DNA from: Isoetes taiwanensis
Lineage: Eukaryota > Streptophyta > Lycopodiopsida > Isoetales > Isoetaceae
DNA: 64,000 nt
NCBI GenBank assembly: GCA_021234155.1
Contig: JAJEKV010000048.1
Location: 1,765,873-1,829,872 of the forward strand
Direction: 5' to 3'
Positions 1 to 64,000 of the stretch are shown in pieces (the first letter of the stretch is position 1; each line of letters starts with the position of its first letter). Below the pieces are notes generated by a model. The model was not told the DNA's origin. It searched no databases and saw only the letters and a list, made by a program, of their open reading frames with translations. Position numbers and translations under genes: made by a program.

Positions 1-2839
1 ACAAATTCTAAACTCGGCGATGATAAAGAAATGTCTTTGGCCGATAGACTGCTGGATTATATCGAAGGTATTTCCTCCTGAATTGAGACACAACTCATAT
101 TTTGACTGTATTTCATGCCCCTTTCTTATAGGAGGTCCCAAATTGAGAAAGTGGTATGGCGCAGCGGATCGGCCTGTTGAAAATGAGGGACTTTTTAAAC
201 AAAAAATGATTTTAGGTGCACAATCATGAACTATATTTTGCTGCTATATCTTGTTTCAATATATTTTGATAAACTGGATGGTCTTTTCAGTGCAGAAGAG
301 CCTCCAAATAATGAGCGGGATGCAGTGTTAGTGACTGATGCAGACAGTGAAACTGGTCAGGTATCGTTTCGTTTCCTCCCTTTTCTTGGATTTGAAAGGT
401 AAAGCGTTTACTGGTTGTAAGTTAGAAACAAACAATAATCCTTTGCAAGAAAACCATGGCATGCTTGAAAGACAAGTTCCTAACCAAGAATTTATTTTAA
501 CGCAGAGCAGAGATGAATTAGGGAGTATAAACTAGCAAGAAATCAGTATACTGCCATTTATCCACGAATTTTTTGTAGTTGCCTATGTAGGCTACATGCA
601 ACAACTGTTTTGCTCGTTTTATCCCTAACCTAGATATATTCAATTTGAAAGATGAAGTTTTTTCAGTACATAGGTTGACACGCACGAGTTGTCGTATCAT
701 GTGATGTGATGTTTTAATAGATAGATAGCTACAATTTTTTAACATCCCACGAGAAGTTGAAGCTTATGGGACGCACCCAGATGGTCCCATTACTGTACAT
801 GGCTAAAGTGGTTCCTTTTTCCACTAACTTTACAATGATCTCGGCCACTTTTACAACGATCTTGCAAAAAAAACCTAGCATAGTGAAAATTTCCTATCAG
901 TTGGGCTCTTTTGCAGTTCTGAGATTTCAGTCTAACAAGTGCCTATGGTTTGAAGCTTATTGTGCTCTCTCTGATACTTAAACGGGCACGAGTACGAGTT
1001 TTGGTACGCGATGCAACTGCTGCAATTACTGCATTTGGATCGTACATTGAGGTACCAAATTTGAAATGTTTGAAATAGCAAGATGCCTTCTGTTCAAATA
1101 TCCTTTTGTAAAAAGAGAGAACGCATTCAAGTGGGGGGCATGCATATAAGTTGCAGCAAATTGACACTCTATGATGCCTTCATCAACTAAACAACGTTGC
1201 TTCAAATATGCTGCATCTTCAGAAAGAATCGCAAGAAGCATTTCAATGATTTACGTTTCTATCGTGGTTGTGACTCAAAGCTTACTTATTTTTCTTCTTA
1301 CTGATATGGCCGCTTGTCTGAATCTGAAGCCAATTGTTGGGGATATTCATGATAGGGCAAGCCTAATCAAGGCTTTACAAGGAGTTCGTACTGTCATCTA
1401 TTCTGGAAGGGTAAGTTTGCTTCTATCACATAGATTTGGCTAACTTGCAATAACAATAGGAAAAACCTTTATCTGGGCTGCTTTTTACATCCAGCAATGG
1501 CGTAAAGCTACACTGAATTGATCTTAAATGCCTAACAGAAAGGCCTTTAGTATCGCATAGGGTTTGGCTAACTTAAGCCTTTCATTCTATACATTTAACT
1601 TTTATCTATGGGGCTGCTTTTTACATCCAGCTAGTGGCAAAAACTACACAGACAAATTTGGGTAATAAGTGGATTATCACTTGCTAGTATGGTATTTCTC
1701 AAACTGACTCCAACTTGCATATATAGAACACAAATAAATATTAGCTGCAATAGGCAACAAGGCACCCCATATAGGTAACCAGAAAATTAGTACAAGGCAA
1801 GTTGGCTGGTAAATCGAATGTGGTCTCATACAAAGGCAAGTTTGGTTAAATGGAATAGCTGCTGTTTGGTCTGCTATTTCTTAAATTCAATTTCTTATTG
1901 CCCCTATTTAAACTGCAAATAATCGTTTCTTAAGAATGCGCCTATTCTCGATAAAGACATTTTTGGAGTACTACATCTAACTTCTCACTGTAATGCTAGG
2001 TTGGTGGGAGTGTTGATAAGGATATTCTTGGAGGAGTACAACACCTAATTTTTCTTTCTCAGGTAGGTTCAACAACAACGTTATCTTGTATTCCGTTTAG
2101 TTGATATTTGAAGATTTACGAAGAATTAGCATGCTTCTCTGCCAATATGAGAGAATTAGTAGGTAAGTTTCAAGAGTGGCATATTTTAAAGCTTTAGGAT
2201 ATTTGAAGGACTTCTACACAAATTTACATGCCCTCCCTCCATGGCCAGATTCCATCTAGTCTCCTAGAAAGTTTAAAGCTGCTCAGTATGCTTGTAATTT
2301 TGCCTTATTGCAGTTGTCTTGACATGCAACATCTTGACGCATGCAGCTGCCATTTTTTAAAAAACAAAAAGGTCTATTTTCATTGTTGCGGTCTGGCAAA
2401 TACTCTGAAGCTGAAGCAGATGAAGATGCTATTTTAGCTTCTGGAATACCATGTACGATTGTCAGGGTTGGATCATTACGCGATGAGCCTGGTGGTCAGC
2501 AAGGTTTCAGTTTTGGGGAGGTACTTTCTTGCAGTTGTGTGTTAACGTGCAACATAAAATCATGACCAATGGTTGGCTTTTACTACAGGGAAGTGCAGAG
2601 CAAGGGATAAGCAGGCAGGATGCAGCTACTATCTGTGTTGAAGCACTCGAGACTCCACCAGAAAAAGCTTTAATCTTTGAGGTTGGTTTCAAAAAATCCA
2701 TCTTTCAAGCGTACTTTTCAAGATGACAGTTAGATAGGTCGTACCAATTAATTCGTGGAGTGGTTCGCAGGTTGGAAATGGGGATAAGATGGTTGAACAA
2801 TGGAAATCAGTTTTTAGTTTGTTAACTAAACTGCAATGA
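1..2839 (+). CDS. NAD(P)-binding Rossmann-fold (NmrA-like, atypical SDR) protein, 3' part
   Basis: The gene enters the window already open. Exons with consistent phases are 1-67, 132-215, 296-360, 956-1051, 1330-1410, 2000-2062, 2347-2520, 2589-2681 and 2771-2839 (TGA), giving 264 codons. They read through VLVTDADSETGQ (start of the Rossmann strand and cofactor loop), a KRARVRVLVRDA strand, GDIHDRASLIKALQGVRTVI, GGVQHLIFLSQ, ASGIPCTIVRVGSLRDEPGG and ISRQDAATICVEALE, the usual order of an NmrA-like SDR. Such plant proteins are generally plastid-located and bind NAD(P)H, often without a known reaction; the transit peptide would lie upstream of the window. The GT/AG junctions keep frame throughout, so the gene looks functional. 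The substrate cannot be told from sequence. Confidence in the family is high, in exact splice sites moderate. Confidence 0.85.
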
Positions 2840-3299
2840 GGCGAACTTTTCCTATCTTTTTCATAACCATTAGATATGGACATATTTAGTATGTACATGT
2901 ATCAAAATGTTTGCTCCAATTATCGATTCCTGTAGGCTATGTTGCGGGACAATGATTTACTGCCCCTACTAGTAGCTTGGTTAATCCATGAAAAGGTTTT
3001 TGGCAAGCACGTTCAGTTCATGTTGAGTCTAGGGCTTTATTCCTTCACGCTTGTGTGTTGTTTGCTTGCGTTGTTTTGATAACTTTTCTATTCAGAGTAT
3101 AGGTTATAGATTGTATCTAGGATAGTTGATTAAACTAGGATAACATTCAAACACAAATGCCTAGTTTGTATTGGTAGCATTTTAGCGTTTTAGGAGTCAC
3201 CTCGAGGCACTTATGATAGGGATAATGTGTGCATGCATGCCCTTGAGCAAAGTAGGGGTGTTGCACTTACGATAGGGATGACATGTGCAGGTAGGCCGG

Positions 3300-3402
3300 T
3301 AAGGGTGTGGCGAACCATGTCTGAACCTTGCATATGGGCCTATCTGGCCTACCTGTAAGGGTGTGGCGAACCATGTCTGAACCTTGCATATGGGCCTATC
3401 TG
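3300..3402. repeat. Tandem duplication, 47-bp copies, period 56
   Basis: Two near-identical 47-bp copies (3300-3346 and 3356-3402), each starting TAAGGGTGTGGCGAACC and ending GGGCCTATCTG, are separated by 9 bp. Confidence 0.85.
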
Positions 3403-4310
3403 CGCCCATTACGCAATATGATGTTTGGGTAGAGGGCATTTCAGGGTGATGGTGTCGCGATTTTCTTTCTTCTTTGTTGCAGGCGCACGCACACTGGTTA
3501 GGTTATAGGAAATAATCTGAGTTTGGAAATTGTTCGCAATGCAATGATTATTTTATGAATTGTCATCAAATTGGAATATAGATATCTAGATTCTAGATGC
3601 CCTTGAAGGCCAAAATGTCAGAGAATCTTAAAATAAAATAGAAATAGGAATAAATAAAATATTGAGTTTCCTAATTTACAAAATGCATCCATGGTATAAA
3701 AGTTTTTAAATGCAGATCTAAGACGAAAACAAATATGGTTGGATAGACCATGGTCCTATGCCACTAATATATAAGAGACGTCGAATCACAACAAAAGATA
3801 GGAAAGTGTCTCCCTTCTTAGACATGTAAAGGTAACAGGGTGTTGGTTAGAGGACTCTTCAAAAATGTTTCATTCTATTTTTGTGGGTTTGAGTCCACAT
3901 ATCAGCAAAATTGGCATCTATTGCAAATCATATGGTATTTCATTGCAAATACCATGTGCTGGTCGCACACCAGCTATGTGGGAGCCGTAGAATGGATAAT
4001 GGGTGAATTCGAGCCACATGAAGTGTTAGGCGCGACAAGTGCAAATAAAAATGATTGAGGGGCTAGGGGGGAACGAATACGGTTAGATAAGACCATAGTC
4101 CTATGGCACTGATACATAGGAGTGGGATCACAAAAAAAAGGGGTAAGAAAATGTCTCCTTCTCATGGAATAGAATATAGAATATATTTTTATCGTGCAAG
4201 GAGACCAACTGGTCTATGGGACCCAAATAAAGAAAACAGTAAGCGTATTACCATCGGGATTAAAAAACCTCTGCCCCAAAAGGTTTTTGGGCATGGTCAA
4301 CGATACTGAA

Positions 4311-4339
4311 TGGTTCTCTTCCTATATAGAAGAGAACCA
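4311..4339. repeat. 11-bp-stem hairpin with TATATA loop
   Basis: TGGTTCTCTTC is followed by a 7-base loop CTATATA and the exact reverse complement GAAGAGAACCA. It lies at the left edge of the T-rich block and is followed at 4342-4351 by the palindrome ATTCTAGAAT. The layout resembles the left end of the element at 16299, which also begins with a GGTTCT hairpin followed by an ATTC motif. Confidence 0.6.
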
Positions 4340-5040
4340 TCATTCTAGAATACGGGGCGCCAGTTTTGGCACCAGGTCTCCTTTCGACCCAGGCCTGCTA
4401 TAGCGCAGGCTTTCTTTGGCCCTTTCTCCCATAAAAGCCTTGTGTCTTCCTGCATTCCTCATCACCGTTTCCTCTGAAATGAATCTTGTTGTTATACGAG
4501 ATTTCCTACTGCTATTCTTCCATTCAGGTGTTGTATTTTCTAGTGTCATTCAGATGGATTGAGCTCAAAACGTACCCATTTCCTCATGGATCGTTGGTGC
4601 TCCTGAAGATCCGATCTTCAATACCCAAACAAAAATTAGATCTTGCTTGTCTTTGGATGCATTCTGGCCACTATTAGCTGTCTCTGATCCCAATCTCTGT
4701 TTGTTTCCTTAAACCGATTCATCAATTCCTTTCCTGGGTTGTCATGTTCTCAGACCTTGCCTTTTCCATTTTTTTTTTCTTTGGCAGACCTTCCTCGGCC
4801 TAAACACGACCTCGTCCACACCCTGGCTTCACTGAACTACCAGATTCGGCTGCTTTGCAAATTGTTGGGGCGGTCCGACCTCAAAGCGGCCGCTGGATTT
4901 CATTGTAGACCTACATTCAATTGTGGCCTCGGGGATTACTAGGTTACAATTTCCTCGACAATTCTACCATATTGTCTGGAGTTTCCATTGCCCAATATCC
5001 CTTAATTTCGTTTTTATTGAAAGTCTATTCTTTTATAATG

Positions 5041-5350
5041 GTTTGCTAGATTCTAAGGAAATCTTTTGGTTTTGTCTTAGGTATGGGGCTAGGGGGCTTC
5101 TGTGGGTTGTGTAGGATCTTAAATAGGATTGGTTTTTTGTCGGTGTGCGGTATGTCGGTCTTGTTCCCGCATTTTATTGTTGTCACCTTGCTATATGGTT
5201 TGCTAGCTTCCAGAGCATTATGTTTGTCTTAAGTGTGGGGCTAGGGGGCTTGTGTGGAGCATAGGATCTTAAAGGGGCTTGGTTGACTTGTGTCTGTATG
5301 CAGTGGGTCGGTCTTGTTCCCGCATTATTTTTGTCGTCACCTTGCTTGGG
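5041..5350. repeat. Diverged tandem duplication, period about 157 bp
   Basis: GTTTGCTAG at 5041 and again at 5198 start two copies. Both continue through GGGGCTAGGGGGCTT, TAGGATCTTAAA and GTCGGTCTTGTTCCCGCATT to GTCACCTTGCT. Copies differ by many substitutions and small indels. The second is followed by a C run and a 20-base A tract. Confidence 0.8.
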
Positions 5351-6325
5351 TCCCCCCAAAAAAAAAAAAAAAAAAATCCCCCTCTTCTTTTGTTTTGTTT
5401 GATGTTTATTCGTGGTCGGTTGTTGGCATGAGGGTTGTTTAGTTTGCGGTTGGGCGTTGGCTTAGCTAGGTTGTATATGCGGTTTGGGTTATTTCTTGTT
5501 TTACTCTTTTCATGTTGGTGCTTTTTGCCTATAATATGCTATTATGTAGGGATTTTTTCCATGTTAGTTACTTGGCGTTTGGTCCCGTTATGTTGGTCTT
5601 GGTCGCATCTTGAGATTAGGCTACATTTTATTTTGCGAGGTGCCTCCTGCTTGGTTTGAACGTGTCATAATTTCTTGGAAGCTTTCGGTGGTTTGCATGA
5701 ATTGTTCTGGCTCTTCATGTACCTTTCTTTTGTTTTCACCTCTTTCATGGTGGTTCTCACTATCCTTTTTTCTTTCAGTGGATGATGTGTGCTTTCGGTC
5801 TACTCTCGGGGCATTTACCCCCCCGAGATGATACCGCAGGATGTCCTTGTTCCATCTGATACTGCAATTTTCCTACCCCCTTATTCCTCATCTTCTTTGA
5901 CTTTTACATCAGGTTGCCTATGGTTTTTCGCTTACTTGGAGGATGCCATCAACCAGAAGGATTTGGCATTGTATTTTGCCATGACCCCATCAGCTCTGAG
6001 CTAATCTTTGAGCTTGAAGTCCCTAACATGGTGTATTTTCGTCTAGGGGATATGGTAGCCGTTCTGTATTCTGGGGTTGTAGTGGCCATGCAATGTTCGG
6101 GTTTCAGTTCGCAACCATTCTGCAGATTGCATGTTGCATTTTTTCTTATGCCCAGGATTGGAGGTCGGAGTTGCCTTGTCTCCCCCCATTTTCTGCTTTT
6201 TCCCCAGTCTTTCCTTGGTGTTTCTTCATCGACCTCTCATGCACTCTCGTTTCAAGATCAGGGCCAGATGTTTTATTGCCATGGTTTTCTGCCATATTTT
6301 GATAGACGTTTGTGATGTGGGCCTT

Positions 6326-6465
6326 GTGGCCATTGTTGTGTAGTTTTAATTATAATCATTCGAGGTATTTAAATCAGGAGTCTTGGTTATTTGATGTGGC
6401 CATTGTTGTGTAGTTTTAATTATAATCGTTCGTGGTATTTGAATCAGGAGTCTTGGTTATTTGAT
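6326..6465. repeat. Two 70-bp tandem copies
   Basis: Copies at 6326-6395 and 6396-6465 both run from GTGGCCATTGTTGTG to CTTGGTTATTTGAT and differ at only a few positions, so the duplication is relatively recent. Confidence 0.9.
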
Positions 6466-9400
6466 AAAAAAAATTCGTCTCTGATGATTCGTTCTAAGGG
6501 ATTTTTATTTCAAGATGGCTGAGGCTAACCCATCTAGGGTGCCACAAGGTAACAACACTCCCATGAGCACTCGGACAACCGCGGCTGCTCACCGTGGAAA
6601 CGTAATGCCACTCAGTCACACGCCGAGATGAGTCGTGCTCGTTTTTCTCCAACAACTTCTTCCTCTATATACATGTTTGTCGTTGTATATAATAATAGAA
6701 GCCTCTTTATGTGCATATTGTTGTGCTTTATGCACATTTATATCCTGTCATCTAAACACATGCTTCTATCTGCTCTTGTTGATGCTCAATTGGTCAAATA
6801 TACCCTCTTAATAATCCTTATATACATACTTCAATAATGATATGATAGAAACCCTTCATTTGCTTTTTGTGCTTTCTGGTATCCCGCCCAATTTTCCATT
6901 TTGCATGGTTTTCTTAAAGGTTGCTTGGTTATTTTCCACTGTTTCGGACCTGGCTTGTCCTTTCAACATGAAGTTGCTTGAGGGCCATGCCTTACAAGGC
7001 TCGATGTTTATTGGAGGACAAATTATGGCTTTTCATTCATCTTGAATAGGCAAGTATGGTTTGTATAGGGTTTGTTGCTTGTAATATCGGTTCAACCACA
7101 TCTGGCTTCGTTTCTAGTAAGCTTTTATATTTTTACGGTTTCCTTGTTGTTGCTTGGTCCTTGCTTCTGGGAACTTGTCGATTTATTGTTCATAGAGTTG
7201 AGATTGTTATTGTTTGGTGCAATTTTTGTGCTTATGCTTTGGGGCAGGATGGTCTAGGGGTTAAGATGTTTGGAAGGTTGCTCACGGGTCGTATTTTCAG
7301 AGTCATGGTGGTTCTTCAAGTTCACCATGAGTACTGGCTTCAGAAATATAGCCAGGTGAAAGCGCCTGCTCATTTGTCAATTTTATAGAGCTTCCCATGG
7401 ATTGCAGCTGATGTTCTTTCAGCAATCAAGCGAGAAAAATCCAACCTTTAATATGGATTTATTGCATTTCCTTGAACTCATTGGTCTATGCGTGTCAGAC
7501 TTCAAAATATCCTTTATTCTAAAGGAGATTGATCATGCCTGCCATTACCTGTTTTAATGGCAATAATATGTAGAATGCGCAATCTTGCAACGAAACAAGG
7601 TCATTTTGGAGGACAGGAGAAAACTATTAATTGTCTTGTTATATCCTCTATAAACGCAGGAAAGTGGGAGCTGGACATTTTATGACTACAAATCACCTCT
7701 ATCCCTGGGCTGGCTATGGGAGGCCAACATATTCAGGCCACTCATGGACCTTGTGGCCTTCTATGGGGTTGCAATTTGGGCCTCGACATAAACTTTAAAG
7801 TGGCTATACAGTCAAAGCAACAATTCTAACAGGGTTTGATCTTGCTGAACTGCCAAAAACTCTTCACCTAGTGGAATGAGGATGGTGAAAACTACAAACA
7901 TGTTACTACCAGCAACTTGGTTGACCCATGACCATAAAGTAAAGATGACCATTGTCTCAAGTCTCATACAACACATGCTACCAACTCGAAGGAATATAGA
8001 GGCTTACCATGCTTGTTTTGTAAGGTTTTGTTTCCTCCCTGAGATTGCCTCCATAGGGAACTCTTGTAGTTGCCTCTACTTGTGCACCATTATTTGCAAA
8101 CGGCATGGACAATTCAGATGCAATGATTACCGCTAGCTATGTGAACCTGTTGGTCCATGTGTATATATAATAATATCAAATGGAAGGTAATTTGATATTC
8201 TTTGTTCCAATACAAGCACACGCTTTTTCTTCATGTGTTACACTTAGAGTACAAAACAAGCCTGTAGGTTGAGATTCCTTATGCAAGCTGATAGGCTTAT
8301 TATCTAAAGTGTCATTCAAATAAGTAATTATTAGGGATGCTTTAATGACAAACTATTGATAAGTATTCCAGCATGCCATATAGGCATGTGTGAGTGAAGG
8401 TAATATTAATCTACATCCCAAGGTTTTGATTCTCTTCTGTTTTCCACCATCTTATGTCAGATTTTGATCTAGCACTTCGTCTATGATAATGATAACTTTA
8501 CTGAGCTGAAATCATTGTTTTTACCTATTTTTGCAAATCATATAGTCTGCTTTGAATCATTAGCTTACAAATCCTCATATAGTTAACCTTTATTTGTGAT
8601 GTGTTACTTGATATGAGCCGAAGTCTCACATGCTTTTTGGCAAAAACTGGTGTACCTTTCAAAAAAATGAGATAGTTAAAATGAGGAGCAAAATCGGATT
8701 ATTCTAGAGCATAATAGAACCCCCCAAGAAATAAAATCTCAAATGATGAGATAAAATAAAATTAGGAATAGGGCAGTAAGGGAAGGAATATAAGATGGTG
8801 TTTATGTGTAGCAGGGGACCTAGGGTTAGCCAACTTGTTTGGTGCCTTTGTTGCATTATGAAGGAACTTGTACCCTTTTTTGGGTTATATCAATATATAT
8901 ACACCTATGTGATGGTGTCGAGGGAATATTGTGGCAACAATATATAGAAGCAAGCATAATGTGAAGTAGCATTCAACGTGGAACATATGTTAAAGAATCC
9001 AACTATTAACTTTAGGAAAAGAACTCATGATATGTCCATTTGCTTTGGATTTTTGCTTTGGGTTTCTTTGCTCTTTTCACCCCCCTTGATGATTGCAGGT
9101 TTTGGCTATGGAACAAGGCAAGCCTAGTCGTGTATCTGAGACTAGAAGCTTTGGCATTTGTTTTGGATCTGCAGAGTTCACTACACAGTTCGAGGGATTA
9201 ACTCAACAAAGCCTAACACAAGAGATACTCGACTCATTTCATCTATTAACCTGTGGCTGAGCTTTGATGCCAGAGACTTATTGTGGATCACATGTTTTTT
9301 TCTCCTTTGGGGGCCTGCCCCTTGTTGTTCGTGACTGGATCCTAGTTTTTGATGCAGCATTTGGCAATAGACTTGCTTCAATAATTTGAATCTGTCGAAA

Positions 9401-10930
9401 GTAGTTGATTCTTTCTATTTTTCTCTGCTTTGCATTAGATTCATGTCCAAGATTCTAACATGTTTAAGATTATGTTGAATTGGTTCAATGAACTAGTCAA
9501 CGGTATCCTCAAAACCCACCTATTCGTAAAAACCTTCCCCTATGCAAAAGCACCTTGTTTTTGTAATGAAAAATGGGCATAAGAAACTCAGACATGATTA
9601 TTCAATTTTTATTTCTTAAACATCCCTAGTATGTTGTTTTAATATGTCTCACGGACATAAATGGGGAGAAATTTATCTGTACTGAAGGAGTATTATCCCT
9701 TGCATAAATGATGCAATGTATAGCATTTGTATTTGAAGTATTGATTGTTTGTTATGTTAACAATTGCAGAGGGCTTGCATTTAGTGTTTTTCACGTGTGT
9801 CTCACAATTTTGCTTGTGCACTTTGTGCCGGATTTGTTTGATAAATTTACGAGAGATAATCCGACATATGCTAATGGTACCAATCCAAAAGGGTTGTCAT
9901 TGTGAAGTAAAATTCAAGAATGTGAAGTGCAATGCAAGAATGCCATGTAAAAACTGATAATAACGTCAATGCCTAAATTTGTCTTAACCTGCTTTTACGC
10001 ATCTTAAATCATAGTGCAACACTTTATTCATTGTGCCTCTTCTATATCTCTAGTACCCCTAAATCATAGAGTCATTTGTTGCACAGTATCATTTATGTAA
10101 ATTAGTTTGAAGTATTATCATTTATGTAAATTAATTTGAAGTATTTATGTAAATTAGTTTGAAGTATTCTCATTTATATATGTAAATTAATTTAAAGTAT
10201 TATTCTTTAGTTTGAAGTAATATTCTTTCCTTTCTCAGTTCTATAAATTGACTTGCGCAGCTTCTTAAACAAAACTCCTGGCTTAAGAAAACGATACCCA
10301 CACTGTGTTCACAAAAAAAAAAGGACTTGGACCCTAAAAGGCCAAAGAGAAACCTTTATTTTTCAATGTGGTTGACATTTTGAAAGTCCTGGGCTTAGCA
10401 ACAAGATTCCTGGTCTCTACTTTTCATGTCGATTGGAGTGGGATTGAGGGTGCCTCCCCATTAGCCCAAAAACCGACCTTCCCTTTGCCATGTGTCAAAC
10501 CCAGTTCCAAAAATGCCATTCCCGTTAAGAACCCAAGTGCCTATTTTTGCTGACATGGCGAGGGCAACCTGCTTTTTTTCGGAAGGAACGAAGAACTTCC
10601 GAATACCCCAGTTCGGAACTCCATTTGTCTTCTAGTGGGGATCCAGCCGGTGGGATCACCCACTGACGCACTCCTCCCAGTAACAGAAGTTTGGCGCCAA
10701 TAAAAATGGAAGCTCCATTTCGTCATTTTTCAAGCCAGGGTCCTCAATTTTCTTGGAGCCACAATGAGAGGAAATACAAGACATTTCGCATACGATGCTG
10801 CCCAAATGCCTGGCATCAGACAATTCTCATCATAGCAGGAGCAATTCAATCAGGTTAGATTTCTAAATTTGTTTAAACAACTTTTCAATTTTATATGTTT
10901 TCAATCCACATTTTGATATTTTGTATACAG

Positions 10931-12004
10931 AGATCATTCACTACCTTGCTGCATGAATCTGAAGAGGATTATGTCTTAGAAACTCAAGAACAGGAAGCTT
11001 TTAGCCATTCGAATTCCATTCCACTTGACCAATCTATTCCTGCTCCTCCTGTTGGCCACAATTCTACTAATGCAAGGACCACAATGCCTCCTGATGCTAC
11101 TGTTGCTAGGAATCAAAACCCAAACCCAAGACAATATGTTAGTACGCATTGGAATGCAAATGACTTAATGATTCTTCAAGCATCAAAGAAGGATGACGAT
11201 GAGAAGCGTTTGTTTGGTGGAAATAGGGAGAAGCATAAGAAAAAAGATGCTAGATGGCAAGAGATAGAGGAATGTTGGAAGAATGGTGTTCGTAGATCTG
11301 CCAAAGCTTGCTTGACGAAATGGGAAGGCTTGGCACAAGACTTCAAGAAAATAAATGATTATCAAAGAGAGATTCCTAGTGGGCGTAGTAGCTATTGGCA
11401 AATGTCAAGTGCAGAGCGTAAGGACTTCAATTTGCCCGTGAACTTCTTCTCCGATGTCTATGATGCAATGGATCGATGGTATGGCAAAAAAACAGCTGTC
11501 AATCCTGGAGGTTTGGTTTTCGAGTCATCTATTCCTGCTTCCTTCTCTTCTCCAATTCCTCCAACAGGTTGCTCTCATAATTAAAGTGATTTCTCTGAAT
11601 TTCTTTGAAGTAATAATGTCGTTGTTTTATAATTATAAGGGAATGATGCTGATTTAACTCAAGAAGAGGAGGACGGCATTGGAAGTCCCGACACGCCAAC
11701 TGATGCTTTTGACAGTAGTGCTGGTGCAAGTGATGGCAATGTCATCCAACTTGAACATAGCTCTGGTAAAAAACGGGCAAGGATTCCACGTGGTGTTGAT
11801 GGCTGGATTAGTTTGATGCAGAAGAGCGAGAAGGCTAGGTCAGAATGGAGGTTACGCCAGGAAGACATGCAGAAGGACATGCATGCTGAACAAGTTGCTC
11901 TGAAGAAGCAAAGCCTAGACATCGCCGCTACGGCAGCTAATGCATTGCAAGTTATGGCTACTGGATTTTTGCAACTATGCCAAAACTCTACTGCGCCAAA
12001 ATAG
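10931..12004 (+). CDS. Harbinger-type Myb/trihelix DNA-binding protein (ORF1)
   Basis: Two exons, about 10931-11567 and 11640-12004, join in phase (ACA-G/GG-AAT). The first holds a trihelix/Myb-like domain with spaced tryptophans: THWNANDLMIL, ARWQEIEECW, TKWEGLAQDFKKI and YWQMSSAERKDF, then NFFSDVYDAMDRWYGKK. The second is acidic, then has a basic helical stretch (MQKSEKARSEWRLRQEDMQKDMHAEQ) that could form a coiled coil. In PIF/Harbinger elements such a protein binds the terminal DNA and brings the transposase to the nucleus. Its position just inside the left TIR fits. The N-terminus is uncertain: an open frame at 10706-10853 ends at a good donor but its phase does not match the exon at 10931, so translation may start later or an early frameshift may exist. 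A domesticated trihelix gene is a weaker alternative. Confidence 0.75.
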
Positions 12005-12479
12005 AATCTCTGCAACAGATATTTTGTGATTTGTAGCCTGAACTTTTAATTTGTCCATCTTTGGCCATTAATGACCATGTGATTTGTAATTTGAAGCGTT
12101 ATTGCTGCTGCTGAATTCATCTTCTCTGGATTTCGTGTATCAAGATTATGTTCTGCATTGCATATTTGTGTTTTGCATTGCATATTTCTGTTTTTCATTC
12201 TGTTCACATATTTGTGGCAACAAAACATTCTAGAATCCAGCTTTCAAACTTTGCTCAAACGTTGGTTCATATAATTGTTTGTGATTTTACTATCAGTTTC
12301 CATCTTGTTTCAATTTTAAAAGACACGAGACTTGAATCCATGAGGTTTATGAACAATGAACCAAGAAGCCAATCTAGCATGGTGCAGGTCAAAAAACTGA
12401 GAAATTGAAATGGAACTCTCCTATTTCGAACGATTAGGATTTATATTGAAGCTGATATCGTAGTTATGAGTTCCTCATC

Positions 12480-12667
12480 TGCGCAAGGTCTCAAAAAATG
12501 CCATGAAAACATTCTCCAAGGGTCCAGATAATAACAATTGGAGGCACACAGAATCACAAAAATATGAACATTTGACTAGATAATCAATTCTAAAGTCAGA
12601 ATCTGAAATATGATATGAAACGTGTGGAGCAGAGATTTTTATCACAGCCACTCCTAAGTACACAAGG
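12480..12667 (+). pseudogene. Probable LINE reverse-transcriptase fragment, left part
   Basis: In one frame this reads KTFSKGPDNNNWRHTES and, after stops, IFITATPKYTRYLQLQM across the junction formed by deleting the 12668-28184 element. That places it directly upstream of the LINE fragment at 28190. The match to a LINE C-terminal region is weak and rests partly on continuity across the insertion. The LINE's true left boundary is not visible. Confidence 0.35.
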
Positions 12668-14642
12668 TGTTATGCCTAAATAAAGTAACAAACCATTGTT
12701 GGATATTTTGCATGCATGCTAATGTTTGGCATAATAAAATGTTCTATGGTAGTTGGACCATAGATGTGTAGCGGTCGCATGTTGGTCTCTAGCCTAGGGT
12801 ATGGTGCACCTAGTAGATCCTAGACTAGGGGGCGCAACTAATTATAGTGTTGGAATTAGTTGCTTGGTTGCCTAAGCACCCTATGAAATTAATGTAAGGG
12901 TGGGGCAATGTTTAATGGGGAACAAAAGTTTAACATAATGGTTTTAAAAACCATTGGAGGTCGAAACGTAAGCACCCCTAAATCGGGGCTGGGTTGAACG
13001 TGGCTGACCACGGGCTGTAACAGCCGGATCCAAGGTCGGATTGGGGCCGGATGGGCCTCCGGCAGAATCACCTGCCCATTTGGGGTAGTGCCACATGGCG
13101 GGGCCACGATTTGGCAGGCCACTGTTCTGATACATCAAACCGGAACTGTTACAGTGAAGCAGGCCGAAAGACACAGAAGGAGGGCGAACAATTTACAGAG
13201 AGCCAGAGACGCTTCAGGCAGGAGGAATTGGGTGGATAGGATCCGGTTGGACCCCTGGAGGATCGGGGAGTTCAAATCCGGATTATAGGCTGGTGCTAAC
13301 CGGTAAGCTCAGAGAGCAAATTTATACCGTAAGCCACTGGAGTTAGGGAAGTCAAGCAGAACTGGCCTTAAATAATCCTCTGAACGAACTGTTTAAACCG
13401 CTCCCTATTGAAAACAGAGTTACTTGGCTCTATGGATAGGGCTAGCTCCATATCATGATAATCCACCTGAAAACATGGTAGGATAGCTTAGCAGATAGAT
13501 TGGCATTGATTATGCCGAGTTACTAGTGAAGGCTGTCTCATCCTTGGGACAACAAGGGGAGATGCCTTGATGAATAACTAGTGAATTCTTGCTGGCTAAG
13601 CTAACCTACTGAGGTTTCTCTGTAAGACTTTATTGGATGAGTCAATGTTTGCTCTGGGGGACGCCTGTGAGTGCTGGTGAGGTAGGCTGATGGTATTGGT
13701 ATGGGACAATATCACATGCCTACCGACAGCCCAGTGAAAGCAGAGTATCCCTTGTGGAGCGATGTTCCACTGTTGCAGTATCTTAGTGATACTTGGGTGA
13801 GCACGGTAAGTGCCACCCACGGGAGTTTTATGCAGGGCATGATACTAGATAAGCGTGGCTTGTCTAAATAAGAACGAGAGGTACTTGTGAGGTGAAGTTT
13901 GTCGCTGGTATGGGACAGTGGCGTGCGGAACCAACAGTCGAGTAGCCTGGGTTCTTATAAAGCCTGCAGTTTCTCCCTGACATTGGATGCACCAGCGTGG
14001 GGGTTCTAGACGACGTACTGTCTAGATATGGCGGGGTGTGTCTGCTTGGCAGATGCTATGGTGCGTGTGGTGGATTCCATATGTGTGTACTTGCAGTCCG
14101 TCAGTCGTTGCTTCGTGTTGACATACTGGATATGTGACGTCCCCTGCTCCTTATACGATGCACACATCGTATTCGAAGGAGGAGCCTTCCCCCTGGCAGC
14201 TACACTGACAGGGGCCATCCACCTGACTCCACTCCCAGTGGAATGAGCCAGCAAGGGAAGAGTGGATGTGTCATTCACCCGTCTCCCATCGGGTCGACCT
14301 ATCTGCGGAAGCGCGAATAAATATTAGCACAGAACATAACATATCAGTACAATCACCTCGAAGGGTGAGCATATCATATACACCATAAGATAACAACATC
14401 AACATAACAATAACAGAAAAGGGGGAATCCTACCCAAGGCTCAGACTCAAGGGGGTGTGACTGACGGCTTGGGCCTCTAGAAGTTAATGCAGACGTAATT
14501 CATGGCAATGGATTTGGCTGGCATAGAGCATGGCTGAGGGTAGTCCACTCCATCCGCCCCTCCCGTGCACACTTTGCAGAGTAGGCTGACAAGTGTTGGG
14601 ACCTGGCCGTAGCCTACCGGGTGAATAGCCAGAGGGGCTACT
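12668..14642. other. Non-coding left part of the TG...CA element
   Basis: About 2 kb with no credible coding frame on either strand. It is relatively GC-rich from 12.95 to 14.65 kb. Open frames are short and overlapping and show no recognisable domain. Confidence 0.5.
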
Positions 14643-14833
14643 ACTACTGGGTTGCATCTCCCTAGCCCCGATGAGGCAGGAGGAGAGTTGCCTCTCCTCC
14701 AGAGGTATCCATGCTCATCACAGGCGGCTAGAGGGCCACCGCCCTTATTCGACCGAACTCACTGGAAGGCGACGCATCACCCCACGAGTGTCGAGCTCAT
14801 GCCTTGCCCACACGCAGTGGCAAGCCATTAAGC
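14643..14833. repeat. 191-bp direct repeat, left copy
   Basis: This begins ACTACTGGGTTGCATCT and ends GTGGCAAGCCATTAAGC. The same 191 bp recurs in the same orientation at 26861-27051 with only about three or four differences. The two copies bracket the DUF7869-type unit exactly: sequence just inside differs from sequence just outside each copy. Confidence 0.9.
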
Positions 14834-14914
14834 ACAATTTCATTAATTATGAACAATACCTGAATTTATGGACCATTTTTTAGTACACTTGCATGAATGA
14901 CTCATTTTCATACA

Positions 14915-16298
14915 CTAGTTGACATCCCCTGCGAGTGCTGCATATGCCTCAGCAGCATGCACGGGTATCTTAATAGTATTAGGTATCTTCTTCTTGTTTG
15001 ATGGCTCCCAAGCGTAGTCGATAGTCTCCAGTTCTATGCGGTCACTTGCAGTCGTTGGCCTCCATCTCTTCTTCCAGCAATTGGCATAATTAGCTGGGTA
15101 GACTTGGTTCCTCACTGGGATTGGCTCCCACCAACTCACAAGAATAGTCTCAAAGTTCTCCTTCTTATCATCCATTTGTGGGTCCTCAGTAGCTAGGCCC
15201 ACCCAAGTTGGGCACAGCACATCATCAGGGCGTGCCATAATAAATATACCTTTCTTCAAATCTTTGTATGGGTTGAATTCCGGTACAGGTTTGTCCTTCC
15301 AGGGGCCGACATAAGGAGGAGTGATAGTAGCAATTGGCTCCACCACTACAGCTACATCAGGTGGTGCTCGCGATTGCCTAGTACGTGGCCAGAAGTCATT
15401 ATAAGTGCCTTCGTCACTGCTGATGTTCCCCAGTTCTTGCAAGAGTTTCATCCAATATTCAATCGTGGACGTGAACTGTGCCGAGTACTTGGCTGTTTCT
15501 GGAGCACCCTTGTTACTAGTTGAACAAGCAACCCAATGCAATATATGCTTGTGGATCTTGTTTATTGACAAGCAGGCCAAGGTCCTTCACCGATTTCTTG
15601 GGAGGAAGGCGACTTAGGATATCCAACGGCATCATGGGCTTCCCGTCCTCTTTTTCTTTCCACATCTTTATTCCACCAGTGAGGCAACCAATCCAAGTAA
15701 GTGGGTCGAGTTTTTGTAATACATGACCGGCCAATCACCATTCATAGCGAATCTGAAAGTTAGAGGGTGGGTATGACCGTCAATCTATCATCCCCATCCG
15801 GTATGTAGCCTTCTATAAAACCCTTCCAATCCGGAACTTTGTCAACAACATAGGGCACAGGTGTATTCAAGTTGCATTTGTGGAATTCATACAGTAGTTC
15901 TGGCATTGTGAGCACCTCAGCCTTCTTTAAAGATGTAGAGAAGTTACCAAACAAGGCATCGATATCATCATGTGTATGACCGGGCATCATGAACCCTAGC
16001 TCAATCTCTTCAAACACACCAAGATATACTAGGTAAGAAAAATAGGAGAAGACATACCTATTCTTGTTCTGTCCAGATGCATTGTCCAGATGCATTGTCC
16101 AGCTGCAAATAAAGTATCTTGGGCAGAGGCTTCAATGATGATCCCTCAGCCTGTGGCAAATTAGCAGGTATGCTGTTATTGGATAGTGACAACTTTGACC
16201 CCAAGGCCGTGGTGTCTCGCAAGGAGGACACCCATTTTGGAGCAGATGATTCAGACACTGACAGGTGGCCTCCTGCATACTCGTGCCCCATCTCTAAT
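14915..16298 (-). pseudogene. DUF7869-type transposon protein, C-terminal half (frameshifted)
   Basis: Reading leftward, frames give AGGHLSVSESSAPKWVSSL, then KILYLQLDNASGQNKNRY, VFSYFSYLVYLGVFEEIELGF and GHTHDDIDALFGNFSTSLKK, and finally a 221-residue tail ending ALAGDVN. The pair LQLDN...NKNRYVF and GHTHDDID is the hallmark of DUF7869, a family in multicopy proteins of plants, oomycetes and invertebrates that looks like a transposase core; catalysis has not been shown to my knowledge. A 13-bp tandem duplication at about 16068-16093 lies exactly in the LDNASGQ motif and breaks the frame, and another shift lies near 15.74 kb. The N-terminal half continues at 22579 beyond a 6.3-kb insertion. 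It is a dead copy. Confidence 0.7.
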
Positions 16299-16451
16299 GC
16301 CACGGTTCTATTGCGACAGCAATAGAACCGACATTCCTTGGATGGGGACGTCCCTTTGTCACTCCTCCTATTTATTCAGCCTCTCTTCATTGTTCTATCA
16401 TCGGCGTTCTCTTGAGCTAGATTTCTCCTTCTTCTCTATCCTATCAGTTTC

Positions 16452-19400
16452 TCCTAGTTTTCTCTAGTTCTACTTCTTGTTGTAGTCCAGACGGATTTGA
16501 TCTACATATTGCGACGGATTTTGATCTGCATATTGCAATCCAGGTGTATTTGATGGGGTATTAGGCAGTTTGATTGCAAAAGAGGTTTTTGCGACCTCTT
16601 TCTTCATCCGCTTTAGGGCGATCTCTATCTTCATCGGCTTTAGGGCTAGGATTGGGCCATGTTGCAAATTGATTTCGTGGTATTTTTCAAGATCTTCAAT
16701 CTTAATCGGTTGACTTGAGCCCAAAAGAACCGATTACGGCTATGGGCTATGTGCCAAGCCTCGGATTTGTCTTTGAATCTTCCTTCTTTTACCTCCAGAT
16801 GGATGATCATTCGGTTTCCCTTTTTTGGTGGGCCGTTGCCAAGCTATAAGTAATGTACTGTATGTAGGAGAGTTGGATCTGCAAAGCATGGCTTCAACTT
16901 CACAATCCAGATTCATCTCGTTCATTCAGATAAGTTCCTTTTTTCCATTTTTCTTGATGGATGCATGGTTGGGTGTCTGATTGCTTCATTCTTCACAACC
17001 GACTAGGAGCCGGCTAGTTGGATGGCTTTGCTGCTTAGGAATCAATCATCTTCTATTTTTTCTTCTACTTTTTCCAAATATTCTTTAGTTGGATCAGGAT
17101 CGGCCTTTCAGGAGATGTAAATAGGCAGTTTATACATGATTTTTAGGGCCTTGAATGCTGGTCGTAGGATTGCTTGCTCATTAGTTCTTACCAATTTCGT
17201 TCTTGTTGGATCGACACTGTTATTTAGAGCCATGTTGGCTACAACAAGGTCGGTGGACTCCCTCTACTAGTTGCTATTCCGATAGGTGCAGCAACAGATC
17301 CGTGGCTCCCATCGCGGTAAGAACAGGCTTCTCTTTTTTATTTCTGCATAGGCTTGTACAGTATGCGTTCATCAGTTAAAATGTCTGATTTAAATTACTT
17401 GAATTAGTTTTGGATTGTTGGTTGAGATGCATAGTGTTTGTTGTAGAGGTTTCGAGCTCGAATCTCTCTACGAACGAGTTCTTTCTATTTTTCTTTCTAT
17501 TTATTTCGTGGTTGCATTACTTGCCTTTCTTTCTATTTATTTCTTTCTATTTATTTTTCTTTCTATTTATTTCTTAGTTGCATTACTTGCTTTTATTTCT
17601 ATTTATTTCTTAGCTGCTTTACTTGCCTTTCTGAGGTCAACCTCGTTTACTTTGTCCCCTTAAAGATGTTTTTGTTTTTCTTGACGTGTATTTTAATTAA
17701 TCGCTTGCATTTTTTCGAGGTTTATAACTTCCTTTATTTTATACCCTTAAACGCATTTCCTTGAAGGCAATTTTTGATGAGTCATGTATTCCTTGTGAGG
17801 TTATAGCTACGCTTACTTTGTACCCTTTTAAATGTGTTTTCTTAACTGCATTTCTTGACTTGTATTTGATTAGTCATGTATCCTTTTTAGGGTCCGTAAA
17901 GGATATATTTGTTCCTGACATAGGCGATACGTATTTTTATAGCATTATTTTTGCAGGCAGGATTAGGCAAGGTTCCCTCCAGGATGCTTTATAGTTGAGA
18001 TGATGGGATTCGTCGTCTATTCCCTCACGGTGCCGTTAAGATATTTTGGCGCCTGAAACCGGAAAGCATCGGATTCATGCTAATGCTTGTACCACATATC
18101 CCAATTCAATTGGTTCTAGGTTGTGCAAAGTAACCTACTTAGCGTGGCAGGTGATCTTTGGGCTGGTGCAAGGAGAGATTTGTGTTTGTTCGCCTATCAC
18201 ACCATTATCAACCATTAGTCCTAGCATTCGAAGATCCATTTGAGTTACTTCTCCTGGGGATATATGCCTAGAGGCCCGTGGCAGCAAATCCACATGGCCA
18301 GGAGTTTCTAGGAGGTATTTTTAACATTTCATATTTATTGTCGCATTTTCATTTTTTAAGGCCCTGGAGTTTCCATTGACGTCTATATTTTTATTTTTCT
18401 TTCTTTCTTTCTTAGATGTTTGTTTCCATTTTGGTAATCCTAATGCTTACATTATGCCCCTTTACACGATCTTATATTGTTCCATTTGTCTTGATTCCAC
18501 CATTCTTTGCGTCACCTTCGTACCTTGCCTTTTTACTCTAGGGGTCCCCTTTTTTGGTCTTTGAATGTCTTGGTTCCAATTGCTTTGCATTCTTGTCCTT
18601 GTCTAATTTTATTGTCGTTTTCTACTTGCTCCATGTTGGTCCCCTTGACCCCCTTCATAGCATTGTTTAGTTGTCTAGTCCTTTGCATCACCTTGGTACC
18701 ATTCGTCCTTTCTTTGATTGTTCTCATTTTAGATCCTTTGGATGTCTTTTCTCCAGTTGCTTCATGTTCTTATCAAGTTGTTGGCTACATCGATCCATCC
18801 TTCTCTAACGCTTCATACCCTATGCCTTTAGTCCGACTAGTCCCACTTGATCTATTAATTTCATTTTGGTTCGTTTCTCTTATTAGTCCTTTCCTTTATT
18901 TGATCTCATCGGATTTCTTACTTCACTCTAGATATCATATTTCTTGGCAATGCTACTAGTCTTGGGATCATTTTTTGTAGGTATGATGCCTATGCATCAT
19001 TTGACATCCGGATAGGCAGTTTTGTTGCCATATCTTTCATAGATCTCCCTAAGGAGGATCGGGATCCTGTAGGAGACTATTCCTTCGTCTTCTCCTACAT
19101 TTGCAAAGTTGTGCATTTAGTTGGAGCCGTGAACCAAAAACGCGCTCGGGAAGTGCTTTTGCATCATTACTTGTTGTATTAGGTTTAACTAGGGTTTGAA
19201 TTTCTATGCATTCATTTTTTGTTGAAGTCTTGGTATGTAATGTTATACATATATTGGTAGGTGATATTCGTGCTAGATAATTTCATATCCTCGATTCTGA
19301 GTTTCATTTGTATACTTCTTTTGGCGTTCAACGTTTGCACAGTATAGGAGGCTTATTTTGAGCATATGCATTGGGTAGATAATGCTTATACTGTAAAGTT

Positions 19401-20925
19401 TCATTGTGCCTTAGGCATTTTTTATAGTTTCATCTGATGCACTCTTCTTCTCTAGAAATGTATGGGCATTGGTTAGTTCTTAGCATTGGTTTCTTATTTG
19501 GTTTCTTTTGAAGACTAGTGCCGCGTTTGGAATATTTGCTATATTGTTCGTGGACTTTGTTGCCCCCATCATCTTACATCTTTATGTTCTTTTCAAGATT
19601 CCTTAAGCAGGCCTTGGGGATCTTTCATGGTTTATGGTGTTGTATCCCGTGCTGCTTCTTTGTTTCTGATACCCCTTATGGTCGTTCCTTTTAGCATGCT
19701 CGTCTCTATGTCAACTGTGAATTTAGTCTAGTTGGTCATATAGATTTCATTTCGGTTTTTTGCTTGATGAGTTCCTTTTCACCCCGGCACCTTCGATGAA
19801 CCATTGTCCCATTGGATTTGCTTATACTTGCGCCAGGTTTCATAACATCTTTTGACCCTTTCGTACATGGAGACCACAGTCATTTATTCAGTCATATGCT
19901 TCAGGTGGACTTTGCTTCACATAAGCGATGATTCCTTTTTGCCAATTGCCTTAGGTTGGTCCTCCACCTCCATTTGTACCCTTGTTCTAGTTGTTTCACT
20001 CGACATCTTTTGCATTCCATTACTATGTTTTTGTCTTGTATGACAGTTGTCTGTTGCTCTAAGTTACTCCAACGTGTTGCTTGATGTCGTTTTCCCATTA
20101 CTATGTTCTCGATTACTATGATTTTCGATTACTATGTCGGTTTCTATTACTATATTTTGTTCTTGTATGGCAGTTGTGTGTTGCTCTAGGTTACTTCACT
20201 TTGTTGTTTGATGTCCTTATTCTCATTATTTCATACTCGATGAAATGGTTTCGTTATATTGGTCTATCCGCTCGCCATTGCTTCTTCTGTCTCATTTGTT
20301 ATTTAGCCTCGTTTGCTCATTTATTTCCATTATTTTTGTTTTTCGAAGTACATTAACTTTGGCTTCACTTGGACAGCTGATCTCTTGGTGCTATTTGCCT
20401 GTTGTTGGTCCCTTTAGCTCCTTTTTTGTGCCATTGTTCTAATTGTTCCACTTGATGTCTTTTGCGAATCTTTCGCATGCTTAGTCCGTTTTATCACAGT
20501 TGTCCTTTTGCTCTATGTTACTCTGCTTCATTGCTTGATATCCTTATTCCAGTTATTCCTTTAAACTTGTTTTTGTAATTTGGTCCATCCACTCACCATT
20601 GCTTCCTCTTCTCATTTTGTTCTTTAGCCTAGTTTGCTCAATTTTTTTCCATGTTTTCTAGTTTCTCAAGTATTTTATGCCTTTATTTTTTGTTTATTCA
20701 GGTTTGTTAGTAGGTTTATTTATTTCTAGGCATTTTTTCTTTTGTCAGGCAGTCTTTTTGACCCCTTTTTAGTCCAATTTTTTATATTTCGGTGTTTTTC
20801 GCCTTGAGCCTTTATTCTCTCCATTTGTTCTGCTTGCTCCATATGTCCCATTAGCCTCATCTGTGCATTCTATTTCATTTTGTTCCGGTGATCCTTATGG
20901 ACTTGTTTCTCCCTTTCTTTGTTCC

Positions 20926-20961
<36 letters not shown>

Positions 20962-21569
20962 CTATTTTTTAGATTCGACTTGCTGTATTCTAGGTTTGTT
21001 GCGCTCCTTTTTGCGATATGCTCCTCATTATTTCTGGTCTCTAGCTCATTTTTTGTGCACTCTCTGTTTGGCATTTTTGTTGACTTCTTTTTGCTCTGTT
21101 AGTATATATTCCTTTGTTCCGTGTAGGTTTTTTCATTGTTTATTCGTTAACGATGTGGATCATTGATTCCTTTTCTCCGTCCGCTTTTCCTGCTGAGTTT
21201 TGTCCTCGTCCACCTTCTCTACTTTTTCTTTTCCACTCTTTTTTATTCCGACCTTTTACTTTGCTTCACTTGCCTGTTTTCTTAGTCACCTTATTTCCCA
21301 TGCCACTATCCGTTCTGGCTCCCACTTACCTGGCTCCTTTCTACTGTGTTATGTTCTTCCTTTCTATGTGTTCTTCACTCGTCATTCCCCCCATCGGCTC
21401 TTTCAATGTTCTGTCTGTTCTTGTGCCTTTGTTGTTGCCATTTTTAGATCCATTCTGTCCTGCTGTCCCATCAGCCTTATCTGTGCATTCTTTTCCAGTG
21501 ACCCTTGTAGACTTGTTTCTCCCTTTCTTTTTACTATATTTCTCTTTTGAGTTTGTTCCTCTTCTATCG
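16452..21569. other. T-rich interior of unit 1, no gene seen
   Basis: About 5.1 kb of pyrimidine-rich plus-strand sequence. Open frames (for example 18507-18959 and 21114-21590) are rich in F, L, S, C and P with no domain, as expected of translated polypyrimidine DNA. It includes a run of about 30 T at 20930-20959 and TTTCTTTCTATTTAT-type repeats at 17485-17610. Confidence 0.6.
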
Positions 21570-21847
21570 GCCAGTATATGCCTATCATAGGACCCATCCT
21601 AGGAATGCCACGGTTCTATTGTGACAGCAATAGAACCGACATTCCTTGGATGGGGACGTCCCTTTGTCACTCCTCCTATTTATTCAGCCTCTCTTCATTG
21701 TTCTATCATCGGCGTTCTCTTGAGCTAGATTTCTCCTTCTTCTCTATCCTATCAGTTTCCCTCACCCTCCCTCCCTTGATGGTTTTTTCATTTGATCGTG
21801 TTCACTATTTCCTTTTCTATGTCCTTTAAATTTGCATTCTTTATTTC

Positions 21848-22164
21848 CTCAGCGTGGCTTTGTAGCCTCTGAGGCATACTTATTGATTTCCTCTTTCTCG
21901 GCATGGCACTAGTATTTTATTTATTCATTCATGTTTTCTCTCGGAGTGGCATTGTAGCCTCTGAGTCAATATTTTATTATTCATGTTTTCTCTCGGCGTG
22001 GCGATGTTGCCTCCGAGATCATATTTATTGTTTTTTCTTGGCGTGGCGCTGTAGCCTCCGAGGCAGCACTAATCGGTTGTTTTTTCCCGCGATGGTCATT
22101 CCGCGGACGGTTCCCGATTGGTCGGCTGTTGTTTCTTTCTCGGCGTGGCCCTGGAGCCTCCGAG
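21848..22164. repeat. Five spaced 26-bp hairpin repeats
   Basis: The motif CTCGG-NGTGGC-(6)-GCC-TCCGAG occurs at 21848-21873, 21940-21965, 21992-22017, 22037-22062 and 22139-22164, with a half copy near 21898. Each copy can fold (CTCGG with CCGAG, GGC with GCC). Several substitutions fall in the outer stem, such as CTCAG opposite CTGAG, and preserve pairing. Confidence 0.75.
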
Positions 22165-22578
22165 TTTTCTTGCCTATGGCATCTAACTCATTGACGGGTT
22201 ATTTTTCTTTCAGTCTTGATTCTGCAGGATTGTTTAAGGTTTTATGGTTGCCATAGTGCATGGGGTCGTGCTTCAACTATTTGCTTGGGTTTCCTCAAAA
22301 ACCTAAGAAGGCGTGGTTCTTCTTCCCGATGAGGAGCAGTCACCGGGTCTTCTCACCTTTCCATCGACCAAGTGGCGGATAAAACCATTTTTTATGTTGT
22401 ATTCTTCAGTATCATCATGCTCTCGATGATTGTCTAGTTTCGGAGCATTTAAAGTTCATATTTCCAAGTTTATCTACCCCTAGTGAGGGATCCATTTGTA
22501 CTCAATGTTTTACAAAGCTCAATGAGAACACCACTTCACTTGCCAGTATATGCCTATCATAGGACCCATCCTAGGAAT

Positions 22579-24286
22579 CTCTTCAAGATGCTATTCAAAG
22601 AACCTACATGGAAGTTAGAGTCATCTGGCCATAAGTCCAGGGCAAAGTTTCCATAGGATCCATTTCCATGACTATGAGTCAATGCACCAGTCAATGTAGT
22701 TTTGAGCTTGTCAAGTCTCCAGAGAGACTTCACAGATTGTTGCAATTTTGGAATCATTGTTTTCGCTTGATCCATTTTGTCGTGAATAATACAAAGATAT
22801 TGGCCGGGATACCTGTGGGAGTATAATCTCCACGACCCGATCTTGTGTAATGCGACCACGAGGCCTGCTCCGATCTATGCGCTCTTCTTTCATCATGCGG
22901 CATCCTCCTCTCTCCTTCATCTTTGGTCTTGATAACTTTAATGCGGATCACCTCACATGTATCGCATTTGGAGAATGCAATTTTCTTTTATGATCTTCGA
23001 CATCCCGGAAGCTCGCCTCCACGCGTTCTATGAAAAAACATGCGGTGATACCTTCTTGCCGGTCAATGCCACAACCTCTGCATTAACCTCTTCTAGAATC
23101 TTGGACTTAAGTAAACATTGCAGGCAACTTCCTGACGTTCTCTCTTATCCCCTCCTCGTTTCTCCTGCTGCAGTGGGGCAAGGATTCACCGTTCTCCCTC
23201 ACAAACATGGAAAACACGGTCTCACATGCCAATGTCGAGGAGCGAGGCTTCAAGGTGCCACAGTTACCATGTTCGGCCTTGCGTGCACCCTCAAGAAATT
23301 GGGCCTTCCATTTTGAGATCTGTAGACTTTGAGATCTCGAGACCAAGGTACCACGCCCTTTTGCAAACCAGATTCCCTTGCAGCACTAGTCGTCCCACTC
23401 TTCGACCTTTCATGTTGTTGGCGAACATGTCATAAACAAAAATAACCCTATCACTTGATTTCATGGCAAGGAATTCCTTTCGCATGTTAACAACTTGATT
23501 CGTAGAGAACTTGACGCAACACCTATTCTTGCAACACAAGGTCCTCCCATGAATCGAGGATAGCATTCTCGGTGGTGAGGCGAGCAAGCTTTGGTGGCAT
23601 TACAACCTTCCTGGGCTGTCGGGAATGAAAAGTGTAATGTCATTTCTCATAATTTGGGTGCTTCTGATGCTCTGAGCTCCCCTGGCTGGACACTATATCT
23701 GCTTCCTGTTGCGGTGCTGCGGTCAATATCTCCGAGACCTTTACTCCATCAACACGGACGAGGTCAATGTTCCATCTCACGAGCATCCCCGGTTTCGGCA
23801 GCTGCAGGCAACCCTGGCAACGGATGTTCACTTCAGAAAGGGGAGGGAAACCGATTCTGAGATACTCCCACAAACTTGAAACCCGGCTGGTCACAAAACC
23901 GCATCATCGGGGCCAGTGAAAGATATGAATCCCTTTCCGGCGATAATGGAGTCGCAGGAGTGCCATATCTCACAATCCTTTTCAAGAAGGGTATATCTTG
24001 TCAGCGGTTGTGTCTCCTTTCCCACCTCTGTCCGCTGTCTTTTGCTGGGGACGTCATTACCAGACGACTCACGAGCATCTTCACTTCTCCAGAGAATGAA
24101 TGAGCCCCTGGCTTCTGCTATTGTGTTTGCATCTGGAGTTGGCCAAGGAAGGGTATGGTGGCCTTTGAACACTTCCTCCACACCTACGCTCACTACTCCA
24201 TTCGATATTTCCTTGAAGTGGCATTGTGTCGTTTGCCCCACAACTCCCTTTGCTACTAGATGTTCATTAAGGAAGAGATACACAAC
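22579..24286 (-). pseudogene. DUF7869-type transposon protein, N-terminal half (frameshifted)
   Basis: An acceptor at 24287-24288 opens VVYLFLNEHLVAKGVV, followed by VSVGVEEVFKGHHTLPWPTP and EARGSFILW, a DUF8039-like segment by memory. After stops and shifts come GRTLCCKNRCCVKFS, VLQGNLVCKRAWYLGLEIS, KCDTCEVIR, GIPANIFVLFTTKWIKRK and DKMDQAKTMIP, then SLNSILKR at the insertion point. The Cys pairs, the DKMDQAKT motif and their order match the part preceding the LDN/GHTHEDID core in DUF7869 proteins. At least four frame changes are present. Joining SILKR to LEMGHEYAGGH through the shared AAT is in frame, so the two halves were one gene. Confidence 0.6.
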
Positions 24287-24413
24287 CTGCACAAGGATTT
24301 CAGTAGTGTTAAAATCGAGTAAGGAAGACGAGAAAGCAATGCAAAGGACATGGGGGGAAGGCAATGGGTAGACGGACAATGAAATTCCTCTTGTTCTTAG
24401 ATTCCCCTTGTTG

Positions 24414-24757
24414 CAAATTGGGCGGCCGCCCAATTTGAACCGAGTGAGGCGCTTATATGAGGTTAGTATAGATGCAGGCAGTCTCACACTGGGCACAAAT
24501 AAAGGTTCTTGCTCTGAATAAGCTATGACCGCGGACAAATTGGGCGCCCGCCCAATTTGGTCGTGATTGTAGAAGAATTGTAAAGAAGGCAGAGACTCGG
24601 CGCCCGCCCAATTTAGCTGCCATAGAGAAAACACATTCGAGTGACAACTTGAGAATAGGCACAATAGGCACAACTTGAGATACAGTTTCCCCAACCGGCC
24701 AATTTCACCTATCTCGTCATCTACACAAAGGGACGAACTGGGCGGCCACCCAATTTG
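24414..24757. repeat. Palindrome cluster 1 upstream of the DUF7869 gene
   Basis: Perfect or near-perfect palindromes of the core CAAATTGGGCGG plus its reverse complement lie at 24414-24437 and 24536-24559, a half site at 24598-24615, and one at 24736-24757 inside a longer inverted repeat (CTACACAAAG at 24721, CTTTGTGTAG at 24770). They stand just upstream of the first recognisable coding exon of the minus-strand gene. Confidence 0.85.
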
Positions 24758-24770
24758 TCTCTTTGTGTAG

Positions 24771-26030
24771 ATGAAACTGAACGAGGTAGACACTAAAAGA
24801 ACCCCTTTTGATTGAAGGGACGAGGGTTGGACTGCACACCTGAGTGGAATTATCATTGAACTACCAAAACAAATACAATCGAGCATTGGAAGGGCCTGAC
24901 TGCAGACAAGGGTGGACTTATCAGGGTAGTTCTTGGGGACAAACAAACGACCATGGAGAAAACAGCAAGCACACAATTCTTGCACACCAATTTCAGGAAA
25001 AGGAAGGACTGCATCGAAACTTAGAGTTTATGTAAATGTGACAGTAGATGTCAAACTCCAAACTTCAAAAATGTGACCGAACTACCACCCCGGTGAATGA
25101 TGAGGAGTAAATCAACAGGCGCCATCGAAAAGGCGTGAATGAAGAGGTGTGAATGAACAGGCGTGAATGAAGAGGTGCGAATGAACAGGCGTGCTTGAAA
25201 AGGTGTGAATGAACAGGCGTGAATGATTACATCCCTTCAGATTAGATTTGCAGCAATTACACATCGAGCTATGGCGAATAAAACTGAGGAGCAGCACAAA
25301 CCTTTGGAGATTTCGTGGCCATGAGTATGAAGCGCTGAAGATGTTTGCGTCTTGAAGAAAAGATAGTAGCCAAACAGAGCAGTGCCAGAAAAACAATAGG
25401 TTTGAAGCGCATTTACATTTAAACACAAATTCCCCCCAAAATTTGAATGTAATTTCCCCCCTATTTTGAAAGTTAAATGTCCCCCCTAATTTCGAAGTAA
25501 TATGTCCTGCCCCGAACTTTTAAACACAACTTCCCGCCTAAAACACGTGCGACACATGCATGAGTCGAATTAAATTTGGGCGGGCTTTAAATGACGGATT
25601 TGAAATTTAAAATCTCCGTGCATTTATTAATAAGGTCCACAATTAATTCCTCACACTCGAACCCATCAACGGTCCATTTTTATTTGAAAAGGCCAAACTC
25701 TCACATGCACGACACTTGTCTTCCGCTCATGAAAGGTCCATAACCCTTTAAAAGCCCCTCATTCTCCTCGACTGCAGTTTTAGAAAATTCTGTGCTTCTT
25801 TGGCACTTTCTGCTCCGCTTAACATTGTCGCCTTCATATTTTTTACCCACGAAACTCATTCTCATCCCTATCCTGTCACCGCACTATACTCCCGAACCAG
25901 CTGTCGGCTTCGGATTGAGCACTTGGCGCCTTGTGTTTCTCGACCGCTTGTCGCCATCCTGGTGGCGCCTTCCTCTGATCATTGTCCTATCGCCTGAGAA
26001 CCCCTGTACACCAAGGAATCTTAGCAGTTG
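24771..26030. other. Intergenic/promoter region between divergent ORFs of the DUF7869 unit
   Basis: No coding domain. It contains a 14-bp minisatellite (25127-25224) and, at about 25405-25540, four loose repeats of a C6-tract unit followed by AATTTTGAA. It lies between the minus-strand DUF7869 gene and the plus-strand ORF starting at 26031, so it may hold both promoters. Confidence 0.5.
25127..25224. repeat. 14-bp minisatellite, seven units
   Basis: Seven consecutive 14-bp units follow the consensus GAANAGGYGTGAAT without interruption; variation is mostly at positions 4 and 8. Confidence 0.95.
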
Positions 26031-26892
26031 ATGGCATCTCGCCCCACCACAGGAGGCAAAGGTAAGCTGGACTACTATCTTAATATAAACTTGAGCGCCT
26101 GCCTGATTGAGTATGCCATATCATAAACCTCGGGGTATCCCACTTTTGCTTTGGGGAAATTGGGCTGTGGCTGACAAATTAACCTCTTCTAGATGCCTCA
26201 CTAGTCCCCACAAATGCATATCTGTCTGCAGAACTTCATAGGGCACCCAATTGCTTCCATGAGGGGCTTTCATTTTACACAACATTGGCCTTTTTCTCCA
26301 GTAGGCTACCCTTCCATCACGAGGGGTATCATAACTATGCTCATGGGCAATAGAACGAACTTCTCCCTCACACCAAATTGGGCAGACGCCCAATTTACTC
26401 TTAAGGACACCACGACTTCCTTGGATGGTAGACTTGGGCAGGAGTAAATTGGGCGGGCGCCCAATTGTCTTTGATCCCAGCCAATTTGTTGTGGTGTCGA
26501 TCCGCCAAATTGGGCGGCCGCCCAATTTGGCCTCTATGATGCAACCGTCTCTTCAGCCCCAAGTCTCACCATGAATTGAGCGGGAGTAAATTGGGCGGGC
26601 GCCCAATTTGGTGTGCGTAGGGATCCGGCCAAATTGGGCGGGCGCCCAATTTGGCCTCTATGATGCAACCGTCTCTGCAGCCCCAAGTGTCCCAAGTTCT
26701 AACACTACTTTCCGTTCTGCAGGAATTATTATGGCGCGAACAAAGCAGACTGCTCGGGTTCCTGGTCCCGCACCCAAATTTGCAGAGGCTATTGCAAGAG
26801 AAGATGCAAGAACAGAAGAGTACTGGGTTGCATCTACTGGGTTGCAAGAACAGATGCAAGACTACTGGGTTGCATCTCCCCAGCCCCGATGA
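26031..26892 (+). CDS. ORF with histone H3 tail sequence MARTKQTAR (truncated)
   Basis: At 26731 ATG opens MARTKQTAR, identical to the first nine codons of histone H3, then VPGPAPKFAEAIAREDARTEE and a repeat-like YWVAS tail that runs into the 191-bp repeat and stops at 26892. A candidate first exon, 26031-26061 (MASRPTTGGK), ends at a GT donor; with an acceptor at 26721-26722 it joins in frame to give GIIMARTKQTAR, which would put the motif internally. Which start is used is unknown. The 3' end is clearly artificial, being fused to flanking repeat DNA. It may be a second gene of the DUF7869 unit or a captured H3 fragment. No other domain is recognisable. Confidence 0.45.
26374..26656. repeat. 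Palindrome cluster 2 (five sites) upstream of the MARTKQTAR ORF
   Basis: Palindromes with the core CAAATTGGGCGG and its reverse complement lie at 26374-26397, 26445-26467, 26505-26530, 26587-26610 and 26627-26656 (the last is 30 bp). Two blocks (26505-26575 and 26628-26690) are near-identical, so the cluster grew by local duplication. Confidence 0.9.
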
Positions 26893-27051
26893 GGCAGGAG
26901 GAGAGTTGCCTCTCCTCCAGAGGTATCCATGCTCATCACAGGTGGCTAGAGGGCCACCGCCCTTATTCGACTGAACTCACTGGAAGGCGACGCATCACCC
27001 CACGAGTGTCGAGCTCATGCCTTGCCCACACGCAGTGGCAAGCCATTAAGC
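26861..27051. repeat. 191-bp direct repeat, right copy
   Basis: Same orientation and length as 14643-14833. Sequence before it (the ORF tail) and after it (CTAGCCCACAGAG) differs from the left copy's surroundings. Confidence 0.9.
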
Positions 27052-28184
27052 CTAGCCCACAGAGACCCCCGATAGGCCTTACTACCAGAGAGGTCAGTCC
27101 GTGATGAGACAAGTTCCTCCTTATCAACCGGCCTAGCCCCTTCACCCACAACCAGGCGGGCTCCTGTGCACGGGCCGCATGCAATTGGGAACTACTGGTG
27201 CTAACTAGGGTCATCTGCTACACAGCTTTAAGTCTCTACCCCCCTTCCCAATACATGGAGGTCACAGAGTGAAATACATCCAACATCATAGAATTGAATT
27301 AGAGAATATCATCTAATCAATCTATCTACACAACAGAGTTAGGTTCCTTAGTTAGGGCTTATGATCTCGGGATCTATAAGGCCTCTAGAGTTGATCTAAC
27401 ATACTAAACCAGCCTATTGCCTTGCCCAAAGACGACTTTGCACAACAGAATGACTATATACCTGGTCCTTGACCTGCTCCTGGTCCTCGGAAGCCGTCCA
27501 TGCTCCTGATCTTGCTGAAGATGGCTGCTAATCGATAGTCTGTTATGCAAATCCGGCTTCCCAGAGCTTAGCAATGCGGATTGAAGTCCAGACTTGGCCG
27601 AAATGGCTCAAGAGAACCCTAGATGCGAGAATGGGAAAGGAGCTCTATGAAAACCCTAAATGTCAAAGATGGAAAAGGGTTTAGGGTTTAGGGTTATAAC
27701 CCTTATATAGACCCTTCTTAGGTTAGGTTAACCATTTGGCCAAATGGGTTCATGCCATTTGGAAAATGGGGGTTCAAGGGGGTTTTGTTGTGTATGTTTT
27801 ATTAACATGCACAACATTCGAGGTTCCCCCCCTAGGTGCAACTCTTGGCCCCTAGGTGCAACGTTCTTCGGTTCTCAAGTACATGTCATTTATGGCATGT
27901 ACGTGTGATGTGGCAGTATAATATATGTATTAGGAGCGTATATTATGCTGGAACGTCACAGGATAACTCTTATGCATGTTGCTAACACGTGTAAGCTTGT
28001 GCAGGATGTTTGATAGCTGGCGGAGTTTGCGTGTGTATAGTTATCTTGTGTTGTCATCTTGTTATCTATATACGTGGTGTTCATGTATATAGCCTCGTGG
28101 GAGGCAGTACTTGTTCTGTGTACTCTGATGGTTTGATGTGAATACAAATTGAAATTTTTGGTACTAAAATTTTGGTTCGTAACA
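27052..28184. other. Non-coding right part of the TG...CA element
   Basis: No gene is seen. It contains about three TTTAGGG-type units at 27674-27696, and from about 27.9 kb a sequence resembling the 3' part of an LTR, ending TTGGTTCGTAACA. Confidence 0.45.
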
Positions 28185-28189
28185 CAAGG

Positions 28190-29150
28190 TACCTCCAATT
28201 ACAAATGGAAAGAATGTATAAAGCGGCGCGTCACAGGAGGTAAATCTGCTCTTTATGCAATGCTGGCCAAGTGCTCAAGTTTATCTCTGAATGACTGGAT
28301 GCTCAGAAAGACTTTGTTTAAGACATTGGTCAGAACAGTAGTTTTGTACGGCTCACCTATATGGGGACCTGGTACATCAGCAAAATTGTGGGGGCAGATA
28401 GAATCAGTTCAGAAATTATACATCTGTGGAGAGCTGGGCATCAAGAGCACGATCCCTTACTCTATCATGCTAGCCGAGACGGGGATGTTTCCCCTGGAAA
28501 TGGATGCTTTATACCACACTATCAATTATGTAAACAGACTAAAGAGACAGTCACATGAAAGATTACCTTGTCAATCACGAGGTTCTGGCATGGGCCGCAA
28601 GATGGGGCATCACAGAGACAAATTGGCCACAAGAGAAAAATGAAGCCCGGTTGATACTAGAGCAGCAAGCAATCCATCTGTTATGGGAGAAACAGGGGAG
28701 CTGGATGGTCCACTACAGAATAAAAATCAATTCCATGGAGCATTACACGGATCAGGGGTACCTAATAGCAGGCATTTCGAAGAGGCTGAAACAAATAACT
28801 GCCAGGTATCGGGTGAGTTCACATAGATTAGAATATGAGACAGGTCGATGGGCAAAAATACCAGCTGAAAATTGCACATGCAAACTTTGTGATTCGGACA
28901 CAATAGAAGATGAAGATCGTGTATTTACAGGTTGTCCAGCATACAGAGGTATCAGGGAAAACTTTGGCATCCATGCACCCAAGTTTTGCTCTTTATTTAA
29001 GTTAGATACATTAAACACATGTTTATACATAAAAACGGTTGATGATCACCGTTCTTTCTTGCTGAAAATTAAGGATACATGAACTATTGTAATCAGGCTC
29101 TATGGCCTTCAAGGCCCCAAAGGGCTCAGAAATATTATTATTATTATTAT
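28190..29150 (+). pseudogene. LINE 3' fragment: reverse-transcriptase C-terminus, zinc knuckle and (ATT)n tail
   Basis: Frame 1 reads KWKECIKRRVTGGKSALYAML, LRKTLFKTLVRTVVLYGSPIW and LWGQIESVQKLYICGELGI, the thumb and connector typical of plant and fungal LINE reverse transcriptases. After one frameshift near 28555 a second frame continues ILEQQAIHLLWEKQGSW and ends with a CKLC...CPAYRGIREN zinc-binding motif, as at the end of LINE ORF2. A short 3' UTR with a GGCC-rich stem leads to ATTATTATTATT, a microsatellite tail as many LINEs have. The 5' part is missing, or separated by the 15.5-kb insertion. Confidence 0.75.
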
Positions 29151-30238
29151 AAAATATCATAGACATTCTGAAAGAAGGAATTAATTAGTATTTACTACAG
29201 ATAATTGATCGTACACCCAATTGCCAGTTTGCTTGTTTTTTGTCCAAAGCACTTACAGACCAGAACAATGATAGCAGGCTCCGTCATGCAGAAATCTCCC
29301 CACCCAAAAGCTTGGGGGGATAAAATTACTGTATGGCAAGCGTCACTGACAGGAGTCTGCAGTAAGTAATATATACAAGAACGATTTGTCTGTATACAAG
29401 GAGAACTATTGCAATTAGTATGAGAAACATAAATATATGCTCGTATGTCACCTGTTTTGAGAATCTATTCTTTGACTCAAAGACAGACATCTTGATGCAC
29501 CTGTTTAATGTGCTTCTCAAACATTCTTTCAGTGTTATCAAACTCAACGGTGGAAGTTATTGTCTAGCCATGATTGGACACCATGATGGTTGTAAGAAAT
29601 GCAAGGAGGTCACGATCTTTAACACATTTGGACATCTCTTTCTTCCTTCAAGGACAGTCTTTGGAAATTATATCATCATATGCCTTCTCACTCAGTTGGA
29701 GGAAACAATTTTTCTAAATTTGTTCAAACAATGTTCCTTCTATTTGATGCTCTTGCAAATCTTATATTATAGCAAGGATTGGGAGTATATATAAGGGGAA
29801 AAGAAGATACAGTTTCTCTTTTATTAAGAATTATAGGGAGAAGAATGCAGAAATATTGTCTCATGGATTACTGTCTGCATCAGTGCGGATTTATTGCTAA
29901 CACTTGCAACTTGTGGACCTGTAAAACATCATAATTAAGAGATGCCATGTCCAAAACCGATTCCCAAGTTTAGCCAGATGGAATTAGAAAATGGCAACAC
30001 ATAAGAACTTGAATACATGTGGAAGTAGAGGACCCACATACATGGCAACATAAGAACTTGAAGCATTGATCAAAAATAAGTGGCAATATACACACTCCAA
30101 TGATTAAGCAAACTGATCGCCACAAATTTCTGGACAGTGTGACACAACAGTTTTGTTAATTTAGCATCAAACACATAATACAATTTTCAAGCATTGCATC
30201 TCCATTTGTGTTCTGCATTGCTTCTCCATTTGCTGTAC
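29151..30238. other. Harbinger internal DNA downstream of the transposase, no gene seen
   Basis: AT-rich sequence between the LINE tail and the transposase stop codon. The 124-codon frame at 29420 shows no domain and is probably chance. Confidence 0.5.
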
Positions 30239-32041
30239 TCATCTCCTTGTCCACAAATAGTCGCATAAAGTTTGTCGGAACTGATGCCCAGTGTTTTGAG
30301 GCTCACATCCAATTGGCTCATCCTCATATGGAGCTGAATGTTCAAAGTTCTCAAGGCTCTCAAATACAGCTGTAGAGTAACGGTCCCCCCTGTCTATCAT
30401 GATATTATGAAGCATACAACAAGCAATGATAATTCTGGACAAAGACCTCTTGTTGGGCTTGTAAATCTTCCTATTGAGGAGTTGCCATGATTTTTTCAAA
30501 AGACCAAATGCATGTTCTACAGCCATACGAGTTGAAGAGTGCATGTAATTGTACCTATCTGTTTTAGGAGGTAGATTTAAACCTGGAAAAGGCACAACGA
30601 GCCACGGCAACAATGGGTATCCTGCATCACCAATTATATATTCTCGAATGCTTTGATTAGATACTTGAACAGAAGGCCGATTCAATCTTTCTTGTCTTTG
30701 AACCAGTTGTGCAAAGTTTGAAACTCGAAGTTGACGTGCATCATTGACACTACCTGGATATCCTGCAACGACATCTAAAAACCTTGTGCGGCTATCGACA
30801 ATGGCCTGCACTAGCATAGAAAAATTATTTTCTCTATCAAACCAATCAACCTCATTTTCATATTCAAGAAGCTCCATAATGATATGTGTAGCATCAATGG
30901 CTCCACAACAATTTGGAAAACCATGTTTTGCCTGGAACCCACGTTTCACTCCAAGCATATCAGCACCTGTTGGCCACTGTAAATGTTGCTGACAATTTTT
31001 TAACAAAGCTTCTACAAATTTCAGAGTGATCCGTGCAGCTGTAGATGTTCCAACACCGAAGAATTCTGATATAGACAAAAAGCTTTCACCTGGCCACTGT
31101 GGCGCGGGATAATCTTACCCTGGATTGGGGGATCCCGGAGGTGTGATCCCGGAGGACGGGATCCCGGAGGACGTGTGATCCCGGAGGACAGGATCCCACT
31201 GTTAACTGCGCAGTTAAAAGGTGACTGCGCAGTTTAGGGCCATTTTTCGGCCGGATTTTTGCTTGTTGATAGCAGCGGCGCTGCACTCTCTTCCTCCTTG
31301 GCATCAAACTACAGCTCTTCTCAAGCCCATTCCAACCAACCTCGCACAAACCCCAGCCGATTCCGTGGAGGATCGGCCAAGAAAAAAGCATAAGAAAACT
31401 CAGCTGATTTTCGCTATAAGGGGCTTTTTTTTTCGCAGTTACTGCACAGTAAGGGGATCCCGCCCTCCGGGATCACACGCCCTCTGGGGATGTCGTCCTC
31501 CGGGATCACACCTCCGGGATCCCCCAATCTAGGGTAAGATTATCCTACGCCACTGTGGCCAATCTTTTCAATGCAATGGCAACTTGTTTCTGAACTGAAA
31601 GAACACGATTTGGAATGGAAGAGAAGGATGGGGGTGTACGAACCTTTAGATCAGGTTCAACCATTTCACAAATGTAATGGAATGTTTCTTGTGAAATTCT
31701 GAAAAGCTCTTTAAATCTAGCAGCATCAACAATCATAACATAATCTTCAAAATGCAACCACCAATGATTTGATCTTGGCCTAATGTACCATTCCCCATAC
31801 CTGATTCCTGTCAAAGTGCCTCTGGGGAGCTACATTCATCAAAAAACATAGAAAGAAAAAGCATTGCTGAAAGGGACTTCTGGTGTTCTTCCTCACAGCC
31901 ATCTTCAGCAAGCTCCAAGTGTTTGTTGTTGTTGTTGGATTCCTCATCGTCTATAATTGAATTCACCTCATCCAGCAGCTTCAATGCAATTGTCAATGCT
32001 TGCAGCAGAAGAACGATTAACAGCATATGCTGCCTGTCCAT
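30239..32041 (-). pseudogene. PIF/Harbinger transposase (DDE_Tnp_4, ALP1-like), broken
   Basis: From the ATG at 32041 comes an acidic N-terminus (MDRQHMLLIVLL), then, in a shifted frame from about 31814, YGEWYIRPRSNHWWLHFEDYV and SVQKQVAIALKRLATV. A 445-bp MITE interrupts here. The last 279 residues (31078-30239) hold the catalytic core: CGAIDATHI (first Asp), DVVAGYPGSVNDARQL with GDAGYPLLPWLVVPFPG (second Asp region) and AVEHAFGLLKKSW (Glu). Even with the MITE and one duplication removed, the frame remains off by one base near GESFLS, and another shift lies near 31812. The core is well preserved, so decay is recent. An LTR element sits 10 bp upstream of the ATG. Confidence 0.85.
31104..31548. 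mobile_element. Mutator-like MITE with about 95-bp TIRs
   Basis: The left end (GCGGGATAATCTTACCC...) and the inverted right end (GTAGGATAATCTTACCC...) align for about 95 bp and share several GATCCCGGAGG units. The 11-bp GCCACTGTGGC flanks both sides (31093-31103 and 31549-31559). Long TIRs with a 9-11 bp duplication suggest a MULE-derived MITE. The interior carries two AACTGCGCAGTT palindromes and no gene. Confidence 0.85.
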
Positions 32042-32050
32042 GCCTGTGGA

Positions 32051-32275
32051 TGTTAGAATATAATATTAGTGATCATAGATCAAGGATTGATGACATGGCA
32101 AGTGCCATGTGACCACGCCTAAGTGGCAATCCTAGTCAAGTGAAGAGACATGTCCTCTAGTATAGAGACGTGTCCTTTTGTAGGTACTTACCTATATCTG
32201 TGTACAAGCCACGTTTGGCTCATATTCATCTATATTCATCATTATCCAATATTCTCCATTGTTCTATATTTAAGA
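32051..32275 (+). repeat. 5' LTR
   Basis: 225 bp starting TGTTAGAATATAATATTAG and ending TATATTTAAGA. The tRNA primer site follows at 32276. Confidence 0.95.
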
Positions 32276-32338
32276 TGGTATCAGAGCCGAGACTCTGAAT
32301 CGATCCTGGGAGAAGCCTTAACATCAAGCAATGCAGCA

Positions 32339-34195
32339 ATGCAATCAGATAGAAGTAAGGGATCTGAAGAATCAGATTGTTTGATTATGGAAGAGGAGTT
32401 AGTAACGAATTCATTTCTGGAAGAAGTTATTAAGGAGGAAGAACAGCTTCTTGAAGAGTGCAAGAATTTGCAGCAGGAAGCAGAAGATTGGTTGGAGAAT
32501 TCTTTTATAGAGCAGAATGAACCATGCAGAAGGGAAGAAAGAATGGTGGTTCAGAGGAAAATTCCACAGGAGAAGGAACATTTAGAAATCATAAGCAGGC
32601 AAGAGGATAAGGTAGGAGAGATGCAGATTCCCACATCAGGCCCGATTAGGCTAGTGGCAAAAGATTCTGTTGCCCTTGAAGAGGCTGCTGAAAAATTACA
32701 AGCAAAATCTCTCGCTTTAATGGGTACACGGTTGAAGCCCACAGGGCTAAGAAAAATGATGGGGTTAAGAATCCCTTTGGATCTGTGGCCGCTGCTAAAG
32801 ATGCTGAATTATAGGCCATTGCCGGAAGACTTTGTTGAGCATCAAGATGGAGCAAAAAGCACCCAATTTGAAGATAGAATCCCTGGCAATGATCAGACGG
32901 ATCCACAAGAAGAAAAGGCTGGGAAAGATGTCGTTGTGGAAAGGTACTCCTTACAAGCAAAAGAATTATTTTATAATATGGGATTTCTAGACAGAGGCGA
33001 ACCTGCAGAAGAGAATTTGGAAGGGAGAAACCATGCACAAATCAAGGCAGATACATCTGTGATGACAAATTTACAGGCCCCATATGGAATTTGGGCAGAA
33101 ATAGCTGTTCACAAAACAAATCCTGGCGCTGATTATGGACAAAGGAAGCACCCTGGAAGCATTGCAAAGATCGAATTAAGCATGCAAATAAACCAGAATT
33201 ATTGGCCCCAACACCAACATTATATCAGCAGAAGAATAATGAATACCCATTCTAATTTGTTCCCTATGAAGGTAGATGCAATGCCATCGTCATGTGGAGC
33301 GGCAGAAGAAGCTATAGAAACTCTTAAGCAGGGCAGATTGAAGCCCACGTATGCCGGAAGAGATGCTAAATTAAGAGGAGCGGAGCAAGCAGTTTCAAAA
33401 GCCCCAAAAATTGAGCACATCAAAAATTTGATTCTACAGAGAAGCATCGTGAACACTGAAAAGCTCATGCAAGATGCTAAGGCAAAGGATTTGCAGCCAG
33501 CCGGAGCAATTTTTGCGAACCCTACAACAGAAATCGAAGCAGACAGAGATCTTGTTCCTGCACATACAATATTGATTCTTAGAAGAGCCCTAATAGAAGC
33601 TCTGAAGCTAGAGACCTTGCCAGAAGGAGTTGTAGAAGAATCGTTGGCATGCATAAAGACCTTCCAAGCCCCAGAAATAAATGAAGACGGCAATTGGATG
33701 TTAAATGGAGCCATGACTTATCCTAAGATCCATTCAGGATATGCAGTTCCGCAAGCCCTAGAGACAGACAAGAATAGCAGCATATATCTGAAAACAGAAC
33801 GCATTAGGGAAGTTGGAGCTATGCCAATCAAGCAAGCCCTAATTTCTGAGCGTTTCAAATCGATACGCGAAACGGCAGCCCCAAAACCGTCACGAATTCA
33901 GTGCAATGTGCCACAAAAATATGAAGACGTTAAAGCCATGGAAATTCTGCTAAAGCACGGTAAATACCCTAAATTAAGTGGACGGGTACCTGATACAATT
34001 TCACAAGTGGAACCATCCCATAGAAGGACAAGATTTCATGCCCATTCAGCAACAAAATATGGTGACCCAACACATAGGTATGATGTGGAAAACCATTATA
34101 GTTTTCTCTATTTAAATTTGGGAAATTCTTGTCATGATGAAGGCCCATGTTTGTTGGGACGAATTTCTTCTGAATTATTATGTAAAGTGTTCTAG
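32339..34195 (+). CDS. Intact 618-residue ORF of unknown function in the LTR element
   Basis: The frame is open from the 5' LTR (first ATG 32150), but the likely start is the Met at 32339 (MQSDRSKGSEESD), because earlier codons lie in the LTR and primer site. The first 100 residues are very acidic and helical (MEEELVTNSFLEEVIKEEEQLLEECKN), suggesting a coiled coil. Later parts are mixed, with recurring charged motifs such as EHIKNLILQRSIVNTEKLMQDAKAKD. There is no zinc knuckle, aspartic protease or polymerase motif. An uninterrupted frame between identical LTRs suggests it is recent and perhaps selected, for example as a gag-like protein or a captured host fragment. I do not recognise the family. 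Confidence 0.75.
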   Translation: MQSDRSKGSEESDCLIMEEELVTNSFLEEVIKEEEQLLEECKNLQQEAEDWLENSFIEQNEPCRREERMVVQRKIPQEKEHLEIISRQEDKVGEMQIPTSGPIRLVAKDSVALEEAAEKLQAKSLALMGTRLKPTGLRKMMGLRIPLDLWPLLKMLNYRPLPEDFVEHQDGAKSTQFEDRIPGNDQTDPQEEKAGKDVVVERYSLQAKELFYNMGFLDRGEPAEENLEGRNHAQIKADTSVMTNLQAPYGIWAEIAVHKTNPGADYGQRKHPGSIAKIELSMQINQNYWPQHQHYISRRIMNTHSNLFPMKVDAMPSSCGAAEEAIETLKQGRLKPTYAGRDAKLRGAEQAVSKAPKIEHIKNLILQRSIVNTEKLMQDAKAKDLQPAGAIFANPTTEIEADRDLVPAHTILILRRALIEALKLETLPEGVVEESLACIKTFQAPEINEDGNWMLNGAMTYPKIHSGYAVPQALETDKNSSIYLKTERIREVGAMPIKQALISERFKSIRETAAPKPSRIQCNVPQKYEDVKAMEILLKHGKYPKLSGRVPDTISQVEPSHRRTRFHAHSATKYGDPTHRYDVENHYSFLYLNLGNSCHDEGPCLLGRISSELLCKVF

Positions 34196-34449
34196 TGTCT
34201 AGAGTCTGAGATAGCAGTCATAATATTGAGGATCCCATTGTAAGATCTTAGCATTTCTCGGATGCTATAGATCAAGGGGGAGAAGGCCTAATTTATATGA
34301 TCTAGGCATCCTCGTAGCATTATGATCTAGTACGTCTAGAGTTTAGAGTTTGAATTCTCAAATTTGAAGGGCATTTGAATTCTCTCCATTAAGGGGGAGA
34401 TTTGCCAAAGGAGAGTTCAATCCTTCTTGATCTATTGATCAAGGGGGAG

Positions 34450-34674
34450 TGTTAGAATATAATATTAGTGATCATAGATCAAGGATTGATGACATGGCAA
34501 GTGCCATGTGACCACGCCTAAGTGGCAATCCTAGTCAAGTGAAGAGACATGTCCTCTAGTATAGAGACGTGTCCTTTTGTAGGTACTTACCTATATCTGT
34601 GTACAAGCCACGTTTGGCTCATATTCATCTATATTCATCATTATCCAATATTCTCCATTGTTCTATATTTAAGA
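34450..34674 (+). repeat. 3' LTR
   Basis: 225 bp, identical by eye to 32051-32275. It is preceded by the polypurine tract and followed by the duplicated GTGGA. Confidence 0.95.
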
Positions 34675-34868
34675 GTGGATGGATTTGTAGGATGGACAGA
34701 AGGCTGGAGGGCGCCAAAAGGAACCGGAAGCCAAAGGGTAAAAAGAAAAGGAATAGAAATTGGTAGAAATTGGTTTCGATGGGAATGGTCGCCTGACAAT
34801 TCTTTGACTGGAACTCGGTTATGCTGACGTGGAAACTGAGTTCCCGTCCTAATGGGGAGGCACCCTGA

Positions 34869-35677
34869 AGGGTATGGAGCCAAGGTCGTGCCAGCTTCTG
34901 CCTTGGCAGGCCCTGTTCTTGATGCGTATGAAGAATGAGACGCCGCAGATTCTTCCTTTGCAGGGTTTCAAATGCTTTATTGTTTTTTCCGGCCTGTACA
35001 GAGATCTCGGCATGTGCACGTTGAACATTCCGTTTGGGCAAGAGTAATGGATTTGAGTTGGGGATGATCTTCTTACTTGCATTGAAGCAGAAACAGTCGA
35101 ATTTATCCCCTTCGACTGTTCTGTTTTTAGGCCCAAAAAATAAGTGGATTAAAATGGGTTCGACTCTGTGAGAGTTCGGCTATATTATTTCCGGTGGACG
35201 GCGAGTGTTGTGACGGCCATAGCCGCACCTCTGAGCTAGCCCTTCAGTTGGTCTGTCTGATACAACAGTGTAAGACTCCGAAAAACCAAAAAATTTGGTT
35301 TCCTTTTTAAAAGTAATCGGTATCGCTGTCACTGCATCTGGCTCACCTCAACAAGACCAGGAGCTTTCGTTGCTCTGCTTTTTTTTTTACTTTCGACCTT
35401 TGAACCATTGGCTGTCCTTACTATGCGTTGCATCATTGGCTTGTGGAAGAGGTCTTAAGAAACAAAATAGATTAGTTTACAAGAAATGGCAAGCAACATT
35501 TACAAGGCTGTTATATAAAGCTGCTAACAACAAACTTACACTCAGCCATTCGATGTGTGCAGCTTAGACTTGAAACATTGACTACTGCGCAAAGTTTAGA
35601 AGACCGATTCCTGTACGTCTTCAATTTCTATATGCCTTAGACTAGATTTACACTCACTTGTTCTTGTTTTCAGAACA
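34869..35677. other. Intergenic DNA between the Harbinger end and the PDH gene
   Basis: No coding feature recognised. It probably includes the 3' UTR of the minus-strand PDH E1-alpha gene near 35.6 kb. Confidence 0.5.
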
Positions 35678-37919
35678 TTACAATTGAATGACAGTGCTTT
35701 TTCTGTCACATCCATAAACTACAAGCCCCTGGTCTGCTTTATATATATGACTGAATAGTTCCTTCTCCTCTGGTAATGGAGCATCCCTTGCTTTGGCAGA
35801 TGCTTCATCCACTTCCTGTTTAATTTGCTTATCAACTGCTTTAAGTTCACTCTCGTCCATAATGTTTTCCTAGTATCCTTCAACACGTGAGAAGCTGCCA
35901 CTCAAATCAAAATAACAAATGCCTCTAAAATTACCTGCAAAATCATCTTCTTGATGTGCTCGATAGGATCCCTCCCTTGCCTAATACCCTGTATCTCTTG
36001 TCGTGTCCTATAAGTGCTCCCAGGATCTGACATGCTGTGTCCATGGTACCTATAAGTATCACATTCAACTGCAATAGGACCCTGGAAACCATTAAAGATT
36101 GCGTTAGAACTTTATACCGAGTGCATCTTCTCATGTAACTATGTATGTAATCCATTCTGTCCAAATGTGAACTTATATCTCTGTATCTAATGCTCCTGTT
36201 TTGTATCTAATGCTGCTAACATTTGGTATTTTGTTACTTTTTAACATCCTACTTGGAAGTAACTAACCTTCCAAAATGTCCAGCCAAAAAAGCATAAAAA
36301 ATATGCTAAGAATGACTATTTCTAATGACAATTTAATCACAATTCTCCATGGGGTATAGCTGCCGTATATCTATAATTAAGCTTGCTGATAATAAATATG
36401 TCCAATAAATATGGCCAGCACTACAATAAAAGGATAACACCCGGGACATGACTTTGAACCAACACAGAAGCAGGAAATATAGATTATTTCAGTAATCAAC
36501 TCATTGCAAATACCTATAACAGCCCTCACAGAGTCTATCTAACAAAACCTTTACAATTAAGGCAAAAGACCCCATGGAAGGCACGAAGAAAATCACTACA
36601 AACCTTCCCCGATATGCAGTGATTTTTGCAGAACTCCACCGCCGTTTTCACTGCGAAGACGTCCATTCCATCAACCTAACAGCACCTACCATTGTCAAAG
36701 AATGATAAGATGCATACTCTTGAATGCTACATATGAACCTTCAAGCCAGGCATATAGGAAAGACGATCATAATAAGTTGTCTTTTTAGAAGCGCGCCATT
36801 CTGCTGTGCCCATTCCATACTGAAAACAACGTTTAAAATAATCAGCCTCAACAATCATTCAAACAGAAACCAAAGAAATGGGCCAGGAATAAATTTACGT
36901 GGTTGTTTTCCACTAGAAATATGACAGGCAAATCCCATAAAGCTGCCATATTTTGAGCTTCAAATAATTGGCCCTGCCAAATGGAAGTTAGCTAGTTAAG
37001 AGCAATTCTTCTAAATTCCCAAGCTCATAAATCTTATAGCCCCACTCTATTCGTTTTGCACCATTACCAGGAAAGTGCATTGAATTGAATTCTAAGGAAT
37101 TAGATAGCTAAAATACAGACCTGATTACCTGCTCCATCTCCATAGATGGCGACTGCCACACTATTTTGTTTCAAATATTTTAACGCAAACGCCAGGCCTG
37201 TCCCTAGAGGGCCTGAAGTGCCCACGATTCCCCAACCTCCAAAATAATTTTTATCTGCCTTATACAAATGCATAGAGCCCCCTTTTCCGCGAGAGCACCC
37301 TGTTCGCTTGCCCATAAGCTCCGAAAAGCATTCCTACCTTGCCGTCAATGGCATCAAATGAGCTAAAAATTTCAAGCAATCTATTACTGCAAAATTTAGA
37401 TGTCTTACAAAGGGAGTTCCTCCACGTTCCAAATATATCCCATGATCTCTATATGCTGTGATAACAGAGTCTTCAAACGTCAAAGCAGCCTCCATGCCAA
37501 CAGCAATGGCTTCTTGGCCATCATATAGATGGCAAAATCCTCTTATCTTTTGCGATTTGAAAAGCTGCTCAATAACAACACCGTTTCTAACCGGTTTAAA
37601 GTTATAGGAAAAACAAATTCAAACACAAAAGAAATCAATTTACCATGTCTGCTGTCAGTTCTAGGCGCCGAATCAAAGACATAGATCGGTACATCTTGAG
37701 AAGCTCTTCTTTGGTGGTTTCGACATGAAGAGATGGTCCTTGTTCGATTTGGTGCAGCAAAACGGGAGGACATATTTCGACAGGGATTTTGGCATCCGTT
37801 CTACTTCCAAACAAGCACGAGTTTAACCTAATTTGATTAAAAATTGCACCGTTGGTACCTAAACAGACGATGGGTTGCATCAGATTTGGGAGGCGACATA
37901 TCCATGCTGCACGCATCAT
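35678..37919 (-). CDS. PDHA: Pyruvate dehydrogenase E1 component alpha subunit, mitochondrial
   Basis: Eight exons, in coding order 37919-37644, 37564-37409, 37333-37121, 36973-36899, 36819-36739, 36675-36604, 36081-35935 and 35869-35678, sum to 1212 nt (403 residues), the usual length. The N-terminus ([16 protein letters not shown]) looks like a mitochondrial presequence. Family landmarks in order: [52 protein letters not shown], the thiamine diphosphate motif GDGAGNQ through [14 protein letters not shown], and the regulatory loop [16 protein letters not shown]. It forms the E1 heterotetramer that decarboxylates pyruvate in the matrix. The normally conserved GGHGIVGAQ is [10 protein letters not shown] here. 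A TIR element lies 200 bp upstream of the ATG. Confidence 0.93.
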
Positions 37920-38120
37920 TTTCCTGCCGGAAGAATGAGTGTCTCATGGATTGATCGGACTAACAAAACTAGCCCAGGGCGAATTTAACTTTCTGCATGC
38001 TTGCCACGATATATCGCTGACGTGAATCCTTTATTGACTTCAACATTACTACCATTCCATTAGAAGTTGAAGAACCGAGGAATTCCCTTAGGCTGGGTTC
38101 AACTGTGGTTGATTATAGGG

Positions 38121-39000
38121 GAAAACTCCAAAATGCCCTTATGTTTTTTGAATTTCACCCAACACCCTTAGTCTTTATCATTTCACCAAATGCCCTTGGT
38201 CAACGTACAATGTATTTTGTATTTTTGAAAATTATTCAAATACTCTTAAGATTTATGTTAATTCTTCAAAATGCCCTTATGTTTCTTTCAAATTTCCAAA
38301 ATGCTCTTATGTTTGAGTATTGCATGGTCTTTTACGGCTAGTCTCAATTCCTCCAGTGAAGCAAAGGTTGAACCTTGTTGCAGTTCCATAGCTAAACTAA
38401 TAGATATGGGAAATCCCTATAGGAATTAAAAACCGTTCTCTACAAGTAGAAGAGATTTCATTGACAAAACAGAAATTCTTCATATAAGATCCAAAATCAA
38501 GCATTGCCCAATGAATCGTGGCCTCAAAAGAAAAGAAAACTAACCTCAAAACTCTAAGAATGATCTGCTGTAGAATTGCAAATGAGAACTGCTGCAAAAT
38601 CGATCTGTTGTTCAGAGCATGGGTAACAAAACGATTCAAGAGGATTCCGGTGGCAGAGTATTTCGGCTTCAGAGGATTACTGTGGCAAAGCAAATTCGTT
38701 GCCAAAAGATTTCTGTGCCTTGCTTTTTGCTTTCAGAAGCAATTTTGTTGAAGCAATTTTGATGCCCTGTAGTTCGTTGGAGCAATTTCGATGCCTTGCA
38801 AAGCAATTCCGATGCCTTGCAACTAGATTTCAGTGCTTAGAAGGGCATTATGTTGAATACTAAAAAGTGAAGTGCATTTTGTAAAAGTTAAATTTCTACA
38901 GGAAGATATACGTTGGCCAAGGGCATTTGGTGAAATGATAAAAACTCAGGGGCATCTGGTGAAATTCAGCAAAACATAAGGGCATTTCGTAGTTTTACTC
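38121..39000. mobile_element. TIR element (about 880 bp) in the PDH E1-alpha promoter
   Basis: The left arm (AAAATGCCCTTATG, TGAATTTCACC, ATCATTTCACCAAATGCCC, TTGG-CAACGTA) is repeated inverted at the right end, ending near 39000, with about 85% match over about 100 bp. The interior holds short repeats of GAAGCAATTTTGATGCC. No clear target duplication was found, so superfamily is unresolved. Confidence 0.75.
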
Positions 39001-39359
39001 ATTTGTGACCTTCAAAACTAATGAATCTATATAGACCCAAGGATTATGCAAATATGTTCTAATTACAAAGATTTTTATCATATGTACTTGGTGCTTCCAA
39101 TAATCAAGGAGATGTGTCTTTGAGAATAGCGTAAATAAATTCTCCTACTTGGTCATAGATCTACTTTAGTTATACCATACTTTTCATGCCAATTCATATA
39201 TGAGAAATTCATTTACATAGAATCGTGGGTTATGGTGTATCAAGTCTTTTATATTTGTATACATGTTTTAGCAGTCATCTTGGGGGCCCATTCTTAATGC
39301 ACTTGGCGTTTAAAGAAAGTGTTGAAAGGCATATCAGCTAATAATCTAATTTTTTTGAA

Positions 39360-39430
39360 CAATTGAGATGTCCCACGAGGAGGTGTTAAACAATATTGTT
39401 AACAATTAAGATACCCCACGAGGAGATGTC
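39360..39430. repeat. Short diverged direct repeat
   Basis: AACAATTGAGATGTCCCACGAGGAG recurs as AACAATTAAGATACCCCACGAGGAG about 45 bp on. Confidence 0.6.
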
Positions 39431-39480
39431 GTGTATCGAGGACATGCCAACTATATTCCTTACAAGTTGTTGAAAGCGGT

Positions 39481-39726
39481 CTCTTTTCCAATAACAAATG
39501 ATGGAGGATGGATCACATACAGAAGAGGGACCCAATACAGAAGATCAACAGTGACTGTAACTGTGACTGAGGACAGAGGTGGCATGCAAATAGGAAGGGA
39601 TATCTCTTTTCCAATAACATATGCTGGAGGATGGATCGCACATAGAAGAGGGACCCAATACAGAAGATCAGCAGTGACTATAACTGTGATTGAGGAGAGA
39701 GGTGGCATGCGAAAAGGAAGGGATAT
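39481..39726 (+). repeat. Two 123-bp tandem copies, in frame
   Basis: Copies at 39481-39603 and 39604-39726 begin CTCTTTTCCAATAACA and keep a single reading frame (41 codons each: SFPIT..GGWI..RRGTQYRRS). The frame 39431-39772 has no known domain, so coding status is doubtful. Confidence 0.75.
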
Positions 39727-40787
39727 ACATCAAAAAATTGGAGTTGACATGTCAAGGCAATCATCAAGATGAAGGACAGAGAGAGAAAGAGAGAGAGAAG
39801 ACACGTGAAATACAGGGGCAAACCAGTGGGGAACACGGGTGAGAGATACATTGCGTGGACCATTGGGGGGAGGGGGCAAATTTTTGGGGACTATGTATTT
39901 TCTAAAAAGGGGGCCACCAACAGATTGGGGCCACAGACACGAGTGCCTTATTTTGTCATCCATTGTCGTGTTGCGCCTTATTTTATCATCCATTGTCATG
40001 TTTAAATCAGGGCTATAATATCCTTGTCATATTAAAGCAAAAAAAAAAAAAAAAAAAAAAAAACATGGTTTTTCTGTGAACTCAACAATTTTGTTTTGCG
40101 ATTAAAGATAGATAAAGAGAATATGGGACCCTACAACGGGCTATAGGACTTTATATGGGACGGGTCTATATATAATGCGACTCAAGACTGTAGATGTTCT
40201 AGGATTAATGTGTTACCACTACATCAAAGGCCCAAGGTGGTTTAAACACTAAGGTAGATGACAAATAAGGTGCTAAACACCGAAATATTGTATTGTAGAA
40301 GGGGCCAGTCTCAGTGGTCCATTTTAAACCCAAAAATGGACGTCAACGAGCCGCAGACTGTCCGTGGCACATGTGCGCTCGACATGTCCATGCGGCGTGA
40401 ACAGTCGGGAGGAGAGAAGAGAGAGCAGCTTTAGGCTATGGCGGCCGCCGGCAAAGGCCCCCATCTGTACCAGGTCCCTCTTTTGGTCGGTCGTCTCCAC
40501 AAAGCTTCCTCGCCGCCAGGACGGCTTTTATCCTTCCCTGATCTCCCAATCCTCTACTAAATTATTACCTCGAATCATCGCCCATACCTCCATTTGATCC
40601 TCTAATCCAAAACCCCATTAAGATCCATGCTGATTCTTGAGAATTCGACCTCTGATGCAAGAAATTTAATTGGATATGCATTTGGGTGCTCTTAATTCTA
40701 TGTGGGATCCGTGTTTCTGCATGTTATCGGAAATTTTGAGCCGATCTAGTAGTCTTTTAGTTTGTAGGTTTTGTGGGTTGATCCGAA

Positions 40788-43700
40788 ATGGGTAGTACTC
40801 GTATTAGTGTGGAGCATGGAAAGAGAGTGAAGGCTATGGCGTCCTCAAACGAGTCCCAATGCGAAGATGTGATTTCTCAAGTGATTGAACGCGTTAGGGC
40901 CTCGGGATATGACGAGACTGTCTGTGACGAACTGCGTGAACACTTTACAAAGCTTCCATCCAGGCAATCAATTCACCCATGCCACTTCTTTCTTACTCTA
41001 TTCTGTTTGGGGACTGTTATCGTTGGACCCGTTGTTGCAATATTTCCTATTACATGCAAACTCCTTGCGGGAAATCTATTGAAATGATTGCCACAGCTTT
41101 ACGAGTTCATTTATGTTTGAAACTGTGCATCTTTGTTTTTTAGTTCATGCAGTACCAAGAACCTCTTTCACCTCGAATCTGGTCCCGAAACTGTCATTGA
41201 TGGATAAACCTGCATTTTCCTTTTTGCTCAAAAACATTAGCAGGAAGCATGGCATTGCCGGGAGAAGCCCATTCATGGCTAGTTGATTTTTGTTGTGCAC
41301 GGAAGTGTTAGAAATTGTATGATCAAGTTGCTTCTTTACTCTCAGATAGTAGTGGTTGGAATTCAGTGCTGCAGTGAAAACGTTGTAGAAATGTAGTTAG
41401 ATAGACCAATTTTGAGACACAAAGTTCTCTGAATAGGGGATTTGTAACTGTGCAGGTATACACTGAATATTGACATTCAAAGACATGAAGACGTGCTTCT
41501 TCACATGAAATTGCTTCATGAGGCATGGGAACGACAGGAGTGCCATAATTGTTTGTCTGCAAAGCCATTTCCACTTCCAGTAGTATCGGTAAGGAGGGTC
41601 CAGCTTGGAAATGGCACATCCTCAGACATAGATTCGATCCATAGTGATGGGAATTGGGGTTGGAAAAGTATACCAAGGGGTCTGGTGAATTGTAGTCCTG
41701 CCAGAATACATCCGTCTATACTAGATTCAACCTCGGACAATTTTGGACCATCGTCTCCTATACCACGGCCCATGTTTGGGTCATACTCGAATTTGGCTGA
41801 CATGGATGACCATATTAGCAGCTCCGATTATGGATATGAATTGACATTTGCCTGTACAGATAGACATGGGCTTCTCAAGTATTTCACATCTGTGTTAAGC
41901 AACTCTGCACTTGAACTCAATATAAGGGTAACTCCTGCCTTGATTATTTTTAATTTCTTATTAATCCCTGCATATAGTAAGGAGTAGCTTTGGATCTATG
42001 GCTTTCTTTATTGTTTGCTTAAGTAGGAAGCAACAATGCTCAGGGCCAAAATTTTGCCCACCTGTTGTTACAATTATGTAGTTGACAATTTATTGGCACT
42101 TGCAGGAGGCCCATGTTTTCAGCACAACTGATGGACTTGCCTTGGAGGTTTTTGTGGTAGCAGGCTGGCCAGGAGAAGAGGTATGGTTTCAAGGTTTTAG
42201 CATTCAGTTGAAGTATGGCATGTCAACGAGTACATATATGATGATTTTGCTGTCTGATTCCATAAGGCATGCCATTGTCCTGCTCGAGCCTTTATTGTTG
42301 TTAGCGGTTTCATGTACCTGTTATTTTGAAGGCTCACTAGTGCAGTAATGTAGGCTGAAAATGCTTTTGATGTCTTTGCTGAAAGCATATTATTCTATAG
42401 GGCAACACGATAATTGTTCCTCTCTGGTATTAATGGCATGATACAGCATGAGTGAAGTTTTTAATACTGCACTTATCTGCATCGCTTTGACTTACACTAT
42501 GAAGGAAACATGAACAATTCCATGCTATGGTGCCAGTGATCTTTGAAATAACTTGTCTTCTTCACATGCATAATGTTTAGCAATGTTTAACTGTTCCTGT
42601 AAGTTAAATAAAATCTTGTCTTATTTTGTTTTCTTTGTATGTAAGAGGAGCTGGTGATGGTTACAGGCAGAAGAGCTTAGGGAAGCTGTATTAGAAGGAT
42701 TGAGTAACAAGATAAGTGATAGGTGCCAACTTAGGGCCATTGTTGAAGCCATTGCCTACGAGGATTGGGCTGTGGACTATAAGCATGTTAGTTACCTTAA
42801 TCATTTTTATTTGAAATGACAACGATTATATTGTTAATATCCATGTCTTTCCCTTGACTAAACAGCTTGTGATAGGAGAACGACTAGGTGGCGGTTCTTC
42901 TGGCCGTCTATATCGTGGGAAGTACTTAAGCCAAGATGTTGCCATAAAGGTAATTCAGCTTGAAGATCCAAATGGTAGTTCGGATTCTGGTAGTCTGCCA
43001 GCTGCTGAGCTGCTGCATGTTTTCAAGCAAGAAGTATCGATCATGAGGTATAACGAAAGCTTAAAATATGGTTTACATTTTTTGCATGGTACCAAACATC
43101 GTGCTTTCTGTCTTGTCTAATAATGTGTTGGTCCTCTACAGGCTTGTGAGACATAAAAATTTGGTACAATTTATTGGAGCATGTGCAGACTGGCCAAAAC
43201 TCTGTATCGTCACTGAGTTGATGGCTGGAGGCAGGTTAGGCATGTCATAGTTCAGGGGAATTCAACAACAATTTATACAATGTCCTGGCTTTACATCTGT
43301 CTTTGAGTTGCAAATTCAACAGGATCTGTTTTATTTGTTATCAGTGTTCGGGATCTTCTTGAAAACCGGGGATGTGGGCTAGATGCTACAGTCACAGTAA
43401 AGGTCCTACGTGATGCGGCACGAGGAATGGACTTTTTACACAGGTATACATTCATCCCAACTGTTCCAGCAATAATGAAATTATAGGGGAGCTAATTGTC
43501 GAAGTTTTCAGGAGGGGAATTGTGCACCGAGACTTGAAAGCAGCAAACCTTCTGATCGACGAGCATGGGGTGAGTTTCACTGTGCCATATGTATAAGCTC
43601 AAAATTTGCAGAGTTAAGGCTGAATGCTGGATGGGAGTTTTGTTTGGTGGGCAAGAAGATTTGTTGTGCTTGCTGCTGGACAAGCAGTTGTTTGTCACGT

Positions 43701-44569
43701 GCAAGAAATGACTACATCAAATCATTAGTGGATGCTATGATTGATTTACTCAGTTATGATAAACCATTCCTTCTAAATTTCTGCATTTGTGATTGACTAA
43801 GTTCAGGTGGTAAAAGTCTGCGATTTTGGTGTTGCTCGTTTGAAACCATCTCCTGTTAATGCATCTGGTTCAGGTAACTGGCCTGCAGAAATGACAGCTG
43901 AAACAGGGACATATAGATGGATGTCGCCTGAGGTATCCCTCTTTGAAGCTTACGCGTCTTATTTAGAAATGTTGCAGAGATGTCGTAATTAACTGGCAGG
44001 TTCTTGTGATTCAATTAGGTGCTTGAGCACAAACCATACGACCACAGGGCAGACGTGTACTCATTTGGGATCATGATCTGGTATTAGATTTGGAACTTTC
44101 ATACAAGCAGTTTTCTATCTGATGTAGAAGCTTCAAATCAGTACTGACCTTATTGTCTTTAACTTAGGGAGATACTGACAGGGGAAGTTCCATATGCAGT
44201 CCTAACACCACTCCAGGCTGCCATTGGGGTGGTCCAACGGTGAGTTTGAAGTCTACTTAACAATGGGAACTGCTTGTGATTTGATTGCTGACTACGTGGT
44301 ACTATATGGGACAGCGGACTACGTCCAGTTATGCCATCAACTGTGCCGGAGAAACTTTCTGTGCTTGCAGAACGTTGCTGGAATCAAGATCCACAACAAC
44401 GTCCAGAGTTTAGTGAGGTGACCCATAGCATCAATATTTTGTGCTGTTCATGCCTGTTGGTGCTGATTCTGTCATTTTGCAGGTTTTGGTGGTTCTTGAG
44501 GATATGATGAAACCTGCTAATACATGGAGAACAGGGTTTTTCAGGAAGAAGAAACAAACTCTTCAATGA
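40788..44569 (+). CDS. STY: ACT-domain Ser/Thr/Tyr protein kinase (STY8/STY17/STY46 type)
   Basis: Thirteen exons (40788-40963, 41456-41927, 42106-42180, 42667-42786, 42866-43047, 43142-43234, 43345-43443, 43512-43569, 43807-43932, 44019-44080, 44168-44239, 44315-44417, 44483-44569) give 574 residues with all phases matching. An ACT domain (ELTFACTDRHGLLKYFTSVLS to ALEVFVVAGW, about 190-240) precedes a Raf-like kinase: GERLGGGSSGRLYRG glycine loop, VAIKV lysine, HRDLKAANLL catalytic loop, DFGVAR, GTYRWMSPE and ADVYSFGIMIWEILTGEVPY. Plant STY kinases act in the cytosol and phosphorylate transit peptides of chloroplast precursors. Intron 1 appears to use a GC donor (CCATCCAG/GCAATC). The 5' leader (about 40.35-40.78 kb) is CT/GA-rich. 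The gene looks intact. Confidence 0.95.
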
Positions 44570-45700
44570 GACCAATTCTTTCTAGGGATTCTGCAATACT
44601 TGTATATTCATGTTCATGTACATTTGTTGTTAATCGTCTATAAAATTGATTTTAAGGCGTTCCATGTATAGCTTAAATCATATCTTGCATGTTAATTGGC
44701 AACAAGCAATACAAAGGCATTGTAATTTGTACTATATGTCGTGTGTTAAAGCCAATGCATATCTTGGAGATCAGAGAAGTTGTTTTGACTCTTTATGAAT
44801 CTGGAACGCAAAGACTGGATAGGGCAAATCGCCATTCCAATCTTATCCCAGCTTTGTTCCCTTGCCATGTCATTGGGGCCCAAAACTCATTCCCATTGCC
44901 TGAATTAAAAAAGCATCGGAATATCAGAAGAAGACAAACCAGATTATCACACCGGAATATCAGAAGAAGATATTATTACAAGAAGAAAAACGCGCCCAAC
45001 TAGAAGACAAAAACACGTAGGCTAGAAGACAAAAGCCCGACGAATTTGAGATTTTTAGATGCTATCGTGAAGCTGCTATGATAATTAAACACGTAGTTCT
45101 CGAGAACTTAAAATAGTAATAAGTTTAATATATTGCTACACATAGCCAACACAATTTGGGCACAGCCAACTGGTTATAATACAATTTCGTAAAGAAGACC
45201 AAAAAATAGTTTGTTGAAGTTTTCAATGACTTTGAAAGTGATTGGGTTGAAGAGAAGATGGGATATTGAATATCTTGTCCGATATACAACAAATATACAC
45301 ATGCATGCCAACAATACATATTCATTTTAAAGGCCACTAGTACGAGAAGTTATCTTGGAATCTGATATGCCCATCTTTTTCGGTCAATCCGTTTCTTGGT
45401 TTAGAAAGGAAGATGCTAACAACCTTATTCTTTTGGATATATCTTTAAGTATCCCATAAAGTGGATCACGATCTGGTAAGTATACTAGAGCATGATAGAT
45501 GTGAAAATGGTAGTCAAACAGCTTAATGGGGGACACATCCATAAGGAAGGGAAAGGAGAAGAGACATTGTCAATTGTTATGAATGATAGTCAACCAACTC
45601 AGTATAGGGACAAAAACTCAGTGTAAGGAAGGGGAATGGTAGTCAAACAACTCAATATGGAATGTCAACAACGCAATGCAGCATATAACCATAATGAAGA
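44570..45700. other. Intergenic region, no gene seen
   Basis: AT-rich sequence downstream of the kinase gene. Frames are short and domain-free. Confidence 0.5.
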
Positions 45701-45789
45701 AATAGACAAGATGTGGACAATGTGGTCTCTTCAGCTGCTTGCTCCATTTAGTGTTGACCTGTTAATGTATCTTAGCGGTGTCAATTTCA

Positions 45790-46177
45790 GCGATCCTGGT
45801 TGTCAAAGTGGAGTGTATGATGGATGCTTTGTATGGGAATCGTATCCTTCAGGAGGTAACCCTTAACCATATCACCATGAATATGTTTGATGCACGGAGA
45901 TGTTCCAGCTCTGTTAAGCTCTATTTAAGGGGCAAACTGAATATTGGTGAAAACAGAGGCGATGAGCACTCTAAGTTAATGTGGAACTGGCATCGTCCAT
46001 ACATTAAGTGTTCCTGCACCTCCTCGGATGCTCAAGCTAATCAGGATGCATGCAAAGGCAGCATTTTGTGGTTTGACCATGTTCTGTGGTTTGTGATGCA
46101 TCATTTTGATACGTGTTTGCCTAACTGTGATACCGTTGAAGGACAGTTTGCTGCTTTCATAAAATGGATGTGCACTC
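45790..46177 (+). pseudogene. Retroelement gag-like ORF, left part
   Basis: The frame reads NHITMNMFDARRCSSSVKLYLRG, GDEHSKLMWNWHRPYIKCSC and DTVEGQFAAFIKWMCT, then is cut by the transposon at 46178. It continues without a shift at 54923 (PNTRQVVRALMVFYF...) when the transposon and one ACTC are removed. The family is not recognised. The call as gag-like rests on the RGG-rich C-terminal part and the reverse transcriptase downstream. The start codon is not determined. Confidence 0.5.
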
Positions 46178-46567
46178 GGGTAGAAGCATGAAAGGGTGAT
46201 TGAATTTTTTTGTATATTGATGTAGAAATTTGAACTGGGTTAAAGTGTTTGTAATGTACATTTTGAATTTTACATGGAGTTGCCTATCATTAATAAATGC
46301 GGTTGACGTACAATATTCTCCATGATTATACCAAATCCTCCCGAAATCTTGGCGCACATTTTGAACTTTCCTCAATCGATCAAACATGGCTCCGGATTCT
46401 ACCTCAAGGAAAACTTGCCCCGAATCGATTATACCTGCTCCTAAATCGAATGCATTTCAAGAAACAAATGTATCTTGAAGAAATTGAAATCCCTTTCCTT
46501 CAAGCAGTAATACAAATCCTTTCAAGCAGTAATACAAATCTGGTTAATAATCTGATTTTTTGTGCAG

Positions 46568-49405
46568 GATGTTGTATTCCCTTTCTGCAGAATGGATCGA
46601 TGTCTTAAAGCACCAGTTGAAGAAGAAACTATGAAAGAAGGATTGGACTCTCATGCAAGCACTTTGAGGTCAGCATCGGGTTCAGATTTCAATCCTCCTG
46701 TTGATGAAGTTTCGGAAAGCACTGTTACAAGCAGGCAAAGAAAATCGAAACAAAGGGTTTGTAGGGGTGGATACGTGACAAAGCCAATTAGAAGAAAGGT
46801 GAATGCTGTTGTAAATCTCATAATGAATGAGGTATCTAATTTGAATCCAAAACAGCAAAGTATATTTGCAAGAAGATTATTGCAGGACAAAAGATTGCAA
46901 TTCCTATTTGAGCTAGTCATTGGAAGGCCTCAAGAGGCTATCGTGAAAACAGATCTGGTAAAGAATTTAAAGGATGGCCTCCAAGATGTCAAACATGCAA
47001 ATAGCAATGACAAACTTGCTGCAAAGCATTCTGTACTATCTATGGTGGTTGGAGAGGAAGGAGAATTACAGAAGACTTCACTAGCAGCTAAGTTGCTCAA
47101 AATACATCCTAGAAATATGAAACTAGCGAAAGGAGAGAAGGAAAAGAATGTCACTAGGTGGAACAAATCTGTGGGCATTAGCAGGTCGAAATCCAAGAAC
47201 AAATACTATAGATCAGGCTATCAAGGATATGGTTGCTCAGTTTTGGTTAGATAACTCAACGGTTTCACCAAAAATTAGAGATGTCATGAAGAAGAGGACA
47301 CAACCAATTCAATATATTGACATTACAATGCACGACCGTAATTTAAATTTAATTGCATCTTTTTTGCGTAATAAAGATGTTTTTTATTTTGTAACACTGA
47401 TGTAAAGTTTGTAACAGATTTTTTTACTTTTTGAATGTAATATAGATGCAGTCTGCACTAGTTTGCTCTACATGGAAATGTCAAATTATTTCATGGCAAC
47501 ACGTACATGTATATTTGTTTACATGTATATTCTGGATGCATTGTAGATGTAGGCAATAATTAAGAAGAAATGAGTGTGGAGATGTATTAATTGTCAAGAA
47601 ATTATGTGACTTCATAGTAAATGAAATAAAATTCATGTCAGAATATACATGTATGTGTGGGAGTTTAGGGTCTTGAATATGTAAAAGATTTGCATGTAAT
47701 GTAATGTAATGTAATGAGGTGACTAATTTTATTTCACTGTAATTTTACAGGCTGAATTATTCCAGAATTTTGTGAATTAGTATCCAGAGGTTCGGATTGG
47801 GCTTAGGCAAGTTGAATACTTAAAACCTTCTTGCATTAGAAAGCTAAAGGAAAGAAACACATGTTGTTGCGTGAAACATGAGCAATCAGATCTGTACAAG
47901 CAGGCATTTAATTTGATGAGGTCAAGACTCCATGAAAATTGTTCGTGCAATTGTGGTGTGTGCGCAGCTAAAGCTCATGCTGGGATATGTCAAGCCAAGG
48001 ACATGACATTTGATAATGTTAGCACATTTTGGAGGGCTATGGTATGTGACAGAGCAGCAGGCAACAAGTGGCATAAGCTACGATGTATCAAATCAGATTG
48101 TGGAAATTGTGGGAAACAATTAATTGAGTTGTGTCCAAGAGAATCCAATGAGCAGATTGATCAAACGCTTGATTGGCAAGTCTATGGTTACGTTAATGAG
48201 CCCTCGAAGAAAGGAACTTCACGAAGACTAAAGCTAATTGACAAGAAAGGCAGCTCCAGTAATATGTTGGATAACATGTTTGATCATATGTCAAAGTTTG
48301 TATATCATAACTTTGTGGCACATTGGTAGAGCAAACAATTCAAGGAATCCATGAAGAGTCTTCGTGATGATACCGTATTATCAGTTGTTGATTTCTCGGA
48401 GAATTATACTTTGAAGCCATTCAACGAGATTCAAGCACAACATTGGTACAATGAACAAATCAGCATATTGGTCCACATCACGATATTCAAGGTACAGGGT
48501 AAAATGAGGAAATGTGTGCACTTCTTTATTTCAGATGACAAAATATATGATACTCACTTTGTACAAAAAGCATTCACTATGCACCTCAATTGGTTGAGAG
48601 AAAATTGGTGCCGGCCATATGAAATACCACTTAGTTTGGTCTAACAATACCAGCGGCCCCAATTCAAGTCCGAAAGAGCTTTCTATTATGTAACTAGGTA
48701 TCATCAACGACATAAGATCAGAATGCACTTTGGAATTTCTTTGGCTCGGGACATGGGAAGGGCACACATGATTTGGAGAAGGAGCCATAGCCAAACTATG
48801 GCTTGAGGCGAGAACAAAGAAAAAGGATGGGAAAGTGATAAAAAATGCGTAAATTGCATGTGAGGTTCTTGAAGAGAAAATTTCGATGTGGAAAGGGTAT
48901 TTTGGAAGGTGTCCGACATTGACCGCTCCCAAAGATTTGATGTGCTCCCAAAGTGAAAGGGGTGCAATCTCTTCATTATGTATCATCCATAGATCCAAAT
49001 GATCCAACAAAGTTAATGTGTAGATCTCTTTCATGTTTTTGTAAGGAATGCATCAATTTTGATTGGCCTGCTTGTGAGAATGCTGATCATTGTGGCAGGT
49101 GGGAGTTGAGAAAACTAGAGCCTACAAACAGGGACAATGTTGAAGAAGATGGGTACGAGGCAGAGGACTTGTGGGCAAATGACGTGGATAATGTGGATGA
49201 GACAGTGCAGGTTGGAGATTATTTTGCATCATTCACATCCCCAGACAATTATGAAAGGGTCCCTTATTATCTCATCCAGTGCATAGAAGTGAAACATGCC
49301 CTCGAAGAAGACACCAAGGATGACTATGGAAATGAATTTTATTGTGGTAATGAAGTTATAGCTGGTAACTACTTTGAATTGACTCCTGGTTGCCATCAAA
49401 AGTAA
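46568..49405 (+). pseudogene. DFSENY-type transposase of the 8.7-kb transposon (decayed)
   Basis: An acceptor at 46567 opens a basic N-terminal part (MDRCLKAPVEEETMKEGLD, SKQRVCRGGYVTKPIRRK). After a shift near 47160 comes DMVAQFWLDNSTVSPKIRDVMKKR; after a gap, FQNFVN, YPEVRIGLRQVEYLKPSC and CSCNCGVCAAKAH, a Cys-rich CIKSDCGNCGKQLIELCP, DWQVYGYVN, VVDFSENYTLKPFNEIQAQHW with EQISILVHITIF, then WSNN...QFKSERAFYY and NFFGSGHGKG. This order (Cys-rich block, DFSENY, W-S-D-N...QFKS, FG..HGKG) matches a family I know from cnidarian and other invertebrate genomes with an apparent DDE/RNase-H fold. Stops follow FVN and FVAHW, there are at least three shifts, and the second Asp is Asn. Confidence 0.7.
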
Positions 49406-50296
49406 GTCAGTAATTGGGATGAGATTTCCATTGGAGCCAGTCAAACTTAAGATAATAGGTACATCTTATGCATATGAACTGACTAACTATTGGCATGAAA
49501 TGTTGCTGAGAATGAGATCTCTGTAATACGTTAACTTGTTGTTGAAGTAACTTCTATGCACTAAGGCATGGACTTGCAAACTGAACGTAATCAGAATGTG
49601 ATGTTCATGTAATCAGAAAATATTTTTATGTCCAAACATACTGTCCAAAAGTCATGGTCCTTATAAAATGGATCCATGAACTAGATTAAAACACAAACAT
49701 TAATATATTGTTTATATAGTTCCAAGACTGTTATACTTAGTGCAAGCTGTAAAAAACACTGTAAGCAGAAGGTATTGTGATTCAAGATTCAAGACTCAAG
49801 ATTCATCCAGAAGGTCCTGCAGTGTGAGATCAGCAATGGTCCTGTTCCCGAAAATTGTGAGAAGAGTGTCCAGGACAACTGTTTGGAAGTTGGTGAAATC
49901 TAACAGAAGCAAGACATGTGCTTCTCGCTTCTGTTGCCATTTATGATAGAGATTGGCAAAGTATGGTTTGAGGCTATTGAATCTCCAAACCTCAGCCCTT
50001 TTCAGCACTTTGTTGATTGCTTTTGCATGCACAACTTCCTGTTTAAGTTGAATTAGAATACTTTCTAGTTCTGCTTGAGATAATTGGGATTCCTCATCCT
50101 CCTTGTCCGCCAAGCCTCCCATAGCTCGATCCATGCTTCCAACATTGTTAAGTCTCCTTTGTGCATCTGTGTAGAACATCATAAGCAATTGTTAAATTAG
50201 GAACAAAAGCATGTTTAAGAATAGGAGTACCTCTGAACTCGTGACTGCCTCTCCGTTTGATTTTGTTCAATTGATTTCCCTGTTCGGCATTGACTG

Positions 50297-50455
50297 TGGT
50301 GGTGGGGTGTGGTGGTGGTGGTGGTGGTGTGTGTGTGGTGTGGTGGAGTGTGGTGGGGGGTGTGGTGGTGGTGGTGTGGTGTTGTGGATTGTGGTGTGAT
50401 GTCGTGTGGTGGAGTGTGGGTGGTGGTGGTGGCGTGTGGTGGAGGGGTGTGATGT
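50297..50455. repeat. GTGGTG/GTGTGG low-complexity tract
   Basis: About 160 bp of almost pure G and T on the plus strand with many GGTGG and one GGGGGG block, in an intron of the minus-strand gene. It could form G-quadruplexes. Confidence 0.85.
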
Positions 50456-53144
50456 GGTACAAGGTCACAAAATATATCACTCGAAACAATCAAGTAACTG
50501 TTTTGATTGACCAAAAAGGGGTACAAGGCTTCTTTAAATCAGAAATCTTTTTTTCAACTTTTTTTTGGACGTAAGGTGTTTTTTGTATTCATAATTATAA
50601 CTTATATATAGTTATAAAGTATACTATCAGTAGTATACTATTCAGCACAGTGTCATTTACACATTCCTTATGATAGAAAATCTTCACAAAAATGTGAACA
50701 AAAAATATATAGATATAAGCCTGTTACATAGTTCATCTTGCAAAGTCAGATACTCAGACTCATGATCAGCTCAAATTCTGTTATCGTATCTTCTACTGTG
50801 CATCAATCATAAATCAGAAATCAAAAGTTTCTTTAAATCAGAAATCAGAGGACTGCTGATTTCTACGTTCTTTCGGATTGGCATCACAATGCGTGACCAA
50901 ACCATCTATTAGAAATTGTCGTCGTGACAGTGCGTATTCATAAGAGAACCATTTAGATGTAATCTGTGACATCCATAAATAAGGTTAGAAATATTTAAAG
51001 GAACATGAGATGCAGTACATACAAGGGAAGGCATACAACTTACTTCCATATCTCTACCAGAGACAAGAGCTTCAATATATTTGTGCATAAATCCCATCAC
51101 ATACAACCCACATGATATTAAATCGGGCTGCTGTGGCACCTCTACTTGCTGAATCCGATTAAGATTATTTCTCTTCATGAAATCGACGCCTCTAGATACT
51201 TGACCGATCGATAGGGTTAACATTTGTGTGTGCAGCCTACATATCACAAAATTTAGCAGACCGAAATAGCGAAGAAAAGCAAAGCAACAACTTAAAGTAT
51301 TACATACCCTTTGATTGCTTTCTCGTTCATCGCATAACCTGTAAGAGGATTCAAGACGTGAATTGCTGGTGCAGGTAGGATCTTGGAATCAGATGGTGCG
51401 AGCGTAAAAACAGCCAGCACAAAATGGTCATTCTCAAGGATAGGTGCAAGGATATGATGGCATTTAGCTACCACAATCCCCTTCATCCCTGATTTCACTA
51501 TTTCAATGATGGTGGGTGATCCTTCAGCTGATTCACCCTTTCTTTTGCTGCTGGTAGCTTCTCTAAACCTTATATAGTTGTAAGCAGGATAAAAAAAAAT
51601 TTGCTCTTCCACTCGGAAGGCAATGTCTCATGCAAGCACCTGGATTATATTAAGGTTAACATTAGAGACAAGAAATAGCAACAAATACAGCTCGGTTACA
51701 ACCAGGTTATTACCTGCCATAAAGATCCACTAAGCGGCTACTCATTTTAGAGTTAGTTGCACATAAAATTGCTATGTCAGATGCAACCACTTTCATTTCA
51801 GCCGGCGGACAGTTCTTGAATGGCGTGAATGGCGTGAATTCCATAAGTTTATCCGTGTCATCATTTCTGTTGTCAGATCCAAGATGTTAGTGTCATATTA
51901 ACAATTGATCCATGACAATAAAACATAAATTGATACCGTCCAATCTCTGTTTCCAGTGGTTTAGACCTGCAAAACGAGTAAAATCTAATAAGCTACTGAA
52001 GTATAACTAAGTAAATGTAAGCTAGCAATTACCGTTTTGCAGCGGATGTCCCTGCTCTGGATTGCACTCTCTTTTTTCCAGCTGTTTTGGCATCTGATTC
52101 AGCTTTGACCATAAATTTAGTAGTAGCCTTGGCTGCAATCTCCAAGGCTTCTTCAACATCATCTAGCTCCATTGAATCATCGCAAGTCTCTGAAGTAAAG
52201 AAAGTGCTTTATTCTAATGTTTTGAAAGCAAGACAAAAAAAGAAACACGCACCTGCCAAAGAACAAGAATTTTCCTCAACTTGAACTTCAACGGCAGCTT
52301 CAGGACTGTTTTCAATATCGTCACCAACATCTTCAGTAATTTTATCTGTAAACACGTCAACGTAAGTTTCAAAATACAAAAAAAAAAAAAAAAAAAAAAA
52401 AAACCACGAAAAGGAGAGAGAATTACTTTTCGGGCTTTCACTTTTTCTTGCTGCAATAATAGCATTTCGACTTCAACAAATTGGGATCTCTTTTTTGAAA
52501 ACAACCTCTCACCTGCAAAATATTGAACATTAGTGAACTCTAACTACAACATATGCAATCTTAATGTAATCGAATGTAATCGAATGCAATCACCCTACCT
52601 TCCACAATTTACAAGTTTTATCCAAGTACCCTCGGTCTCCAAATCCTCGCAGACCGATTGCTTATGAGTTGTTGCAATTCTCAAAGGTGATGTAGATGTG
52701 GATGGACTTCCGACATTGATAGCAGCAGCATCTTTTGTGCCAGGTTCAGCAATTGGGATGTCTGAGAATGGTAAATGCAACCCCTTCACAACAACATCCT
52801 TCTTTTCACCTACAACATAATATTTTGCTATATTCAGAACTTAAGCATAGTGCACAAAACATGAATTGTTTAGTTTACCCGCAATTTTACTTCTTGCTTT
52901 CTTGATACTACCCATATCTGCATTGACACAATTGGGATCATAAGCAAATAAGAAATGTAAACACTTGATTCAGAATCAAGAGGAGATGTAGAGTAGATAG
53001 AAGCAAAATCTGAAGAAAAAACAATCAGATGCAAATCAAAACAGAACAAATGTTAATTACATGCAAGTAGGTTTTTACTACAGGCAAACTTTCTGCTGAT
53101 AATGTAACGACAAAATAGAAGTACATTAGTGTGCATAGCTATCA

Positions 53145-53345
53145 GAATGTAAAGGAAAACCAAATACTAAATTCAAATGCATTTCAGAACATATGTAAAA
53201 TGTAAAGAACAAAATATTTTATCAATACATCTTATCAAATACATCATTCAGCATTGAATGTAAAGGAAAGTCAAATACTAAATTCATATACATTTCTGAT
53301 CACATGTAAATGCAAAGTACAGTCATATGCAATACACCTTATTAA
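53145..53345. repeat. Diverged tandem duplication, period 111
   Basis: GAATGTAAAGGAAA..CAAATACTAAATTCA starts copies at 53145 and 53256. Both continue through CATTTC and CATATGTAAA-like motifs to ATACACCTTAT-like ends. Confidence 0.7.
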
Positions 53346-54918
53346 TACACCCCTCGTAAAGGGAATTCGGGAAAAGCACTTCCGTGGCACATGTAAATGT
53401 AAAGAATGTAAGCAAATACATTTTCTCTTTACAAGAAAGACAAAACCACGCCAAATCAAATGCTAATACGATTATGTACATGATGGAAACTAACTACATC
53501 TAAGTACACTCAAACTAATTATGTAATGAAAATAGAAATAGATGTACCTTCGGAGGGATTCCTAAGCGATTCTTGCAGTCCTCGGACCATGAACAATCAT
53601 GTACACATGTATTCGTCGTTGAAACCCTGAATACAAGACAAAATAGACAATATGTATGACCACAAAGTGGAGATATTACCATGGTCGAGTCAAGGCAATC
53701 ATAGCAGCTGCTGCAAGTATTGGTAACATGTGAGGATGAAGCGCTCCGTCTTGCTGCGAGTATGGGAGCGGGCTGCAGGCCTATCGGGTCTGATCTTTCC
53801 AAATGCTTAGTCATCTCCTTTATTCTATTCTCACACTTGGAATTAACTTCCATATCCTTGCTGATTTTTTCAATGGCAGCTTCTAATCCTTGCAAATCAG
53901 CCTTTAAACAATCAATGGGAATCATTAGAGCATCCATCTTTATTCTGCACAAGTCTTGTCAAGAAGCTCTTATCACTCTCATGCTTCAACAATTCAATTT
54001 CCATTGTTTTCCTTTTCTCTTTTAAAGTCTGTATTTCATCAAGCATGGAGGCAGAATCTAATGCTCTTCTTTCCCTCCATCTTTTCATCATTTCCAACTG
54101 CTGCCCCAATTCTATCTGAGGCATACATTTAATAGCTTTAACATTGGAAGACTTTACTGTAGCTAATTCTGTCAGGTCAGATTCTTTTTGAGAGCCTTTT
54201 GAATGAAGACTTGCACTTGCTTTCACCTCATCCCAATCAATGCTTACTCCTTTGTAATGAAGTGCATATGCTCGGGCAAAATACAATGGAATGTGATGAT
54301 TTGCAATGTCCTTTCTACAAAAAACTTGCTCATACACAGAAAAAAAAAATCTGTCATCCAAATAGGCTTAATCCTGCACTCTTGATAACCCCTAACAGCA
54401 GGGGCTTCAGAACCCCAAACATCCTGCACTAGCCCTGGAAACATGCTATCAAAATTGTTGCTCCTAAGCTGCCTGATGCTTACCTTGTCAAACTCGGGCG
54501 GCAAGACCTCCCGATCTGAAGAAGACCCACTCTTGAGTTTTCGGGCGGCAGTTCTAGTGGGAGACCTTGGCATGGGCTTTACAGGTTTGTTGCGAGGAGA
54601 TTTCCTTGGAGATGTCTTTGTTCCAAGCTGCTTCGTCATGTTCTGTTCCCTGGTGCTTCAGCTCTCTGAAAATGCAAGCTTTTGGCTATGGAGGTCCTGA
54701 TCTTGGCTATGGAGGTTCGAATATGGATGTCAAGCTTTCGGCTATGGAGGTTTGAGCGAGAGGAAGGTTGAACAGAGAGCGGGAGGAGAGTCCAAAATTA
54801 TTTGCCCTATTAATGATTCATTCCAAGAATAATAATTTCGAGGGGATTTCCTTACATTTTGAATTTGTAAATGTAAAATACTGGCACTTTTTTTGCCCAC
54901 CCTTTCATGCTTCTACCC

Positions 54919-55449
54919 ACTCCTAATACCCGGCAAGTGGTTCGGGCACTCATGGTCTTCTATTTCCTTAGGGAAATGATGTTACATGGCGCTGCCCAGT
55001 TTGTCATTAATGCAGAGAATCCGATGGGCATTATGGATGTGTATGGCGATTATGAAGGCACAAGGAACATTGAAAGAATGATTATGCCTCCTTCGTTCAC
55101 CACTCAGGCACTAAAGGTTAGAAAAGCTACTCCTCAACAGCGTCAATTGAATTTAAATGCACCTGCGCATGCGCAGAGCAGTGACAACACACAAACATTG
55201 CAAAGATCCAATAAGCGCAATTATAGGGGGCGTGGACCGGGTTACTCACGTGGTGGCTTCCATAATTCTCCATTCATTCGAGGCCGTGGTACTCCTCATC
55301 CTAATAATGATATTGTTTTCCATGACAGAAGGACACCGCCTTCTAGTACACAACTTGCAATTGGACCATCAAGTGGGGCAGGAGCTTCTTCTACTTCTCC
55401 TTTTATGGCTGTGACTCCGAAGAGGCTCTTGTCAAATATGAAACAGTGA
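54919..55449 (+). pseudogene. Retroelement gag-like ORF, right part with RGG repeats
   Basis: This continues the frame broken at 46177: PNTRQVVRALMVFYFLREMM, LHGAAQFVINAENPMG, DVYGDYEGTRNIERMIMPPSF, then a Q/N-rich linker and RNYRGRGPGYSRGGFHNSPF, IRGRGTPHP, a glycine-arginine nucleic-acid-binding tail, ending KRLLSNMKQ and a stop at 55449. It lies upstream of the reverse-transcriptase region in the same orientation, fitting a first ORF of a retroelement. The family is not recognised. Confidence 0.5.
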
Positions 55450-56158
55450 TTTTAACACAATACACAGCATGTCCAGACTTGTGTGGACTTTGAAAAGTTC
55501 ATCAATGATGACTGTGATCTTGAGGATCTGTTTTAGTTCATGGCTACTACTTGTTTGTTTTATTTCTGTTTTCATCTTCCGTTTATGGATTATGTAATGA
55601 TGTTTGTCAGCTAGTTTTGACAATCGAAGCTATCTCCGTACTATCATTATTGTGCTCTTTAAGTTTATTTCTGATATTTAACTACTTAAGTAACATGATG
55701 CTCATGTACTTGTATGTGTAATTTCTCAATTCTAGTTTGCATGTTATATCTATTTGGCATCTAAATTTTCAGTTTTGGATAACTCCTATGGGGTATCCAC
55801 CACACTGATTATCCCTTATTTTTGGAATCGCCCCAAACTAATCTCTAATATCTTCTATGTTTGGGCCCTTCCAGCTTCTTTGTAATTTGTGGTCTGCAGG
55901 TTTGGGGTCTACATGGAGGAGACGCAAGAGGAATGTGATATTCCTTGCCTCAAATCATTCATATTCAAATATGGCAGAAAAGTGATGCTGAAAGCTGATA
56001 AGGAGAGATCGTTTTATATTCATATCCTATATGTTAGCCGTGCTCTGGAACATATCAATTTATGTGGGTTATATCAAGATGTCTTTTCACAGTGCATACA
56101 TTTTGATTTCATTGATATTCTCTCTCAAGTTGTCTTCAGTTGGTGATATAAGGAGAAT

Positions 56159-57903
56159 ATGTCCAATTTATGGTACTCGCCTGCTGATACTTTCTGTAAG
56201 TTCTCCTGTGCCAATATTCCAATCTATCATTGTACCTCTTTGAAACGTTTATGTCCATTCATCAGAGATTGTGGTCAATTTGGGGGTCATGCCTTGACAC
56301 TAAATTTGGACGTTATTCACAATAAATTACTGAAGCAAGAAACTGAGAAAGGGCTTAATCACATCCCCTTGTCTAAACCAGATCTTCATAAGCTAATAGT
56401 TGCTATTACAGATAGGTGGAATGATCTATGTGCTATTCTTTCCTCACAAGGACTGACACTTAACTCTGAACAGTTGGATCGCAGTCGTATGTTGTTGGAA
56501 TCTACCATTAGATCCAAATTGAAAAATATAATTACTAAAACTTCTAGTCTAATGGACTGCAGTAATGCTATGGATGAGTTGTACTGGCTTAAATCCCACT
56601 TGTACATAGTAGGCATTGATAAATCAGCCATGACACCATCATTCACTTGAGAAATTTGGCCCTTGAGAGACTATCTAGCGATGATTTTCTTCCATGTTTG
56701 GACTCGGATAGGAATTGGAAATTGGTAGATGATTGTGCAACTGAGATTTTAAGTGATTTACTTACACTTTTTCCTGTTGTGCACATAGTGAACCTCAAGT
56801 TGCCTTATTTAATGGCTATTTTTAAGGTCCATAAAAATACTATGAGGTGGCTTACTAATGCAGCAGGGTGTGTGTTTTCGCAAGTTGCATCTTTGCAAGC
56901 TACTATTCCTCTATTACGCGAAAAGTTCTATGCATTTGATCAGTCTATTCTCAGGTTCTTAAAAGTTAAAACCAGAAGCTTTTGGATGGTGGACTCCACT
57001 GTGGAGGTTGCTCTAAACCTACCGGAGGTCATGCAAAACATATTTGTTGGTGATATTGCGCGATGCTACGAGGTTATCCCTCTCTTTGGTGTCGATAGCC
57101 TTTATGAGGCTCTATCATGGAGCATCAAACATGCATTTAAACAGCTAAGTATAGTAATTCCTGTTTATATGTTAATTATGAGGCTCTATCATGGAGCATC
57201 AAACATGCATTTAAACAGCTAAGTATAGTAATTCCTGTTTATATGTTAAGTTTCTTGATAAGGGCGATTCTTGCTTTGAATGGAAGAAACGTGAACTACA
57301 ATCTGAAAAGTGGGTGATGGTATCTGCAGCTGATTTACTTGCATGGAATGAATGGTTATTATCCCATAGTATTGTCAGACTTGGTGACAGGGTGTGGCGA
57401 CAGGTGAAAGGCATCCCCATGGGCTTCTCTTATTCACCAATATGGTGCAACCTCTATCTATCCTTTTATGAGTTCCAGTTTATTGCCAAATTATCCCTGT
57501 TAGGAAGATCTAATCTACTTTCTCTATTTTCTCATACTAACTGGTTTATTGATGATCTATGTTCTTTGAACAATCCGTACATGTTCGAGTTCTTACGGCC
57601 TGGAAATAGAGTGGATCCCATGGATCCTTTTACTATTTATCCTCTAAATCTTCTGGAGATTAAACCGGAAATGGAGGACGTGATACGTTGTGATGACGAA
57701 TCATATTGTACCAAAGCACACTTTTTAAGTTTAACTCAAGGACCAGGCTAATGGTGTTTTTCTACTCTCCTAATTTGACAAGAGAAGATCTCTCCCTTTC
57801 AGATATGCACAATATATTTGGTTGGCATCCAAGAGATCTATTAATGCAGCATATAAGGTGGTTCTTTCTCAAGTTTCTCCTTACACTCCACAACAAATTC
57901 TAA
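56159..57903 (+). pseudogene. Retroelement reverse transcriptase (GIPMG/FIDDL type), frameshifted
   Basis: Segments read ELYWLKSHLYIVGIDKSAMTPSF, KLPYLMAIFKVHKNTMRWLTNAAG, FVGDIARCYEVIPLF (motif A with Asp), KGIPMGFSYSPIWCNLYLSFYE (motif B) and NWFIDDLCSLNNP (motif C, FIDDL), then YPLNLLEIKPE. This layout (KLHKN-like, DI..CY..IPL, GIPMG...SP..NLYL, FIDDL) matches a reverse-transcriptase group abundant in invertebrate genomes and reminiscent of Penelope-like elements; exact class is not assigned. One shift lies near 56650, and a 74-bp tandem duplication at 57103-57250 breaks the frame between motifs A and B. Confidence 0.65.
57103..57250. repeat. 74-bp tandem duplication in the reverse transcriptase
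   Basis: TATGAGGCTCTATCATGG begins at 57103 and 57177; the two 74-bp copies are identical apart from the end base or so. As 74 is not a multiple of three, it shifts the frame. Confidence 0.95.
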
Positions 57904-60186
57904 CGGATTCAACATGATGAGTATTTGCCATCTACCACTCAAGTATGATATCTATTAATGCAAAGATATAAGGTGGTTAAATCTCAAGTTTCTCCTTAAC
58001 AAATTCAGGTATGGTGTTTGTGTCTTCGATTAAGTCTCTTTATGCATTGTACTTATTTTATGTAGTTGGCAGAAGGGTCCACTACAAGAGGATGGAGTTA
58101 TAGTGTCAACACTTGTGTCAAGACATAAAAGTAGTGACAACTTTGTGACAATCTCTACTTTCTTGTCACAAAGTGCTCTTTTTGTGTCAAATTTATGTCA
58201 ATGGGATAGCATCAAGCCCTTTGTCAAAGCAATGTCAGATCTTTGTCAAGTTTATAATGCATTTCAAACCATTTTTACAACAAGGTTTTAACAAGTTTGC
58301 AACTACCGCATGACAAACTTTTCATCAGCCTTACAACAAAGTACTATTCAATTTTATGTCTAATATTTCAATAGAGTTTTTTTGACTTTTTATACTAAGT
58401 TTATAGCAAGTCTATGCCATTTTAATAGGATGCCCACTTTGCTACCTATGTATCAAAGGATTTACACTAAAGAACAAAATAAATGCACATTCGACTAGTC
58501 ATTACAGAACATCCTCACTTATCGGCATGCAAAATTATGATCAAGTTTATTTCTCACCACATTAACTATAAGTTTGAAGTCTGGGGCACCAAGGCAACCA
58601 TTATATCACCACAATAACCACTGTCATGAACTTAAACATGGTGTAGTTCTACATGTCATTGTTGTTGCTAAATCATAAGTAATTGCTAGATCCCATCTTC
58701 AAATTTGTTTGAACTTACCTTACATGATCAATCCTATACATATCATGCACACTATTATAAAGTCTAGTCATATTTTCGCAAGAAAAATATCTCCACTTGG
58801 TGGCAGAAGAGAATGCCTCGGTCATTGCAAGCCCCATCTCAAAAACTTGTATTATTGCTCATCAAAGAAAAAAATAATGCCATGCCTTGGATAAACTTCC
58901 CCGTTTTGTGTTTCGTATTTGAAATGCAATGGTGTGGAGTAAGATTTCGCTTGTGTATAGTATGGGAATCCGTATATTTTAGGGGCTTTGAGGAGCTTCT
59001 TGCCATTTAGATGTTCTGTGCGGAACAATATTTTATTAGAATAGAATATGCACCTGTCTTTATTCTCTTTTTCCAAGTATTATCCACCCCTCCCCCTGTG
59101 CCGCAATGGTGACAACTGCTATCAGGGTTTTCACGCTATGAGGAGACACATTCGCTTCCATTTGTCGCTGTGGAAGAAATCTGCTGGGCTGCCGCCATGC
59201 TCCATCATGATGCCGAATTTTGTACTCTCAGTTTTCTTCAATGATGATTTGGGTTGCCCGGCTATCTGTTCGAATCTGTATCTGCTCGAATCTGTTTGCT
59301 GGAGTTAGAAGCGGGTGCTCCCTTCTTTTTTTTTGCTGGGGTAGCGGAGCAGAGGTATGGCGATGAAGAGGTATGGCGATAAAGGGAGGTATGGCGATGA
59401 AGGTAGGTAGAGAGCAGAGAAGCCCACAGATGCTATGGGGGTTTGTGGTTTGTGGTTTATGGCTATGGCGGTTTAGGTATGGCGCTAATTTGTGGCTGTG
59501 GCGGCTGTTGTTTGCTGTGTGAGCAGGATAAGGCGGGAGAGTAGGCAAAGCTTCTTGCGGTGAGGATTGCAAAGCTTCATGCGGTGAGGCAAAGCTTGTT
59601 GCAAAGCGTAGGTTGTTTAATAGGGCCCAAGAAGATCTGGGTCTCCTGTTGATGGATCCCATCTGATTGCTCTGGCGGTCTGCATGGTCTGCGTATCCGG
59701 GATATGCATGGTCTAAATGGCAAGCGATTTTTTATGGAGACCTTAGGAAATGGCAGGCCATTTTTTCTCCAAAAAGATGCTGGCCGCTGATCTGGCATCG
59801 TACCCAGGATATGCTCTAGATCCGTGGCTGAGATTCACCCTCACAAACCTAACCCATAATACTTGGAAAAAACAACCTGCGCAAAGAACCAGCATCCCCC
59901 ATTCCCGTGCACTGACTTAGGGTTCTGAGTTCTTCGACATTCGATAGTCTGCTACATTTTTTCGAGACAGAGCATGGCAGGAAATAACCGGGCTGTCAGA
60001 TTGCGCCATAGATGAGCTGCCCAGATAGGTACAGCTTGTAAAGATAAAGGGGGACCTCTCCTCTACCATAATTTTAGTTGCACTTTTTACCGCATTTCTT
60101 GCAAATGCATAGAGAAGGCTGTGGTGAACAACGCAATTTCCGGAGTGGTAGACCTCCGATGATGGCCAACATTGGCTGCTCTAGCT
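57904..60186. other. No gene seen
   Basis: AT-rich to 58.9 kb, then a G-rich stretch at 59.33-59.56 kb with GGTATGGCGATGAAG and GTGGCGG repeats. Frames here lack domains. The 144-codon minus frame at 59228-59662 is low-complexity. Confidence 0.5.
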
Positions 60187-60995
60187 ATGGCCGAGGTACG
60201 TTTATTTTCTCTTCTTTTGTTATTTGTTTGGCATGTACAAACTTTCTTGCTAGTAATTTCTAGAACTGATAACTCATCTAAAATAGGTTTTGTTGCTGTT
60301 TCTTATCCTAATAGCCTGGCAGAATTGCACATCGCGCTAATGCTTTGGACTATTTATGTATATGATTCACATGGGACTCAAGCAATCACTATGTTATTCT
60401 GTGCAACTTAGAGGATCGAACTAGCCTGGCTAGAGTTAAAATAAGATGAGTATTTTGCTGCATTCTTTTAATCATAATCTCTTCCGTAGGCTCTCTAAGC
60501 TATTATTTTCTCATTTCTTCTTCACGTTTTTTCATAATTCTAGGTGCACGCTAGCTTCTTAAAAGTGTTAATAGATCCAAACAGAGAAAATCAAGGTATT
60601 TCTCTATCTCTCTTATTAGTTATTGTTGAATGCTTGCTCCTCGTGACATCTTTAAAAAAATGTCCAGCCCAGAAGGAAAATATGGACTAGTGCATTGTAA
60701 ACCTCTTTCAATTGAGCTTGGGCATTCTTGAGCAGGTGCAAGGCTTAAGTTTACATTCAGACCATCTGGTTATATGGATAGCATACATCCATAGCCCTTA
60801 TATGCCTCATTTTTAAAAAGCTTTTAAACCTTTGGCCAATTTGGGTAGAATGTACAAATTTCCTCGTCCCCTGCTAGGTATGACATTGGTTTATTGTATG
60901 AGTAACACGTGCTTACGACTGGTTGCTGTAGGTATATGCTCTAAGAGTATTGCATTATTTGTTGCTGTAATAGATGAGATGAGGGCAAGGCGGAT
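60187..60995 (+). CDS. Unidentified gene, three phase-compatible exons
   Basis: ATG GCC GAG (60187-60195) ends at a GTACGT donor. Exon 60544-60595 (VHASFLKVLIDPNRENQ) follows an acceptor and ends in phase 1, and exon 60932-60995 (GICSKSIALFVAVIDEMRARRM) completes the split codon and ends at GTAAGT. Three independent junctions keep one frame and give MAEVHASFLKVLIDPNRENQ onward, unlikely by chance. No further exon could be followed: the next acceptors lead to early stops, so the gene may be truncated, alternatively spliced or non-coding. Function not recognised. Confidence 0.35.
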
Positions 60996-62679
60996 GTAAG
61001 TTGTATGTACTTTCCCATTTGATCTTTCTATTTCTTATATGCATTTGCACTGCTCTTTCTATTTCTTATATGCAATTGCAAATTTTGCAGCATGTCAAAA
61101 ACACACATTAATTACTGCGTGTAATCTGCATTATTGGAACTCATAATCTGCATTGTTGGAACATATTATTGGAATATGTGGCCTGAGAGATAGGATTGCA
61201 ACACTAAGATTTGTCTATTATTTTGTTAACATTTTCATTTATGACGTTGTTAATGTTTCTTTTACAGTTTCTGAAATATAGATAAAAGCAAGAGCAAGGT
61301 GGCATGTGTTCAGGCATTTACAGGTATAACTCCAAATTTCATGACAAGCATAACTCTTAATCTTCTGCAGAACATTAATTAACTAATTCAGGTTGATGAT
61401 TTAGCTGTTATTGCTATGTTTAAATAGAATGGATAAATCTTTTTAATGCGCAAAGAGCGTGTCGTGCTCTTCTTCAACCTTTTGCACCTAATGGCTTCTC
61501 TGCGCAATTCAGCAATTATGCCTGATACCTGATGCGTCTGATGCTTTACCATCTGAGATTTACCATCTGATAGTATATTTATGCCTGCCTCTACCTCCTC
61601 TACTGTGAACTGCGAATGTTGGTGTTCAGTAATGGCGAGTAACCCTATTCATGAAATATAGCCCATGCGCATAATCCAAGAGATCATTTGCATTAGAAGT
61701 GTATGCAGGATTATCCCCTTCCTTAAGGTTTTCTGTCAGCAACTGTTTCTACATTTGCCCGTTAAATGTCACTTTTATGTTCATTTCTAAACTAGTATAA
61801 AATTCTGCCGATCTGTACAAAAAAGCTCATAGCCTCCATGGTACTTTATATGATCTTCATGTTATAAGATGTTGCTCCACTCATCACTGCAAGCAAAGTC
61901 AGTATTATCCATCTGTTAAAACCGTGCTTTTAGGGCAAAGTTCACAATTCTTGCTGGAATATGGTAAACGTATTTCTGAAACGCAGACCTGATTATAACA
62001 GGGACTGCGAAGTAAAGCACAACAGGCAATATAAAGTTGCATTATGAAATGCACTTCCAACTGCTTATCTTGATGTAAGTTATAAGTGGACATCTTCTTG
62101 ACCATTAGTTTTACTTGATGGCATAAAAATTAGATGGCATTTGTGAGTCTAATTTTTGCGTCTTTTTTGTCACTGGAGCCAGTCGTAGCTAAAAATCTCC
62201 TGCTGAGCCAAAAAAAGTGTTAACGATGCCTTGTTGAACTCTTAATTATTTTTTAACTATAAAATATTGTTTCATTCTTTAATTACTGATATTGCAGCGA
62301 CCAAATGTTCATTTTTTGGATATTATTTTAGTTCTATACGAGTAGTTTTTTATGGCCGCATAGAGCCTTGGACTATGTTACCAGGGACAAGCCTAGATAT
62401 CATCTTGAAGATGAAATCTTGAGGGGAAAGAAGTTACAAACACTGTAATAAGTGTATATATCGTAATATCCGTGGTGGATCTGAATTTAAATTTATCTTA
62501 TAGTTTGTTTATTATACATGCAAAACATTTGTTATATTGAAAGCCACTGATAAAGAATGGGTATGAAGTTTTATTGTTTTATATGTTTAAGGCAATTTGC
62601 AATATTCAATTTAGAGCTAACTTCTCCATTGAATTAATCAGGAGGACAATGACGAAGGCAAAAGAAATGAAGTTTGAAA
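60996..62679. other. No gene seen
   Basis: AT-rich sequence without a coding frame or strong repeat that I could recognise on either strand. Confidence 0.5.
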
Positions 62680-63898
62680 AAAAGATAAGATAAGATAAGA
62701 TAAGATAATTTTTTACGTCCACGGGAACCCAACGGGTTATGGGACGGCACATGCAAGGGCAACAGCCCATCACCAAACACAATAACCAAATATTAAAAGG
62801 CTACCAAGAATAAGATAAGATAATGCTAATGCTAGTAGTAAATTTATGCTTCTAAAATTATCTAGACATAGCCAGTCCAAGGATTGGAAGGCCATTGATC
62901 TAGAATAATTGCTGCGCCTCCCCTGTACACTGCCCATTTCTTTTGCAGGCGGGCTGCCCTCACCTTGCAGAGCTCCTCCTTACGGTTACACAATTGAAGA
63001 GGGGAGAGGTCCTCCTGTACTGAGAAACTAGTCCCTCTGAGATGGTTTCCATGCTGAAGAACATGTAAGCGGCTAAGAGTGTCTTGAAACCGAACCAAAA
63101 GATGGCGAGGACGATCACCCTAGTAGCGGAGACAACTCCACCAGCCTTCACATGCATGACATCAGTGAAAAAATGCAAAGCAGCATCCATATCAGAAAGG
63201 GCATCATCTTCTGCCTCTGCAACCCCTATAATACGCAAGTTCAGGCTCCTAGTAACAGAAGATACTGAGGGAGCCTGCTCCTGTCTGCTAGCGCGGCACT
63301 GCGCCTCCTGGTCCCCTTGGGATTGTGGAGATGTCTGTACGCCCACCTCAACATGTTCCCTTTCCAATGTCTGCACTTCCGCTTCAACATAATGTTTCTT
63401 CTGTGGCTGTAATTCTGTATCTAGTGTCTGTACTGAGGCATCACTTGTGCCCACATACTGGGCTTTAGGGTCTGGAAGGAAGGCATGTATTAACTGTAAT
63501 AAGTATGTCCATCTCTCAATAGACACGATCATAGATGTGGCCGTCATTCCTCCCTCAGAATGAATGAGTCGTACCTGGTCACGAAGTGTAGGCGGCAAAC
63601 ATTGAATTTGCAGGTCTAGAGCACTTTAGAGATCCTCCCGATCTTGGAAGGTAAATGTACCAGGCCTGCTTGTGCCGATATGAAGAGGCCACTGGGGACC
63701 AAAAAGAGAAGATGGCAAATCCATTATTACACTGGAATTAGCTTGCCCCTGACCATGGAGCTGTATGCTAGACCGAGCACTTGTGGGACGAGGGACCTCC
63801 TGTGCAAACAATGATTCCTGAGTAGGAGGCTTTTTCTTTTCCCTGGCCATCCTTACACCAAATCTCTCCTTATTACTGGCCCTTTCTGTCATGATGAA
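62680..63898 (-). mobile_element. ORF1-only LINE derivative with (TTATC)n tail
   Basis: On the minus strand an ORF1 (starting MTERASNKERFGVRMARE at 63892) is followed directly by a short 3' UTR and five or so TTATC repeats (62685-62707 as GATAA on the plus strand). No ORF2 lies between, so this is a LINE lacking its reverse transcriptase. A second short GATAA pair stands at 62811-62821. Confidence 0.65.
62862..63892 (-). pseudogene. L1-type LINE ORF1 protein (RNA-binding chaperone), broken
   Basis: After a basic N-terminus come a middle region with three spaced VQT motifs (SVQTLDTE, EVQTLERE, GVQTSPQ) and SLNLRIIGVAEAEDD, the start of the RRM-like domain of L1 ORF1. Then, in a shifted frame, come FQDTLSRLHVLQHGNHLRGTSFSVQEDLSPLQ and ARLQKKWAVYRGGAAIIL, matching the ORF1 C-terminal domain. 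An in-frame TAA at 63626-63628 and one frameshift near 63100 inactivate it. ORF1p binds LINE RNA. Confidence 0.65.
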
Positions 63899-64000
63899 GC
63901 TCTCTAAATGAAATCAAAGCGGCTATATACAAAATTTAAATCAAAGCAAAAGCCTGAATCTAAAAGATCTGGAACACAATATCCAATACTGCAAACCCTA

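Follow-up and report, generated by a model that had tools for sequence, protein, structure and literature searches.

What kind of mobile element occupies this locus of the quillwort Isoetes taiwanensis, and what part could its second gene play? The window analysed here (the whole stretch of DNA, 64,000 nucleotides) contains an element of 8,741 bp (46178-54918) with two convergent genes. We consider it likely to represent a family of cut-and-paste DDD transposons, belonging to Sola or adjacent to it, that carries a convergent helper gene for a coiled-coil/RING-like/Ulp1 protein, the tail of which is of the NIF type in relatives. The element is probably a member of a known transposon class in which the helper gene, with its exchange of modules, is the unusual part.

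Boundaries and copy number

The initial annotation had described a whole DNA transposon delimited by exact 21-bp terminal inverted repeats (TIRs) and an ACTC target-site duplication (TSD), with two convergent genes inside, and the genome searches bore this out. The ends are the following:

46174..46177, no strand: ACTC target-site duplication, left (sequence; related uninterrupted sites)
46178..46198, plus strand: 21-bp terminal inverted repeat, left (exact copies in the genome, see below)
54898..54918, minus strand: 21-bp terminal inverted repeat, right (sequence)
54919..54922, no strand: ACTC target-site duplication, right (sequence)

The 21-mer of the TIR was found in 560 exact copies in the genome (277 + 283), against 0 for a reversed-pattern control, and the 100 TIR places listed included 23 inward-facing pairs no more than 30 kb apart, 18 of them separated by 8-13.5 kb. 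When the flanks of the window element were joined by a single ACTC and searched against the genome, 36 of the 40 matches listed lay elsewhere and spanned the junction, the best among them with 93% identity over query positions 2-225, in 224 bases; two of the other four were the window's own flanks and two ended at or just beyond the junction. These uninterrupted repeats indicate that relatives of the insertion site exist without the element and, together with the TIR counts, rule out chance or misread nested repeats. The element is a genuine cut-and-paste DNA transposon, present in high copy number in a quillwort, a member of an ancient plant lineage.

The termini read GGGT..ACCC, and a perfect 4-bp TSD was present in nine of the ten elements for which both ends were read, the tenth (L004) agreeing in 3 of 4 letters with one mismatch. 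This count was made without F1a, whose right end could not be identified, and without L005, L007, L009 and L010, which were fetched without both exact ends. The TSDs were ACTC, TGCC, AAGA, AGTC, AGCA, TTCT, GCCA, AGCT and ATAT, the last being the only one made of A and T alone; to insert the element, the transposase would cut varied target sites with a stagger of 4 bp. The window element measures 8.7 kb, F1b 9.7 kb and the two F3 elements 11.1 and 11.3 kb, with 98% identity in the F3 pair, and L008 is a 4,482-bp deletion derivative that has kept both TIRs and a TSD and lost the accessory gene.

Transposase gene

The gene on the plus strand, with at least two exons, would code for a DDD-type transposase of RNase-H fold that recognises the 21-bp TIRs. 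Its features in the window are:

46556..47330 (end approximate), plus strand: exon 1 region, N-terminal part (ORFs; frame broken in the window copy)
47751..49405, plus strand: exon 2, with Cys-rich region, catalytic core and C-terminal part (ORFs; decayed in the window copy)
48390..48392, plus strand: codon of the putative first catalytic Asp, in DFSENY (the same residue in all 17 aligned sequences)
48749..48772, plus strand: GHGKGTHD motif, which holds the presumed third catalytic Asp (alignment; frame shifted in the window copy)

The window copy is dead. Exon 2 has a stop at 48327-48329, directly ahead of the DFSENY stretch, its frame breaks again further on, and the SDG codons of the putative second catalytic Asp are altered. 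Related copies keep long open frames, exon 2 reading through for 562 aa in L009 and for 600 aa in L010. Exon 1 showed 69% amino acid identity over 172 aa between L006 and the L003 subfamily, with a shared exon end (..VRDVMKKRTQPIQYIDITQ).

The earlier description of the gene as a DFSENY-type transposase was right. Asp170 and Asp254 are invariant in the 17-sequence alignment and Asp295 is nearly so, missing in L005 through an internal deletion; no conserved Glu column was found in this alignment beyond Asp254 near the HGKG motif. An AlphaFold2 model (pLDDT 75.0, pTM 0.58) has an order of strands and helices that fits an RNase-H-like core, while a model built from only five close copies reached a pLDDT of 31. 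In VIA alignments residues ~150-336 matched retroviral integrases (best Z 9.0), Mos1 (Z 7.5, rmsd 3.5, 164 aligned) and IstA (Z 7.3); the best 50 rows spanned Z 7.0-9.0, with Argonautes scoring alike, and Z values below 8 may mean merely a common arrangement. Foldseek gave none of 611 matches against the PDB at E ≤0.001, the top rows being Argonaute/PIWI and NurA, which are likewise RNase-H-like, and the fold search in BFVD gave nothing clear, with a single match at E 1e-3 and probability 0.21. Conservation and model together suggest a DDD-type transposase with an RNase-H/integrase-like core.

By sequence, Pfam and NCBIfam contained no family for this protein, the matches being sub-threshold only (for example DUF1798, E 0.03-0.056), and a search of PDB sequences returned just three matches (E 1.6-1.8). 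The protein and the first alignment matched nothing in viral contigs, a search of genome contigs likewise gave no match, and a degenerate pattern of the catalytic core gave 0 matches in either collection. Since both consist of viral and prokaryotic sequences, absence from them tells little about eukaryotes.

The window transposase belongs to a diverse group within the I. taiwanensis genome and forms one of its branches in a FastTree tree, most branches being 31-40% identical to the window family. Both genes are conserved between subfamilies (L006 vs L003), with amino acid identities of about 70% for the transposase, 49% for the RING part and 48% for the Ulp1 part. A 142-aa query, a putative invertebrate transposon protein, matched the genome with up to 44% identity (E 8e-25; 150 scored places of 4367 candidates). 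These matches show real divergent families in this genome and are no proof of what animals encode. The invertebrate resemblance of the earlier remark is a lead that comes through this one putative sequence.

Accessory gene and its tails

The second gene is convergent with the first, and its product would combine a coiled coil, a RING-like finger and a protease domain of the Ulp1 type. Its parts, and an ORF lying between both genes, are:

53912..54657, minus strand: N-terminal domain and coiled-coil region (ORFs; similar to the F3 gene)
53515..53958, minus strand: RING-like finger region (PF13445, E 0.0024, below cut-off; conserved between L006 and L003)
50909..51627, minus strand: Ulp1/Peptidase_C48-type region (PF02902, E 2.2e-4)
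49796..50191, minus strand: 131-aa ORF in the variable segment between both genes (common to some copies only)

Of the coiled-coil/RING/Ulp1 protein announced by the initial annotation, the Ulp1 part passed the Pfam cut-off (21.5 vs 20.7 bits) and the RING part stayed below the curated one (best score in the window 18.3 vs 25.2 bits; in F1, 15.5 vs 27.3), hence the term RING-like; the Pfam search gave no RING match in the accessory gene of L019. In a comparison of nine sequences the N-terminal/coiled-coil region matched the gene of the F3 element (E about 1e-6), and BLAST found no match when the RING part of window-family genes was compared with those of F1, F3 and F4. The homology of the window-family gene to the F1, F3 and F4 genes rests on the N-terminal domain.

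The Ulp1 region holds the motifs NDHF and PQQPDLISCG. These are the His and Gln/Cys motifs expected of Ulp1/C48 proteases, with Asn at a position where Asp is usual. The Ulp1 exon was present in nine of the ten window-family copies fetched, the tenth being the deletion derivative L008, so that the search for further copies with both genes, as proposed initially, did find the pairing again.

In other branches a NIF/FCP1-type phosphatase domain replaces the Ulp1 tail. PF03031 (NIF, cut-off 21.8 bits) scored 32.5 bits in F3 (E 8e-8), 22.4 in X27 and 17.3, below the cut-off, in X25; the F1 tail has no Pfam match itself, yet it is 56% identical to that of F3 over 108 aa. The NIF motif reads DING in X27, DLQG in X25 and ELDG in L016, which makes phosphatase activity doubtful, and the Ulp1 stretch of X25 has Tyr at the expected Cys position. 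A sister of the window family apparently has both Ulp1 and NIF after the RING-like part, and in F4 (L019, L020) neither was found within the 10-kb pieces. A helper with an Ulp1-type tail throughout the whole group is rejected by the NIF tails of the other branches.

Pairing of both genes

The genome was scored for Ulp1-type places (best 150 of 1237 candidates listed) and NIF-type places (best 150 of 3132 candidates listed). An Ulp1 place lay within 10 kb of 42 of the 150 window-type transposase loci listed, 41 of them convergent (controls 2 and 2), and a NIF place within 10 kb of 20 of the 150 other-type loci listed, all convergent (controls 1 and 0). Crossed pairs were absent, both for NIF at window-type loci (0 of 150 listed; controls 1 and 0) and for Ulp1 at other-type loci (0 of 150 listed; controls 0 and 1). 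The pairing was seen in a minority, 108 window-type and 130 other-type loci among the 150 listed of each being partnerless; decay may account for this, or partners outside the best 150 listed. The convergent N-terminal/coiled-coil/RING-like gene recurs in branches W, F1, F3, F4, X25 and X27: its RING-like part is retained, with a tail that varies by branch, Ulp1-type in that of the window and NIF in others.

Relationship to Sola

Sola elements are described as having a DDD transposase, a 4-bp TSD, TIRs of 11-1124 bp and sizes mostly of 2-9 kb, some exceeding 15 kb (PMC10741241), and Sola1 has been reported from the moss Physcomitrella (PMC10741241, PMC9033089). The Isoetes elements agree in the DDD residues, the 4-bp TSD, the 21-bp TIR, the size and the seed-free plant host, a comparison made with the published description alone, and most likely they belong to Sola or stand beside it. 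The amoebal Sola2 elements carry an extra gene too, Fanzor1 (PMC3627910), but the companion in Isoetes is a RING-like/Ulp1 or RING-like/NIF gene. Their TSDs are AT-rich, of the AWWT type (PMC3627910), unlike those of Isoetes with the one exception of ATAT.

This last difference would also suit a new superfamily of lycophytes and invertebrates, distinct from Sola as well as from the remaining superfamilies of Repbase and with the convergent RING-like gene as its hallmark, as would the transposase without Pfam or NCBIfam family and the wide internal diversity of the group. Among open papers none was recognised as describing it, a query with the motifs giving unrelated papers. Every Sola feature that could be checked, by description and not by sequence, fits (PMC10741241), and we regard a new superfamily as possible and somewhat doubtful. 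The analysis did not demonstrate the undescribed superfamily of the initial annotation. A stronger version, in which an undescribed superfamily of a lycophyte and, putatively, invertebrates with a DDD transposase, GGGT..ACCC ends and 4-bp TSDs would have an obligate convergent RING-scaffold helper, exchanging SUMO-protease and phosphatase tails to adapt to silencing or repair signals of the host, seems to us rather doubtful.

Possible role of the accessory gene

In the Sola-like reading, the accessory protein would most likely be a helper in transposition or against silencing, acting on host ubiquitin/SUMO at the element, and in the branches with NIF tails the helper may act on phospho-signals. 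Alternatively, the RING/Ulp1 and RING/NIF genes could be passengers, taken up from the host and playing no part in transposition. PMC2836005 mentions Ulp1-like genes from Mutator-like elements of plants and, in Ginger1, as a tail of the transposase; NIF relatives are very abundant here and many may be host genes; and L008 retains both ends without the accessory gene. Against this, the convergent gene recurs in six branches and encodes a protein whose sequence is conserved from one subfamily to another, and we think it unlikely that they are passengers.

Captured genes are found in other transposons. KolobokP and KolobokD also combine a transposase with an accessory gene, that of KolobokP lying downstream on the opposite strand, but theirs are nuclease genes and the TSD is TTAA (PMC9587614). 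In the TET/JBP transposons of fungi an enzyme gene has moved among unrelated lineages, with a proposed escape from silencing; there the transposases and the enzyme are other ones and the whole gene crosses superfamilies, whereas in Isoetes the tail differs within one group (PMC12730594). The question of helpers has been raised so far mainly by such single captures, Ulp1 in Mutator-like elements and Ginger (PMC2836005) and TET/JBP in fungi (PMC12730594). If the helper reading is true, these DNA transposons form a single group in which a RING-like scaffold protein stays and the enzyme attached to it is exchanged, SUMO-protease-type or phosphatase-type. It would then offer a natural series of variants for the effects of helpers on host SUMO, ubiquitin and polymerase-tail phosphorylation.

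Kaonashi is a name found among the Ulp1-carrying Mutator-like elements. Like the Isoetes elements, these are DNA transposons of plants that carry an Ulp1-like protease (PMC2836005), and Ginger1 likewise joins an integrase-like fold to an Ulp1 domain (PMC2836005). These Ulp1 domains and the integrase-like fold matches of the transposase model would also suit Ginger, Kolobok, IS3EU or Mutator instead of Sola, an assignment that is highly improbable and that we reject on ends and TSDs: Ginger has TG..CA ends and TIRs of 40-270 bp (PMC10741241) against GGG..CCC and 21 bp, and in Ginger1 the Ulp1 or OTU domain is fused to the transposase as part of it (PMC2836005); Mutator has TSDs of 7-12 bp and relatively long TIRs (PMC10741241); IS3EU of rust fungi has a 6-bp TSD and TAYGG..CCRTA ends (PMC12730594); and the TTAA of Kolobok (PMC9587614) was seen in 0 of 10 Isoetes elements.

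The Sola class is uncommon in flowering plants (PMC10741241), so plant repeat libraries may miss such elements; the present results indicate that a lycophyte harbours an abundant and diverse set of DDD elements that match the description of Sola.

Limits, abundance and target sites of the element

The transposon found in the window is real and abundant in the genome of Isoetes taiwanensis, whose assembly also contains rbcL reading frames of plastid type that are intact. The following features were located:

46178-54918: whole element, 8,741 bp, with exact 21-bp inverted ends (TIRs) and an ACTC duplication on each side
49796-50191, minus strand: 131-aa ORF in the variable segment between both genes
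50290-50450: low-complexity GT/GGT-rich tract within the element, between the 131-aa ORF and the Ulp1 region
45766-46177 and 54923-55449: flanks, a dispersed repeat surrounding the element, each side having a coding-like frame

The 21-mer TIR has 560 exact occurrences in the 1,658,258,908 bases (1110 contigs) searched and its reversed control has 0. Among 100 TIR places listed there were at least 23 inward-facing pairs no more than 30 kb apart, 18 of the 23 with a spacing of 8-13.5 kb, and the first 123 bases of the element were 98-100% identical at the best 40 of 427 candidate places. When the window flanks were joined with one ACTC, 36 of the 40 matches listed spanned the junction with no insertion, two were the window's own flanks and two stopped at or just beyond the junction. 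The exact TIRs, the ACTC duplication and these insertion-free relatives of the site confirm the element limits drawn in the initial annotation. The dispersed repeat holding the element, with about 36 insertion-free relatives among the matches listed, is probably an older mobile element. The target site duplication (TSD) was readable in ten elements, including three from other transposase branches of this genome (F1 and F3).

Target site duplications
Window copy: ACTC
Other copies with the same TIRs (window family): L001 TGCC, L002 AAGA, L003 AGTC, L006 AGCA, L008 TTCT
Window family, imperfect: L004 AGGC/GGGC
Related branches: F3a GCCA, F3b ATAT, F1b AGCT

Cutting and insertion with a 4-bp stagger is strongly supported by the TSDs and the empty sites. 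The transposase would bind the TIRs, cut and insert with this stagger, presumably by catalysis at its DDD residues.

State of the copies and related elements

The copy in the window is a fossil. A stop at 48327-48329 interrupts its transposase frame, further frame breaks lie downstream, and the codons of the second catalytic site read WSNN instead of the expected WSDG. Open second transposase exons were found in L009 (562 aa), L010 (600 aa) and, over 496 aa and with an internal deletion, L005. L008, a deletion derivative of 4,482 bp, kept both TIRs and the TSD, and none of three accessory-gene queries matched it. Among the ten fetched window-family copies (L001-L010) the Ulp1 query matched nine and the RING query seven, the latter being absent from L005, L008 and L009.

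The two F3 copies (11.3 and 11.1 kb) are 98% identical over 6 kb, have different TSDs and transposase exons that stay open over 621 and 583 codons (L017 and L018), and therefore this branch moved recently. F1b measures 9.7 kb. Compared by eye, the left-end sequences of these relatives, GGGTCCAAGCACAATAGGGCG and (F1a) GGGTCCTTGCATGTTACGGTG, look similar to GGGTAGAAGCATGAAAGGGTG of the window family; the left end of F1b begins GGATCC.

Transposase and classification

The transposase had no match among Pfam families, NCBIfam families or PDB sequences. Invertebrate transposon-type proteins carry the motifs DFAENY, SDG and HGKG. A query modelled on this type aligned to the transposase with 34% identity over 134 aa and scored 73 bits, whereas 200 shuffles did not exceed 24 bits. 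The best 150 of its 4367 candidate places in this genome reached 44% identity, and none was within 1 kb of the 150 window-type loci (matches to the window-family transposase) listed; fifteen were retrieved for comparison. Across 17 aligned transposases, Asp170 and Asp254 were invariant (83 residues between them) and Asp295, separated from Asp254 by 40 residues, was nearly so, being lost in L005 through its deletion. No single column held a conserved nearby Glu, and thus the triad reads DDD. The AlphaFold2 model built from this alignment (pLDDT 75.0, pTM 0.58) has the strand and helix order of an RNase H fold around the three Asp. VIA alignments of residues about 150-336 gave best Z values of 9.0 for retroviral integrases, 7.5 for Mos1 and 7.3 for IstA; the same region also aligned to Argonautes, and Foldseek with the model returned nothing at E 0.001 or better. 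We read the modelled core as of integrase/transposase type, with the reservation that Z values in this middling range are common.

Sola, a DNA transposon superfamily, is described in a plant review as having a DDD transposase, a 4-bp TSD, TIRs of 11-1124 bp and a length of mostly 2-9 kb, and as present in moss and uncommon in flowering plants (PMC10741241). Every listed feature that could be checked was found in our element, in a comparison by description. These elements probably belong to Sola or its immediate kin; the separate, undescribed superfamily proposed initially is less likely and is not established. No report pairing such a transposase with a RING-like accessory gene was recognised in searches of the open literature.

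The accessory gene and its exchanged tail

The surprising part of the finding is the exchanged tail on the putative RING-like helper. Among the best 150 of 5353 window-type candidates, at least 42 had a Ulp1 match within 10 kb, downstream and convergent in 41 of the 42 matches listed, and none of the 150 had a listed NIF (FCP1-type phosphatase domain) match nearby. Among the 150 listed loci of the invertebrate-type query, at least 20 had a NIF match within 10 kb, all convergent, and none a listed Ulp1 match. When positions were displaced 200 kb to either side, 0-2 partners remained. Among the matches listed, 108 of 150 and 130 of 150 loci, respectively, had no partner. NIF-domain matches are extremely numerous in the genome (best 150 of 3132 candidates) and many of those listed are not near a listed transposase locus; these may represent a host-gene expansion or decayed elements.

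Accessory gene by branch
Window family, minus strand: N-terminal domain, coiled coil, RING-like finger, Ulp1-type region
F1 and F3, convergent and in the same place: N-terminal domain, coiled coil, RING-like finger, then NIF domain
X27 (L027 plus L033): coiled coil, RING-like finger, NIF above cut-off
X25 (L025 plus L032): coiled coil, RING-like finger, Ulp1 above cut-off, NIF-like stretch
F4: coiled-coil/RING-like gene, neither Ulp1 nor NIF tail found in 10-kb pieces (L019, L020)

In the window family Ulp1 narrowly exceeded the Pfam cut-off and the RING-like finger fell below it; the L006 and L003 subfamilies retain similarities of 49% (RING) and 48% (Ulp1). The F3 NIF domain was above cut-off (PF03031, E 8e-8), and the F1 tail, itself with no Pfam hit, is 56% identical to it over 108 aa. 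F2 (L016) gave a short NIF-like match (E 1e-5) and no Pfam hit. In a nine-sequence comparison the N-terminal domains of the window family and F3 matched at E about 1e-6, and F1 matched F4 at about 6e-5; here the window-family RING part and F4 did not significantly match each other's groups. The NIF active site carries altered motifs (DING, DLQG, ELDG) and therefore this tail may bind rather than dephosphorylate.

A FastTree phylogeny of 17 transposase cores joined X25, the branch closest to the window family, to that family (support 1.00), F2 to F5 (1.00) and X27 to F4 (0.81), and placed F1 and F3 together, apart from all others (1.00). The NIF-like stretch of X25 was below cut-off (E 0.0039). 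In the joined X25 piece (L032, 3504-4028) a NIF-like ORF lies beyond a Ulp1-type exon that has Tyr where Cys is expected, possibly an intermediate of module exchange. With NIF-type tails present in several branches and X25 carrying both domains, the simplest interpretation, drawn from few families, would be that the NIF-type tail came first, that Ulp1 was gained in the X25/window-family lineage and that the window family later lost NIF.

Most likely, the accessory protein would serve as a helper that influences the modification of host proteins around the element, either to aid repair or to evade silencing. Comparable proposals have been made for Ulp1 (PMC2836005) and for TET/JBP (PMC12730594).

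The 131-aa ORF recurs in L004, L009, L001, L008 and L005 and was not found in L002, L003, L006, L007 and L010. Counterparts 46-56% identical occur in other branches (L033, with no Pfam family, and L015).
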